A stretch of 64,000 nt of DNA from Calycina herbarum (Eukaryota > Ascomycota > Leotiomycetes > Helotiales > Pezizellaceae): contig LLEY01000072.1 of assembly GCA_001414485.1 (NCBI GenBank), positions 62,001 to 126,000 on the forward strand, read 5' to 3'. The notes under the pieces were generated by a model. That model was not told where the DNA came from and ran no database searches. It worked only from the letters and a program-made list of their open reading frames with translations. Below, one piece after another: positions 1 through 64,000 of this stretch (position 1 is the first letter of the stretch; each line of letters begins with the position of its first letter). The position numbers and the translations under genes are program-made.

Positions 1-411
1 ATAGTTCTTTAGTATTATATATCTAGGTTAGACTAAAAGCTCTTATATTATCTTTAAAATAGAGATAGATAAGAAGATAATAGTAGTATTAGAGAACCTT
101 ATAGATTAGAATAAGACTAAGATATCTTCTTATAAATAATATTTTAGTAGATAGAAGTAGCGAAGAAGAGAGACTAGAAAGCGAGAGAAAGAAAGCCTTC
201 TAGAAAGTATATAAGCGAAGCTATCTTTATAAGAGATAAGAGAATAAAATAAGAGAATAGAAGTAAAGAAGAGGTAGATTTATAAAAGCTTTATATATCT
301 TACTTTAAGCTAAAGCTTATCTCTTAGATATAAGAGCTAAAGAGAGAAAGAGAAGAAGAGATATACTTAGCTATAGATAATATATCTTCTTATATAGCTT
401 AGAGTATATAA
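1..411. other. RIP-degraded AT-rich sequence
   Basis: AT-rich DNA with almost no CpA or TpG and dense TpA, while CpG is kept, which is the RIP signature. No open frame of useful length. It is probably the degraded remains of a repeat, cut by the window edge. Confidence 0.7.
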
Positions 412-414
412 TAT

Positions 415-526
415 AATAGTCCCAGTTATATACGACCGGATCACGTGCGACCACGTGACCAGGTACTACCGAGGCTCTGCCGAGGGCTCGCTTAGTATAG
501 ATAAATAGAGATAGAGTATATCTACT
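415..526 (+). repeat. truncated Gypsy LTR fragment
   Basis: This stretch repeats the first about 110 bp of the LTR family found at 527-709, 6002-6184 and 40867-41059. It starts TAATAGTCCCAG and contains two CACGTG motifs. Its internal segment between the CACGTG motif and the GCTTAGTATAG motif resembles the 40867 copy more than the neighbouring 5' LTR. It ends exactly where the complete 5' LTR begins, so it is either an older LTR cut by the insertion or a tandem LTR remnant. The element lies in RIPed DNA but retains its CACGTG sites. Confidence 0.65.
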
Positions 527-709
527 TATAATAGTCCTAGTTATATACGACTGGATCACGTGCCGAGGTTCTACCGAAGTCTCGCTTAGTATATATAAAT
601 AGAGACAGAGTATACTAACTCTTCTCTTCTCTCTTTAGTTTAGTTTTCTTCGAATATAAGTACTATTCTATAAGTATCTCTTTTAGTATATTTATAGAAA
701 GCTGTTATA
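527..709 (+). repeat. 5' LTR of the chromovirus
   Basis: 183-bp direct repeat of 6002-6184, with ends TATAATAG...CTGTTATA. These are RIPed forms of the TGTAACAG...CTGTTACA inverted ends. Differences from the 3' LTR are mostly C-to-T and G-to-A. Confidence 0.88.
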
Positions 710-3700
710 CTAAAACTAAACTTATACTCTCGCCTGAGAAGGTATACGAATATTCTAAAACTAACGAACGAAAACATATATATTTACTTTATAATAAATC
801 CCTTTATACGCGGTAATAAGTTACGACGCTTCTCTCTTAGCTAGCTCGATAAGTAATTAGATAAAGAGCTTCTACCTTTACTTTTACCTTTACTACCTAC
901 TATTAACACTAGCTCTTAAAAGACTAAGACCTCTTCTTAAGCTATAGTACTACTACTTCTACCTACTAGTAAGGCTACTACTAGCTCTTCTATAGTAGTA
1001 AAGTCTAAGTTATCTCCTTCTCTTATAGTTGATAATATCTTATAACAAATCCTTTAGACGATAACTACTCTTATAGATAAGGTCTACTACCTTGAAGTTA
1101 ATACTAGATCTATCTCTTAAGTAGTAGAAATACACGTACGCTGTAAATATACCTCTATAGAGCTTAAAGCTAAAAAGGTTACCTAGTCTTCTAAGAAGAC
1201 TAGTAAAGTAGAGAATCTACGTACGTTTATAATAGAAGATAACTAGATTATATACGATATCTAGAAGACTGAAATTATAGCAAAGCTATATATTAATACC
1301 GACTACTTCGAGTCTAAGAAGGCAAAGATAAACCTGGTATATCGCGCTACTACTAGCTAAGTATATAATTATATTTATCTAAAATATAAGTTCGATACTA
1401 ACGACTGATTTACTACTTATAACAAGATACTAGCTTACCTCTATAATATTATAGTTAGTCTATACGCTTATAACAAAGCTTATAAAAAGTATTAAGAGCT
1501 ACGAATAGCTCGAGAGACGTTCTACGAGTTTCGAGCGAAATTCTAGAAGCTAGTAGACGAGTCTAGGGCTCTAAAGTAAGATAGAATTAACGACCTTTTT
1601 AATAAGTTAACTATTAACCTCTAACAAGCTTTTATAGTTATTAGATTTTAAGCTAAGAGAGACATAGACCTCTTTTACACTCTTGCTAGTAGCGTCGATA
1701 ATAATCTATAAGATATTATAGAAGAAAAGACTAGAAAGCGTATAAGTAAGTATCTATCTACTATAGCTACAAATACAGCTATAGCTATACGTTCTCTAGA
1801 AATTCCTACTTACGTAGCTAGTATTTACCTCTCTACTAACACGTGTTATAACTATAGAGAAGTCGACTATTATATCAAGTCCTGCCTACAGCTAAGAGTC
1901 TATAAGAAGGTAGACTTAAGCGAGCTAGAGAAGGAAGAAGAAGCTAGATCTAAGTCAGGAAACGACTATACCTAAGAGAAGACTCTATCTTAGGTAAATA
2001 TAGGATTAATCTCTCTAAGATTAATCTATAGTTATTAGTTAGTAGAAAAGCGTTTACTTTACCTAGTATAATAATAATTAATAGATATAGTATATAAACT
2101 ACTACTCTTAGTAACCTTAGAGCAAATATATTCTCTTTTATAGACGTCTAATTCGACTATAATTTAGCGAAGTTCTATAAACTTAAAATAAAAAGACTTC
2201 TTATATATATAAAGATTCGCGGATATAACAGAGAGATTAGTAGAGAAGCTACTTACTACCTCTTCTCTAATTATATATTAGATAGCTGTAAATTCTTTAA
2301 TATATCTTTTATTCTACTAGACCTAGGGTTATACGACGTTATCCTCGGTTGAAAATTCTTTGAATACTTTTATATTAATATCGATATAACTTATCGAAAG
2401 TTACTCTAGCTAGAGGAACTTAAGCCTTACTTCTCTACTCGGTAGCCTACCTCTCTCTTACGCGAAGCTATTTCTAAGAACTCTACGTTCTTTTACTAGA
2501 ATTAGACAGGCGCTTATAACCTTATAATAGAAATAGACGAATTATAGAGATAGAATAGCTGATCTATTCTAGAACTTAGTATAATAGAATATCTAGAATA
2601 CGTACCTACGATCTACGAAAGTAACTACTAGTCTTCTATATAAGTATAATACTAGATTATAAAACAGGAACTCGAGAGATTATCTAAGAAAGTACTTACC
2701 TTAGTTTATTAACGAAAGCTCTTTCTAAAGTAAGAACCTTTTATAATAATTAATATCTCTACTATATCCGTAGTAGGAATATACTACTATTTACTTTAGA
2801 AAGATAGCGAGATGTTTACTACTAGCTTATATAAGATTAATAGTATTATAGCTAGATAAGAAGAGGATCGTATAGTAACACTAGAGGTTCTAGAGAAGTA
2901 TATAGATCTTATAGATATATTCTTAAAAGAAGCTTTAAATACTCTACTACCTTACTAATATTATAACTATAAAATATAGCTAGAAGAAACAGATACTCTT
3001 AGATATTCCCTACTATATAAGATATTAACTAAAGAGCTACTTACTATAAAGAAATATATCTTAGATAACCTTTATAAGAGATTTATAAAGTATAGCCAGT
3101 CCTCTTTTACTACTCTAGTACTGTTTATTAAGAAGGTAGATAGAAGATTACGCTTTTACATCGACTTCTAGAAGCTTAATAACCTTACTTAAAAAGACCG
3201 CTATCTATTCTCTCTTATTAATAAAACGCTAGCTTATATTAGTTAAGCTTGTATATTTATAAAACTTAATATCTACTAAGCTTTCTATTATATACGAATA
3301 GATCCTAATTCTAAAGAACTAACTACTTTCTATATATATTATAGAACGTATAAGTATAAGATTCTACTTTTTAGACTTATAAATAAACTATCTACGTACT
3401 AGTAGTATATAAATAACGTACTTTTTAACTATTTAGACGATTTCTACTCTGCTTACTTAGACGACATTCTTATCTATTCTTTAAATATATTAGAGTACGA
3501 GGAATATATATAAAAAGTCCTCTAGCGACTACGAGATACTAGCTTATAAGTAGATATTAAGAAATACGAATTTAACGTCGAGAAGATAAAATACCTTAGC
3601 TTTATTATTAGGACTAATAGTATTAAAGTAGATCTAGAAAAAGTTATAGTAGTCTAGAATTAGTAAGCACTAGATATAGTAAAAGGCGTCTAGAGCTTCC

Positions 3701-6001
3701 TAGGCTTTTATAACTTCTACTAGAGGTTTATATAGAATTATAGAATTATTATAAAACCACTTATACGTCTTATAAAGAACAACGTATCTTTTAACTTCGA
3801 TAAAAGCTGCTAAGACACTTTTAAGAAGCTGAAAGAATACTTTATAATAGTACTAGTTCTTTGCTACTACTTTCTAGAGCTTTCTACGATAATCGAGATA
3901 GACGCCTTAGACGGGATAATTACTAGGATACTATAACAATAGTAAGCAGACGGCGAATAGTACCTAGTAGCTTACTTTAGTAAGGTTATATCCTTAGCTA
4001 AGTATAATTATAAGATCTATAATAAAGAGATACTCGTAATCGTATACTTGCTTACGAAATAGAGACTAGAATTATAAAGCACGTATAAGAAAGTTCGTAT
4101 TTATACTAACTATAAAGTACTTAAGTACTTTATAACGATAAAGTAGCTTACTACATATTAAGCTAGATAGGCTAAAGCTTTAGCTAAATACTACTTTATA
4201 GTAATATACTATTCTAGAAAAGAGAATAGAAAGGCAGACGCTTTAATACGAAAAACAGAGGAGTTATAGACTTAGAAGAAGCTAAAAGAACAATACTAGA
4301 CCTATACGCTCTTAACAAAAGAATAAGTTAATATAGAAGTATTTAAAGACCTCGAGGTCGAAATAAGCTCTATTACACTAGCTCTAGTCGACGACGATTA
4401 CTTCTAGGAGTCTCTTACGCTCTTTAAACGAATCTATAAAGTAAATAAAAATACTAAGATACTTTAAGCTTTACGATTATAGGCTAAGAACGACGAAGAC
4501 TCTCCGTACGTCTTAGAGGAAGACCTACTACTTTATCGAGGCTACTTAATAGTAGTAGATATCGATACTTTATAAATAGACCTAATCTATAAAGTATATA
4601 ACTAAGTACTACTAGCCTACCCTAGACGAGATAAGACCTACTAGATCCTTTACTCGAGATATATCTAGCGAAATATAAAGTCTGATATTACGTAATATAT
4701 ACGTAACTGTTACGAATGTCGAAGAGCGAATATACTAAGAGATAAGACCTCTAGTTATCTATATCTACTTCTAGTCCTATTATATATATAGTAACACGTG
4801 GTAATAGACTTTAAATCCTTTCTAGCTAACAAGTATAGCTTTGATAACGTATTCGTAGTTATTAACTAATTATCTAAATAATCTATCTCTATCCCGTGCT
4901 AAAAGAAAGTAATAGCTAAGTAGATAGCTAGGCTATACTTATAATATATATTATAATATTATAGAATCCTAGAGAGTATTATCTCTAACAGAGGCTCTTA
5001 GTTTATCTCTGCCTTCTAGCGAGAATTTATACGAATCCTTAGTATCCGGCTTCGACTTTCGACTATAAATCACGCCTAGATAGATAGATAAACTGAAATT
5101 ATAAACCAGTACCTAGATTAGCGCTTATAGCCGTATATAAATTACTACTAGAATAATTAGTTAGAGCTACTTCTAATAATAGACCACGCTTAGCTTATAC
5201 TATCTTATAGTACTATTAGAATATCCCTGTTCGAATTATAAAAGAGCTACTTACTAAGAACGTCTTTTAACTAGTATACGCCTAAACCCTCGACTATATA
5301 AGAGAGGCTATTATAAAAAGAAGCTACAACAGTTATAAAGACTCTTTAAGAAGTACTAGACGTTAGCTAAGCGAATATAGTAAAAGCTTAAGAAAAGAAA
5401 GAATAGAACGTGAATAGACATAGACGAGAAGTAGACTTTAGAGTTAATAATATAGTTTTTATTACTATAAAGAACTAGAATATATAAAGACCTAGCCAGA
5501 AGTTAGACTACTAGATAGCTAGACCTTTTAAGATCCTTAAGGAAGTTAGCTCTGCTTTTAGACTCTAGTTACTATCTTCTATTAGAGTCTATCCTGTCTT
5601 TGTACTAGAGAAGTTACGAAAAGCTTTAGACGATCCTCTGCCTAGATAAGTAAGTACGCTACCTCTACCGATTATCGTCGATAAAGAAGAAGAATAGGAG
5701 GTTAAGGAAGTACTTGTAAGTAAGACGCGATAGAAGTCTCTTTACTACCGACTAAAGTAGAAGGGCTACGACGAGGACCTTGACTAGCACCTAGCTCGCT
5801 ACGTAGCCTACTCGCTATATATGTTAAAAGAATTCTATTTAGCGAATCCAACAGCTGACGGGCCTCCAAAAGCTCTTCCTTTGTAGCTAGAGACGTACGA
5901 GGCAGGAAGGGACAATTACAGCGAATTAGAGAGTAACGACCCTATGTCTACGGAAGACAAAGCGGCTTAGTTAAAGGGGGCCCGGTTGAAGAAGGGGGTG
6001 G

Positions 6002-6184
6002 TGTAACAGTCCCAGTCACATACGACTGGATCACGTGCCGAGGTTCTACCGAAGTCTCGCTTAGTGTATATAAATAGAGACAGAGCGTACTAACTCTCCT
6101 CTTCTCTCTTTAGTTTAGTTTTCTTCGAATATAGGTACTATTCTACAAGTATCTCTTTTGGTGCATTTATAGAGAGCTATTACA
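6002..6184 (+). repeat. 3' LTR of the chromovirus
   Basis: 183-bp LTR with TGTAACAG...CTATTACA ends. It retains many CpA and TpG dinucleotides that the 5' LTR has lost, so the two LTRs were RIPed very unequally. Confidence 0.9.
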
Positions 6185-6263
6185 CTCTTCTTAGTCTAGA
6201 GATCTTAACTCTATTAAGTATTATTAGATATATATTAGAGTATAACTTAGTAAGAGACCTAAT

Positions 6264-6547
6264 TGTAACGGCACGAAACGGATACTACTACAAAAGAGGC
6301 ATATAGAAGTGCGTTCGATAGAATGACATATCCGAATACTAGGCTCTGATACGAAGGAAAAGACTAAATTGGTCTTTCCCGATAGAGAGGAGGCAGCTAT
6401 TTACAAGAGGTTCGGACAATAGTAAGTCCGGAAGCCATCTGGCTATTCCAAATCCTGAAACAACATCCGTATCGTATCCCATTCGGCACGTAGACTCGGC
6501 AATTCCAATTCCGATCATTCCGATCAATTCCTAATAGTACCATCACA
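6264..6547 (+). repeat. solo LTR (284 bp), not RIPed, TSD CTAAT
   Basis: Starts TGTAACGGCACG and ends CCATCACA, giving the TG...CA ends of an LTR. It is flanked on both sides by the perfect 5-bp duplication CTAAT (6259-6263 and 6548-6552). Composition is normal, with many CpA and TpG, inside a RIPed neighbourhood, so it arrived after, or escaped, RIP. The source family is not otherwise seen in the window. Confidence 0.82.
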
Positions 6548-6552
6548 CTAAT

Positions 6553-6971
6553 TCTTTAAGAATAAGAAAGTAGCTATAAGAGGCGTAGATAGTATTATAA
6601 ACTACAACTGAAGGCAAAGGTATAAGAGTATATATATGTAAATACGAGAATTTAAAGCTATAGTTCTATTTATAAGAGTAACGCAGGTTAAGTACCTAGA
6701 GAAAAGTGGTTGCTTAGTAAGTATAAGCTATAAGAAGCTGAAATCTCGTAAGAGCTATAAAGAGATCTCGCTATAGCTTTCGTTATAGCTGTAAGGAGCT
6801 GAGATCTCGTTATAGCTCTCGTTATAGCTCTCGTTATAGATCTACACATCCCGAGGTAATTACCGAGGTCACGTGCTTGTCACGTATATTCTTCCAGGTT
6901 ACGGACCAGCGCTGTAACAGATAGAGAAGTAGAATAATATATTCTAGAAAACGATAAATAATATCATTTTA
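6553..6971. other. degraded repeat DNA with short internal repeats
   Basis: AT-rich sequence. Between 6725 and 6845 the phrase TCGTTATAGCTC and relatives (AGCTATAA...GAGATCTCG) recur several times. No gene seen. The 3' part (6845-6925, with CACGTG and TGTAACAG) may be another LTR remnant, but its boundaries could not be fixed. Confidence 0.45.
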
Positions 6972-6976
6972 GGTAT

Positions 6977-7168
6977 TATAACAGTTATAGTCACGAAGGC
7001 TGGATATTACATGTTCGCTTAGATGCACGCTAGTACTAGCGTACGCACTAGCGTTGCAGGACTTGTATTTAGTTCCCGGTTCTCTCGAGCTCTTCTGCTC
7101 TCCTCGTCTTTTGTCCTAAGAATAGAGTATTGTTTATTCTAAGTCTTATCTAAAGCACGTCTGTTACA
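6977..7168 (+). repeat. solo LTR (192 bp), TSD GGTAT
   Basis: Starts TATAACAG and ends CTGTTACA, inverted LTR termini. The perfect 5-bp target duplication GGTAT is at 6972-6976 and 7169-7173. A second copy of the same family lies at 39973-40163. The interior carries the mirrored phrase CTAGTACTAGCGTACGCACTAGCG. Little RIP compared with the other copy. Confidence 0.88.
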
Positions 7169-7634
7169 GGTATATAAGATACTACCTAGAAGTATATTAA
7201 TAATAAAGGAAAGAATAACTTCTAGGGCTAGATATAAAGTGTAAATAGCTTTATTTTTTATATATATAATAACTTATTATTGTTATTTCTAGCTCCTGCT
7301 ATAGTAAATTAGGTAGGCAGCGCTGCAGCTAACAAACGCTCGGCCCCCCTCGTGGTACTCAGTACATACCTGCCCTTGATAAAAAGTCGCCGATGACAAT
7401 TGCTGATCCAGCAGTTACTGCCCCCGTTTGCCTTCAGTCTGCCCGCTGGCTCCTTGTTTTGTGCCCTGACCTCGGGCCATGATAGCCTAAAAAGCATGCC
7501 CCCAGCGAGAAGACTGAGGGCAATCGCGAGTAAGTGCCTGGCCAGTATGAATTTCCAATGCTCTTCTAATTGACCCCTCCAAATCCTCTTTTCGTTTCTC
7601 TCTGTCTCTCTGTCTCTCTTTCTCCCGTTCAATA
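7169..7634. other. intergenic, no gene recognised
   Basis: Transition from RIPed to GC-balanced sequence at about 7310. A TCTCTCTGTCTCTCTGTCTC microsatellite lies at 7595-7625. The minus-strand open frames here overlap low-complexity DNA and the MITE and show no family resemblance. Confidence 0.5.
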
Positions 7635-7847
7635 CTCCTCCCCCCCCCCCCCCCCCTCTTTACATTGTAATGACCCACTTTGTGTAATGTCAAAACGCCG
7701 AGCCAATAAGAAGAGTTGAAGTTAAAAAATAGAATGATAAAGAAGCTTCTATTGGCCAAACACCCTGACATTACCAGGACTTTACACAGCCTCCCCCAGA
7801 TCTGCAAAGTGAGTCATTACAATGTAATTAAGAGGGGGGTGAGGGAG
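7635..7847. mobile_element. TA-flanked MITE (213 bp), Stowaway/mariner-like ends
   Basis: Terminal inverted repeats of about 45 bp. The left end reads CTCCTCCCCC...CTCTTTACATTGTAATGACC and the right end is the inverse, ending GGGTGAGGGAG. Both ends are flanked by TA (7633-7634 and 7848-7849), the target of mariner-class transposons, and CTCCCTC is the terminal motif of Stowaway MITEs. The left TIR contains a long C run (about 7638-7656) that looks like a slippage expansion. The interior has a second inverted pair, GCCAATAAGAAG / CTTCTATTGGC. No coding capacity. It ends 27 bp upstream of the pirin-like ORF. Confidence 0.85.
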
Positions 7848-7874
7848 TACCTATAATACCTTCAATCCTTCTCA

Positions 7875-8858
7875 ATGAGGGTGCTCCTCCTATTGTTTTC
7901 CATCGTCATTGCGTTTCTCTCTGTGGCATTCAAGGACCGCATTACCTCAAAGTTCACAGCTCTCACCAGTCTGCTAAATCAAAACAACACCACTTACCTG
8001 CCACTTCGACTCCTCAAGAGAGACTCCAATTCCGCAAACATGACAGCTGCTCGCACAATCCGCAAAGCCTTTCTGGCAGTCGAACAAGCAGAGGGTGTTG
8101 GAGCTAGAGTTCGTCGCGCAATCGGAACACCACAACTACAGAACCTCGATCCCTTCCTCATGCTCGATCATTTCAATATACCACCTGGAGCAGGCTTCCC
8201 GGATCACCCACACAGAGGACAAGAAGCGATTACATATCTGTTAGAAGGAGCGGTCGACCACGAAGATTTCATGGGAAGCGCTGGCACAATTGAAGCTGGG
8301 GATCTACAATTCATGACGGCAGGAAGAGGCATAGTCCACGCAGAAATGCCAAGTCAAAACCAACGGGCGAACATTGGGATGCAGTTATGGGTCGACCTCG
8401 CAAAGATAGACAAGATGTGCGAACCAAGATACCGAGATTTGAAAGCATCCGAAATACCACATGTTGAAATCGACGGAGGAAAAGTCAAGGTCAAGGTCAT
8501 CAGTGGTAAAAGCCATGGAATCGACAGTGTTCAGGAGTTGGCAAAGACTGAAGTATGGCTTCTCGACATCGATATAAAACCAGGCGGAAAGATCACACAA
8601 GAACTACCAAAAACGTTCAACGCATTCGCATACACGCTCGGAGGAAGCACGCAGTTTGGTGAAGGAGACGACAAGACCCTTATTGGCCAATATCATAACG
8701 TTGTTTTCGAACGGGATGGAAATAAGGTCATTGTGGAAGTAGATGAGAGTGCCACCGAGAATGGTCGTTTTAGTGAGCCCACACTTTTATTTTCTTCTAA
8801 CTTTCGCTCCAAAAAAGTTTCCCAAAGAGCCAACCAACAGAAGTATATATTGGGTTAG
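7875..8858 (+). CDS. pirin-like cupin protein, C-terminally truncated
   Basis: Pirins are Fe(II)-binding bicupin proteins that act as nuclear cofactors or quercetin 2,3-dioxygenase-like enzymes. The core starts at residue 56 (MTAARTIRKAF, base 8040). It carries the N-terminal cupin signature: DPFLMLDHF, then FPDHPHRGQEAITYLLEG with metal-ligand histidines, then FMTAGRGIVHAEMP. The second cupin begins but stops after YHNVVFERDGNKVIVEVDES. The family's closing block of about 55-60 residues, which begins around an (F/L)IAGxPL motif, is absent. It is replaced by an unrelated tail of about 33 residues ending at 8858. The loss of homology coincides with a GTGAGC sequence near 8771 that resembles a splice donor, but no pirin-like exon was found downstream. 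The upstream 55 residues begin with a hydrophobic segment (MRVLLLLFSIVIAFLSVAF), so the protein may be membrane-targeted, or the true start is 8040. Probably a truncated gene. Confidence 0.78.
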   Translation: MRVLLLLFSIVIAFLSVAFKDRITSKFTALTSLLNQNNTTYLPLRLLKRDSNSANMTAARTIRKAFLAVEQAEGVGARVRRAIGTPQLQNLDPFLMLDHFNIPPGAGFPDHPHRGQEAITYLLEGAVDHEDFMGSAGTIEAGDLQFMTAGRGIVHAEMPSQNQRANIGMQLWVDLAKIDKMCEPRYRDLKASEIPHVEIDGGKVKVKVISGKSHGIDSVQELAKTEVWLLDIDIKPGGKITQELPKTFNAFAYTLGGSTQFGEGDDKTLIGQYHNVVFERDGNKVIVEVDESATENGRFSEPTLLFSSNFRSKKVSQRANQQKYILG

Positions 8859-8971
8859 GCTAATGATGGGACTCGCTTGTCCCTAACCTTTAGGTGCTTC
8901 CAGCGAAGCACCTTTCAAAAATAAACATCAACAACCTCAAAAAGGGAAAAATAATATGCCCAGGCTGTTTT
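8859..8971. other. spacer between pirin remnant and tRNA
   Basis: Short intergenic DNA containing an inverted GGTGCTTC..GAAGCACC hairpin (8893-8912) and, on the minus strand, the Pol III terminator of the tRNA. Confidence 0.6.
8947..8951 (-). terminator. Pol III terminator (T5) of tRNA-Gly
   Basis: The minus strand reads ATTATTTTTCCC about 20 nt beyond the tRNA 3' end. This T5 run is the first adequate RNA polymerase III stop downstream. Confidence 0.6.
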
Positions 8972-9121
8972 TGCGTTCTCCGGGAATCGAACCTATTCAA
9001 TGTTAGAGAGGGAAATGTTGAAGAGTGTAGTAGAAGAACTTACCCGGGGCCAATGCATATAGACCAATTAGTTCTCTAACTGGATTGGCAAGCATCGATT
9101 TTACCACTAAACCACAAACGC
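8972..9121 (-). tRNA. tRNA-Gly(GCC) with anticodon intron plus T-arm insertion
   Basis: On the minus strand the gene begins GCGTTTGTGGTTTAGTGGTA: acceptor 5' strand, then A box TGGTTTAGTGG. The anticodon stem GATGC is followed by loop TTGCCAA, with anticodon GCC at 9087-9089. A canonical pre-tRNA intron of about 28 nt follows (about 9058-9085) and contains ATTGG, which can pair with the anticodon-loop CCAAT. The stem closes with GCATT. After variable loop GGCC and T stem CCGGG, a 51-nt insertion interrupts the T arm (8993-9043). Removing it restores CCGGG-TTCGATT-CCCGG exactly. The B box GGTTCGATTCC is intact in the DNA because the insertion's last G completes it. The acceptor 3' strand AGAACGC pairs with GCGTTTG except for a G-U and a terminal G-A mismatch, so a pseudogene is possible. 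Confidence 0.8.
8993..9043 (-). other. putative spliceosomal intron inside the tRNA T arm
   Basis: On the minus strand this 51-nt segment starts GTAAGT, contains CTAAC about 10 nt before its end and finishes AATAG. These are the donor, branch point and acceptor of an ordinary fungal pre-mRNA intron, at a typical length. It is not at the canonical tRNA intron site (37/38) and lacks the bulge-helix-bulge context that tRNA endonuclease needs. Precise excision restores a perfect T arm. Whether it is removed is unknown. Confidence 0.65.
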
Positions 9122-11227
9122 TCTCATTTTCGATGTGTGAAAAAGTCTTATTACATCCGAACTTTCAAATTGTGTGGGGGAGTCTCTTTTAGTGAGATCA
9201 GCCCGGAGCTAGTCCATTTGTGGGGCATCACAAAATTATCATTCATGAAACACCTTTGAAATATTCACTAACAATTACTCGGCTTTAGTTCTCGTAGCCG
9301 GAAACTCTCTTGATCAAGAGGTTGTCCAGGGTGGTCCTTTTGTTTTAACATCAGAGAAAGACCTCAGACAAGCCTTCGAAGACTACTATTCTTAGAATGG
9401 ATTTGAGCGCGCGGCGGGATGGAGTAGCAAGATCGGAAAGTCGATGGTTTCTTGAGTTGTAGGCGAGATTTGAGGGATAGGGGGTGTTCATAACGATTAG
9501 ATGGTTGCATTGGTGGTGTTTTTAATAGTATAGCATGCGTGGCTGTATCTTGTTCAGTTCGAGGATGACGATGAATGAAAGTTTTTAAGATCCACCTTAA
9601 GATGTCTTCTCGAGATACAAAACCAGTGATAGGATATTTCAAATGTGGTGCAAACTAATTGTAGCTGACTAAATTGTTAAACTGAGGGGTAGCTCCGGGA
9701 AAGCTGTCGACTACTTAATTCAATATCATGAATAAATCTTGAAAAATAGTTAATCTGGCCGAGCGCCAGTAGAAAGACTTTATCTAAAAATAAATATAAA
9801 GTTATATGTTTTCTAAAGATAGTAACCTATAAATTTTAAGTAAGATAAAAGTTATATAACTTTTATATTAATGGAAGAGAGCAAAATTCAAAAAGATAGA
9901 AAATCTAGTTTTTAAATAGTAAATATAAGTTGTGTAATGTTTATTAAATATTATATAGTAATAGCGTTAAAAATCCGATATTTTGTTAGTTATTGTTACT
10001 TTTTTGATGATAATAATCGTATTAGAATAAGGTGACTCGATAACATATATCGCAATATTTACGATAAAAATTGGATTAGTGCCCAAGTCTGGAAGTAACT
10101 AAATATACACCAAATTCAGTAACGGAATTTTCGTCGACTTACTCAAGTATTCTAAACTTTTTAGCATATTCTTATTAGATAATGTTACTTAGACAAGCAC
10201 CTTGCCCTCTAAATCCTTACAAATCTTATTACTTAACTTAATTAATCTAACTATTCTCGAATAATATAATCTAACAGCTAACGTTACTATACTCAGTACA
10301 CAATACTACGAAGCGGTAATTAAATTGGTCAATTCCACAATTAGTAAATAAAATATTTCACCCTTAGTGAAGCTTAGAAGCAGTTCTTGGCTTGTTTTCG
10401 CTTATGTATCAAAGTGCTCGATAGCCTTCTCGTCACTACTTGTAATTGTTATTGTAAAAAGTTGTTTCATTTTGAAGCAGCGTATCAAGTAAAACAATAA
10501 GTATTTGCAATTTTTAGTCGTAAAAAAATCCGATTTCTATACATGTAGGAAAATTTAAACTTTAAATATCGTAACTTACCTGGAAGTTCTTCTGGATGCG
10601 TGATGAATTCTATATTTAGTTGGAAACTATGCGCTTAAGAAAGTTTAGAGATTAGGCGTGAAGCTGGGAGACTACTGGAAACAAGAGAGAACGAACTCTT
10701 GAGACCTTGAATAGTTTTTTTCTTCGTGAATTGATAATAATATACATATTTGCTACAAGCCTTGGTTTTTACGTGTTGCCTAGCTGTTGTGTGGCGGGGC
10801 AGTCACGCAGTAGAGGCAATTGCACAACAGGGATGCTCACGACAGATAAAAGGGTAGTAAACAACTCTTATTAATCTACCTTTTGAAAATAATTTAAGAT
10901 GATTGTTCTAAAAGATCTGGGTCTGTATTCCAAGCTGTAATACCCTAAAAAGTCAGAATAATGAAACCTCCTTTGCGTTTTTGAATGTTCTTCGCCATTG
11001 GCGAGGTCGCATATAGTGGGGTCATAATATCTGCTGTCACTGGCTGAGTTAGGGTTACATTATACATGGAGCCTTGAGTTGTGCCGGCTAATATCAGCAG
11101 ATAAGAGAGGGAACCTCGCTGACAGTGGTGCGGGTGCCTACAGCTTTTTAGTTTTGGCATTCTTTCTTGAAACTGTGATAGCTTCTGAAAACGGCTTACA
11201 GTTTATTACTGGACCAGACTGGTAAGA
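9122..11227. other. intergenic, partly RIPed, no gene recognised
   Basis: 9122-9720 has normal composition. 9720-10560 is AT-rich with moderate RIP. 10560-11227 is normal. Open frames at 9364-9642 (minus) and 10945-11160 (minus) resemble no family I recognise. Confidence 0.5.
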
Positions 11228-12844
11228 ATGCTCATTCTGCCAAGAAGTCTGGTTCAAATACACATGGAGTGGCAGGAGTTTGAGATTGGATAAACTGCGC
11301 GAATCTTTTGAAGGCGGTTGCACCTTATGTTCTCTGATATTTGGAGAAATATCTTCTTTCGTAAGATTACTTGCTCCCTCGCCAGATAACTATTTCACAA
11401 TGTACTGTTTCTAAATCTTCTAAATTTTTGGGACAGTACTTTTGATTATCCGACACAATTCCTGACACTCAATGGCCGAAATTCTTACGTTTTGCTCTAA
11501 AGCCTCATGATACAAGCACACTTCCACTTACTTGCAGGTCACAGATATGATTGGGACTCCGAAGGTCAAAAGATGGCCGACTACTACGCGAAGGCATACC
11601 TTACCATCGCAGCCTCACGAGCCACAGACAGTCGTGCAGGATTTCTCCATTTAACTGACCGGGGTCAATACGTACTTAATACCATTCATTGTGAGAGCGA
11701 TAAAACACAATTCAACTGCATCATGTTCAAATCAGAGTTCGATGAGCCTAGTTGTGAAGTGGGCAACCCACTTTACACTCGGGGCTGGGTATTCCAGGAA
11801 ATGCTTATATCACCAAGGGTTGTCTCGTTTGGGAGAAAAGAGCTGGAGTGGTACTGCCGAAGACATAATTGGTGTGAATGTTTCGATATCATCCCTAGCC
11901 AATACAGGGAGAAGGATCAGTGTTCTCATTCGCCTCATTGGCAAAATACGAGGAAGGAAGTTTCTGGACCAGACTTTTGGGAGTGGGGGAAAACTGTGTC
12001 GGAGTTCACCAAACGCAATCTCACATTCGATAGCGACAGACTTCCTGCTATATCTGCCCTTGCAACACGATTCAACGAGACAAGCAATTACAAGGTTCCT
12101 TACCTGGCAGGAATATGGAAAACAGAACCCTTCATGTGGAAGCAAATCATGTGGGCAGCGAAAGCCCGGTCAACGAATTCCATTTCGAAGCCAGGACCGC
12201 CATCTTGGTCTTGGGCCTCATTAAACAGATGCATCTCATATGACAGCTGGCTGTTTGAATCGCCTTCGAATGACAGTGTCACGCTTCTTGAAGCAAGAAC
12301 CCAGCTTAGGGGAACCAGTCCCTACGGCGAGGTAACGGGAGGTTTTCTTCGCGTAAAGGGTGTGCTTATCAAGATACAACTGGATATCACGTTAGAAGAG
12401 CCAATTTTCCCGGATTCAGAACCGGAACACAATTTGACGGTTTTATCGACGTGCGGTGGTCTTCTGAAAGAGGCGGAGAAAAGCATCAAGAGGAATCTTC
12501 CACACTTCCCTTTAATCCAATTTTCCCCAGACACTGCACTCGAATTAACCCCTGATATCAATTCCTCTCGCTTATCAACTGAGAATACATACCAGAGAAG
12601 TTCGCGCTCGTACATGAATGAAATTGAGTCCATGAGCGGTGTGGTGTACTGTCTTCGATTCTTACCCAAATCTCTGGAACCTCTTCCAGGTCCTGCCACC
12701 TTGGGGGCATGGCTGTTGGTACTAAGCTGCACAGATAAAGATACACAAACTTATGAACGAATTGGACTAGTGGAATTGGGGATTGTGCATGAGAACAAAC
12801 AATACTTCTGTGAAATGGAGCCTCAAGAACTGACTATAGTATAA
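11228..12844 (+). pseudogene. HET-domain gene with internal deletion
   Basis: HET-domain proteins trigger heterokaryon incompatibility (allorecognition cell death) in filamentous ascomycetes. The 445-codon open frame at 11507-12844 carries the C-terminal half of the domain. It shows RYDWDSEGQKMADYYAKAYL and TIAASRATDSRAGF, then PLYTRGWVFQEMLISPRV and VVSFGRKELEWYC, followed by a long variable C-terminal region. Just upstream, at about 11228-11380, another frame encodes a typical HET-gene N terminus (SFCQEVWFKY..., then RESFEGGCTLCSLIFG). Only about 145 bp lie between the two parts, so the central motifs (the CWG-type and the WIDSLCIIQD-type blocks) are missing. The downstream part begins right after a good 3' splice site (CACTTACTTGCAG, 11526-11538). 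I read this as a gene broken by deletion. Alternatively the 11507 ORF could be expressed as a truncated protein. Confidence 0.75.
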
Positions 12845-13600
12845 GTGTAGAAACTTGCAAGTTAGAGAGAGTTTAAATATTAGAACTTTAAGAACTTATT
12901 TAAATTTATTAAAATTAAGAAACTGAAAGATTATTAATTTTCTAGTCTTCTAAGTTTACCTTTAATTAGTAAATAGAGATGTAAGAGCTTCATATTTCAT
13001 TATCTAGATATTATCTCTTCTTCTTATTTTATAAGACTTATTTATAAAGTATCGAGGCTAAATAAGATAAGAGTAGATATCGTAGTAAGTATTTATAGCG
13101 ATAGTATTATTAGTTAAATAGTATAAGAGAAATATAATAACTTTGTTAATTATATAAATATATAGAAAGTAGATAATATATAAGAGTATATAATTAGATT
13201 ATTTATAAGAAGAGAAGAGTTCTCTAAGTAAAAAGACTATTTAACTAATACTTAGAGTAGAGTAAGCTCTAATCTCTAAGAAATAGCTGAAACTATTTAC
13301 TAAATTTAAATCTTTATAGTAAGTTAAAGAGTTCCTACTATATATTTATAATATCTTTATATCTTTAATTAATCGAATCTAAGTTAGAGCGAATAGTTGT
13401 TTGTTCGGGATTTTTATACATAATTAAGTAATGTAGAAATAGGAAAAAATCGTACTATTTGTAGCTTACCCGGGAGTAGTACGAAGGAGATCAAGCTATT
13501 GGTAAGTCACTAACCAATAGAAGCTAAGCTATTTGTAGGTTATCTACTAACATCACTAAAAACAAACTTCTCTGTAGACAAATAACAAGATATTAACACT
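12845..13600. other. AT-rich, RIP-like tract
   Basis: TpA-rich and CpA-poor until about 13400. At 13497-13522 a short hairpin CTATTGGT...ACCAATAG occurs. No gene seen. Confidence 0.5.
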
Positions 13601-16600
13601 CGAGAATAGTCTTTCTCCTATCCCCCTCGATGAGAATATAATTAAAAACAATAAGAGAGCAAAGAACCTCCGCTTCAGTTCATGGTACTCATGCCCCTTG
13701 CACTTTCCTCACTCTTACTTTCCACTACATCGGGTTTCTCAACGGATATTTGAATCCTTCTTTACCAACATCCCACCTTAACTTGGTTTCATTCTACATT
13801 CCAGTGGTACAAGTGGCAATTTATCTCCTTTCCCCAAAGCACCGAGCTAGGCAGCTAGGCTCCAGTGACAAGATGACATCAAACAATAAGCGAGAAGGCT
13901 TACATACCTCCCCACCCCTCCTTCTCTCATCCCCGCAAAGCATACCAAAAAGAGTAATACCAATCTCACCTGCAGCATAACTCCTACCCTCTTCGTACAC
14001 ACACCTCCAAAGAAAAACAACCATAAACATCAGCCTTACCACTCGTCCCCTCCCAAAACAATAAGCGGAGTCAGCGCAACGCGCGGCCAAGACTTCCCGC
14101 CCCCTTCCTACATTCTACCCCCTTGCTCCCAGTCCCCTCTTCCCCAACAAAAACCGCCACAGGCATGACAAAAAAAGAAAGAAAAAGCGGGGAAGAGAAA
14201 ACCCCCTAGAGTTCCCAGGGTCGCAACAAGATAAGCGAAAAGGACCGATGGGTCCCCAAAATCTCACGATACTACCTCACGTATGTATATCACAAGAAAA
14301 TTATAGGTGTAGAGTTGCATCCAAAAAGTAAAGTAGCGGTAAACTCGCGATGAATAAAATACCCGAACCAAAAAGATCAAGAGCCAAGAGCCGAAAGTGA
14401 AAATAGAATCCCAAAAACGTGATTCTTCACCGGGACTTCCCATTGATCCCTCTAACCCCCCTTCAGGAAAGATGAAAAGCGAGGGTAACACGCACGATAA
14501 GCGAGAGAGACTCTGGCTTACCAATTCTATCGCAAATTACCATTTACAGTGCAGTGCTTCAGATAAATCCCACATAAACCAATTTTGATATTGCACGGCA
14601 CTCGCGGCAATAACTAATCGAAATTTCGATTGACTGACCCCCACGCCAATCCTCAAACAAGCAGAAAGAAGAGAGAAGATCAACATACCATACAGTAAGA
14701 GACGAGAAAAGCATCCGTTTTTGCTTATTATCTCCACCATTTTGATCAACTTCTGCCTTCTTACTAGAGTGCTAAAATATCACACCATGCCAACGCACAA
14801 TTGATAGAACTTAGTAAGTTAGTGACACCTAACGGTGGGGGAAATAATGATATGATATGATACGACCCAAGGGAGACTTGAGATGCCATTATTCCATCAT
14901 CCACACCACCATTTCGCAAGTCGACTCCGACTCCGAAAACTCACCACCAAAACAACCCTACCTCTCACCCCTCTCATTTCATCACCCCAAAACAGCCCAG
15001 GGAACAAACAGAAAAAAGACACAAGCAAACCAAACTCTCACCTGTAACTCCCTCATCCTCCCCATCATCTGACCCCCTGCCCAAGACCTACATCTGCACA
15101 CTAAGCTTGACTCCCACTTAAATTCCCCGATATCAGCCCACATGCAAAATCAAGTAACCAGAGAAGATATCATTCATCTCCTCACTCGTCGTTACCATAG
15201 CATACCATTGCAGCCTTACCTTACCCCTTCCTTGTCTCACCCGAGGTGTGCATGGCCCCTCCCCCCTCATCGCCCCTCCTTAAAAAAGCACTCATGGTTA
15301 CAAGCCCCCCCTCGAATCCAGACTTTTACCCCGCGAACCGAACCCATGCTCTGCCCATGTACCTCTCTCGTGGTGGCGTAAAAGTGATCTCGTCTGGTGC
15401 ATGTTACACAAGACACACCACGGTCCACCACCAAGCACTCCATCCAGTCTCTCCTGACAACAATTCCACTCCAACATGGATTCAAAATCCCCGTCCTGGC
15501 TCAAGGGTAACACTTGTACTCTTATCAATCAACCTAACCCCAAGAGAATGAATGATCAGCAAGAATAAGACAGACGATGAACATATCCCAAGGTCCGCCA
15601 AAAGAGAGAAAAAGAGACAGGTCATATTTCCCGCCTCATTCTCCTTATCTAATGTAACCCTCACACAACATCGGTGCGAGAGTGTCCTCAACGAAATTCA
15701 CAACGTTCAGGTACAGCACAGGAAATAGATCACATGCTGAGAAATGCAAGCAAAGTAAATTCAAACAAAAAATTCTAGCCCTTGATCTGGTCACACCGAA
15801 AGTGAGACACAGAAAATGAGAGAGTACCAGCACGCCATTTCTTCCCAATATGTAGCTTCCCGAAGAAGCTCAGATCATGCAAACAACCCTCTTTTGTGCC
15901 ACTGGCGTTTGCTTTTTATGGAATGAAGCTTGAGCCAGCCATTCTGCCAGCCTCACTTTGTTCAAGAAAATATTGATTGAGACATAGCTGAAGAAATTGA
16001 ACAATGAGGAAAATAGATTGCGAGAATGGTCTGACGGTGGCAAAGACAAAAAATGACGAGTAGATAGTAAGACAAAGAAGGAAAGATAGCAAAAAAGGGA
16101 AGACGGGTAAGACAATTCCCAAGATCAAATCAGAGAAAGCCACGATTCAAGGCAAACGAAAGAGGAGCTGAAGTCTTCCGGATGAAGATTATGGTTCGCA
16201 AACCCCTTGGGGTTCGTGGAGGATCGAGAGGAGGAAATTGAACGAGAGCAGATCGAGATTTTTTTGTACAGTACATCTTCACTGTTCACGGACTTTAGAG
16301 CCGAGACACGATGGCAACGCCATCGATATGAGGGTCTGGCACACCTAGCCACAGAAGCCAGACGGGGAGTTGAACTGATTGCGGGGTATGGATATTGGTA
16401 AAGGGTGGGGTCCACATCTGTCTCGTGTTGATTGAGGAGTGCAGAGTGCAGAGTGCATCGCGAATGCGTTGAAGATGCGATGTGTCGGATTTGCGATTAC
16501 CATGGCTATGGAGGCTGCCACCGTCGGGAAAGTGCATACGTAGGAAGAAAAGAGGCGGGAGAACTCCCCCTTTCCCTAATTGATTACCGAGAAAACTACT

Positions 16601-19600
16601 CGGTGAGGGTGACGCAAATAAAGGAGAAAGCAGTCGGGTCATCGTATGATGGGTCTCTTTTTGGTGGCAGAAACAATTTTGTTGTGGATTGACGATGAAA
16701 TGAGGAGAAGCTTGCCGGGCGCCCAACTCGTTTCCTCCCGCACCACAATGAGGCTGCCGCGAAGCTTCGGCCCGTTGTTGAGGATGAGGGGGAGGTAAAC
16801 GCCATTGCCATAAGCAGCATGCAAATGCAAATGCAGCGTCGAGGCAAAGTCGGATGCAGTCAAGACTAAGGAGCTGAAGCGCAATGCAAGAAGGATGTTT
16901 GGGTTCGCCAATAGGAATCGAGACAGGGGCCAGCAGGCATTTGTTAAATCTAACAAACATACAGCATTCCCCTCATTTCGATATACTACACCTTGGGGTG
17001 TGATGGTCTGGTGACAGCAGCTCTTGCAGCAAAAAGGGCTTCGCTCTGCAGACTGCAGGTGAAGATAAGGTGCTGCTCGGAGTGCAGCGGAATTCTGGTC
17101 TGGGCAGGTGTTTGTCGTCGGACAATTGTACTGTACAAAGTCAGGACTTCTACCTAAAAAATGCAGTGCAACGAAGTACAACGAGGGCTATGCAGAGCCT
17201 CTTTTCGGCATTGAACGAGGAGTGGAGGGAGTGTACGACCGTCTTACAGCGTCCAGTGATACAAACTCCTCGCACCGAGATCTATTGGTGTGTCGCCGCA
17301 GCCATGGCTCGTCAGGGGGTGATGGGAAAGTTGAAAAATGTTTTTCTGATACCAACTCTCCTTCCTCCCACACGGGAGATCTTGCTGCTGGCATGCCACG
17401 CTTCTGTGCCGCTCAGCAGCAAGCAACCTTGTAGATGCATCTTGATGGCTGAGATGATTGCACGTAAGACGGTGGGTGCATCATGCCTGCATTCTCTTGA
17501 CGCACTTCCGCAGCTCGTCGGTTCTTTTTTCCTGTCTCGCTGCTCTTATTTCTCTCCCTTCTCTTTCTCGCGTCTCCGAAACCCTCTTCCTCCCACTGGG
17601 GCGATTCGTACTCCCAATCATTTGTTCTTGGCTCGAAGCCAAGGATGGATTGAGGGGCGCTGAAAGAAAAATTTCGTGCAACGTTGATGAAAAGGGAAGC
17701 AAACGTGGACACGGGGAATTCAGCCCCCTCCTCGTAACAATGGACCAACCGTTTCATAGAACCGTGGAATCATGGGGAAAAAAGCACCAATGGAAGGGAA
17801 TAACCCTATTTGGAAGCCGAGGAGGAAGAGATGGTGTACACAAAGATCCAAGGATCGCATCGTATCGATGTGAAGGATGGACCTCATCGCATCGTCAAAC
17901 CCCCAGCTCTCCCCCTCAGTGTTTGCTTCTGATTCGGCCGTGGTGGTCTGGACTCGGGAATTTGGGCAGGTGTTATTAACGGATTAATTTAAGAAAACCT
18001 CGCTTGAAGTCCACCCATCCCTCACGATACCTCTCCCATCTATCCACAACAAGCGGAGCCGACAAGTTTGACTTTGATGTTGGAATCTAATCTGGTATCT
18101 GATAAGGGAGGTTGGAAACAAAGTCGGAAACATGATGGTGCCTATGCAAAGACAGATGGTTTGGGTGAGAAAGCCTTCGCCCCCTCTAGCTCTCATCCTC
18201 CTCCCCGCATTCTGTTTCTATTTCTATTTTCGTCCTGTTCTCCATTTTTTTTGTGGTGATAGATGTGGGATGGCTTGCGTTTGCGGCAGATCATCATGGA
18301 CGTTTCAACTTGTTCTCGAAGAATCCTGCGAGTTGCACGAAGCGGGGCCAGCTCATCCATCACGTCGGGGCAGCTCGCTTGGAGACCACGGAAGGCGATA
18401 GCAATTGACAGCGATGGCCATGCGGATATCTGATGAAGGTGGGGAAAATAGGGAATTATCCATCCTTATCCGAGACTTGGACTTGGACTTGGAACGAGAG
18501 AGATGAAAGGAAAACAATCTATCCTCCCTCATCCTCTCTGGCCCCCCCCTAACCTTAGGCGAGAATAGGCTCGAATTCCCTCCTGCAGAGGTGCTGAGGG
18601 AGCTTGCACACGTAATGTATCACTGGCACCTCACATTATGTATATGTGTGGTGAGAGAGTTTGGTATTTGTTCCAGGGTCCGTTGATGGCTAATAAGAAT
18701 GTCGAATTTGACAACACCATGACGCCTCGCATCGCAACCCCTCGGTGACCTGGCCCGGCCAACCCAGGGCCAACCCACGATGACCTCTTCTGGCACGCCG
18801 CACACCAGCTCCAGCTCGCACGCGCTCCCCAATCTTGGCCCATGGCCGCACCACCCGGCTGGGCGCCGCTATCACCATCTCCATCTCATCTCCACCCCAT
18901 TGCAATCCTCTCGCAGCTTGCAAGCCCTTGCTTGGCCCCTTGGATATGGAGCGGGTACACCACACCACTGTCACGACTCACCACACACCAAAATTGTGTC
19001 AGGGGCCCTGGCCTCCCCTCCTCGCTTGCTGCTCCTTGCTAGATCGGCAGAGACATCGAGCATCCCTCCTTCTTTTTGTTTTCTCTGCAGATCCAGAGAG
19101 CTTCTCTGCAGCATTGCACCACCCTCTCCTCTCTGTCGCCCGCTGCTTTGACATGAGCATGAGGGCATTCAAAACCACGAAGAACCGCGCTCAACCAATC
19201 CAATCCAACAAGGCTTGGGAGGAAGGAACCACCTCGAATGAAAGATTGGGAGCGACATCAAAATGCGGGCAGCATCGTCACCATCGTATCATTATGACCT
19301 CGGCCCTAGGGAATCTAGGAAGGCCAGTTCCGTGCCTGACGAGCCAACGTTTGGCGAGTACGAATCAAAACTTCAGCAGAAGCGCCTACAGTTGCGGTTG
19401 CAGCCAGCAGTAGTATACGAACCTTGGGATGCTTAGCCCACCAACATCGTGAAGTTTTGTAGCGATTGCCGCAGGGCCAAGTCGTTCAATGGAGCCGTGG
19501 CAATGGAGCCGTGGCATCCCAGAACTTCCCCTACACGAGAGGAGGAACCTCTGCTGATAAAACCCGACAGGACACAACCCAACACAACACAACCACCGTC

Positions 19601-22233
19601 GATATGGGGGATTGGCGGCCATGATGCCACATCAGTGGGAAATGCCTCTCTCCCAGCTGCATCGTGGGAGCTCTCTGACCGCAACGACGCGCTCTCTATG
19701 TACTTCTATTTCCTCCTGAATCAGGCCACCTTCACCAGGAATGCCATGTCTCATTCAACAAATGCCATCTCCGGCAGTCGTGCTGGCTCCCGACACATTG
19801 CCTAACCAACCCAGCCAGACGGTGCGAGCGGAAGGGCATTGAGAATGCGGAATTTCAACTGAAACCTCCGCAACCCAGAGCCGCTGCTGCCCCTCCGGAT
19901 CAGCTTCCACAACTCCAGACGAACGCGCGGTGGACCGTGTTGCGACGCCCCCAAAGTTCCAACTGCCAACAGATTTGGTGTTCCGCGAAGTGGTGATGAG
20001 GGCATCACGGCAATTGGACGACAAGTGAGTGTTTAACTTTCATGAAACTTCACGACGACGTGCGATAGTGGCAAGACTAGTTAAGTGGACGACACGATCG
20101 CGCGATGCACCAATTCCACATGATGGCAGGGGCAGAAAAGCCCTGCGAACAAAAAGTTGGAACTTGTGGCAGGGGGAGCACATGGCATCCGCAGCACAAA
20201 AGACGGGCGACCAATCACTACACGGAGCCTTCTGCCCTACGTTCCTGAAAACGAGGGACCAAGCTGCGCCGTTTTGCGAGGAGCGTCTGTCACGAAGAGC
20301 TTGCTTCTGATCACGATCACCTCGGTGTCTGCCTTACAACCCGTGGTCCCCGTTGGGCCACCTATTACGGGCCGGAGTCATCTCCATGAACCGTTGACAC
20401 GAAAGATATGAACTTTTTATAGGTTGAAAGCGCACTGTGACAGCGTTGTCAATGTCTGCCTACCTTATATTCGTCTGAGTGCTTACCTGTAGAGTCGGAA
20501 GCAAGATCAAGATCGGTTCGGAAGTAAGACGGCTCTCCAACTAAACTGCTGCCTTCTCGTGCCGTCCCTATTCAGCAAAAGGACAACACAACGAGGAACA
20601 GAGAGAGTGTGTGACTCCGCCCTCGTAATCAATTGCATGCAAGGAGATAAGAAAGAAACGAGGTGGAGCAGAACAACAAAAAACCGGGCCTTGTCTTCTT
20701 ACATGAACCCCAAATTATCCTGGTTGAAACGAGCGTATCCCCGGCATTATGACGCGCTTTCTTCTTGCGAGAAATCTTCACAAGAAAAAAAGAGGCATCC
20801 ATGATCGTCCATGCCCCCTTTTCCAGTGTCGACAACTCTACTTGCACCAAGCGCCAAGACCGAAAACCAATGGAACGGTTCGGTTCCTCCAAGTCAGGCT
20901 TCAATGGCTTCAACGTCCTCCGGTGCAGCGACGAAAAGTCCCAAGGAAAAGACAGGCAAGAGATTGAAAGACGAAATGAGTGGTGTGCGATGGTTTTGGA
21001 ACCTGCTGATCAAGGCGGCGGTGAGCAACGAAGTTCCAGCAAATCGTTGTTCCTGACGGACCCTGCTCGTCGTGCCCAGAAGGGTCTCGTGAACATGCAA
21101 GCAAGAGCCTTGTTGAGCGGTGTACTGTATAGTAAGACAGAGTGTTGGTTGAATGGTTCACGCCTGTCCCGGCCTATTCCCAGCATCTTTTCTGGCTGCT
21201 TTTTCGCTCGCTGTTGGTGTTGCTTGAGGGGTTGAGGGGATGAGGATTGAGGCTTGTCCCACGTCTGCAGGAGTGACTGCAGCGACTGCAATACGGTGCA
21301 TGGCCAGTGACGGACCATAGAAAAGGTGTGTTGTAAATAGTCTTGAGCCAGAGTAAGAGCCCAAATCCCCGTCCTCCTGCATCTGGTGAAAAGAAGGCTT
21401 TGTGGGCTGGGGATATTAAGTTCTCATAGCCCCTCTGTTCTTTTTCCAAAATATACTCTCGTACAACTCCTCTCTGTTGCTCTCACAAACAGTCAGCTTG
21501 ACCTGAGAACACCACCAGCCTGCCCTGGACAACAAACGCTCGGCAAGCTCACCAAGTTACTTCTCCCATCCAACCTGCCAACCGCTAGTTGACCATCTGC
21601 CCTTGCAACCATCATCCGCAACGCAAAGAAGGACCCAGCCTGCCCTAGCCTAAGCCCAAAAGTCCATCCCTCGTCTCTCTACGCTACCCTACCTATACCA
21701 TTACACCTTGAAATACTCCTGCTGCCGTTTGTTCTATACGTATCTTACGAAGCACCGGGCATTGTCACTACGTACAATAAAGTAACGTAGTTGCTGGCAA
21801 CTCCTTCGATTGGTTTTGCTCATTCTTTGTTGTCTTACCATCTCCAAACCTTGATCAACAAGGCGAAGCGAGAGCTGTCGAGACAGAAAAAGACAAAGTT
21901 CTGCCAAATTCCACCCTCTGTTTCTCCTGTCTCCTGGCCTGACGCTCATCATTCACTGCCCTACACCTACACCTGGTTGCCCCTCAGCTCCGCTCCTCCA
22001 AGGCTTCTTCCTGCCCAGCAAGCAGTCACTACCCCCTGGCCCTCGCCCACCCGCCCACTAAAAAGCCAATTAACGCCAAATCAGAACTAAAATTGCTTCG
22101 TGCCGAGCCAGCGCCTGCCAGAAGGCCGAGCAAAGCAGCAAAAGACGGCCTACGCCGTAGGCTAACCGAGAGCCCTTCCCCTCCCCTCCCTGCCCCTCCC
22201 CGCCCCACTCTGATCTTCAGTGCCCTCCCCCTT

Positions 22234-22290
22234 TGCACAGCACAGCACAGCACAGCACCTGCCCTGCCCTGCCCTGCACCTGCCCTGCAC
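22234..22290 (+). repeat. short tandem repeats (CAGCA)n and (TGCCC)n
   Basis: Back-to-back pentamer repeats in the pyrimidine-rich leader upstream of the phospholipase C ORF. Confidence 0.75.
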
Positions 22291-22554
22291 CCGGCTTCCA
22301 ATTTCTCGATATTTCTCAGCCCAATTTCCAAATTGCGAGTCCCGACTAACGAGGCCAACCTCTTCTCTCAACCCGACCCGAACCAGCTTCATTTCTCGTC
22401 CTTGTCAACACTCAATACTCAACACTCGTTGACTGCTCTACTTCTGCCTTGTCCGCGACTACAGGCCCCCTCACTCCTTCCAACTCTTTCATCGTCTCCT
22501 CAAGCGCTTGACTTGACTTTCGAAATTCTTTCTGCGCGCGTCGACTGCCCATCC

Positions 22555-22606
22555 CTCGTGCGTCTGCGTCGGCGTCTGCGTCTGCATCTGCATCTGCATC
22601 TGCGTC
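22555..22606 (+). repeat. hexamer repeat (CTGCRT)n
   Basis: Imperfect array of CGTCTG / CATCTG units (GTCTGCGTCGGCGTCTGCGT...). Probably within the 5' leader of the phospholipase C gene. Confidence 0.75.
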
Positions 22607-22685
22607 ATATCAAATCTTCGCGCATTCCCACACCCTGGGCTGGATAATAATCACACCAAACGAAATCAACCCAAACCACACCAAG

Positions 22686-22711
22686 TGATACGATACGATA
22701 CGATACGATAC
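22686..22711 (+). repeat. pentamer repeat (GATAC)5
   Basis: Five tandem GATAC units (with flanking partial units), possibly transcribed in the phospholipase C leader. Confidence 0.8.
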
Positions 22712-23214
22712 CTCGAGGAGATTTGGACTTGCAGCCCTCCATTCCCTCGACCGACCCAACTTCCTACATACTTCCGCCGCTGCCTCCCGCGCTCGCACTG
22801 CATCTCGCCGTCAAGCCGCCCCCATTCGGACGACTGCAGCAAGACACGCATACATCTGCAAGAAAGGGACCGCGAATACAAGGAGTAGCTGAATGCACCA
22901 TTGTCCGAAAGGGATATTTCTCAACACCACCTGACAAGGCATCCAACATCCCAAGCAACTACCCCACGAAGCCTACCAATATCCGTACTATCCGCCGACT
23001 GAGTTCTGCCCCATCTATACCACTCGCCCTGCTCCTTGCCCGCTGTATCTCGTTGCAGTAAAGACTCGAGCAAGACCGACATGCGTTCAATTACAGGCCT
23101 TTGGCTCTTTTCATAAACACCCTGCGCCTTATCTATTGGCCTCGAAGTAAGGCAGCGCCATTGGACCTCTCCCGCATTTCAGCGCTCACATACGCATAAC
23201 ACACTCAACACACG

Positions 23215-26200
23215 ATGACCTCAAATTCTTCAAGCCCTTCATTTCGGGCAACACCTATTATGGATGCAACCACCCCGAAAGCAATAAACCCCACCTCCTC
23301 GAGATCGTCCTCTTTCCGGCGCACAAAACCGAGCAACGTCCAGACGAACTTTCTCCCCTCAATTACCTCCACCCCTTCCATCCCAGCCTCTGCGATCAGC
23401 GCCTCTTCAGTCACCACCTCGAGCTCCCTTCAAGCCTCTCCTATCATGTCACCCGAAAGTACACAGCTTACCACCAACAATTCCTCCATACAGGGTTCCC
23501 CCGATGGCCTTCGTGGCCGCGAGTCCGAATATCCTCTCCCGCCCTTTGAACTACCAGAGTCAATTGTGTCGCGCAAGTCGAGTCAAAGTGCAATGAGCGA
23601 GGCCCTAACTCAGAGCAAGTCCCCGGGGCTCATCAGAAGGTTATCAAACAGAGCAAGCAAGTTTACAAACCGTCGCCGCCAATCTTCCAACACAGCAATG
23701 AACCGAGAGCACAGTTCAGGGCCTGTTATTATGCGAAGAAGAAGTGATAGCACCAATACGGCCCCAGAAGGTCGAGGACCCTTCTTCTCCGACTCTGATT
23801 CTGATGCGCTTGACTACCGCGAGGAAGGTTTCTACCCACCCAATTCCGACCCTGACTTCCCTACAAGTACTACTGCTTCCATTGGTTCTACGACTCTCGC
23901 CTCTGCCCCCAGTCCAGGTCCAGTGATTCCCAGCATTCTTCTCCGAGGAACCTCCATGACAAAAGTCACAAAAAAGAAGAAGAAGCTATTGACATTTGTC
24001 CTAGAAAACGAGGCTGCCAAAGTTTCTTGGGACAAGAGTCGGCCTGCAAAGTCATTCTATATTGATGATATCAAAGACATTCGAGTAGGATCCGATGCCC
24101 GAAATTACCGAGAGGAATTCGGAGTTGCACCTGCGGACGAATCCAAATTCTTTTCGATCATCTACGCTGTTCCAGACAAATCCAAGGGCCGTTCTCAAAA
24201 AGTCATGCATCTCATTGCAGGTGACGAGCAAACTTTTGATTTGTGGACCACGACACTGGACGCGATATCGAAACACCGTCAAGATTTGATGGCATCATTG
24301 TCCTCCTTTCATGACAAGGCAGTCAGATCTTATTGGCGGACGGAGATGAATAAGGTGTTTCAAAACAGACCTCATTCGGAAGATGATGAGCTGATTGACA
24401 TCGTTGGGGTGGAGCGGCTTTGCCGATCTCTTCACATTCATGGATCGTCAACTTACCTCCGCAGCAGGTTCGATCAAGCCGATGTCTCGAGATCCGGGAA
24501 ATTGAACTACGTCGAATTCCAAGGCTTCGTCAAGCTGATGAAGAGACGCGAAGACATCAAGGTCCTCTACCACAACTTGGCACTCGATTCTGAAAAAGGT
24601 CTGACAATGCACGAGTTCTTCAACTTTCTTAGAATAACCCAGCAGGAAGATGTGGATGGGGATCGCGCTCATTGGGAAAACATTTTCAACAAATTCTCTC
24701 GTCGTTCGAGGTCCAAAGACCAACCCAAGCAAGACGCTGTCGAGCGTGAAGCTCCACGTATGAATGAGGCCGCATTGAGCAGCTACCTTATCTCGACCTT
24801 CAATGTGCCACTCAAAAACCCACCAGCAGCTTATGATTTGACTCGACCTTTGAATGAATATTTTATTTCCAGCTCCCACAACACTTACTTGCTAGGTCGT
24901 CAAGTCGCCGGGCAGTCTAGTGTTGAGGCATATATCTCAGCACTGAGCCGAGGCTGCAGGTGCGTGGAAGTGGACTGTTGGAATGGAGGCGATGGACAAC
25001 CTGTTGTCATGCACGGGCGAACACTAACTACCCAAGTCTCCTTTCGCGATGTGATGTCCACCATCAGCAAATACGCTTTCGTCAAGTCCGCATTCCCGCT
25101 GTGGGTCTCGTTGGAAGTGCATTGTAACCCACAACAGCAGTCATTGATGGCAAAAATCATCAAGGAAACATGTGGTTCAAAGTTGGTCACCGAGGCATTG
25201 GACCCATCGTCAGAAGAACTTCCTTCACCATCGCAATTACTGAACAAGATTCTCATCAAGGTCAAAAAGCCACGCATAGTCGAGGAACCTGCAGTTCTGG
25301 AACAAACCATCACTCGAAGCCGCGGTAGCAGCCTAAGCTCCCCATATATTCGACCTCTGCAGCTTGATAACTCGTCAATCTCTTCTGCTTCCGGCCTCTT
25401 GTCTCCAAGTCCATACCCTCCCAAGACGATGCGATTGTACCGAAGCGGCCAAGTCAAATACTCTGGAAGCGAGGGCCAGGATAGCCTGAGCAGCAGCACC
25501 AGTGACAGCGAGAGTTTGACCGAAGACATTGCCCGAGCAAAGGAAAGCAATCGAAAGAACAAAACAAGCAACATCGTCAAAGAGCTTGGCGAGCTCGGAG
25601 TCTACAGCGCCGGTTTAAAATTCCGTGGATTCGATTCCCCAGAGAGCAAGGAATACAATCACATCTTTTCTTTTATGGAGAGCACATTTGACAAGAACAG
25701 CCGGACCGCCGAAGACAAGCGAGCCATCACTCGGCATAACATGCGTTACATGATGCGGGTTTACCCTAATGGCTGGCGCGTTGCCTCCACCAACTTTGAC
25801 CCTCTCAAGTATTGGCGACGTGGAGTTCACATGGTTGCCCTCAATTGGCAAACGTATGATCTCGGCATGCAGATGAGTGATGCCATGTTCGCCGGCGGCA
25901 CTGATCAATCCGGTTATGTCCTCAAACCAAGTGACCTGCGCGAGATTAAAATGATCCCTACCGTGCCGGAAGCAGCAGGTGCTGGTCACATCAAGCGGGA
26001 ACGAAAGAACGTCAATTTCTCCATCGATGTCATTTCCGCCCAACAATTGATGCGCCCCAAGGGACTTGCGCCTAACCGGAGCGTTGATCCATATGTCGAG
26101 GTCGAAGTTTATCATGCAGATGATAAGACGAAAGATAACAAAGGTGTTGTTGGAGCAGGTGGTTTGGATGCGTCTGCTAAAGACGGTGCTTCGGGATTAG

Positions 26201-26625
26201 GCACACCTCATCGACGTCGCACACACATTGTCAAGGAAAATGGATTCAATCCAGTTTTTGACAAGAAGTTCAACTTCGACCTTACGACTAAGTATGAAGA
26301 CCTCGTGTTCGTCCGCTTTACTGTCAGATGCTCCACCGATGGCCAAAATTACAATGACAAAGCTGCACCATTGGCCACGTACACCGCAAAGCTCAGCAGT
26401 CTCAAACAAGGATATCGAACCCTTCCACTCTTGGATGGTAATGGTGACCAGTTCTTATTCTCTACATTGTTCTGTCGTATCAAGATCGAGCCCATCACCA
26501 GTATCTACGTTGACCACTCTGACGCCAGCGAAAGAGAGGGCGTATTCAAAACCATTCGCCAAACCGTCTTCAACCGCACTCCCATGTCACCAAAACCTAC
26601 CCCAGTTGACAGCGGTTCTCAGTGA
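23215..26625 (+). CDS. plc1: phosphoinositide-specific phospholipase C (delta-type)
   Basis: Hydrolyses phosphatidylinositol 4,5-bisphosphate to inositol trisphosphate and diacylglycerol at membranes, feeding calcium signalling. Intronless, 1136 residues. Residues 1-240 are a Ser/Thr/Pro-rich disordered leader. A PH domain covers about 240-360 and EF-hand-like helices about 365-500. The catalytic X box runs about 540-690 with FISSSHNTYL (catalytic His555) and VVMHGRTLT (His600). An acidic/Ser-rich X-Y linker spans about 700-780. The Y box covers about 785-910 (GVYSAGLKFRGF, then HNMRYMMRVYPNGWRVASTN and a D-YWRRG-like block). A C2 domain runs about 930-1100. This is the delta-type layout, with both catalytic histidines present. 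The start is preceded by ACACGATG, and an upstream in-frame stop supports it. Some fungi have several paralogues, so the symbol is by family. Confidence 0.96.
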   Translation: MTSNSSSPSFRATPIMDATTPKAINPTSSRSSSFRRTKPSNVQTNFLPSITSTPSIPASAISASSVTTSSSLQASPIMSPESTQLTTNNSSIQGSPDGLRGRESEYPLPPFELPESIVSRKSSQSAMSEALTQSKSPGLIRRLSNRASKFTNRRRQSSNTAMNREHSSGPVIMRRRSDSTNTAPEGRGPFFSDSDSDALDYREEGFYPPNSDPDFPTSTTASIGSTTLASAPSPGPVIPSILLRGTSMTKVTKKKKKLLTFVLENEAAKVSWDKSRPAKSFYIDDIKDIRVGSDARNYREEFGVAPADESKFFSIIYAVPDKSKGRSQKVMHLIAGDEQTFDLWTTTLDAISKHRQDLMASLSSFHDKAVRSYWRTEMNKVFQNRPHSEDDELIDIVGVERLCRSLHIHGSSTYLRSRFDQADVSRSGKLNYVEFQGFVKLMKRREDIKVLYHNLALDSEKGLTMHEFFNFLRITQQEDVDGDRAHWENIFNKFSRRSRSKDQPKQDAVEREAPRMNEAALSSYLISTFNVPLKNPPAAYDLTRPLNEYFISSSHNTYLLGRQVAGQSSVEAYISALSRGCRCVEVDCWNGGDGQPVVMHGRTLTTQVSFRDVMSTISKYAFVKSAFPLWVSLEVHCNPQQQSLMAKIIKETCGSKLVTEALDPSSEELPSPSQLLNKILIKVKKPRIVEEPAVLEQTITRSRGSSLSSPYIRPLQLDNSSISSASGLLSPSPYPPKTMRLYRSGQVKYSGSEGQDSLSSSTSDSESLTEDIARAKESNRKNKTSNIVKELGELGVYSAGLKFRGFDSPESKEYNHIFSFMESTFDKNSRTAEDKRAITRHNMRYMMRVYPNGWRVASTNFDPLKYWRRGVHMVALNWQTYDLGMQMSDAMFAGGTDQSGYVLKPSDLREIKMIPTVPEAAGAGHIKRERKNVNFSIDVISAQQLMRPKGLAPNRSVDPYVEVEVYHADDKTKDNKGVVGAGGLDASAKDGASGLGTPHRRRTHIVKENGFNPVFDKKFNFDLTTKYEDLVFVRFTVRCSTDGQNYNDKAAPLATYTAKLSSLKQGYRTLPLLDGNGDQFLFSTLFCRIKIEPITSIYVDHSDASEREGVFKTIRQTVFNRTPMSPKPTPVDSGSQ

Positions 26626-28760
26626 TTTTACCATGTCATTCCTCTATCGACCACATTCGATTGAATTGTACAAAAAGTTATCGTGTATTTCAGCGCCTCA
26701 TTGAATTGTAGACATACCATTTTCCTTTTACCATTGATTTTTGCAAGCGAGCGTTGGGGTCGTTGCTATTTTCCTTCGACTTTTTTTTTTTTTTAGGGCG
26801 CACCAAGCAAGATGGGCCAGGGCATTTTTCAGCATCGCAACATTATACAGGGAAGGGAAAAGTGGCTCGCGCTACACAATTTGCATTGATCGGGAACAAC
26901 ACATTAGCATGGCCAACGGCGCTCGTGCGAACACTACAACATCACTCGCTATTTTTTTCTTTTGTCACACACAACTTTGGGGATTCTCGAACTGGGTTGG
27001 GTTCTATTTTCGATTCTGGGTGGATCCCATCCTTTTTTTTTCAGTTGAAAGAGGAAATTCGTTTTCCGGGCTTTCCTCTCACGATTCCATCGAATGGATG
27101 CAAGGTTGATTTTGTTACAGCTGGCGCTGCTGGGGAACTTGGGGGAGTTGTTACGTAGCTGCTGGACTGGTCTCTTGCGCTGTTTTTCACACGACTTTAT
27201 TCCTTTTTCCTAATATCTGAACCCTTTACTGCATTTTTCGATTCCGTTCTTTGGGGTGGTGGTGGAATCGATCCGGTTTTTTGTTTTTCTTTCTCTTTTT
27301 TGACGAATACCCTATTTTTACAATCCAGGCGTTACTTTTGATTTTTATTGCGAAAGGGAGGGTATAATTGGGACTCCGGGCATTTGAATTCCATCGCAGG
27401 GGATTTGCATAAGGGTTGTGTAAAGGGAAAGTGTGTTCCTTGATCAGCATCTTTTTTCTTTTTTGGATCAAATCATAGGGAGAGCGAGTGGATAGCCCGA
27501 TGAGGCATGAGCTTTGAGCTTTGAGCTTTGGGACCTTGGAATAGGGCTTCGTTTCATGTATATGTAGGGGTGGAATAAATCACTTTTTAAGTTGCATGAT
27601 CGTTCTCTCCGTTTTTTTTCCTCTTCTTCCTCCTACTGAGGGAGCTTAAGGGATGAGATGAGGGAATATGCCTTTTTCTCTCTCTCCTTTTCTCTTTTCT
27701 GGGTTGATATGGGGAGGGAGCATTGTGGGGGGGGGGGGTTGGATTGGGGCTTTTGATCACCCCAAGTCTCATCGGGACCTTTTTCAGATATCCTAGCAGG
27801 GGGTGACTGCGCAAGAATACAAGTCTCTTGATCTTTCCTCTCTTACAAAATCTGTTTTCTACTGTCATACTACTGCTTGTTTGTGATTTGATCCGAGGGT
27901 TTCCTAACTGCAAATACAGAAGCTAGATGATAGTTTTGGTTCGGTGGACAGATATACACGGGTGGGGTCTGGTCTGGTCTGGTCTAGACCCTTTCTACGC
28001 CCGGGACGCCAGCTAGCTAACTCAAAACCCTCGGCGCCGCTTTCTCCCTTCTTTCCCTTTCTCACTACTGGTGCCGTGCCGTGTTCACGGTGGCGGCGAC
28101 TAACACCTTGAGATGAATATTGACCTAGGGCGATCCAATCGCGGCAAGGTTTGGGTGGCGAAACTTTGATCAAACGCTAGGCGTGAGTGGTTCGTGTAGG
28201 TGTAAAAGTTTGATTTTTCGGGTTGGGGGACAAAAGGGTGCGTAGAGGAAGAGAGGGGAGGGGAGAGAGGAGAGGGGCATGTCAAAGCTTGGATTTGGTG
28301 GTGTGGTTGTTGGGTTTGAGGATGAGGAGTTGGATATAAAGAATGGAACTGTGCCTAACTTGGAAGCTTGGAAGGAGCATGTGAGTGTTTCTATTTCAAC
28401 TTCCCTCGCTTAGTTTGGGGAAACGAAGTGCAGGGAAAACAGCACACGTGAATCCAATAAGGTATTCCCAAAAGATTGAGATCACAGTGTAAAAAACGCA
28501 AGAACCCTAGAATGGGAAAATCGAACCAGCAGACTGCTGTGTTCAAGCAGCCATCGCTATTCGTTTCCATTTAGAGTTTTCTAATGAATAGAAGAAAAAT
28601 GTTTCTTTGAATATTTATGTCCATCAAATATAAGCGACTGGCTCTAGATAGAATTAAGTAAACCTTCATGTAACACATTTCCCTTGAGACCCATCTCCCT
28701 TCTTCGTGACTCGTACCCCATTTTTCAAATCCAACTAATTCTTTCGCTGGTACCTCCGGC
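26626..28760. other. 3' flank of plc1 and intergenic DNA
   Basis: T-rich and low-complexity stretches: poly-T near 26784 and 27030, a G run at 27727-27739, (TTTGAGC)3 near 27507-27530, GGTCT repeats at 27966-27987. No gene seen. At 28495-28580 the minus strand has a B-box-like GGTTCGATT and a T6 run but no cloverleaf. Confidence 0.5.
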
Positions 28761-28769
28761 GTAAGATCA

Positions 28770-29197
28770 TGATGAACTCCAGTTATCTACCCCTCATGTA
28801 GTTTTTGTCTTCGTCTCCTTCTTTAAAAGAACAAGAATGTGTTAACAAAAAGTAGAACAGCAATTACTAGACCAATAATTGCACCTGCTATCCAAGCGTG
28901 GCTTTTCCTATTGCAATAGCGTTGGGGCTGTTAGTTGGCGAGGACATGCTCGCTTCTGTGATTTGCTAGTTGGCAAGTGAAGTCGTGACGGAAGAGCTTG
29001 GTGTAGCAGTCATCACTTCGGGTCGGTAGTCGTGAATAGGTTTGAGCCGATGTCTGAGTGGTTTGTGCGGCATAATAGGTGATGAAAAGTTGGAAATGCG
29101 GGATTTGATCCATATTCGAGGAAGTATCGTTACTGAAAACGTGTTCTTTGCAACTTACGTGAGTCTTGTTTGTCAGAAAACAAAGTTCTTGGTACAT
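28770..29197 (-). pseudogene. decayed single-pass membrane-protein gene (tentative)
   Basis: On the minus strand one frame reads SHAWIAGAIIGLVIAVLLF followed by VNTFLFF, then a stop, then RRRRQKLHEG. This is a transmembrane helix followed by a basic stop-transfer cluster, and the preceding AWIAG-type motif is typical of fungal cell-surface proteins with a Ser/Thr-rich ectodomain and a short cytoplasmic tail. Continuing past another stop, the frame still gives tail-like residues rich in E, P and H. The upstream 88-codon frame (28931-29197) runs into this segment after one stop. At least three in-frame stops mean it is not intact. The family is not identified. Confidence 0.35.
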
Positions 29198-29479
29198 AGA
29201 GTGGGCGTCTTGTCAAGATTTCGCAACTCTATGTAGAAAGAAGAAAAGGTAAGTTAGATGCGTCGGTGAGTGAACATTCAAGCTAATATAGAGCATACTA
29301 TATTGCCAAAAGCACACTGCCGGTATCCTGTCTGTCTCTTCTAGCGCCGTGCAAATCGAACCGAGCCTTTCAGTAGTCGAGTATTTGATGATTCTCAGAG
29401 CATTGCAGAAGAAGTTCGAGAAAGGGTGGCGGTATAGACTATATGCATTTGTAGAGGTCAGTCTTCTCACAGGGGTTTA

Positions 29480-30168
29480 GGTTAATAGAAAGGATGCTTC
29501 CCTTCTTTTTGATTAGCTTATCCTGTTGTGCAAGGTTGTAAAACTAGTAAGAAAATAACAAACCAGCAGCGAAAACCAACCAGAACCGCGTTTCGGAAGC
29601 CACTACTAAGAGGCTAAGAATCTTTAATGCCGAAAACAGGGGGACGCCTGCCAAGATCCAACGAGTCGAGCACTAGATTTGTCCCAGAATGGTTGTTTGC
29701 TATGATGGTCTCAAGTGCACCAGAAAAAATTAACGAAAGAGAAAGATTTATAATTAAAATCCCAAGAGTATTTCAAATAATCCCCAACGTACCCGACTGT
29801 AATAATACAAGGACCAGCATAAACTAATTATCCGGAAGAAACTTCTACCACCGTCTAATACGTGCCAGAACACCCGAAAATAGACCCCTACGTATATGTT
29901 AACTACACAGAGTTCCTTAATAGTTGCCTTGCAATGGCCGAGGAGTGAACTTTCAATGTCAGGATTCCTTTTGCTTCCGAATGGTTTATAAGTACATGCC
30001 CACTTACTTATTACGTCTTTACTTAGCCATCTCATAAACTTTGAGATTTCATCTCCATATAAAAAGCCCACAAGAAAGCACGTGTGCGTAAGGACCTATT
30101 TGCTGAGGGAGCCCCAGGAAGACAGATTCTCGTCAACAATTTAGTTTGTGCGAAAGCTGGGGATCTGA
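29480..30168. other. intergenic, no gene recognised
   Basis: Ordinary composition. Short open frames on both strands without motifs. Confidence 0.45.
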
Positions 30169-30170
30169 GA

Positions 30171-30402
30171 GTTACTGGTGGCTTACTGGCGAGGAACACG
30201 TGGCTTACTCGCAAGATCATTGACAGCTTATTTGCAACGTATTGGGAGCTTATTCGCAAGTAACTCCTCGCTTACTCGCAGCTTACTCAATCTAGATGTG
30301 GAAGCCAAAATATCACGAGTAAGCTACAGCTTACTCGTTATCTGGAAGCTTACTCACAGGTTGATATTTTATTCGCCAATGGATTGATAGCTTATTTGCA
30401 AG
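30171..30402 (+). repeat. degenerate ~22-bp periodic repeat (GCTTAYTYGCAAG)
   Basis: The motif GCTTACTCGCAAG or a close variant starts at 30181, 30203, 30226, 30248, 30270, 30281, 30329, 30348 and 30390. The first five starts are spaced 22-23 bp, and the sixth is 11 bp after the fifth. The about 13-nt core is conserved and the intervening 9-10 nt are not. This looks like a decayed minisatellite or an array of protein-binding sites phased to the helix. Confidence 0.65.
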
Positions 30403-31486
30403 TTACTGGGTTACCTGTCAAAACCTGGTAAATTACGAGGTGGAGCTGAACCTGTCGGCGAGACATTGTATTTGACGCGATATTATATACCTATGGATGA
30501 TTTAAATAATCTAACATTATGCGTCTTGTCCTTTCCTCATTCGTGTGAATTGGTCTCGTTTTTCCATATTTTTGTTTCAGCGTGCTGCAGGTAGGAGGCG
30601 TTCAATGGAAATTGCAGGACTTCTCAACTTTGGTCTCAGGACACTTTTCTATAATTGTCCCAAGGTTCCAGGAAGACTTTATGTTGTATGTATTTTATGG
30701 TTGTAGATAAACGAATAATCCGAATTTATTTTCTGGGTCTTATAGACTCTTACTTGAAAAATAAGAAAGTGAAGTTGGTAGAACTTAAAATGGCTAGATA
30801 GAAGATATATAACTAGGTCTTACTATTGTTTACTATATACTAAAACGAAGTCTATGTCTTTTAAATATTTTTTAGAAGTAAGTAAATAACTTAAAACTAG
30901 AATTATCTCAAAACCCTCAATTCTCAACATTCTAAGCAAGAACCTTCCTCTTAAAAAATATGATGTAGTGGAGTTTTCATTAGCTTTGTTACTTTGCCTA
31001 TCAACTCGTTTCACTGTCTTCTAAATCCCGAAAGAGTAGTAGAGATACATGCATTGTATCACCTACTTTTACCAGGCTAGACCGCTTCTTTATATAATAT
31101 CTCTATCAATGAAAAGTACCCACCAACCCAAAATTTCTCGCTACTTTAAAGGACTTCTTCCCAACTACCCATGTTCTTTCACATCGAATACTTGCTCCAC
31201 TGATAATCTGCAATTAGCCTCAAGATACATCATCCTACGTGAGGTAACTTATCTTACAGTAAGTATGTTGGTAAAAAGCGGGTAAAGAATATGTCGGCAC
31301 ATCGGAATGAGGTCTCTGTGTAACCCGAATGACCCCACTCCCAGACCACCAAAAGCCTTGTGTGTATTCCTGATGACAGCTAGAAGCATCAATATTCTTC
31401 CTCATCCCCAAATTTTCCGTTCATCTTTTATCACTTGCGGTCAGATAATCAAAAACCTACCCATCGTCTAAGCCGATCTCGGAGTT
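30403..31486. other. intergenic, no gene recognised
   Basis: Includes a short AT-rich, RIP-like patch at about 30720-30960, then the upstream region of the kinase-like ORF. Confidence 0.45.
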
Positions 31487-33280
31487 ATGGAGTTTGCCGC
31501 CAGCATTGTACCATGGATCTCGCCCACTGCTGCGTTCTTGGATATTGCAGAATTTCGACTTTACTGGGAGCTTAAGGATGAGTCAAAGTTACTTGAAGAG
31601 GGTTGCAACACAAGCCAACATCTTTGGAGAGTTTCGGCAAATAATCCGGCAAACAAGATCGACTCTTTCCCTTCGTCCAACAATCGAGGGTGGCGCCTTG
31701 ATGGTTGTTGTTTGAGAGGAACCCAGTTCTTCGTTATCCCCACTCGGCTTTCCAGTCTCCTTCCCCTGAGAATCGATTTATATATCCCAGACCAGGCCAA
31801 GCATCCGATTGTATCCAGGCGAACGTTGCAATCTGGATCGACGTTTTTTATCCAAGATTCTAGCATCAACCGGCTTGGAATTTCCCAATTCATTGTGGCC
31901 GTTCTTGAAAACTGGTCTAAAACCTCTAATATTTATGAGGTGTATCGCGCGCTTCCGTTTGGATCCCGGATTGTGATTGAAAATATCGCTCCTTCAATTC
32001 ACGATATCCGGGTGCAAATCGTGCCGAATTTTGGGTTGGAAAACCAGCTTCTGTCAATCAATGAACTCCACAAGCTCTGGGGAAATGATTTAAAGCTGCC
32101 AACGACCGTTGAACTCCAAAAATTGGAATTAGTCTCACAACTCCATGATTCCATCTCTCTCGTGCGGATACCCGACCTCTCTGGACAAAGGCTCTGTATC
32201 TTTAAGTCGTCGACCCATCAGTACCAATACATCTACCACGAATTGAAACTCCTGCTTTGCATGCAAAAACATCACAACATCATGACGAAACCTTTGAATG
32301 TGGTCGTCTCGAATACGTTCAGAGAAGAAAAGTCCAAGGTGTATGGGTTCATTCTCGAATACCACTCTGGGGGAAATCTGGCGAACGCCTTATCAACACG
32401 ATCAAAATATGGTACTCTCTATCTTAATGATCAACTTCGATGGGCTCGACAAATAACCTCAGCTTTGATTTCAATCCGCGAGGGTCCGGCAAGGTACTAT
32501 TCGGAACTCAAGCCAGATAATGTTCTTCTAAAGTCTGGCGGCGAGGATGTTCTTCTAATAGACTTTGAGCAACATGCAAATTGGGAGACTTTTTCCGCGC
32601 CCGAAATATACCATGTTGAAAACCTAGAGAAGATCCTGCAGTCACAAGTTTTGCCCGCGCACAAAAAGAAACCATACGGCGAATCTCTGTTGCGACATAC
32701 AGAGCGGTGTTCTTCCACAGCCAGCCCAAGCAAGTACGATAACCCCGCGACAGGATATTTCCGTGCTTGGAATGCGTTGGAATCATCACAGCAGGAGAAG
32801 GCAATGGTATACTCTCTTGGAAAGGTTCTATGGTGTATTTTCGAGGGTTGCAGTCACACTCTGAATTCGTTGAAAGAGGAATATGTTGAGCCCCTCACAA
32901 TAGAGTTTCCAGAGTTTCGCCAAACACCTCCAGGGTTACGAAAACTCATCAAACGATGCACCAGCGGTTCGCAGAGTGAGACGGGACGAACTAGAATAGT
33001 GAGAAAAGGAGATAAATTCTATCGGAGAGGGGTTCTGGAGAGAATGGAGCATCTCAACACGGCAAGTGAAAGCATGGCGGCGGCTAAGGCAATGGAAGAA
33101 AAGTACATCGAGGACATGGAAGAATACCTGTGTACGAAACAACGCTGGATGGATGGCATTGCAAGTCAGAAAGATAATGATTTGTTGGGTTTCATAGAAC
33201 GGCCCTTGCTTAAAGAAGTACTTGAGATGATCTCGGCAGAAGAAAAGTCCACTCAAGTTCATCATCAGTCCTCTGGGTAA
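31487..33280 (+). CDS. kinase-like protein with altered catalytic motifs (probable pseudokinase)
   Basis: 597 residues, single exon. Residues 1-220 are a fungal-specific N-terminal region I cannot name. From about 225 a protein-kinase-like fold is recognisable. A beta3-type lysine lies in LCIFKSS, and ILEYHSGGNL resembles a hinge. The catalytic loop reads YYSELKPDNVLL, where Glu340 replaces the usual catalytic Asp and Ser-Glu replaces Arg-Asp, though Lys342 and the Asn are kept. The metal-binding DFG is DFE (359-361), in LIDFEQ, followed by an APEIYHVE segment like an APE motif. HRD-Asp to Glu and DFG-Gly to Glu together argue against normal phosphotransfer. Similar DFE-type sequences are, as I recall, a recurring fungal family, so the change may be ancestral. 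Its last 16 bp overlap the 3' end of the converging gene. Confidence 0.8.
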   Translation: MEFAASIVPWISPTAAFLDIAEFRLYWELKDESKLLEEGCNTSQHLWRVSANNPANKIDSFPSSNNRGWRLDGCCLRGTQFFVIPTRLSSLLPLRIDLYIPDQAKHPIVSRRTLQSGSTFFIQDSSINRLGISQFIVAVLENWSKTSNIYEVYRALPFGSRIVIENIAPSIHDIRVQIVPNFGLENQLLSINELHKLWGNDLKLPTTVELQKLELVSQLHDSISLVRIPDLSGQRLCIFKSSTHQYQYIYHELKLLLCMQKHHNIMTKPLNVVVSNTFREEKSKVYGFILEYHSGGNLANALSTRSKYGTLYLNDQLRWARQITSALISIREGPARYYSELKPDNVLLKSGGEDVLLIDFEQHANWETFSAPEIYHVENLEKILQSQVLPAHKKKPYGESLLRHTERCSSTASPSKYDNPATGYFRAWNALESSQQEKAMVYSLGKVLWCIFEGCSHTLNSLKEEYVEPLTIEFPEFRQTPPGLRKLIKRCTSGSQSETGRTRIVRKGDKFYRRGVLERMEHLNTASESMAAAKAMEEKYIEDMEEYLCTKQRWMDGIASQKDNDLLGFIERPLLKEVLEMISAEEKSTQVHHQSSG

Positions 33281-34357
33281 TCAAACACTAGAGCTCGCAC
33301 CTCCAAACTTTCACGAACTATATCTGCGTCTTCTTCGCTGATCTTGAAGCTTGAATGTAAACAAACTACAATTGCAGTTAGGACAATTAGGGGTAATTTA
33401 AGGCTGTATGGGCTTTACATTTTGCATCAACATCAGTTTTTGAATCATGGATTTTCATCATAGTGACCTCATCTACGTTCTGGTCCTTGAGATAGTACCA
33501 CATGTACTGTGGGTTGTAAATTCCAAAGCAGGATTCCCCAATATATTTCCGTCGAACCAAGTCGCTATTTATAACATCATGCTCTTCAACGCTACGAGCG
33601 TCGCAGACTGCAAGGGGCCACGATTGTACAGGAATGACTGGTCTCCAGACACTGTGAGAGAGTTAGCAAATATCCTTATCAAAGATTTGAATTGATGGGC
33701 TAAAGCAATTTATAATCCTGAACCTGCCTCTCAAAAGGTCATCCGCTTCTTCGGTAAGATGGAATTTACATCGTCTAATCGCGCCTGCAGAACTTTGATC
33801 TAGATCACAAAAGTTCTGTTTTAGCAACATATTCATAAGACAATCCATGTAAATGAGGGCTTACCTATGTGGGGATGTAGACTTGGGAGGAGAGGATCGA
33901 GTCCATCTTCTAGATTGACAGTTTTCTTGAAGAATTCAGCTTGGTCCATGCTGACTCTAAGCTGGAAGAACTGATAAGCGTATTGCCCAAGAACACGACT
34001 AAGGGCACATACTCTCCATTCGAAGAAGTGTATTTTCTTGATTCGACCTTCAACGTTCTCTCTGATGAAGTTTTCTAGCTCCGGAAAGTATTCCATTTCA
34101 ATCACCTTCCTATCTTTCAGATTTCCACACTTGGTCTTGTACTTCTTCCAAGCAAAGCCATTCCTATCAAGACTGAAGTCTTCTTCTCTGCCCCCTACAT
34201 CTTGGACCTCGCAATCCACATCTTTGAATGCAAAATTGGATCGTGGCACGCGCACGTCGTCCTTTGGTAAGTTGATCAAAATCTCGTATGGCTTTTCGAT
34301 ATTATGACGGGCCTGGAAATCAAAGTAGGAGAATTTTGTGTTCACAGTATAAGCCAT
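33265..34357 (-). CDS. AsaB/CmcJ (GA4 desaturase-like) family oxygenase, splice sites damaged
   Basis: Family members are non-heme iron-type hydroxylases/desaturases, often in secondary-metabolite clusters. Reconstructed exons on the minus strand are 34357-34013, 33961-33865, 33799-33709, 33651-33400 and 33349-33265, 870 nt in one consistent frame (289 residues, normal family length). Family landmarks: FSYFDFQARHNIEKPYEI, EDFSLDRNGF and KIHFFEWR in exon 1; LEDGLDPLLPSLHPHI in exon 2; LLRGRFRIIN in exon 3; RPVIPVQSWPLAVCDARSV, then YNPQYMWYYLKDQNVDEVTM in exon 4; ESLEVRALVF in exon 5. Introns 1 and 2 have GTATGT and GTAAGC donors. Intron 3 would start TTGCTT and intron 4 AAATTA, so both lack GT although their acceptors (CACAG, TCAAG) and the coding frame survive. 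Either the gene is newly dying or the exon edges differ. Convergent with, and overlapping, the kinase-like gene. Confidence 0.72.
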
Positions 34358-34971
34358 GATTTGATTCAGTAAACTTTGGTAGTCTGTTACGACTATAAAA
34401 TATGCTGTTCTGATTTTGAAGAGTACGGATGACTACCGCGGATGCTTCGGGGCCTTGAATTATTGCCTCCCACCCACTACGCCCAACTTCATGCATTCCC
34501 CGCACCAGTTTTCATGGTTGCATATTCAGCTTCTATTCATCTATCGGGCGGAGTGGCCCCATCTGCAAAGGTGCAGTAGAATTGCAATTCATCCGACCCT
34601 ATCAGAGAAAGCTGAACTATCAGGGAGCTGCTGCAGTGAGAACGCTATTTCTTAAATCCCACGGCATGTGTGTGACGGAGGTGGGAGTACCCCCCAAAAA
34701 TTTGTCATTAGATTCTCATAATCTCATTATGCGAACGAAAAGAGTGTAAAAACAGTTTGTCAATATTTGACACCAAAATTCAAACAATCCATCACCTCGC
34801 CTCGATAAACAGAAACTCGTAACGACGTTCCCAAATACGTTTTGTCCCCAGAAATTCCAAACACAGGTCCCAAATAGCGATCAGAGTTATTGTGCTGTTA
34901 TTCTCGTCAGAGTCTTACAGCCACCAAGATACCTCAGAGACACCGGTAGCAACTGACCTTTTCAGACTTGA
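34358..34971. other. upstream region of the AsaB/CmcJ-like gene
   Basis: Intergenic DNA between two minus-strand reading frames. No further gene seen. Confidence 0.45.
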
Positions 34972-35175
34972 TCAAGCCGCCATAGAATGCGAATAGAAAC
35001 CCTCCTTGCAGATGAAGTGATCCCCTTCGAGGGGATTCGCCTCATTGACAGCCTCAATCTGGTCGACCACATTTTTCCAAGGCTGCACCTGCTCCGTGGG
35101 CTTTTCTGGCACAGCAGTGGCCGTACTTTCCTCGACGATCGCCTGGTTCACTTCTTGTGGCTTGATGGTGTCCAT
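34972..35175 (-). CDS. small acidic hypothetical protein (67 aa)
   Basis: Start context TTCAAAATGGACACC is favourable. The translation (MDTIKPQEVNQAIVEEST...) is hydrophilic, rich in Glu/Val/Gln/Pro, without membrane segments or low-complexity runs, unlike chance frames nearby. It may be a complete small protein or the first exon of a spliced gene. No family recognised. A plus-strand frame overlaps it and looks like its shadow. Confidence 0.35.
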   Translation of the reverse strand: MDTIKPQEVNQAIVEESTATAVPEKPTEQVQPWKNVVDQIEAVNEANPLEGDHFICKEGFYSHSMAA

Positions 35176-35856
35176 TTTGAACGTGAGGATGAGGGAGTTT
35201 GGTGAAATTGTTAGACTAGAGGCTATCTGAGAGAGGGAAATATCTTACTTGTTTTTGAAAGAAGTGGGTTTTCAAGTTGAGTTTGGTCCAGCCTTGGGAG
35301 GATGAAGGGTTCGACACCTTTATCTACTCACACGATCACACCATATTCTTTGATTCCGCTGTAGTTGGTTATCAAGAGCCTCAAATAATTTATCCGTGCA
35401 TCCTGAGGTGGGGGTTTCTATGTCGCCAAGCTTACGAGCACAAATCAAAAATAAATCACAAATCACAATCATAGCACTTCAGGTTACACAACATCGCAGT
35501 CTCACATGTGCCGATTTTGAGTGTATTTGTTATAACCTAGCTTATTTTAGGCTAGTTTTTCCGAAGTTTTAGGTTATTATAAACTCTTAAACTTAGATAG
35601 TTTATAGCTTACTATATCTAAGTTAGAAAATATAGTATAATACTAAGTTTAAATTAGATTTTAATACTATCTTTTTTACTTTATAATAATTTAACTAATT
35701 ACTTAAAAATATTAATTACCTTTTAATTATTATTAAAATATTTAAATAGATTTAGATATTAAGTTATATTTTATAATTATATATTAAGATTATATAATAG
35801 AAAACTAGTTAATCTAAACTAATAGCTAATAAGAACTTAGTATTTTATAAATCTAC
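35176..35856. other. border of the RIPed block
   Basis: From about 35520 the sequence becomes strongly AT-rich with RIP signature. No gene seen. Confidence 0.5.
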
Positions 35857-35858
35857 TA

Positions 35859-37717
35859 ACGTAGTTTATTAGGACCCCGGTTATATTAGGACTCTGATTA
35901 ATTTTCCTTAGTATATAACTTTGAACTTAAATAACTTAACTATAATATATTAAATTAACTCTTTATAATCGGAGTCTAATATACTAGATATATCTACAGC
36001 TTCTTAACAAGTTCGTATATTATAACTAGCTTTTCTATAGGTTCTATAGTATTGTCTAGACAGTTACCTCTTCTTATAACTACCTCTCGCTATACGTATA
36101 TCGCGTCGTACCTGCTTATCTACGTCTTTCTAGGCTATAATATCCTGTATATCCTCTATAATAAGTGTACCCCCTTTATAGACACGAGCCTTTTTAGCTC
36201 TTCAGCGTTTGCTAAGAGCTTTATTTACTACTCGAAGTATATATACCTTAGTAGATAGAAGAGTTATCTTATAAGTTATTCGCTCTATACCTTTAGCTAG
36301 CGCTATAACTGTCTTAAATAGAGGGGTTAGCGAGCTTCTCTAATAGCGAGTAATTCGATTTCGTATAAGAGTTAACTATGAAAGAGCTTCTGTTAGGTTA
36401 GAAGGGGTCTGAGATTCCTATAGAAGAGTATTAGCAGTAGAGGGTCTAGAGAGTGTTAGAGTCTATAACTTTATATTAAGCTTTGAAATCACTACTTACG
36501 GATTAAAAGATACTAGGCTAGCTCTACGGAATCTAGCCTAAGTGTTCTAGACTGTTATAGATTCCCTATATACTACTATAAAGGCTAGAAAGAACTCTAC
36601 CTTAGTAATATAGTTAATATAAGCTTTAATAAACGTCTTAATCTGTCGACCGTACGCTCGTTTTAATATACTAAAACATCTAATATTAAGTAGCTAGGTT
36701 AGATAAGACGAATAGAGAGATAGTCTAAGAGTTATAATATTATATATCTTATAGTACTCTTAGAATTCAGCCGATTCGTAGCTCTTATGTCTATCTAATA
36801 CTAGTATTCGATATAGACTCTTTACTTAAGCAGTAGTATACTTATCGAAGTGTTTTAGCTATTCTAGACTCGTTTCGTTATTTATCTATCTATTACTTAT
36901 TAGTTTAATAACCTAGTTATATAAGAGGCCGCTGTCTATATACTAATTTATAAGATAATTCTTCTCTTAGATAACTAAAAATAGAGGGATATTCTAACTC
37001 TTACTATTAATATAAGTAATTACTATAGCCTATTCCCGATTACTTAGCTAAACTACCTTATCTCTACTACGTCGATCTACACGTGTAACAACTATTATAG
37101 AGCAAATCACATCTATTATAAAGCCTATTTCGTCGAAGTTATAGAAATCGTAATCTAAAACGCTATATTTCGCTCTTATATTTTATATAAGTTAGAACTA
37201 CGTGCTAATTAGGTTAGGATCTTCGTATAAGGCTCTTTAGAAGTCGTAAACGCGATTAAAACGTGTTTTTAACCCTAGTTATTATTATATAAATCGATAA
37301 GCCTAGAGCTTACTAACGTGTTTTCCTCTCTACGACTCGAGGATAAAATTAGCTATATCTTCTATACTAGCTAGCTAAGGTGTAAACTCTCTAGAATCTA
37401 TATTAGGTATATTCTAAATAATTACTTCTTCTTCTACTTTAGATAATTTAAGGTTTACTAGTTAACGGTCGGCTAGAGAAAGGTAGCTGTTTATTCTATT
37501 ATTAAGTATAGAATAAGATATTCTATAGATCTTTATAGCTTTCTATCGACTTAGCTTTTTAGATATTCGAATTACCTTAATAGCTAGAATAACTTTTGAT
37601 TCTTTAGTAATAATAGACATAGTAGAAGGTTAAAAAAACGCGTATTAAAGTTAAAAAGTAGGATTTTAGGAAAATTAATCAGAGTTCTAATATAACCGAG
37701 GTTCTAATAAACTACGT
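35859..37717 (-). mobile_element. Fot1/pogo DNA transposon 1 (1859 bp), RIPed
   Basis: Terminal inverted repeats of about 50 bp begin ACGTAGTTTATTAGGACCCC on the left and end in the inverse on the right. TA duplications lie outside (35857-35858, 37718-37719). Minus-strand translation, interrupted by stops, reads as a pogo-class transposase: a psq-type helix-turn-helix start (AIKVIRISKKLSR), then LKTRFNRVYDF, then DYDFYNFDEIGFII, the first DDE aspartate region, followed by VVTRVDRRSRDKVV. RIP has destroyed the frame, and TIR differences are C/T and G/A only. Confidence 0.85.
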
Positions 37718-37973
37718 TAATTCTTATTTATACTCTAATATTCTATTTTATATATATAAGCTTAGTAGAGATAACTTTTCTAAAAATAGTTAACTAATTA
37801 TAACTTTATAAATATATCTTTTAATTACTTTTTACTATTTTTTAATAACTTACTTTTATTAAATATTAAATTTTACTTTATAATTATAGAAAATAGTTAT
37901 ATAAAAAAAAATTATTTATTAATTATTAGTAGTACTTATTTAATAGATATTAATTTTAAGTAAAAAGTATTTA

Positions 37974-39834
37974 ATATAATCTATTACCGAGCTACGTATA
38001 TTATCGAGCTACGTACTTTTACCGACTTCTACTACTTTAAAATATAATAAATTAACTATAATAATAGATAAAACTTATTACTCTTTAGATTCTAATAAGC
38101 TAGATATATCTATAAGTTCTTAATAAGTTCGTATATTATAACTAGTCTTTCTATAAGTACTATAACATCGCGTAGTTAAAATCCCTTTCTTACGATTTAC
38201 TCTTCTAAAGCGCTTATTATATTATATCTGCTTATTTACTTCGTCTTAAGCTATAATATTATATATATCCTCTATAATAAGTATACTTTCTTAATAGATA
38301 TAATTCTTTTTAGCTCTATAATACTTAGAAAGTGTCTTATTTACTACTCGAAGTATACGTAGCTCGGTATTAACAAGAGTTAATTTATAAGCTAAACGCT
38401 CTATATCTTTAGCTAACAAAGTAATAGTTTAAAAAAGAGAAGTAGACGAGCTTCCTTAATAATAGATTATACGATCTCTAACCAAAGTCGTTTACAAAAG
38501 AGCTTCTATTAGGTTATAAGAGGTCTATAAAACCTAAGAGTCTACCTCGACAGAAGAGAAGCTAGTAGACGTTAGAGTTCGTAACTTTATATCTAACTTC
38601 GATATAACTACTTAAGAGTTAAAAGGTATTAATCTAGCTCTATAGAATCTAGTCTAACTGTTTATAAGAGTAATTAACTTAATATACGCTTATTTAAAAG
38701 CTATAAAGAACTCGACCTTAGTAATATAATTAATATATACTTTTATAAACTCTTTGATTTCTCGACTATACTTCTACTTAAGAATAGTAAAACACCTGAT
38801 ATTAAGTAGCTAGGTTAGATAAGAAGAATATAGAGGTAATCTAAGAGTTATAATATTATAAGACTTATAATATTCTTAAAATTCTACTAATTCGTAACTC
38901 TTATATCTATCTAAAACTAATATATAATATAGACTCTTAGCTTAAGTAGTAGTATATTTATCGAAGTATTTTAACTATTCTAGACCTGTCTTATTATTTA
39001 TCTAACTATTATTTATAGGTTTAATAACCTAATTATAAGAGAGGCTAGTTTTAGAATACTAATTTATAAAGTAATTAGTACTTTAAATAATAAGAAATAG
39101 AGAGATACTTCTACCTTCGCTATTAATTATAATAATTACTATCGCTTATTCTCGATTACTTAGTTAAACTGCTTTACTCTTACTACGTCGATTAGTATAA
39201 GTAATAACTATTCTAAGATAGATTTAATCTATTATAAAGCTGGTCTTATTAAAGTTATAGAAATCGCTATCTACTATACTATATTTCGCTTATATATTCT
39301 CTACTAGTCGAAACTATATACTAATTAACTTAGAATCTTCGTATAAAGCTCTTTAAAAGTCGTAAACGTGATTAAAACACGTCTTTAGCTCTAGCTATTA
39401 AACTACGAATCGTTCTATCTAGCGCTTTCCGACGTGTTTTACTCTATAAGCTTTAAAGAGATAATTCGCTATATCTTCTATATTAGCTAGCTAAGGCGAA
39501 AACCCTCTAGAATCTTAATCGAATATATATCGAATAATTATTTCCTTTTCTAATTTCGTTAGCTTTAAATAATTAGGTTTAGTATTACTATAAGAAGGTT
39601 AGCTGTTTATTCTAAGACAAAGAGTAGATTTAGAAACTTTATAAATTTTTATAGCGTTTCTATAGCTTAATTTTCGTTTAGATGTTCGAATAGCTTTAAT
39701 AGCTAATATAATTCGTACTTCTTAAGTTTAGACTTATATTATAGAAGAAGAAAACGCGTGTTAAAGTAGTAGAGTAGTAAATTCAGTAAAAGTACGTAGC
39801 TTAGTAATATACGTAGCTCGGTAATAGATTACGT
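37974..39834 (-). mobile_element. Fot1/pogo DNA transposon 2 (1861 bp), RIPed
   Basis: TIRs of about 50 bp begin ATATAATCTATTACCGAGCT (right end, inverted: ACGTAATCTATTACCGAGCT), with TA at 37972-37973 and 39835-39836. Same length, orientation and transposase layout as element 1 but a different TIR sequence beyond the shared ACGT start. The minus-strand frame includes a DFYNF motif equivalent to the DDE region. Heavily RIPed. A truncated copy of the same family is at 61035-62194. Confidence 0.85.
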
Positions 39835-39972
39835 TAAAGTTATTATAATAGATTATTATATTAATACTTATTACTACTCGAGTAGTACTCGAGTAGTATA
39901 GGCTAAGTCGGACTAATTAAAATAAAGTTCTTAGAAAGACTCTAGAAGACTTTAAAATAAAAGAAGAAATTT

Positions 39973-40163
39973 TATAACAGTTATAGTTACAAAGGCTAGA
40001 TATTATATATTCGCTTAGATACACGCTAGTACTAGCGTACGTACTAGCGCGGATGACTTATATTTAGTTCCTAGTTTTCTCGAGCTCTTCTACTCTCCTT
40101 GTCTTTTATTCTAAGAATAGAGTATTATTTATTCTAAGTCTTATCTAAAGCACGTCTATTATA
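39973..40163 (+). repeat. solo LTR (191 bp), TSD AATTT
   Basis: Copy of the 6977-7168 LTR with TATAACAG...CTATTATA ends and the perfect 5-bp target duplication AATTT (39968-39972, 40164-40168). It is more RIPed than the 6977 copy. Confidence 0.88.
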
Positions 40164-40866
40164 AATTTCTAGATAAGTATTTATATATTATTAGTATAAC
40201 TTAGTTATAAATCTGTCTAGTTATATATACGTATTATATTCTCTATAACTATTCTAGGTACTCGAAGTACGACTATTTATACTTATACTAGCGTAGTACT
40301 AGCGTGCTAGTTACGTGGATAGATATAAGTCAGAGGCTTATTTACCTATATAACGACATATATATATTATTTATTTATTATATACTAATCTTCTAGTATT
40401 ACTTAAGATAACGCTTCTTTTAATAATACTCTTATAGCTGATTTTACTAGATATACTACTATAAAAGGCTATAAGTTTTAAGAAGATATAGCTTACTTAG
40501 CTTATGTTCTTAATCTAGTAGTTTAAGATATCTTAAAAGTATAAGAGTTTTTGATTTAGTAAATAGACTCGCTTTTAAGTAACTCGCTAATCGAGATTAT
40601 AGATATATCCTTCTATAGATATATAAATAGTTAGAGAGTACGAAAAGCTTCTCTCTTCTCTTCTTACGAATAATCTATTCTTTGATCTCTACTATAATAA
40701 AAAGCTCTTCATAAAGATAAGAATAGCGCTTATAATATAAGAGAAGAAGACTATACTAAAATAGAGAACGAAGAAGATAAGAAAGAAGAGATAAGTAAGG
40801 TATAACTCTTTATTAATTAGTAATAAATTAAAAGCTAACTTATTACTTAGATATTACTACTTAGAA
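40164..40866. other. RIPed DNA with a possible hAT transposase scrap
   Basis: AT-rich. On the plus strand, around 40440-40620, a broken frame reads KGYKF..EDIAYLAYVLNLVV and DILKV, resembling the CxAHxxNL block of fungal hAT transposases after RIP. No boundaries found. 40280-40320 repeats the ACTAGCG palindromic phrase of the nearby LTR family. Confidence 0.3.
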
Positions 40867-41059
40867 TATAACAGTCCCAGTCACATACGCCTAGATCACG
40901 TGCGACTACGTGACTAGGTACTACCGAGGTTCGCTTAGTATAGATAAATAGAGACAGAGCGTACTAACTCTCCTCTTCTCTCTTTAGTTTAGTTTTCCTC
41001 AATACAAGGTACCATTCTGCAAGCACTTCCTTTTAGTGCATTTGTAGAGGGCCGTCACA
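40867..41059 (+). repeat. solo LTR of the chromovirus family (193 bp)
   Basis: Matches 6002-6184 along its length (TATAACAGTCCCAGTC...CCGTCACA) with the same TATA-like GTATAGATAAATAGAG segment. No matching target duplication is visible. It ends 62 bp upstream of the ATG of the next gene and so lies in its promoter. Confidence 0.85.
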
Positions 41060-41121
41060 TTTCCCAGCCTTCGTTGCTTCTTCTACACGCTTACATCTTC
41101 TCTTATACAAAGATATACACA

Positions 41122-41929
41122 ATGAGCAGTTCAGAGGTTATCGTTGCGGTCACTGGTGGAGCGGTAAGAAATCACATTCTATGTACAAACACAAATGTCT
41201 AAAACCATATGGCAATCTCAAGATCGATGTAGGCTATTCGTTCAACAGCTCAGGTCTGATCCGAGACGCTCTCCCAAATACAATTGAACGCACTGGCAAA
41301 CCCACAATCAGGATTTTGAAATACCCTCATGGAACGACCTGCATCTACGAAGAGAGCCGAGCCTTAATTTGTCGACTATGGAGCGGTAAAAGAGCAGTAT
41401 ATGATGAATCTTGCCCCCCGGAGGAGCCCGTGTCGGTGGACTTGATGCTTCACATGGGCATGCGCTCTCTAAACGCCGGTCCCGTCTTTCGTCTGGAGAG
41501 ATTCGCCCGTCGTGATGCCTACAACCTCGCCGACGAGGTCGGCAAACACCTCCCTTCCGGCGAAGGTGAGAAGGGGGGCTATTGGGAAGGTCTCCCAGAG
41601 ACTTTGTCTCCTGGGTTCGACGTTGATAGCGTCGCGAATATGGTCGCGCTCGCAGTTCCGGTAAGCTGTACTGTTCTTTTCTTCATGACTTGCTTGAAAT
41701 CTGACAAAAGAAAAACCAGAATATACCGGTTGAAGTCTCGACAAATGCAGGTGGATACTTCTGCGAGTTTGAATTCTATTCGTCACTAGCTGTGCTACAC
41801 AAACGCAAAGACTTCAAGAAAGTCGAGTTTTTGCATACGCCAGCCAAGGAGAATGCAAGAGATATCCAAGATGGAGTCGAGGTTGCTATAGCTGTTGTTT
41901 GTTCTATTGTAGATAGCTTACCGAACTGA
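41122..41929 (+). CDS. peptidase C15 (pyroglutamyl peptidase I)-like protein
   Basis: Spliced as join(41122-41163, 41223-41660, 41720-41929), 229 residues. Both introns are phase 0: GTAAGA...CAAG (59 nt) and GTAAGC...CCAG (59 nt). The family removes N-terminal pyroglutamate from peptides with a Glu-Cys-His triad. The expected residues can be placed: Glu106 in FRLERFARRDAY, Cys175 in STNAGGYFCEFEFYSS and His199 in VEFLHTP. The HMGM segment matches the family core, and the length fits. The N terminus (EVIVAVTGGA) lacks the usual FGPF motif after VTG, so substrate range may differ. The promoter contains a solo LTR ending 62 bp before the start, and that LTR's TATA-like and pyrimidine-rich part could drive or replace the native promoter. 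Confidence 0.8.
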
Positions 41930-42127
41930 TGACACGAAAACTAGACGGAGGACGATTAATGAAACGGCTACAAAGAGTAACCTGGTCATCTAGCATGGAT
42001 TTTATGATAATATCGATGAAGTCACTGCAAGTACAATCATTCATTAATGTGAGTGGGATTCTCTATATGGACTTTTAGCTTCGTCAAAATGAATGGACTA
42101 AAACCCTGCTCGTAGGTAACTTCTGAG
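41930..42127. other. short intergenic spacer
   Basis: Lies between the converging C15-peptidase and beta-lactamase-family genes. No feature seen. Confidence 0.5.
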
Positions 42128-44398
42128 TCAACCTTTCTTGAAAAAAGATTCCCCCTCTGTCACTTCCATGTCATGAACCCAATTCAGACGATCAATGTTG
42201 TCATTAGCACCCACTCCAAATTTGATTAGCCAGAACTCTGCCCCTTGATCAACCCATCGTCCCCGCGCAGCATACTCGTTACGGGGACGAAGCCACGAGA
42301 AAACGTCATTCTCGTAATGAACCAGAGGATACTTCTCCGAGTCCAGATCTTGCACTGCGTAATGGAGCTGCCCATCATCAATGGTGACCACCATTTTCAT
42401 GGTGTTGATCTCATTCCAGTATGTCCCTACATACGCCTGCAAGTTCCTTGAAGATGTGTTCTTCTGTTGCTTCTCGTTCAGTTCTGTGGTAACTTTGGGA
42501 TACCAAGCAAGAGTTGATTGCACGGCCGTATTAGCAGCAGCAACATAATCATTCTTCTCCGGAACCTGCAGAATCTCTTCGAGAATGAGCTGTGCTACCC
42601 AGTCAGGTGTGTCGCAAAGCGCAAGCGAATTGGTCATAACAACAATCGCAGTGTGAGTTTGCGGAACCAGCAAGACAGCAGAGAGAGCACCGGGAAGACT
42701 TCCTTGGTGGTAGACGACGAGGGTGGGCGGCGCCCCTTTACAGTCAGGGTCAACTTATAACCGACACATGCCACTTTTGCACCCAAACGCGGGGTAAACA
42801 CCTTAAAATATTTATGCCTTCTGCTTATTTATAATATAATTCCTTTGAGGGGTTAACTAATTCGAGAGTTAACTATAATTCTATCTACTCGAATAACCTA
42901 GTAGATCTATATGCAAAAAGTTATTATGTAGTTAAGTAAGGCAAAGTAGCAAAGTACACGTTTTACACCAAAAAGTAAGCGAAAACACCGAGAAAAACGC
43001 AACACCTCGCACGCATAAAGATTATATAAGCAGCACAGCTTACTAGCATTGCGCATTGAATGAAAAGATAGATAGACTACTTCTTAAACTGAATTCTTGA
43101 TCTTAGAAAAATCTATGGAGCGTTAGAGTAAAGATATGTGTTCGCAGAGTAGGTAAAACAGCTGTTTTTGGTGGGGTTTTGGAAAGTGTCGGTTATAAGT
43201 TGTCTAGTACTGTACCAACGACTGGCATGCCATCTGGCATCAATCCGGGATTGCAACCAACAGCACCCATCTTTCCTGGGAGCTGCACGCGAGCCCAGCC
43301 AAAGGCGTAGGAACCATCATCCGGATTTTCTTGATTGAGATGTACTCTTGGTTCCACAAGATCATTCACATGTTTGAAGGGGGAGTTAGGGGTAAACGTC
43401 AATTTTGTCTTGGCCTGGTCATTCAGGGCTTGTATGAATGCATCGTAGAGTGAAAGCAAGTCGTGCACGGAACTTCGAAGTCCTGCTGCAGCACCACTGA
43501 AACCCTCACCCGTGGCTTGGACAGTGGTGATTTCGGCTGGAGAAGCATCGTCAAGTGCTTCGTAAGCCTTTGCCACATTCTTGTCGTCTTTCGATGGATA
43601 ATCAAGTAGTGTTCTCCAGAGATTCAGTGGCTCAATGATCCGACCTCTCATCAAGTCTGCCCAATGATTACCAGAAGCTGTGTCGACTGCGTGACCGGCT
43701 AGCTCGTAGCCCAGGTTGTTGTATTGGAACTGCCCTCGGAAAGGTTGGATGGTCTTTTGGTCACTCAAGAAAGCCATCGAGTCTTTGGGCGAGATGAGGA
43801 CGTTGTTCTGGGCACCAAGATAATAGTCTCCGACTGACATGCCAGTTCGATGTGACAAGATGTCGGTAATGGTACATTGTGTGCGAAGCTTGTCGTCTTT
43901 GATCTTGAAATCGGGAAGGATGTCTGTCAATCGAGTGTCCCATCCTATCTTTTTCTCTTCAACCAAGGTACCCAGCGTAGCTGCAAGCATAGCTTTGGTC
44001 AACGAGCACGCGGGGTATATCGTATCCTCGGTGGGTTCAAGCTTCAACTCGACATCGCGAAACCCGTAGTTCGCGAGGTGCACTACCTTTCGCTCGTGCA
44101 AAACTCCTAGGGATAGACCTGGAGTACCTCCAATCTTCATCAATTTCTCGATTGTGGGGCCCAGCCCTGTGAGGCGTTCGGTGAGGTCGTCCATCTTTGT
44201 ATCCGAATGGCCTGTGTATAAATCTACATGAGCCATGATCATTAAAAAAACAGTGATATGCTTTGTACCTTTGGGGGCCTTTCTGCTCGTTGACCACTTG
44301 CTGAAGGGCCAGCAGAGCCGCCTGTCCCGTGCCCACAGCATGGTTGTGAAGGACAGGAAGATAAGAGCGAGAAGGGCAATGGAGCTGCGACGATACAT
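42128..44398 (-). pseudogene. beta-lactamase/penicillin-binding-like serine hydrolase, split by a MITE
   Basis: Family members are extracellular or vacuolar serine hydrolases (esterase/transesterase/lactonase) with a class C beta-lactamase fold. The N-terminal piece (44398-43193) starts with a signal anchor (SIALLALIFLSFTTMLWA). It carries the nucleophile motif SLTK in PACSLTKAML and the YNN motif in QFQYNNLGYEL. It ends abruptly after PVVGTVLDN. The continuation lies at about 42750-42128: KGAPPTLVVYHQGSLPGALS (with the HQG that corresponds to the family's third motif), then a C-terminal beta-barrel-like domain. The 438-bp insertion 42758-43195 separates them. An optional 57-nt GT-AG intron (44212-44268) near the N terminus keeps the frame. 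Simply removing the insertion with one TA leaves a 1-nt frame offset, so the gene also carries a small secondary change, or the target duplication was imprecise. Confidence 0.85.
42758..43195. mobile_element. 438-bp MITE-like insertion in the beta-lactamase gene
   Basis: Ends TAACCGACAC / GTGTCGGTTA are inverted repeats, with weaker pairing to about 17 bp (next bases ATGCCAC versus TTTCCAA). The flanks are TA on both sides (42756-42757, 43196-43197), giving a palindromic TTATAA context. The interior is AT-rich and non-coding. It interrupts a conserved coding sequence, which fixes its boundaries well. Confidence 0.8.
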
Positions 44399-45164
44399 CT
44401 ACTACTAGTAGGTGGGAATCTAAGCTGGTATCGTAGATGTAATGAAAATCTGAGACTGATCAAGCGGTAGAGCTACGTACAAGATGGGATTAACATCGGT
44501 TGAGGTCGGTTCTGAAATAAGTAGGAGTAGGACAACGGCTCTTTCTTTGTCCTAGCGTTGAAGTAAGAAGGGCAGGACAAACCAGCCTTCGTTGGTTGCT
44601 GAAGTGTTGAAGTTGAGGTTGAGGTTGAGGGGGCCGGCTAGACAAGGAGATAGGTGTGACAGGTTTTTGTTTTTTCTCCCCTTGAGAGGACTGTACCTTC
44701 CCGTCAACTTCACCCACACCGTTTCCACTCTGTAAGCCTCAAGTGAACCATGTCCAAATATCCAACCGCACACCCAATTAATTCTCTACCTGAATTGCAG
44801 TGCAGAAGCCGATAATGCTCTGACTTGCGACCGCGTCCTCCGTACAAGTACAGTTCCTTCTTCCTACTGCCTCAGGCATGCAGTGCGAATGTGGGCTCAA
44901 TTGCAGGCGTCCACGTCGATATCGATATTGATATCGGAGCAGAAAAGGTATGGCAAATACCGCATGCTGCAGGAATCACACCACTGACGCCGGACCAGTA
45001 TTGAATGTATGCTGAGGTGCCACGAACATCCTAGAATGTTGACAAACGGTGGAACTTGGAGCCCAAGTGTTGCCCTCTTATTTATATGTTCATGTAGAAT
45101 GCGAGATATTGACGTGGACTCTTGGTTGCTCCAAATGCCAGGACATTGATGCAGCGAATTCACA
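44399..45164. other. intergenic region
   Basis: Divergent promoters of the beta-lactamase-family gene (minus) and the DUF6601-like gene (plus). Contains (TTGAGG)n-like repeats at about 44608-44630 and an ATCGATATTGATATCG palindrome near 44922. Confidence 0.45.
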
Positions 45165-46247
45165 ATGGCGAACCCACCCTTCCTTGCGACTGAAGAGTTG
45201 TGCGACAGCCTTCAATTCGATGCCAGAACTCTATCCATCGCACGCGTCAAGACTCCCACCCAAAATCAACAAGCTAGTCAAAATCAACCACCCAGTCAAA
45301 CTCAAACACCCATTCAAAATCAAACACCCAGCGAGACTCTCCCAGGCCAAGCGAGAATCGGGTTACATGACCCCGCGATCACTGAATATATGACCCTTGA
45401 GTTCTTGACGCTAAACCTCAATCGATTCTCTCCATATCTTTGGCTGGTTGCAAAGCAAGATAGCAAGCACATCTCATCACTCACACATCAGGCCGTTCGG
45501 GGGCGCTCCGTTGTCATCACTGAGAATCCCGAGATTCATCTAACATGGATCGATAACCGCCTATATATAAAGCCCATACCGAAATACCTACTATCTCATT
45601 CCTTTTGGATGTATTATCTAGCACATCAGACTTCGCCCATCCCTGAAGTGTCACGCAACGATATCACAGCCAGTATCAAAGGTTTCCTACGATCCTATGC
45701 CCATCTCATCAAACACAAGTCGGACTTTCGCATTGCCGAAAGCTCCGATGATCTCGCCCACCAACTCATTCCTAAAGGCATAGGATACAGCAAGTTCACT
45801 CGCTTCATCTCAAAATTCGAGGACATTTCTGACAACGAAGTCTCGGAGCGGTATAAATTTGGGGAGCTGCGCTTATCTCGGTTGAATCTTTGGAGCCCCC
45901 TGATCCTGCATCGACTGGCTTTCCAGAAAGTATACACCCAATACGGAGCATACTTTGCTCGTTTTTTCGGTCCTTTGTTGTTTGTATGGGCGTCCCTCAG
46001 CTTGGCTCTTGGTGCCTTTCAGGTTTTGTTAGCTACGCAGCCATATTTCACAACATCTCTTGTGGGTAGTTGGGAGAGTCTTGATAATACTGCGAAAGGG
46101 TTTTCGGTGGCAACACTTGTGTTTTTACTGCTTTCTACAGCTATTTTACTGCTTCTTCTGTTCATTCTAATATTGCGAGAGGCTTTCTTTGCTCTGTGGG
46201 ACTTGTGGAGGAAAAGAGCCGCGCAGAGAGCGGGGCGTCACACATAG
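45165..46247 (+). CDS. DUF6601-like integral membrane protein
   Basis: 360 residues, single exon. Residues 30-60 are a Gln/Thr/Pro repeat tract encoded by near-tandem CAAAATCAA / CACCCAGTCAAACT units. The family core starts at RIGLHDPAITEYMTLEFLT and continues SPYLWLVAKQDSKHISSL, with VVITENPEIHLTW, YLLSHSFWMYYL and IKGFLRSYAHLIKHKSDFRIA. Two hydrophobic helices follow (about 265-292 and 308-340) just before a basic C terminus (LWRKRAAQRAGRH). The layout fits the fungal DUF6601 group, whose function is unknown. It sits between a broken hydrolase gene and a broken NLR-like gene, and itself looks intact. Confidence 0.8.
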   Translation: MANPPFLATEELCDSLQFDARTLSIARVKTPTQNQQASQNQPPSQTQTPIQNQTPSETLPGQARIGLHDPAITEYMTLEFLTLNLNRFSPYLWLVAKQDSKHISSLTHQAVRGRSVVITENPEIHLTWIDNRLYIKPIPKYLLSHSFWMYYLAHQTSPIPEVSRNDITASIKGFLRSYAHLIKHKSDFRIAESSDDLAHQLIPKGIGYSKFTRFISKFEDISDNEVSERYKFGELRLSRLNLWSPLILHRLAFQKVYTQYGAYFARFFGPLLFVWASLSLALGAFQVLLATQPYFTTSLVGSWESLDNTAKGFSVATLVFLLLSTAILLLLLFILILREAFFALWDLWRKRAAQRAGRHT

Positions 46248-47363
46248 CGAATAACTTGGAGTCAGAGTCAGCTTCATCTACGTAGGCCTGCAAATCAACA
46301 CAAGGCTGTTCCTTTTCTCAGCTGATGGTTTTTCTTCTTCCTCTTCGTATTCGGGTGCATGTGTTATAGAGTTCCATTTCACAACTTTTCAAGTACAAAA
46401 GCAGGCAAAGCACCTTGTGCATTGTGTAGCGTGAGTTCTTTTTCGGTAGGTGAGGCTATCTAAAGAGAGAAGGTGCATGGGACGTTACATACTCCGTGGT
46501 TTCAGATTGGGTCATGCATTTTTCCTTTTATACAGGAATATTCCCATCTTTGAATCAAGCACCCGTGGCGCACAGGATCTGCACTACGTTATTCCGATAG
46601 TCAAACTGTTGCAACGCCACAGCATCTCCATTTGACGAGACGCAAGAGTGTGGATGAAGAAATTTACGCCCGACAGCCTTCTTTATGTTATATTTAGTTG
46701 CTCTAGATTGTATACCGTTTCTAGAACTATTTTTTATGATCTTAGAACTAGAAACGCCTAAGAAACATAACGATAAATGTATTTTCTATATTTCAAAGAG
46801 AGTTAGAGTATACTACTATTTGGATTAAAGTATAAAAACTTGATTAAAGACTCTAGTTAAATATAAAAAGCTTAGAGATTACTAGATCTAGTATTGTATT
46901 TTTTTATCATCCGTGCAGAAGCGATGGGGCAGCAGTATTAAGCGAGCAAGCCAAGATTGACCATATATAGCAATAGAACAAAAATATCTCCAGGTATTAT
47001 GCAAAAGCTGATTTAAGGAATACCAGTACCTACATACTTATGTCATAATACGTTTCAAATTCAAAAATGCACAAGGCCAGGAAATTTGCCGGCAAATTCC
47101 AATCGATCTGAAAATGGAGCCAACTGGGCCAAAGCGCCGCTGGATAATGAGACGACCTTGCCGTGTTTGCCTCGGGGGTTTGAAATTAAGGATGTGTTGA
47201 TACCTCAGTCGCTGTTGATCTTTGGTCACAGTCATAAAGTCCTACCAGACTCAACCTTTTTTTATGCAATGGAGACAGCCTGCATATCATAATGTTAGTT
47301 ACCGATACTTTCATTTTCTGGAACAACTTCCCTGAGACTATCTGCAGTACTTTTCCGCGCAAA
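46248..47363. other. intergenic region with a RIP-like patch
   Basis: 46670-46900 is AT-rich and includes an imperfect foldback: TTATGTTATATTTAG / CTAAGAAACATAACG around CGTTTCTAG / CTAGAAACG. This may be a small palindromic element. No gene seen. Confidence 0.4.
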
Positions 47364-49379
47364 ATGTCAGAGTCCTTCACAGCGTCCTTCCTCCCAAAAT
47401 ACCAGATGTTTTCAGGGGCACTCTTCCAAATATTTGTGGTACTCGTGTCTCTGTACCTTTTTTGGAGACTCTTCAATTTTCATTTTCCGGGGACGAAAGA
47501 AAAGCGGATAGAGCACAAATCGAAAACGAAAGCAATTCAGATACTGTATGACGGCGGAGACAACCCCCAGACGGAGTATGTTCTTGTTGTATCTGTCTTC
47601 GTGATGTTTCATTCAACGGGCGGTACTGACCATCTTGCTCCTAGCATTGTTGCTGTCCATGGACTCGCATCAAACCCCGATACCACATGGAACTACAGGG
47701 ACTCGGAAGGTGCACCACCCCACTGGCTGCGTGATTTCTTGCCCAAAGAAGGTCTCAACGCTCGAATCATAGCTTTCAACTACAATAGCGAGTGGAAAAG
47801 AAATGCTTTAAGCAAATCTTTGGCAGACCATGGAAACGATCTATTAATTCAACTGGACGAAACGCGATTGAAGCCAGAGGTTGGCAAGCCCCCAGAGTGT
47901 CACAAGAACGTGTCTAATGATGCTCTCTACAAAAGGAAAAGGATCGGGGCATCGTGTTTATTGGTCATAGCTTTGGCGGAATCGTCATTAAGCAGGTATG
48001 TTGAACATGGCATCGAATCACAGCAGGCTAAATCAAAACAGGCAATCTTCAACTCCCTCCATAGTGGAGGAGACTTTGAAAAAAATGTCACAGATAAAGC
48101 CAAAGGATTCGTCTTCCTCGGAACGCCACACAAAGGTTCCAGCTTTACCTTTTAGGAGAAGGCTGTTGCTCTATTCAATTCTTTGCGCGGCTCAAGCACT
48201 GCCCTCCTCAACGCCATCGAGCCCGGTTCTGAATCAAATAAACACATCCATAAAACATTTCTACGCCGCTACTCGATGGAAAAAATGGTAGCTTGTTTCT
48301 TCGAGTCTGTTCGGATATGTCTTTGGGGTATTCCGCTGGTGCATGTAAGTTTCCTTTCATCAGCTTTGCGATATGAGAGTATGATACTGATCCAGAATTT
48401 CGAAAGGTTGTTACCAAGGAGTCCGCAGAAATTGAACAAGCAATTTGCTTTGGGGTTCAAGCAGATCACCAAAACATGCAGCGATTCAGTTCCAGGGACG
48501 ACCCAGATTACAGGGCGCTTTTGAATTGCCTCCGGCGTTTCGCAAATACAGCACTGCCAAGTAGGTTGTTAGAAATTCAATCCGGTATATCATGGGCTTC
48601 GTTACTAACCAATCTTAGGGCTAGGTAACATACAGCTTTACCCTCTAGGTTCCAAGACGAGTTTGCGTGAAAACTCCGTATCATCTCTAACAGAAGGTGT
48701 TGAGTTTCCGGTTGATAATCTTAACCTGTTCCAAAATATCAATTTCATTGGGAGAGAAGAACAACTATCAGCCATATATTCCCATATGCACTCACGATCG
48801 ACATCGACAGATCCACGGCCAATCTCGTGTCTTATTCATGGCGCTGGTGGACACGGAAAAACCCAACTTGCGCGGGAGTATGCTTATCGTTACAGCAACT
48901 CATATGATGCCATGTTTTGGGTTGATGCTGAGAACGATATTGTCCTTCTTCGCAGTTTCGGGGTTATTGGTCGGATTCATATAGGAATCATGTACTTTTT
49001 GGTGTCGGACTATGAAAAAGCACAGTGAGTCTCCTATCATGGTTCCCATGAATGCACTAACATATATTTTAGAACTTGGCTACAGGACTCTCTTCACCTA
49101 GCCGAAAAGACGGATGCTCCGATTGAGCATGTGGCACGAACACAATATTATTTGGCCCAGACGAACCTCCGCATAGCTCCTGAAGATGCAGTGGCGAAAG
49201 AAATGGATTCCTTGTCGGAGAATACCCTCTCTAGTCTTTTGCACCACTTGGACACCGTAGGGTCGGACTCAACGATGAAAAAATTCGTAAACTCCAAGAA
49301 CTACCCCATGCTCTTTGACTATATCGTTACCTGGGAATCACGGCTTACGACGCCTACTCGAGAAGAAGTTGAGGGGTAG
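47364..49379 (+). pseudogene. NLR-like gene: TM + alpha/beta hydrolase + NB-ARC + TPR, broken
   Basis: Fungal NLR-like proteins act in non-self recognition. Introns: 47576-47644, 47880-47935, 47996-48041, 48345-48406, 48561-48618 and 49025-49072, all GT-AG. Coding landmarks: an N-terminal TM helix (FSGALFQIFVVLVSLYLFW); hydrolase start IVAVHGLASNPDTTWNY; WLRDFLP and ARIIAFNYNS; nucleophile elbow IVFIGHSFGGIVIKQ; GFVFLGTPHKGS. A TAG (48153-48155) then interrupts before EKAVALFNSLRGSSTALLNA in the same frame; TGG-to-TAG is a RIP-type change. KVVTKESAEIEQAI and RALLNCLRRFANTALP follow, then the NB-ARC start NFIGREEQLS with Walker A GAGGHGKTQLA, then YDAMFWVDAEN. Most of NB-ARC and the TPR array are then missing: FGVIG runs directly into a terminal TPR-like unit, YEKAQTWLQDSLHLAEK and IEHVARTQYYLAQ. 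One stop plus one large in-frame deletion make it non-functional as a receptor. Confidence 0.82.
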
Positions 49380-50036
49380 AGGAAGTCAGGGGAAATTTGA
49401 GTCTTGAAACTAGGGGCTGTTGGCTTATCTACTTGTATTTTAAATTCCTTAGCATATCTCCCGGCGTCTTCGTTTTTTCTTTTACCAACCTACCTAGTTC
49501 TTGTATTATAACAACAATAGAGGGTGTCATTTTAAGAAACTAGGCGCCACTTCCAAAGATGTTAGGGTGATACGAGTCTTTTACATTTCATCTCCTATCC
49601 TGTCCCTCATCACTCATATCTAGATATCCACCCAAAAAGAGACAAGTATACCCAAACTAGACCATCCACAAAATCCATACAGGCTACAGTCATTATAACT
49701 TCATTTCGTTTCATCTGAATCCACCCATCAACAATACTCATCCTCATCCCCATTTATCACACCCAACCTCCCCACGTCATCCAACTCCCGAGAACAGACA
49801 AAAGAGAAAACGCATCCTGTGTACTGTGGGTATCCCAAATCCAAAACCTGAAAAAGAATCCAACAAGAACAAAATGGAAACGAAAAAATCCACCATGCCA
49901 TCCATCTATACACAGACATATCCTGCCTCACTAGGAGGGAGATCGCAAATTACCCCGTACAACAACCCCGCCAGCTCAAATCATAAAAATCATAAAAGTC
50001 ATCCATCACCCTTTCCCCATCACATCCTCCACCCCA
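49380..50036. other. intergenic region
   Basis: Lies between the 3' ends of the NLR-like remnant and the BTB gene, which converge. No feature seen. Confidence 0.45.
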
Positions 50037-51569
50037 TCACTCCAACCACACAAAATCCCTCTCCTCAACCCGCGTACAAGTCAAATACGCCACCCCCTCT
50101 GCCGCCCCAAGCAGCGAACTCCTCATAAGCGGCCTCACAACCTCCCTAGCCAACCCCCTAACCTCCTCCATCCTGCGCTCAAACTTCTTCATATTATCGC
50201 GCGAGTACAACTCCGGATGTAACTTGAGGAACTTCTTACACTCATCGTGTCCTAGGTACGTACTCGGACTACTCCCAATCGTGCGGAATGTACGTCCGAT
50301 CGTCGAGTTGGAAGCTGGAGTGTTGTGAGAACCGGGGTGTGATGCTGAGGCGGTGGGGGAGGTGTAGGGTTGTATTTGCGTGGATGTGGAGGTTGAAGTT
50401 GAAGTATTATGTCTAGAATGACCATGACTGTGACTCGAGCGTGGAGGGCGAAGAATCGAGGGCGGCGGAGGGGGAGGAGGGGGAGAAGTAGCATCTGCAA
50501 GCCAGGATCGGAAGAGAGAAATAACAAGCCAATCCAAATAAGAATTATAAGGCGTCACCCGTTCCCCCCGATTAGTAGTGAGATTCAACCTGAAAAGTCT
50601 CCCCTCAATCTTCCCCACCATATCTGCCAAATCCTCCACCTTGTCCTCGATGATTTCTAGAACTGTATCTGGGAGTTGGCTTCTAATATGTCGCTCGCCC
50701 TGTGGCCAAGCGCCGACAACGTGGATGAGCGCTTCCTGGAAGATGGTCTTCGATTGCGCCAGGTATCCGAGACGGAGATACGAGGAGGGGTATTTGGCGA
50801 TTTGTTTCCAGAGTCGGGATTGGAATTGTAAGAGGTGATGGTCGATTCGCGGGCCTACGACACTTAAGGCATCGTATAAATCCGCGAGTGTGAGGAGGGA
50901 TTTGCATTGTAGATACGCAGCCGCGATATCGATCGCATTGAGTGCCGGGGGATGATTATAGAATATTCGAAAGAGATTGTCGTAATCCGTAAGGAGATCT
51001 TGGTCTTCTTGTGATATCGGAAGGGGTGGCGCGTGTGAGGAAGGGAGCGAGAGGTTTGCGACCGAGCGGAAGAAGGAGGGGTTCGAGGTGGGAGGTTTGT
51101 TGCGAACTGGTGGTGGTTTGCCGTCGTTTGCGCCGAATAGGGAGATGGATGTATTCTCCTTTTGGACCAGCATTGGAATGTCATCGTTCCCGACTCCGGT
51201 GTCTAACTCGTATCTCCATCTCTTCTTGACCTCTCTATTGTTCCTCGCAGCTCCACTATCGGAATCCTCTCCAATGCGCGCCAATTCCCCTCCTATTTCC
51301 TCTGCGCGCGACCATTCCTGGCTTGTGCTTGCTTCGAAAAACCCGGAGCATTGTGTGAGGATAAGGCGATGTAATAAATAACGATTCGTTCTTGAGCCAG
51401 CTTTCACCAATATCTCTACATCGCCAGTATGTGAGAACTCGGGAAATTCATTCGAAACATAACCTGCTCCTTGCCGTCTCCCTCTGCGATGCCTGGATGA
51501 ACTTGCGACTGACGAGGGACCCCTCCTGGCCACGGCATTAGATGGCTCGAGTTCCATCTGCGAAACCAT
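50037..51569 (-). CDS. BTB/POZ-domain protein
   Basis: 510 residues, single exon. The BTB half-domain is at about residues 44-95 (FSHTGDVEILVKAG, then RYLLHRLILTQCSGFFEAST), where the D-V..L.LHRLIL..CS.FF pattern is the BTB beta-alpha core. Residues about 205-330 are helical and conserved-looking (DNLFRIFYNHPPALNAIDIA, then LADLYDALSVVGPRI and SQLWK-like repeats), as in the BACK-like region of fungal BTB proteins. A low-complexity tract with poly-Pro, His/Ser and a Ser-Thr repeat (STSTSTST) spans about 360-420. The C terminus is conserved-looking (CKKFLKLHPELYSRDNMKKFERRM). Likely a substrate adaptor or transcriptional regulator; exact role unknown. Confidence 0.85.
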   Translation of the reverse strand: MVSQMELEPSNAVARRGPSSVASSSRHRRGRRQGAGYVSNEFPEFSHTGDVEILVKAGSRTNRYLLHRLILTQCSGFFEASTSQEWSRAEEIGGELARIGEDSDSGAARNNREVKKRWRYELDTGVGNDDIPMLVQKENTSISLFGANDGKPPPVRNKPPTSNPSFFRSVANLSLPSSHAPPLPISQEDQDLLTDYDNLFRIFYNHPPALNAIDIAAAYLQCKSLLTLADLYDALSVVGPRIDHHLLQFQSRLWKQIAKYPSSYLRLGYLAQSKTIFQEALIHVVGAWPQGERHIRSQLPDTVLEIIEDKVEDLADMVGKIEGRLFRLNLTTNRGERVTPYNSYLDWLVISLFRSWLADATSPPPPPPPPSILRPPRSSHSHGHSRHNTSTSTSTSTQIQPYTSPTASASHPGSHNTPASNSTIGRTFRTIGSSPSTYLGHDECKKFLKLHPELYSRDNMKKFERRMEEVRGLAREVVRPLMRSSLLGAAEGVAYLTCTRVEERDFVWLE

Positions 51570-53112
51570 TATTCGTGGATGCGATTATCAATTCGATTCA
51601 TGTACAGTATTCCGTTCTATTCCCAAATGTTAGCTATGTTGTAATTGGCGCGACATGCGATTATTCTCGAGATCTGGGATAATTCAACATCTTGACCCAA
51701 AGGGCCTGAAAAAATAGGATTGAAGATCGAGATGTGTTTTTTGGTGCAAGGTAAGTAAACAAGATAGAGAAAAAGTGGTTCACCAGTCAACATCTCATCG
51801 TCGCGCATAGACCGCGGTCGCGGGGAAGGTTTGTATATCGTCCGATGGCAAATATATGGCCGACCTTCTTTTCCGTGTCACCCTTCGTTACGCACAGCGC
51901 AACTTGGTCTCTGTTCCTTTCTTCCTTTCTTCCTTTCTTTGAATTGCCGCCGCACAGCCCTCGGCCTTGTCAAGGCGTCCCTTCGCGTTCTGCAGTCGCC
52001 CTACAGAAGCTGCAATGTCTCCAAGACCCCAGGGGCGTACTTGTAGAGTTCGAAAAAAGCGAGGGGCGTGATAAACAGTTGCTACGGTCGCGTCGCAGTT
52101 CACAAACCAAAAAAGAATGGCAACACAAACACAAATAAAAGAGAGAGGAACATCGATGAAGAGAAATCTCGTACCACGTACCACTTCTCCTTTACCTAGG
52201 TCCCTAGGTCCCCAGGTCCCATCGGTCCAAGGCACGAAAATCGCGATCACGCTCCCCCTTCACGCACGCACAGGCTTCTGCTCGCGGAGTGGCGATCCAA
52301 AAACCACTCTCTGTTGCTCACCTGTTGATTGGAGCTGCGCTGAGCTGCGCTGCACCCAGAAGAACTTCCGAGATCGCTCATCCAATCCCTGAGATCCCCT
52401 TCGCAAGCTGGAAAAATCAGGGATCCAGAGCCAGCCACCCCTCGTTGAAACCGACGAATAAAAGACGCAAACAGGCTCTTGGTCGTGCAACGACAGGTGA
52501 TTTCAGACTTCAGACTTCAGACTTCAGACTTCAGACATTCTGGCAAATACTGTAAGCCACCGTGAGACTCAACAGGGCTCCAGGGCCGACAGAAACGGAT
52601 GTTGTTGGCCAGTCCAAGTGCGCCGCTTTCAGAAGGGCTGCTGACGAGAGCCAACCCAACTCCGCCAATAACCGTATTTTGTGCGTATTTTGTGAAGACT
52701 CTTAAACCTCTTCATAAACGTTGCATTAAGTGCTGCACAAAATGACTGCCAGTCATTCTTTCCAACAACCACTGAAGGACTCGACCAAGGAATCTGGAGT
52801 CACGCTTCTGAAATCTCTAAAACTTGTCCTCGTGCAATCTCCCTTACTGTTTAGTCGTCTACAGAAAAGAGAAGGATGCTCGGTCTGATATCGTGATATT
52901 TTGTATTTGAAGCTTCTGTTGAAGCCAGTAAACGCTGGAGGCAATCCTTTGCCAACCCGCTGGATGATGATTTGCTAATGTACATATGTGAGGTAACCTC
53001 CTCAGTCATGATTGATTCCCCTAATCCCCAGCCAATCCAAGGCAATCCCCCAACTCAAGCAAATAAACGCAAACTCCGTTGAAATAAAAACCTCTTTTAA
53101 AACTCCAAAAGA
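51570..53112. other. intergenic region with microsatellites
   Basis: Promoter side of the BTB gene and 3' flank of the next gene. Contains (CTTC/CTTT)n at about 51920-51945. No gene seen. Confidence 0.5.
52502..52536 (+). repeat. heptamer tandem repeat (TTCAGAC)5
   Basis: Five perfect TTCAGAC units in tandem. Confidence 0.9.
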
Positions 53113-54126
53113 TTAACTCATATCCATCTCGACCTCAACACCTTGGTCAAGATGCTGTCCTCCGTTAATAGCGACGTCGACTTCTTCCATTTGCGCTTCG
53201 TTGACGATGGATGCTCCGACGAGCTTGGGTGTTGCACCGGCATCCATGACCATTCCACCATCGAAGATGGGTACGGGATTCTGAAGGTTAGCCCACACGG
53301 TTTCCAAATTAGTACTTACCAGTCGACCTTGCTTCAGAGCTTCGTCGAACAAAAAGTATCCTTCATTTGCTTCGACGAGATAACTGGCCAGACCTTTGCT
53401 TTGAAGAGCGATTTTGGCGTTGGTGACGGGGAAATGATTCTCAATGAAGCGACTCCATCCTTTCGCGGCGGCTTGTATGTGTTCATCATTGCTAATTCGT
53501 GACCATCCAATGCCGAGATGTCGTGTAAAGTCGTCAATCGTAGGCTCAGTGAATCCTGTTCTCTCAGGTGAAGGAGCTGAAGGGGTCATGAGAGCTCCAT
53601 TTTGCATAACCTCTTCTGTGATATATGGCGTAGCGGTGCAATCGAGCCTTTGACTTTTGGCGGCGCGTATGATGGGTCTCTCTGGGCTTGATGAGAGTAA
53701 CTTTGCTTGTGCTTCCGCTTGTGCCTTTTCTTGTTCAGCTTTTTCTTCCGCCCATGTACCAGTTTGCGATGATGCTTCAATGACCATGCCACCTCGGTTG
53801 GGTTTGATCAATGTCATGCCTTCACCATAAACCCACTCATCTTCGTTCTCAGGTTCGGCTTTTGGGGTTACAGCTTGGATGGGGAAGTATTCATCTTCAG
53901 CCAAGTTATCGGCAGCCTCGTCGCGTGAGCGTTTTCTTCCTGCGCTTGATGGGACGCTCTTGTATGGAGTACGGTTGGACCAGGCAGAGGATGGTGTTTG
54001 TGGATTGCTGCCATTGGCGAAAGGTGAGGTGTATGATAAAGGGTTGTGGTCCATAAATGAATTTTGAGGATGTTGCGCCGAGAGAACTAGAAGAGGTGAG
54101 GACGACATGTAGGATTGGTCGTACAT
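53113..54126 (-). CDS. conserved fungal protein of unknown function, probably nuclear
   Basis: 337 residues, single exon. A basic motif AGRKRSRDEAA near residue 64 looks like a nuclear localisation signal. Then NEDEWVYGEGMTLIKPN and SSQTGTWAEE are conserved-looking blocks, followed by a Glu/Ala/Gln helix. The best-conserved part is DDFTRHLGIGWSRISNDEHI, then KGWSRFIENHFPVTNAKI, LASYLVEANEGYFLFDEAL and GRLVSTNLE. The C terminus is acidic. I recall this arrangement from many ascomycete genomes without an assigned function. It is divergently transcribed from the CH-domain gene across 931 bp. Confidence 0.8.
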   Translation of the reverse strand: MYDQSYMSSSPLLVLSAQHPQNSFMDHNPLSYTSPFANGSNPQTPSSAWSNRTPYKSVPSSAGRKRSRDEAADNLAEDEYFPIQAVTPKAEPENEDEWVYGEGMTLIKPNRGGMVIEASSQTGTWAEEKAEQEKAQAEAQAKLLSSSPERPIIRAAKSQRLDCTATPYITEEVMQNGALMTPSAPSPERTGFTEPTIDDFTRHLGIGWSRISNDEHIQAAAKGWSRFIENHFPVTNAKIALQSKGLASYLVEANEGYFLFDEALKQGRLVSTNLETVWANLQNPVPIFDGGMVMDAGATPKLVGASIVNEAQMEEVDVAINGGQHLDQGVEVEMDMS

Positions 54127-55057
54127 GGTGAATGTGTGTGGTAGAGATGAGGCTTATGAGAGATGGGTACGAGGAACGAGTGATTAGGTTGAAGCTGATA
54201 ACGACTAAAAGGTAGATGGAGTCCAAGTAGATGAAGTTGGATAGATGATCAGGTGTAGGTTGGAGGATGGCAGGTGGAGGTGGAGATGGAGATGGAGATG
54301 GAGATGGAGATGGAGACGGCGCGCAAGAGAATGGAAAGGCGGTGGGAAAGGATGGAGGGGAGGCTCAAAAAGTCAGAGAAGAAGGTGTGGGAGGGAAAAG
54401 CAAGGGAAGAAGCTGAGAGGTCGATGGGCGCTCTCTAAGTAGAAGATGGGAAGGCTGCTCGGGAAAGACATTGGTTGGATTACCGGGCAACCGCGAGTCT
54501 GCGCGATGCGATGGAGACCTGAGGCAAGACCCACTTTTCCCCTAAATGATTAGCGTTGATGCAATCAACCCTGTCTTTTCGTCCGAGCGGAAGGAGCGAA
54601 AATCGTCCCTGCCTCTTGAGACAAGCGGGGAAAGAACCTTGCTGAGGCACACGTGATTAAGTGTCTCGGATTATTGCACTCCTATTGGTTGACCTTTGAA
54701 CCAATAAGAAGTGCGGGCTCTATTACGTCATGCTTACCTCTATAGGTCATGTGACTCCTCGCTGGATAGTTGAAGTTTCGTTGGAAAATAGGCTTATTTT
54801 CACACTCCGAGAGCTCCTGCATATACCAGCCCCTAAAACTCCAGAATTAGCGAAAAGAAAGAGTGAATAGCTGCGAGTCACGTTCGTGGCTGGAATCTTA
54901 AGCCACATTGACTCCTCAAAGGTGAGGCACAAATAATCCAAGGCATCATCTGTGGGGCAGTGACAACACTCGAGGGAATCTCGGGCATCAATGCAAGAAC
55001 TTCAAATTGCCATATTCTTTAGCCATCTCGAGGCCGTTACACCATAATATCACAATC
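54127..55057. promoter_or_regulatory. divergent promoter region
   Basis: Shared upstream region of the 53113-54126 (minus) and 55058-57300 (plus) genes. It contains (TGGAGA)n at 54275-54317 and CACGTG at 54650-54655. A perfect inverted CCAAT pair is TATTGGTT (54683-54690) / AACCAATA (54699-54706). TTACGTCA, a CRE/bZIP-like site, is at 54723-54730. Binding factors are inferred only from motif resemblance. Confidence 0.5.
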
Positions 55058-57300
55058 ATGGCTTCAGTTACTTCCCTCGACAAAGATATGCGCAAACTGC
55101 GCCTGGATCGATACACCCCCCAAGCGGCAAATGAAGTACGTTCCTTTATTGAAGAATCCTTGGGAGAACGGTTGGCGCCGGGAGATCTCCTCGACAGTCT
55201 GAAAGATGGAGTCGCTCTTTGCAAGTATGTTTCCATAGTGTCGCCTTTCTCTACCATCTGCTGACTGTTTATTCTCTCAGACTCGTCAATTTAGCTGTAC
55301 CAAACACTCTACGATTCAAAGCGAGGGCTGTAATGCCTTTTGTACAGATGGAGAACATCTCCCTCTTCCTTCAAGCATGCCAGAAACCCCCCTTCAACCT
55401 CCAATCGCACGATATTTTCCTCACCGTCGACCTCTACGAATCGAAGGACCCCGCGCAAGTTTTACAATGCTTAGGCTCATTCAGCAGAGCAGCGCATCGC
55501 ATTGCGCCTAATCACTTCCCAAATCCCATCGGTGGAAAGTCCCGTGGTGGTGTTATGAGTCCTCAAGCAACAGGCGCAGTTGGTGGTGGAAGTTATGGTA
55601 GACCGAGGGGACATTCCAACACAAGCAACTCATCTTCTGCTTACAACCCAACGTCGAGAGCGGCTCCTTCCTTGACCTCGAGCAAAACCGGCGATTCGAA
55701 TGGTGGTCGATGGAGTCCTACGAAAAATGGTGGCACGCCCATGTCACCCGGCGGGGTTAGCAGTTGGAGTAAAAAGGCCGACGAAGGGGCGACATCCCCC
55801 GCTTGGAATATCGCACAATATGGTTATATGGGAGGTGCAAGTCAGGGGAATCTAGGGGTATCATTTGGAGGAAGACGACAAATTACAAGTGCTGGTCCAC
55901 ATGTTCCGAATATGGCAGAGAAAATAAAGCTGCGAAAGGAAAGAGAGGCGGAAGTGCTGCGATTAAAGCAAGAAGCAGAGGAAGAGGAGAAAAGAAGAAT
56001 GGAGGAACAGGCTGCTGAGGAGGAGAGAGCACGATTAGCAGAAGAAGCGAGATGGGCTGACGAGGCGAAGAAATTGCGGGAACAGGAAAGACAAAAGGCC
56101 GCGGAAGAAAAGCGGAGATGGGAGGAAGAAGAACAGAGATGGCGGATAGAAGAAGAGAGACGCCAAAAGGAAGAGGAAGAAGCTGATGCAAGAATGCAGG
56201 TAGAACGGAAACGAGCTCGAGGAAATAGCGATGCCAGATTACGAGGTCAATTTTTAAGTCAATACCAGGCAGAAAACACCCAAAGCAATGGATCTGAGAG
56301 CGATCGGATTAAGGATTTGGAGAGACAATTGGAACAAGCACGGGAAAGAGAACGCCAATACGAGAACGAACGGCAGGCAAAGATAGCCCAGAGAAATCAG
56401 AGAAGCCATGAGGAAAGTCGCGAAGAAATCGAAGAGCATGATTTCTCAAATCGGATAAAGGAAGAAATGACCAGACCACAAGCTCAATCACGAAGTCGCC
56501 CTCCTCAGTCGCATAAGAACGGTGACGAGGAATGGCGCAAAAATGAACGCGAATACCTTCGGAAACAATGGTCTTCGCCTCAGGGAAGTGACCATCAAAG
56601 CCCACCTCTATCCAAATCACCACGTCCTCTACCAGAACCAACACTTCCACCTCGTGTAACAAAGCATAATTCGGGATCGAGACCCCTTCCAGAACCTACA
56701 CCACGAGTAGCGAAGCATAATTCCGGCTCAAGACCACTCCCCGAACCAGCACCGCGTGTAGTGAAGAACAACACAGGCTCAAGACCACTCCCGGACCCAT
56801 CAAAATACGCCTCCTTATCAAAACCATCAACACCGAAACCACAACCACCTACCCCCAACCCAAGAACCTCATCCCAAAACCGCACAGATCGCTACCTATC
56901 CTCCAACCCCGCACCCCAACAAGCCCGACCACAAACCACCTACTCCAACGAACTCGGCAACTTTGACAGCACCGCTGAACGAGACGCCGAAGATCGTCGT
57001 CGTGTGGCATCCCAGCAGAAGACTAAAGCTGGGGGATGGGCATCGAAATCTTTGTTAGAGAGAGAGATGGAGATGGAGCGTCAACGACAGCAGGAATGGG
57101 AGGAGTCGCAGAAGGAGATTAAGGCCAAGGTTCCGACTGGTGCGGGGGTTGATGGGATTGGAGGGGGCATTGGAGGGAAGTGGGATGTTAATCAGTGGAC
57201 TGGGTATACGGGGGGTGATGGTCAGAATCGGGGGACGCAGGGGATTGGGAGTGGGAGACGGCAAATTGTTGGTCCTAGACCTCCGCCTCCTGGACGTTGA
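55058..57300 (+). CDS. calponin-homology domain protein with long coiled coil
   Basis: Spliced as join(55058-55224, 55281-57300), 728 residues. The 56-nt intron has a GTATGT donor and CTCTCAG acceptor, and splicing completes LCKLVNLAVPNTLRFK. The CH domain occupies about residues 18-150 (SFIEESLGERLAPGDLLDSL, KDGVALCKLVN, MPFVQMENISLFLQACQ, DLYESKDPAQVLQCL), as in the transgelin/calponin actin-binding group (yeast Scp1, fission yeast Stg1). A Gly/Ser region follows with a SQGNLGVSFGGRRQI motif like a calponin repeat. A charged Glu/Arg/Lys coiled coil covers about 285-450. Then come three near-repeats of GSRPLPEP.PRVxKxN (about 520-570) in a Pro-rich tail, and a basic C terminus ending RPPPPGR. 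Much longer than yeast Scp1 (about 200 aa), but extended forms are usual in filamentous fungi as far as I know. Probably an actin cytoskeleton factor. Confidence 0.88.
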
Positions 57301-58045
57301 TGCTTTTTTGAAGTTGCGAATTGGTGGATTGTGACGGTCTTTTGTTGTCTGATTCTGCATTTCTTGGAGCGGGTGGGTGCTTTTGTTTTGTACATTGGGC
57401 ATGGGTGTTTTCTCTTTTCACGGGCTTGCGTTGGAGCTGGGAAAGGGTTTTTGCTTGCTTGCTTGCTTTTTTTTCTTCTGGGATAATTGGAAGAATGCAA
57501 TTAACTTAAGTATGATGGGATGCCGAATGACATGTTTTCTATGAATTGAATAATTGGGGACTTTTTGCGGGTTTGGGGTTTGAGGAGCGAGGGTGTTGGA
57601 TATGATAATTCATGAGATTACCTAGATAATTATCCTTCGTCTTGAAACTTTTGTCGTAGGTATGAGCTCGCTTGAACTTGTATCTTGGAATTAACCGCCA
57701 GGATTATTCTAAATTGTATGTTAGGATAGACTATGAAGTTTTTGAAAACCATGAAAACTCCTTTCTCTCAAATGAACATCCAGCATCAAATCTCCCAAAC
57801 ATATACATATATATATTTACAATTTTTATACTGGAATGTGATCTTTTTCGAAGGCGTCAAAGGAATTCGAAATGTCCCAGGGGTTGTACTCGAGTATTGT
57901 GCTGGGTCCCAAAGCCGTGTGATTCTTGGAGGAATCAAAGGCACTGGGAGAACCTGGAACGGCCTAGGGAGTAGCTTCATAGGTTACTAGCACGGTGTTC
58001 AAAACTTTTCATTGTCGCTTTTTACTCGTACTGTCGATATATTTA
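57301..58045. other. 3' flank of the CH gene
   Basis: No gene seen. Ends at the TA target (58044-58045) of the pogo element. Confidence 0.5.
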
Positions 58046-60199
58046 ACCGATATCCCTAGTCAGTGCACGTCCCTGGCAAAAGCCCACTTCAAAACCCCCC
58101 TTTTTTACTCCACCATCACCACTTTAACCATGGCTAGAGCAGACAAATCACACCAGATCAACTTAGCAGTGGCTACATATGAAAGAGGGGAGGTTAAGAA
58201 TTATTCTAACGCTGCTAAGAAGTATGGCTGTGACCGTACTACTGTCTTACAGAGGATTAGAGGTTTGACTAAGACACGTAGGGAGGCAACCGCTTTTTAC
58301 TACCAAGCACTTACTATAGAGCAAGAGGAAGTCCTAATTCGGCAGATCAATAAACTTATAGACCGAGGAATACCACCGACTTCTTCTATCGTTAAGAACC
58401 TTATAGAAGAGATACGTAGGAGCAGAGTAGGGAAGAACTAGACTAGCCACTTTATCTAAAGATATAAGAACAGGTTACGCAGCAGTTATCTAATGAATAT
58501 TAAGAACCTTAGAGTTACTACTAAGTATATACCTATGTTTACGCTCTTCTTCTGTTTAGTATTTACTCTTATTTCCTCTCTTATTCTTACTTTACGTCTA
58601 GAAAGCTAATATTATCTTATTTCTCTAGCTTATATAAGTTATCGAGAAATATAATATAACTGCCGACAATATCTATAACTTTAACGAGAAGAGGTTTCTT
58701 ATAGGGTTCAGCTAATCTATAAAGCGTATTATAAGTCTTATAGTATACGAAACAGGTCGCGTTACTAAGAATAAGTAGAACAGTTCTCAGTAGTTTATCT
58801 TACTACTAGTATATGTCTTAGCTATCGGACGAGCGATCCTACTACTTCTTATTTATAAGAGCGGTTTAGAAGACTTATAGAGCTCCTAGGTTAAGAATGT
58901 CGAAGAACACGTAGGAGTATATTTCAGCTTATTAGAGAACAGCTGGTCGTCTAATGTCTTTAGTCTAAAGTGGCTAGAAAGAGTCTTTAAACTATATATA
59001 AAACCAAAGAGCGTAAGAGCTTACCGACTTCTCCTTATAAACAGTTACTCCTCGTATATTAATATAAAGTTTATCGACTTCGTAGACCGACATCGTATTA
59101 TTATTATAATACTACCGCCTTATATAATATACCGATTCTAACCTCTTATATTATACTATAGTAACGAGCTTAAAAGGCTTATATAGAAGTCTAGTAGATT
59201 AGTCTCTATATTAAAGCGGTTTTTCTATATAATGTTTAAAGCAGCGTAGGACCTTATATTTATAGAATAAAACATTATATATACCTTCGAGAAGGCTAGG
59301 ATCTGGCTAGTATAGAGCGAAAAGATAATAGTATAAGTGACGAAGCCTACTTCACCGATCTACGAGACTGCTAAAGACGTTATAACACCTCTTACTACGA
59401 AAGCGATATAACATGTCTACCTAAACTACGAACGATCACTGTCTAAGCTTAAAGTAAGTAAGGTCTTCTCTTCGATACGAACTCTATCTAGTAAAGTCTC
59501 TATTCTAGAGCACGAGAACCAAGGGCTACGGATAGCTATTATACTTAAGAACCAGAAGAGAAAGAAGAGCAAGAAACTTAATCTTTGTAGTGATATTAGT
59601 AAGAGAGTAGAGGTATACTCCTCTAGGAGGGTTATATATACTTGAAAGTAATAGAATAAGATAGATAAGGAGAAAGAAGCTAAAGACAAGGCAAAGGAGG
59701 AGAGAAGAGTAGAAAGGAAGGCTAATACTCTTATAAGACAACGAAAGAAAGCAGAATTAGCTAATAAGAGAGTAGAAACTCAGTTATAAAAGAAGCTAGC
59801 TACTGTAACTCCTAAAGTTCTAAAATAGAAGAAGAGTATATAAGCTCTACCTATAGCAGCTACTCTATACATATCTTAAGTTAAGAAGGGAGCTAAAAAG
59901 GGTCTAAAAGAGCTTAAAAAGCTAAGTTATATACTTATTCTCAAGGTTCTACGTCTAGCTTAAGTAGTTAGCCCTCTAGTATAGGAAACCAGGTCCGAGC
60001 GGCAGATTAGGTTACTACTTCGTGTCCGTATATAGTTTTTTGTACTTATTATCTGATTAACTACCTTTCATTGACCTATATACTAAATTACATATAAATC
60101 TAATGTGTGGTTGTTGTTTTATTTAACTTTTTACGTGGTGGGATAAAATATATAAGGGCGGGCTTTTGCCAGGGACGTGCACTGACTAGGGATATCGGT
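58046..60199 (+). mobile_element. pogo-type DNA transposon (2154 bp) with perfect 40-bp TIRs
   Basis: Inverted repeats 58046-58085 and 60160-60199 are identical over 40 bp (start ACCGATATCCCTAGTCAGTG). TA lies on both sides (58044-58045, 60200-60201). The plus strand encodes a pogo-class transposase. The N-terminal open part is listed separately. Downstream, with stops, come DNIYNFNEKRFLIG (first DDE Asp region), then a DGHSSH-equivalent block reading RLLLINSYSSYINIKFIDFV, then DRHRIIIIILPPY. RIP is severe between about 58550 and 60060, while both ends are almost untouched. Confidence 0.92.
58130..58441 (+). pseudogene. transposase N terminus (psq/Tc5-type DNA-binding), RIP stop
   Basis: ATG at 58130 (ACCATGG context) opens MARADKSHQINLAVATYERG and continues to a TAG at 58439-58441. 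The stop replaces what family alignment suggests is a Trp (GKNW), a RIP-type TGG-to-TAG change. The 103 residues form a psq helix-turn-helix (NYSNAAKKYGCDRTTVLQRI) and the start of a CENP-B/Tc5 HTH (LTIEQEEVLIRQINKLIDRG). Not RIPed up to this point. Confidence 0.85.
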
Positions 60200-60201
60200 T
60201 A

Positions 60202-61034
60202 CTGTTGGTCAGTCCTTAAGTTCGATAGCCGAGAAGTTGGCTTCGCAAGACTCGTTACGTTATGTGTAAGAATAATGTTCACGAATGAGGTTGTCAAGGT
60301 AGGTAAGTGTGAAAGACAAATATTAGGTTGAGGACAAACTTCGAGAGGTCGAGGATTGCAGTATAGTTGGTTTTTTGGAAGGTATAGTTGAATTCATAGG
60401 TTTGAGGGAAGGCGAGACAGTGTTTTCAAGATAGTTTGGTTTGGATATGTGGTGAGGTGATTTGGAGCAGTCCTTTGCGGTTAAAGTAAGGTCATCCTTC
60501 CAATTTTAATTAGCTTTCTATTTTCTCGTTCTTTCTTCTCGCGGACCTAAACGCTGTCCTGACGGGGTCTAGTGAGGGTCAAGGTTTAGTTAGGGAAGGA
60601 ACGACACCTCATTCGCTCCTGCCATTGCACTCCATCAACACCCAACCTCGCTCTTTCCCTCATACGGTCGGAGAATTAATGAACTATACGAGTTCCTTGC
60701 TGATGTCGATTTTGACGGTGTATCAACCTCTCTTCTCCAACCTCCTCGAACGGGATCCGGCGACAGAAGAGGTGTATTAGTGGCTAACCATGCAGTAGCT
60801 GAGTGGTTAAACTGGAGCCACTAATCAAGAACTTTTAGTTCTATTTAGTTATAAGATTAAGAGTTAAGAAGTTGTAGTATATAAAAGCAGCTATATTAGA
60901 CCTGTTTAAAAGCTATAATTATATAAGCTATATTAAAAGTATAAAGTAGGATTAGAGCTATCTAGATATAAACCTCTTTTTTTAATAGCTCTTATATTAA
61001 AGAAGTTATAGCTAGATTTAGTATAATTCATAGA
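60202..61034. other. flank of the pogo element, then RIPed DNA
   Basis: 60202-60830 has normal composition and no convincing gene (a 74-codon frame at 60107-60331 straddles the TIR and is chance). From about 60835 the sequence is RIPed. Confidence 0.5.
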
Positions 61035-62194
61035 ACGTGATCTATTACCGAGCTGTGTATATTACCGAGCTACGTACTTTTATTAAATTTACTACTCTAC
61101 TACTTTAACACGTGTTTTCTTCTTCTATAATATAAGTCTAAACTTAAGAAGTACGAATTATATTAGCTATTAAAGCTATTCGAACATCTAAACGAAAATT
61201 AAGCTATAGAAACGTTATAAAAATCTATAAAGTTCTTAAATCTACTTTCGTCTTAGAATAAATAGCTAACCTTCTCGTAGTAATACTAAACCTAATTATT
61301 TAAAGCTAACGAAATTAGAGGAGGAAACAATTATTCGATATATATTAATTAAGATTCTAGAGGGTTTTTGCTTTAGCTAGCTAATATAGAAGATATAGCG
61401 AATTACCTTCTCGAGGCGTATAGAGTAAAACGCGTTAGAAAGCGCTAAATAGAACGATTTGTAGTTTAATAACTAGAGCTAAAGACGTATTTTAATCGTA
61501 TTTACGACTTTTAAATAGCCTTATACGAAGATCTTAAGTTAATTAGCGTATAGTTTTAACTAGTAGAGAATATATAAGCGAAATATAGTATAGTAGATAG
61601 CGATTTCTATAACTTCGACGAGACTAGCTTTATAATAGGTTAAATCTATTCTAGAATAGTTATTACTTATACTAATCAACGTAGTAAGAGTAAGATAGTT
61701 TAACTAGGTAATTAAGAATAGGTAATAGTAATTATTATAATTAATAGCGAAGGTAGAAGTATCTTTCTATTTCTTATTATTTAAGATACTAATTACCTTA
61801 TAAATTAGTATTCTAAAACTAGCCTCTCTTATAATTAGGTTATTAACCCTATAAATAATAGTTAGATAAATAATAAAACAGGTTTAGAATAGTTAAAATA
61901 CTTTAATAAATATACTACTACTTAAGCTAAGAGTCTATATTATATATTAGTTTTAGATAGATATAAGAGTTACGAATTAGTAGAATTTTAAGAATATTAT
62001 AAGTCTTATAATATTATAACTCTTAGATTACCTTTATATTCTTCTTATCTAACTTAGCTACTTAATATTAGGTGTTTTACTATTCTTAAGTAGAAGTATA
62101 GTTAAGAAATTAAAGGGTTTATAAAAGTATATATTAATTATATTACTAAGGTTAAGTTCTTTATAGCCTTTAAATAAGTATATATTAAGTTAAT
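61035..62194 (+). mobile_element. truncated Fot1/pogo element (family of 37974-39834), RIPed
   Basis: Begins ACGTGATCTATTACCGAGCT, the TIR of element 2, and matches its inverse complement for about 1160 bp with transposase on the plus strand. Similarity stops abruptly at AAGTTAAT (about 62194), where unrelated AT-rich DNA (AACAAAACTTAAACGAACTT) begins. The right TIR is absent. Confidence 0.82.
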
Positions 62195-63290
62195 ATAACA
62201 AAACTTAAACGAACTTAACAAAGATAACTAAGTCTCGAAGGTTAGTATATAAGTAAGAAGTATAGACGCGATAGGTTATTTACTTAGAAGTAAACTCGTT
62301 ACTTATATTAAAGATATTAAATAAGATAATAAGATTAATAACTAAAGTTAAGTACGAAGCTTCTATCTAATAGCAGACGTACTAGTAAATATAGAACCTC
62401 TTATATTACTTAGATCCCTATATAAGCATAGATCCCTAGATCTCTCTAGATCTCTATAAGGATCTAAGAGGATCTATTATATAACTACTAACAGTTATCT
62501 AATAGTAAGATCCTAGAATACCTAAATACTTTTATATTACTAATTCCCTTCTATATTATCTTCTATTTCCTAGATATCGTGTCTTATCTTATTAGAGCGC
62601 TGTCTAGACTACTTACTATATATAACGTGATTTATAATACTATTCTCTTCTTAGCTTAGCATGTTCTTATACTTAAGTATAAGCTAAGAAACTTAGTTAG
62701 AGTACTAGCAGTATCCTTTCCTTTCTATTATGTCTTACCTTATACGAAAGAAGAAAGAAGAATAAATACTTCTTATAAAAAATATTAAAATAGTTTATAA
62801 TAAAATATTACTATGTTTCTACTACGCTTCTTAAAAGCGTAGATGTTTTATTAATACTTCTTAATCTTCTTAATACTCTAAATACGTTTAGTTAAAGCTG
62901 AAATATAATAGAACTAATAATACCTAGGAGAAGAACGTTCCTTATACTAGTAACTAGACCTCTATCAAAAGACAAGAGAAGAAGTTAGAGAGAGAGAAGA
63001 AGGAGGTAATAGCAAAGATTCTATAGTTACGAAAGCAGAAGGCCTTTCTTAAGAAAAGGCGATATAAGATGTCTTATTAAGAACTTCGTTTTCTTAATAA
63101 ACTTAATACTACTAAGGAAGTAGAAAAGAAAGAGAAGGAGGAGAAAGAAAGAGAGGAACAAGAGTAGTAAGAGGCAGAGGTTACCTGTCTAGTAGCTCTA
63201 CCTATTCCTACTAGTTCCTAATCCGAGATAGTTCTTAACCTAGTCTTTCTTATAGCTTTTCCTTTAAACTACGAAATATAAGTAAATCTA
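62195..63290. other. RIPed repeat DNA, unidentified
   Basis: AT-rich. 62400-62475 carries clustered GATCCCTA / AGATCTCTAT phrases. On the plus strand around 62935-63170 a broken frame is highly charged (E/K/R rich, VEREKKEVIAKI, KQKAFLKKRR), like the tail of a transposon protein. No boundaries found. Confidence 0.4.
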
Positions 63291-64000
63291 GGTTTTTCTA
63301 ATAAAACTTCTAGAGTTCTACTAAGTAATAGTTAAGATTACTTTTTAGTTCCTAAGTATTTTCTAAGTATAGGTAATCTAACTATTTAACTAAATACTTA
63401 ACTTATTCTCTAATAAGTTTATAGTTAAGAATCCTCTTAACTTTATACTTAGCGTTTAAGTTTACTAGTTGAATTTCTATAAGTAGAGCTAGTAAGGCTT
63501 TTAGTAGTACTAGTTTAAGTAGGGATATATAGAATACTAAGTAGATGTTTATTATTTTAAGTAGTACTAATTTATAATTCAAAGGTCTCTTAACTTATTT
63601 AATTTTAAATAGTCTAAGTTTTTTATAATCTAGTTTATTACTTAGTCTTTTTATATTAATATTTTTTTATACTAAGTAGACTTTATCTCTCTCTTTTAGC
63701 GTTAGCTTCTAACTACGTCGTTTATTATAGTAGTATACGTTTCTTTTAATAATAAACTATAAGTCCTCTACTAGTTCCTTATATAACCTCTTAATTTTTA
63801 AGATCTAAATATAAGTAAGTTAATTATTAATAGTTATAGACAGTAGTTCTTAGTATACTAATAATTTATATCTATAATTAATATAGAATAGTATAATAAG
63901 TATTATTTCTATTACTAAACTATTATAAGTAAACTATACTAGAAGCAGTAGTTCTACCTAGTTATCTTACTAGTAGTTTATATAATAATAAAGGTATATT
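63291..64000 (-). mobile_element. 3' part of a second RIPed chromovirus, cut by window end
   Basis: The minus strand, with stops, reads as the end of a Gypsy integrase followed by a chromodomain. It shows DKVYLV and KNINIKR, then SNKLDYK, then LNYKLVLLK near an expected MxIHPVFHVSLL block, here RIPed to INIYLVFYISLL. It ends with NYKLIRE.VKYLVK.LDYLY and ENT.E, matching a chromodomain's K-x-x-YLVKW-x-GY-x-x-x-x-xTWE pattern. The element continues beyond 64000. Confidence 0.75.

Follow-up and report, generated by a model that had tools for sequence, protein, structure and literature searches.

The introns of tRNAs and those of mRNAs are taught as separate systems with separate enzymes, and we know of no case in which the spliceosome works on a tRNA. 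mRNA-type introns are reportedly present in fungal U6 snRNA genes (a finding credited to Tani and Ohshima in 1989 and to Canzler et al. in 2016), and one is said to lie in the 18S rDNA of deuteromycetes (credited to Rogers et al. in 1993). U6 is a Pol III gene, and its introns are like those described here in that a spliceosomal intron lies within a small structured RNA gene. U6 differs in being part of the spliceosome, where an accidental insertion during splicing is easily imagined, whereas tRNAs are not part of it; furthermore, seven of the 11 interrupted tRNA genes of the current study carry an anticodon-loop intron in addition. The 18S rDNA case is alike in being an mRNA-type intron in a non-mRNA gene, and unlike in that the gene encodes a ribosomal RNA and belongs to Pol I.

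Spliceosomal introns are also described for fungal U3 snoRNA genes, with GT-AG or rarely GC-AG ends and an RCTRAY branch motif (PMC5832005, passages on U3 introns). According to the same passages, they resemble the tRNA inserts reported here in these ends, in the RCTRAY-like branch and in being present in some paralogs and not in others, Leotiomycetes included, but their mean length is 92 nt and they are concentrated at the 5' end of U3, whereas the tRNA inserts are 48–55 nt long and occupy six sites in four tRNAs. The known introns of tRNAs, at the 37/38 site or ectopic as in archaea and Cyanidioschyzon merolae, are likewise intervening sequences of tRNA genes, sometimes outside the anticodon loop; unlike the inserts, they are recognised by a bulge-helix-bulge and lack GT-AG ends and a branch site (PMC3978253 and PMC4090602, sections on tRNA introns). 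No report of a spliceosomal intron in a nuclear tRNA gene was found in the open-licence literature, and reports elsewhere are possible. In three reviews, the string "spliceosom" is absent (the tRNA review PMC4090602), "intron" occurs once, in a reference (PMC7609411), and "spliceosomal intron" is used once, for protein genes (PMC3978253).

The window (the whole 64,000-nt stretch analysed, on the contig here called C350) carries a tRNA-Gly(GCC) gene at 8972–9121 on the minus strand, with three exons of 36, 14 and 21 nt and two interruptions, the second of which is very probably a spliceosomal (U2-type) intron. The gene is nuclear and belongs to a set of at least 11, drawn from four isoacceptors, that are interrupted in this manner. 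Exon 1 (9121–9086, 36 nt; tRNA positions 1–37 with the anticodon GCC) is identical in the five other complete Gly copies, and contains the internal Pol III promoter element TGGTTTAGTGGT (9103–9114), which we take to be the A box from the general consensus of such boxes. It is followed by an anticodon-loop intron at the ordinary 37/38 site (9085–9058, 28 nt), identical at 27 of 28 positions to that of the copy on contig C46 and divergent from the others. Exon 2 (9057–9044, 14 nt) extends to T-stem position 52 and ends in CCCCGG.

The predicted mRNA-type intron (9043–8993, 51 nt) separates T-stem positions 52 and 53 and runs from GTAAGTTCTTC to CTCTAACATTGAATAG, i.e. GTAAGT...CTCTAAC...TAG. The candidate 5' splice site GTAAGT (9038–9043) is shared with the C361 copy and reads GTATGT in the C46 copy; the candidate branch site CTAAC (9002–9006) lies within CTCTAAC, its adenosine 10 nt from the insert end, and the candidate 3' splice site is TAG (8993–8995). 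The last G of the insert completes the B box in the DNA (AGGTTCGATTCC, 8983–8994, including the preceding AG). Exon 3 (8992–8972, 21 nt) supplies the T loop, the 3' strand of the T stem, the acceptor strand and discriminator A. The first downstream run of five T residues (8947–8951), a likely Pol III terminator, begins 21 nt past the gene on the same strand.

Removal of both interruptions gives a cloverleaf with 20 of 21 pairs, and excision of the 51-nt insert yields CCGGG-TTCGATT-CCCGG. The original prediction had given these coordinates and motifs, the restored T arm, and a terminal G of the insert that completes the B box and leaves the Pol III boxes intact; direct reading and parsing of the sequence agree with it on each count. 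The unpaired position is due to base 66 (8979), which is A in the window copy and C in the five other complete copies, leaving pair 7–66 mismatched. Of the three Gly genes that are both complete and interrupted, the window copy is made the weakest by this acceptor-stem mismatch, and on account of that mutation, and of three Gly(GCC) genes that lack the insert, it may be decaying.

The Rfam tRNA model matches exactly 8972–9121 on the minus strand at 20.3 bits, the cut-off being 29 bits, and the gene was reported neither by ARAGORN nor by the default-threshold Rfam scan; this blank is a limit of the tools and not absence of a gene. ARAGORN did call the C361 gene, merging its two inserts as a single 72-nt "intron". 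The neighbouring gene (7875–8858, plus strand) is of the pirin family and is convergent with the tRNA gene at a distance of 113 bp. Its nearest named relative, from Cudoniella acicularis (71% identical), suggests a fungus of the Helotiales.

The 150-bp window gene was searched against the whole genome (68.8 Mb, 379 contigs), and seven tRNA-Gly(GCC) loci were found. Three complete genes have the T-stem insert (the window copy, C46 and C361), and three have the anticodon intron only (C363, C340 and C85). The spliced exons are identical at 71 of 71 positions in C46, C361, C363, C340 and C85, and the window copy is one base off. Between C46 and C361, 37 of 50 aligned positions match in the T insert (plus 4 gap columns) and 17 of 24 in the anticodon intron (plus 9 gap columns). 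Despite this drift, GT, CTCTAAC and TAG are retained in the Gly T inserts, and when only the middle of the inserts was shuffled, the observed scores of the three Gly pairs were attained 0, 5 and 11 times in 1000 trials. The seventh locus (C187:46261–46352) is a truncated copy that kept most of the insert, with the branch motif altered to CTAAT, and lost the tRNA 3' half and a D-loop base.

Among the complete Gly genes (six) and the Arg-ACG genes (five), flanking sequences are for the most part no closer to each other than random 100-mers (mean 0.62, 60 pairs, range 0.47–0.79); the highest 3' flank values in these two families were 70/89, and 66/76 with 48 gap columns. The 5' flank of the C187 copy, which was left out of this comparison, resembles by eye that of the uninterrupted C340 copy. 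An introner-like mobile family was also considered and is not supported, the 150-bp gene having matched tRNA-Gly loci only in a word-limited search.

Altogether, 11 interrupted tRNA genes of four isoacceptors were identified in the genome (Gly-GCC, three; Arg-ACG, four; Arg-UCU, two; Leu-UAG, two), with inserts of 48–55 nt at six positions and GT-AG (nine) or GC-AG (two) ends. The eight genes other than Gly came from Rfam tRNA matches and from targeted searches. Rfam matches numbered at least 58 listed (63 of 3182 candidates scored), 17 of them on contig C237 (35,670 bp), which looks mitochondrial. All 41 listed outside that contig were inspected, and four were interrupted by an mRNA-type insert, in a list that is biased against interrupted genes and in which hidden inserts were sought by eye only.

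Among the Arg-ACG genes, two (C336:336215–336337 and C166:708–830) lack an anticodon intron and carry 51 nt inserted at 52/53, and their sister on C351 has a 52/53 insert together with an anticodon intron. The exons of these three are identical at 72 of 72 positions and their inserts match at 35–38 of 49–50, with GTA, CTAA and AAG retained. Under the middle-only shuffle their pair scores were reached in 0, 7 and 579 of 1000 cases, the exception being C336 with C351; the inserts within a family thus appear mostly still related beyond the splice signals. The C339 gene has an anticodon intron and a 54-nt GT-AG insert in the acceptor stem at 70/71; after excision its sole difference from its sisters is pair 5–68, changed from G.T to T-A. 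A fifth Arg-ACG gene, C235, has the anticodon intron only. About 440 bp from the C351 gene, at C351:96138, lies a 3' fragment that resembles tRNA-Arg(ACG), with no insert and with unrelated sequence upstream.

The two Arg-UCU genes carry a 52-nt GC-AG insert at 71/72 (C1) and a 55-nt insert in the D loop at 18/19 (C336). Both Leu-UAG genes have an anticodon intron, whose borders were placed by eye, together with a 48-nt GC-AG insert at 51/52 (C347) or a 54-nt insert in the variable arm (C349), and both are absent among the Rfam matches listed for the genome. On the strand opposite the C349 gene, about 170 bp away (C349:265973), there is a degenerate, inverted Leu-like 3' end.

The insert borders were examined by scoring every deletion of insert length (70–78 per gene) as a cloverleaf, the anticodon introns having been removed beforehand (by hand in the two Leu genes). 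The deletion flush with GT-AG or GC-AG was among the best-scoring in 11 of 11 genes, restoring 19–21 of 21 stem pairs, and all conserved-base checks held after excision (10 of 10 in each of the 11 genes). Equally good offsets numbered 2–5 in nine genes, 9 for the D-loop insert and 12 for the variable-arm insert. A branch-like adenosine in [CT]TAA[ACT] lies 10 nt (five genes) or 11 nt (six genes) from the insert 3' end, the motif being CTAAC in eight genes and CTAAT, CTAAA or TTAAT in one each.

Compared with the GTRWGT-like donor consensus (PMC5832005), GTAAGT (twice) and GTATGT fit, GTACGT and GCAAGT (twice) are one step off, and five donors are weak, namely GTAAAT, GTACAT and GTAATT in the three Arg-ACG T-stem inserts and GTAGGC and GTAAAC in others. 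A branch motif like RCTRAY at 6–36 nt before the acceptor, the criterion being taken from the same paper, is found in all 11 genes, with the leading R missing in some (Gly, and Arg-UCU on C1). The acceptor is YAG in eight of the 11 inserts and AAG in the T-stem inserts of the three Arg-ACG genes. In six of the seven types of site the intron is preceded by a G, and a G at this place is a feature of proto-splice sites.

In 200,000 random segments of 48–55 nt, each taken at four offsets, GT/GC...AG ends occurred in 2.6%, and such ends with a YTAAN branch at 10–11 nt in 0.059%. Among 25 distinct anticodon introns at five offsets, such ends were seen in two, and ends with a branch in none; here the ARAGORN borders were used, and L011, L068 and L075 were excluded, as the called intron was not a plain anticodon intron. 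The inserts go back to about seven independent events, one for Gly 52/53, one for Arg-ACG 52/53 and five that are each represented by a single gene. As some of them were noticed through their intron-like look, the chance probabilities were not multiplied.

Ordinary intron-like strings in 148 kb, with the tRNA inserts removed, numbered 24 (three in the reversed control), with a median length of 53 nt and a branch distance of 7–16 nt (9–12 in 18 of them). Eleven of the 24 came from eight loci that had been fetched by a similar pattern; without them there are 13 (control, two), with a median of 48 nt and a distance of 9–12 in nine. Since the pattern required CTRAC, this comparison covers length and branch distance only. 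When the inserts were compared pairwise (55 pairs), 13 pairs scored as high as the 99th percentile obtained from 100 shuffles, three within a family and ten between families, and these ten score 16–24, near the threshold, as common splice motifs would give.

Further 52/53 inserts were sought behind exact B boxes. Neither AGGTTCGANTCC (23 sites, control 23) nor AGGTTCGANCCC (15 sites, control 24), all of whose listed sites were inspected, led to any beyond the three Gly and three Arg-ACG genes. The pattern GGTTCGAWTCC has 80 sites (control 26), of which 55 were inspected, 15 of these as 121-nt stretches only. One B-box site (C49:150852, 121 nt inspected) shows a tRNA-like 3' half with an intron-like interruption. 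A covariance model of a tRNA with a T-arm intron, applied to eight loci, gave higher ranks to the six that are interrupted than to the two that are not; this ranking carries no weight, because the model was partly built from the same inserts.

In the six 52/53 genes the first run of four or more T residues starts 10–26 nt downstream (random 40-mers, 19%) and none lies inside, and by reading the A and B boxes are kept. The Leu-UAG insert on C347 contains TTTT, which could stop Pol III. TTTT is absent from 16 of the 24 ordinary intron-like strings, so its absence is ordinary here. Five U6 gene matches span 95–109 nt, and since by span none looks interrupted, no Pol III precedent is seen in this genome.

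In the likeliest pathway Pol III, rather than Pol II, would start at the A and B boxes and stop at the downstream T run. The spliceosome would then excise the 48–55-nt GT-AG or GC-AG intron via the branch adenosine 10–11 nt from its 3' end, and the tRNA endonuclease and ligase would remove the anticodon-loop intron where one is present, the order of these steps being presumed. The cloverleaf would fold, followed by end-processing, and the products would work in translation. Making these tRNAs thus probably needs the spliceosome. At the level of the DNA this proposal draws on the borders, the branch signal, the restored cloverleaf, the identity of exons as against the drift of introns, the boxes and the terminators.

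It is improbable that the inserts are inert and the interrupted copies pseudogenes, their exons being kept alike by gene conversion from intact copies. The mismatch at 7–66, the losses in the C187 copy and the existence of intact Gly and Arg-ACG copies are in line with this, and for most flanks the likeness is at the random level, so that spread by conversion is possible. However, conversion would have had to halt at the intron edges repeatedly, leaving drifted introns between identical exons, and the splice and branch signals have been kept while the remaining insert sequence drifts. Moreover, two isoacceptors have interrupted genes only, among those found, and none of the copies found is an uninterrupted one that could have donated the altered 5–68 pair of C339. 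The original prediction had named many intact copies elsewhere, together with mutations accumulating in the window copy, as the mark of a pseudogene. Half of this is borne out, with three insert-free Gly(GCC) genes and a single acceptor-stem mutation in the window copy, and it is outweighed by the family-level evidence and by the two isoacceptors whose nuclear genes, as far as found, are all interrupted. Splicing might also be confined to Pol II read-through transcripts of the tRNA loci, whose products would not be translational tRNAs. The spliceosome normally acts on Pol II transcripts and the window gene has a convergent pirin gene 113 bp away, but this reading is very unlikely in view of exons identical over all 71–72 positions, of the retained promoter boxes (A and B) and T4+ terminators, and of a minus strand without open frames of more than 96 codons in 8401–10200.

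Archaeal ectopic tRNA introns occupy similar places (T arm, D loop, acceptor stem), and the three Arg 52/53 inserts come to three of the four pairs that the central helix of a bulge-helix-bulge requires. The sites also resemble those of red-algal ectopic introns (PMC3978253, section on ectopic introns). It is nevertheless extremely unlikely that the inserts are ectopic introns of the archaeal or the Cyanidioschyzon (red-algal) type, which the tRNA splicing endonuclease cuts. In our own strict form of the motif, the 4-bp central helix was formed by none of the six 52/53 inserts at three junction shifts (maximum 3/4), and GT/GC-AG ends with a branch at 10–11 nt, present in 11 of 11 genes, would be useless to the endonuclease. 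A spliceosomal intron is thus the preferred reading. It upholds the earlier view of the insert as an mRNA-type intron in the T arm, which gains from two other complete Gly genes with drifted inserts, kept signals and identical exons, and from the recurrence of the same kind of insert in Arg and Leu tRNA genes; the further claim that it is not a normal tRNA intron is likewise in keeping with position 52/53 and with borders that form no full bulge-helix-bulge.

The Gly and Arg-ACG families do not depend on the insert, since three Gly genes and one Arg-ACG gene are without it. For Arg-UCU, the spliced tRNA, used as the query, matched two nuclear loci, each of them interrupted. The 14-mer of the anticodon arm is exact only at those two loci, and with one mismatch its 19 sites in total (control, 16) are background. 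The 11-mer GACTTCTAATC from the same arm has 34 sites (control, 17), of which two were inspected, so that a third Arg-UCU gene elsewhere is possible; none of the other 32 lies within 1 kb of a listed B-box site. By established decoding rules, fungal tRNA-Arg(UCU) is the sole cytosolic reader of AGA, which among the six Arg codons is used most often (81 of 328) in nine long window ORFs from a mechanical ORF list. For Leu-UAG, two loci were found, both interrupted. On these gene counts, the cell must remove the Arg-UCU and Leu-UAG inserts, unless a divergent third gene was missed. For Leu-UAG such removal is not proven essential, as an inosine-34 Leu tRNA could cover CUA.

It seems rather more probable than otherwise that, in this fungal lineage, nuclear tRNA genes were repeatedly invaded by mRNA-type introns at numerous positions, to the extent that the spliceosome is indispensable for making some isoacceptors, Arg-UCU among them. 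If so, translation capacity would depend directly on splicing. The Gly, Arg-ACG (C351 and C339) and Leu-UAG pre-tRNAs would each need two unrelated splicing machines per molecule, while the Arg-ACG tRNAs of C166 and C336, without an anticodon-loop intron, would need the spliceosome only and their sister C351 has both introns. The two systems would meet in functional tRNA genes that carry spliceosomal introns, the spliceosome handling a tRNA precursor. These genes would also offer a clean case for intron entry into structured RNA genes, in which some copies have the intron, others lack it, and the structure of the 72-nt product is known exactly. Such genes can be missed by tRNA finders, as the window gene was by standard scans and as the Leu-UAG genes lie outside the Rfam matches listed.

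Other loci met in these searches are of separate interest. At C359:145548 and C333:66870 a common sequence ends in a tRNA-like 3' part, which to our eye resembles tRNA-Asp, with the 5' half absent from the inspected stretch; it is perhaps a tRNA-derived repeat. At C367:111252–111414, two adjacent tRNA genes (Ile-TAT and Asp-GTC by ARAGORN) have encoded CCA ends and a bacterial look.
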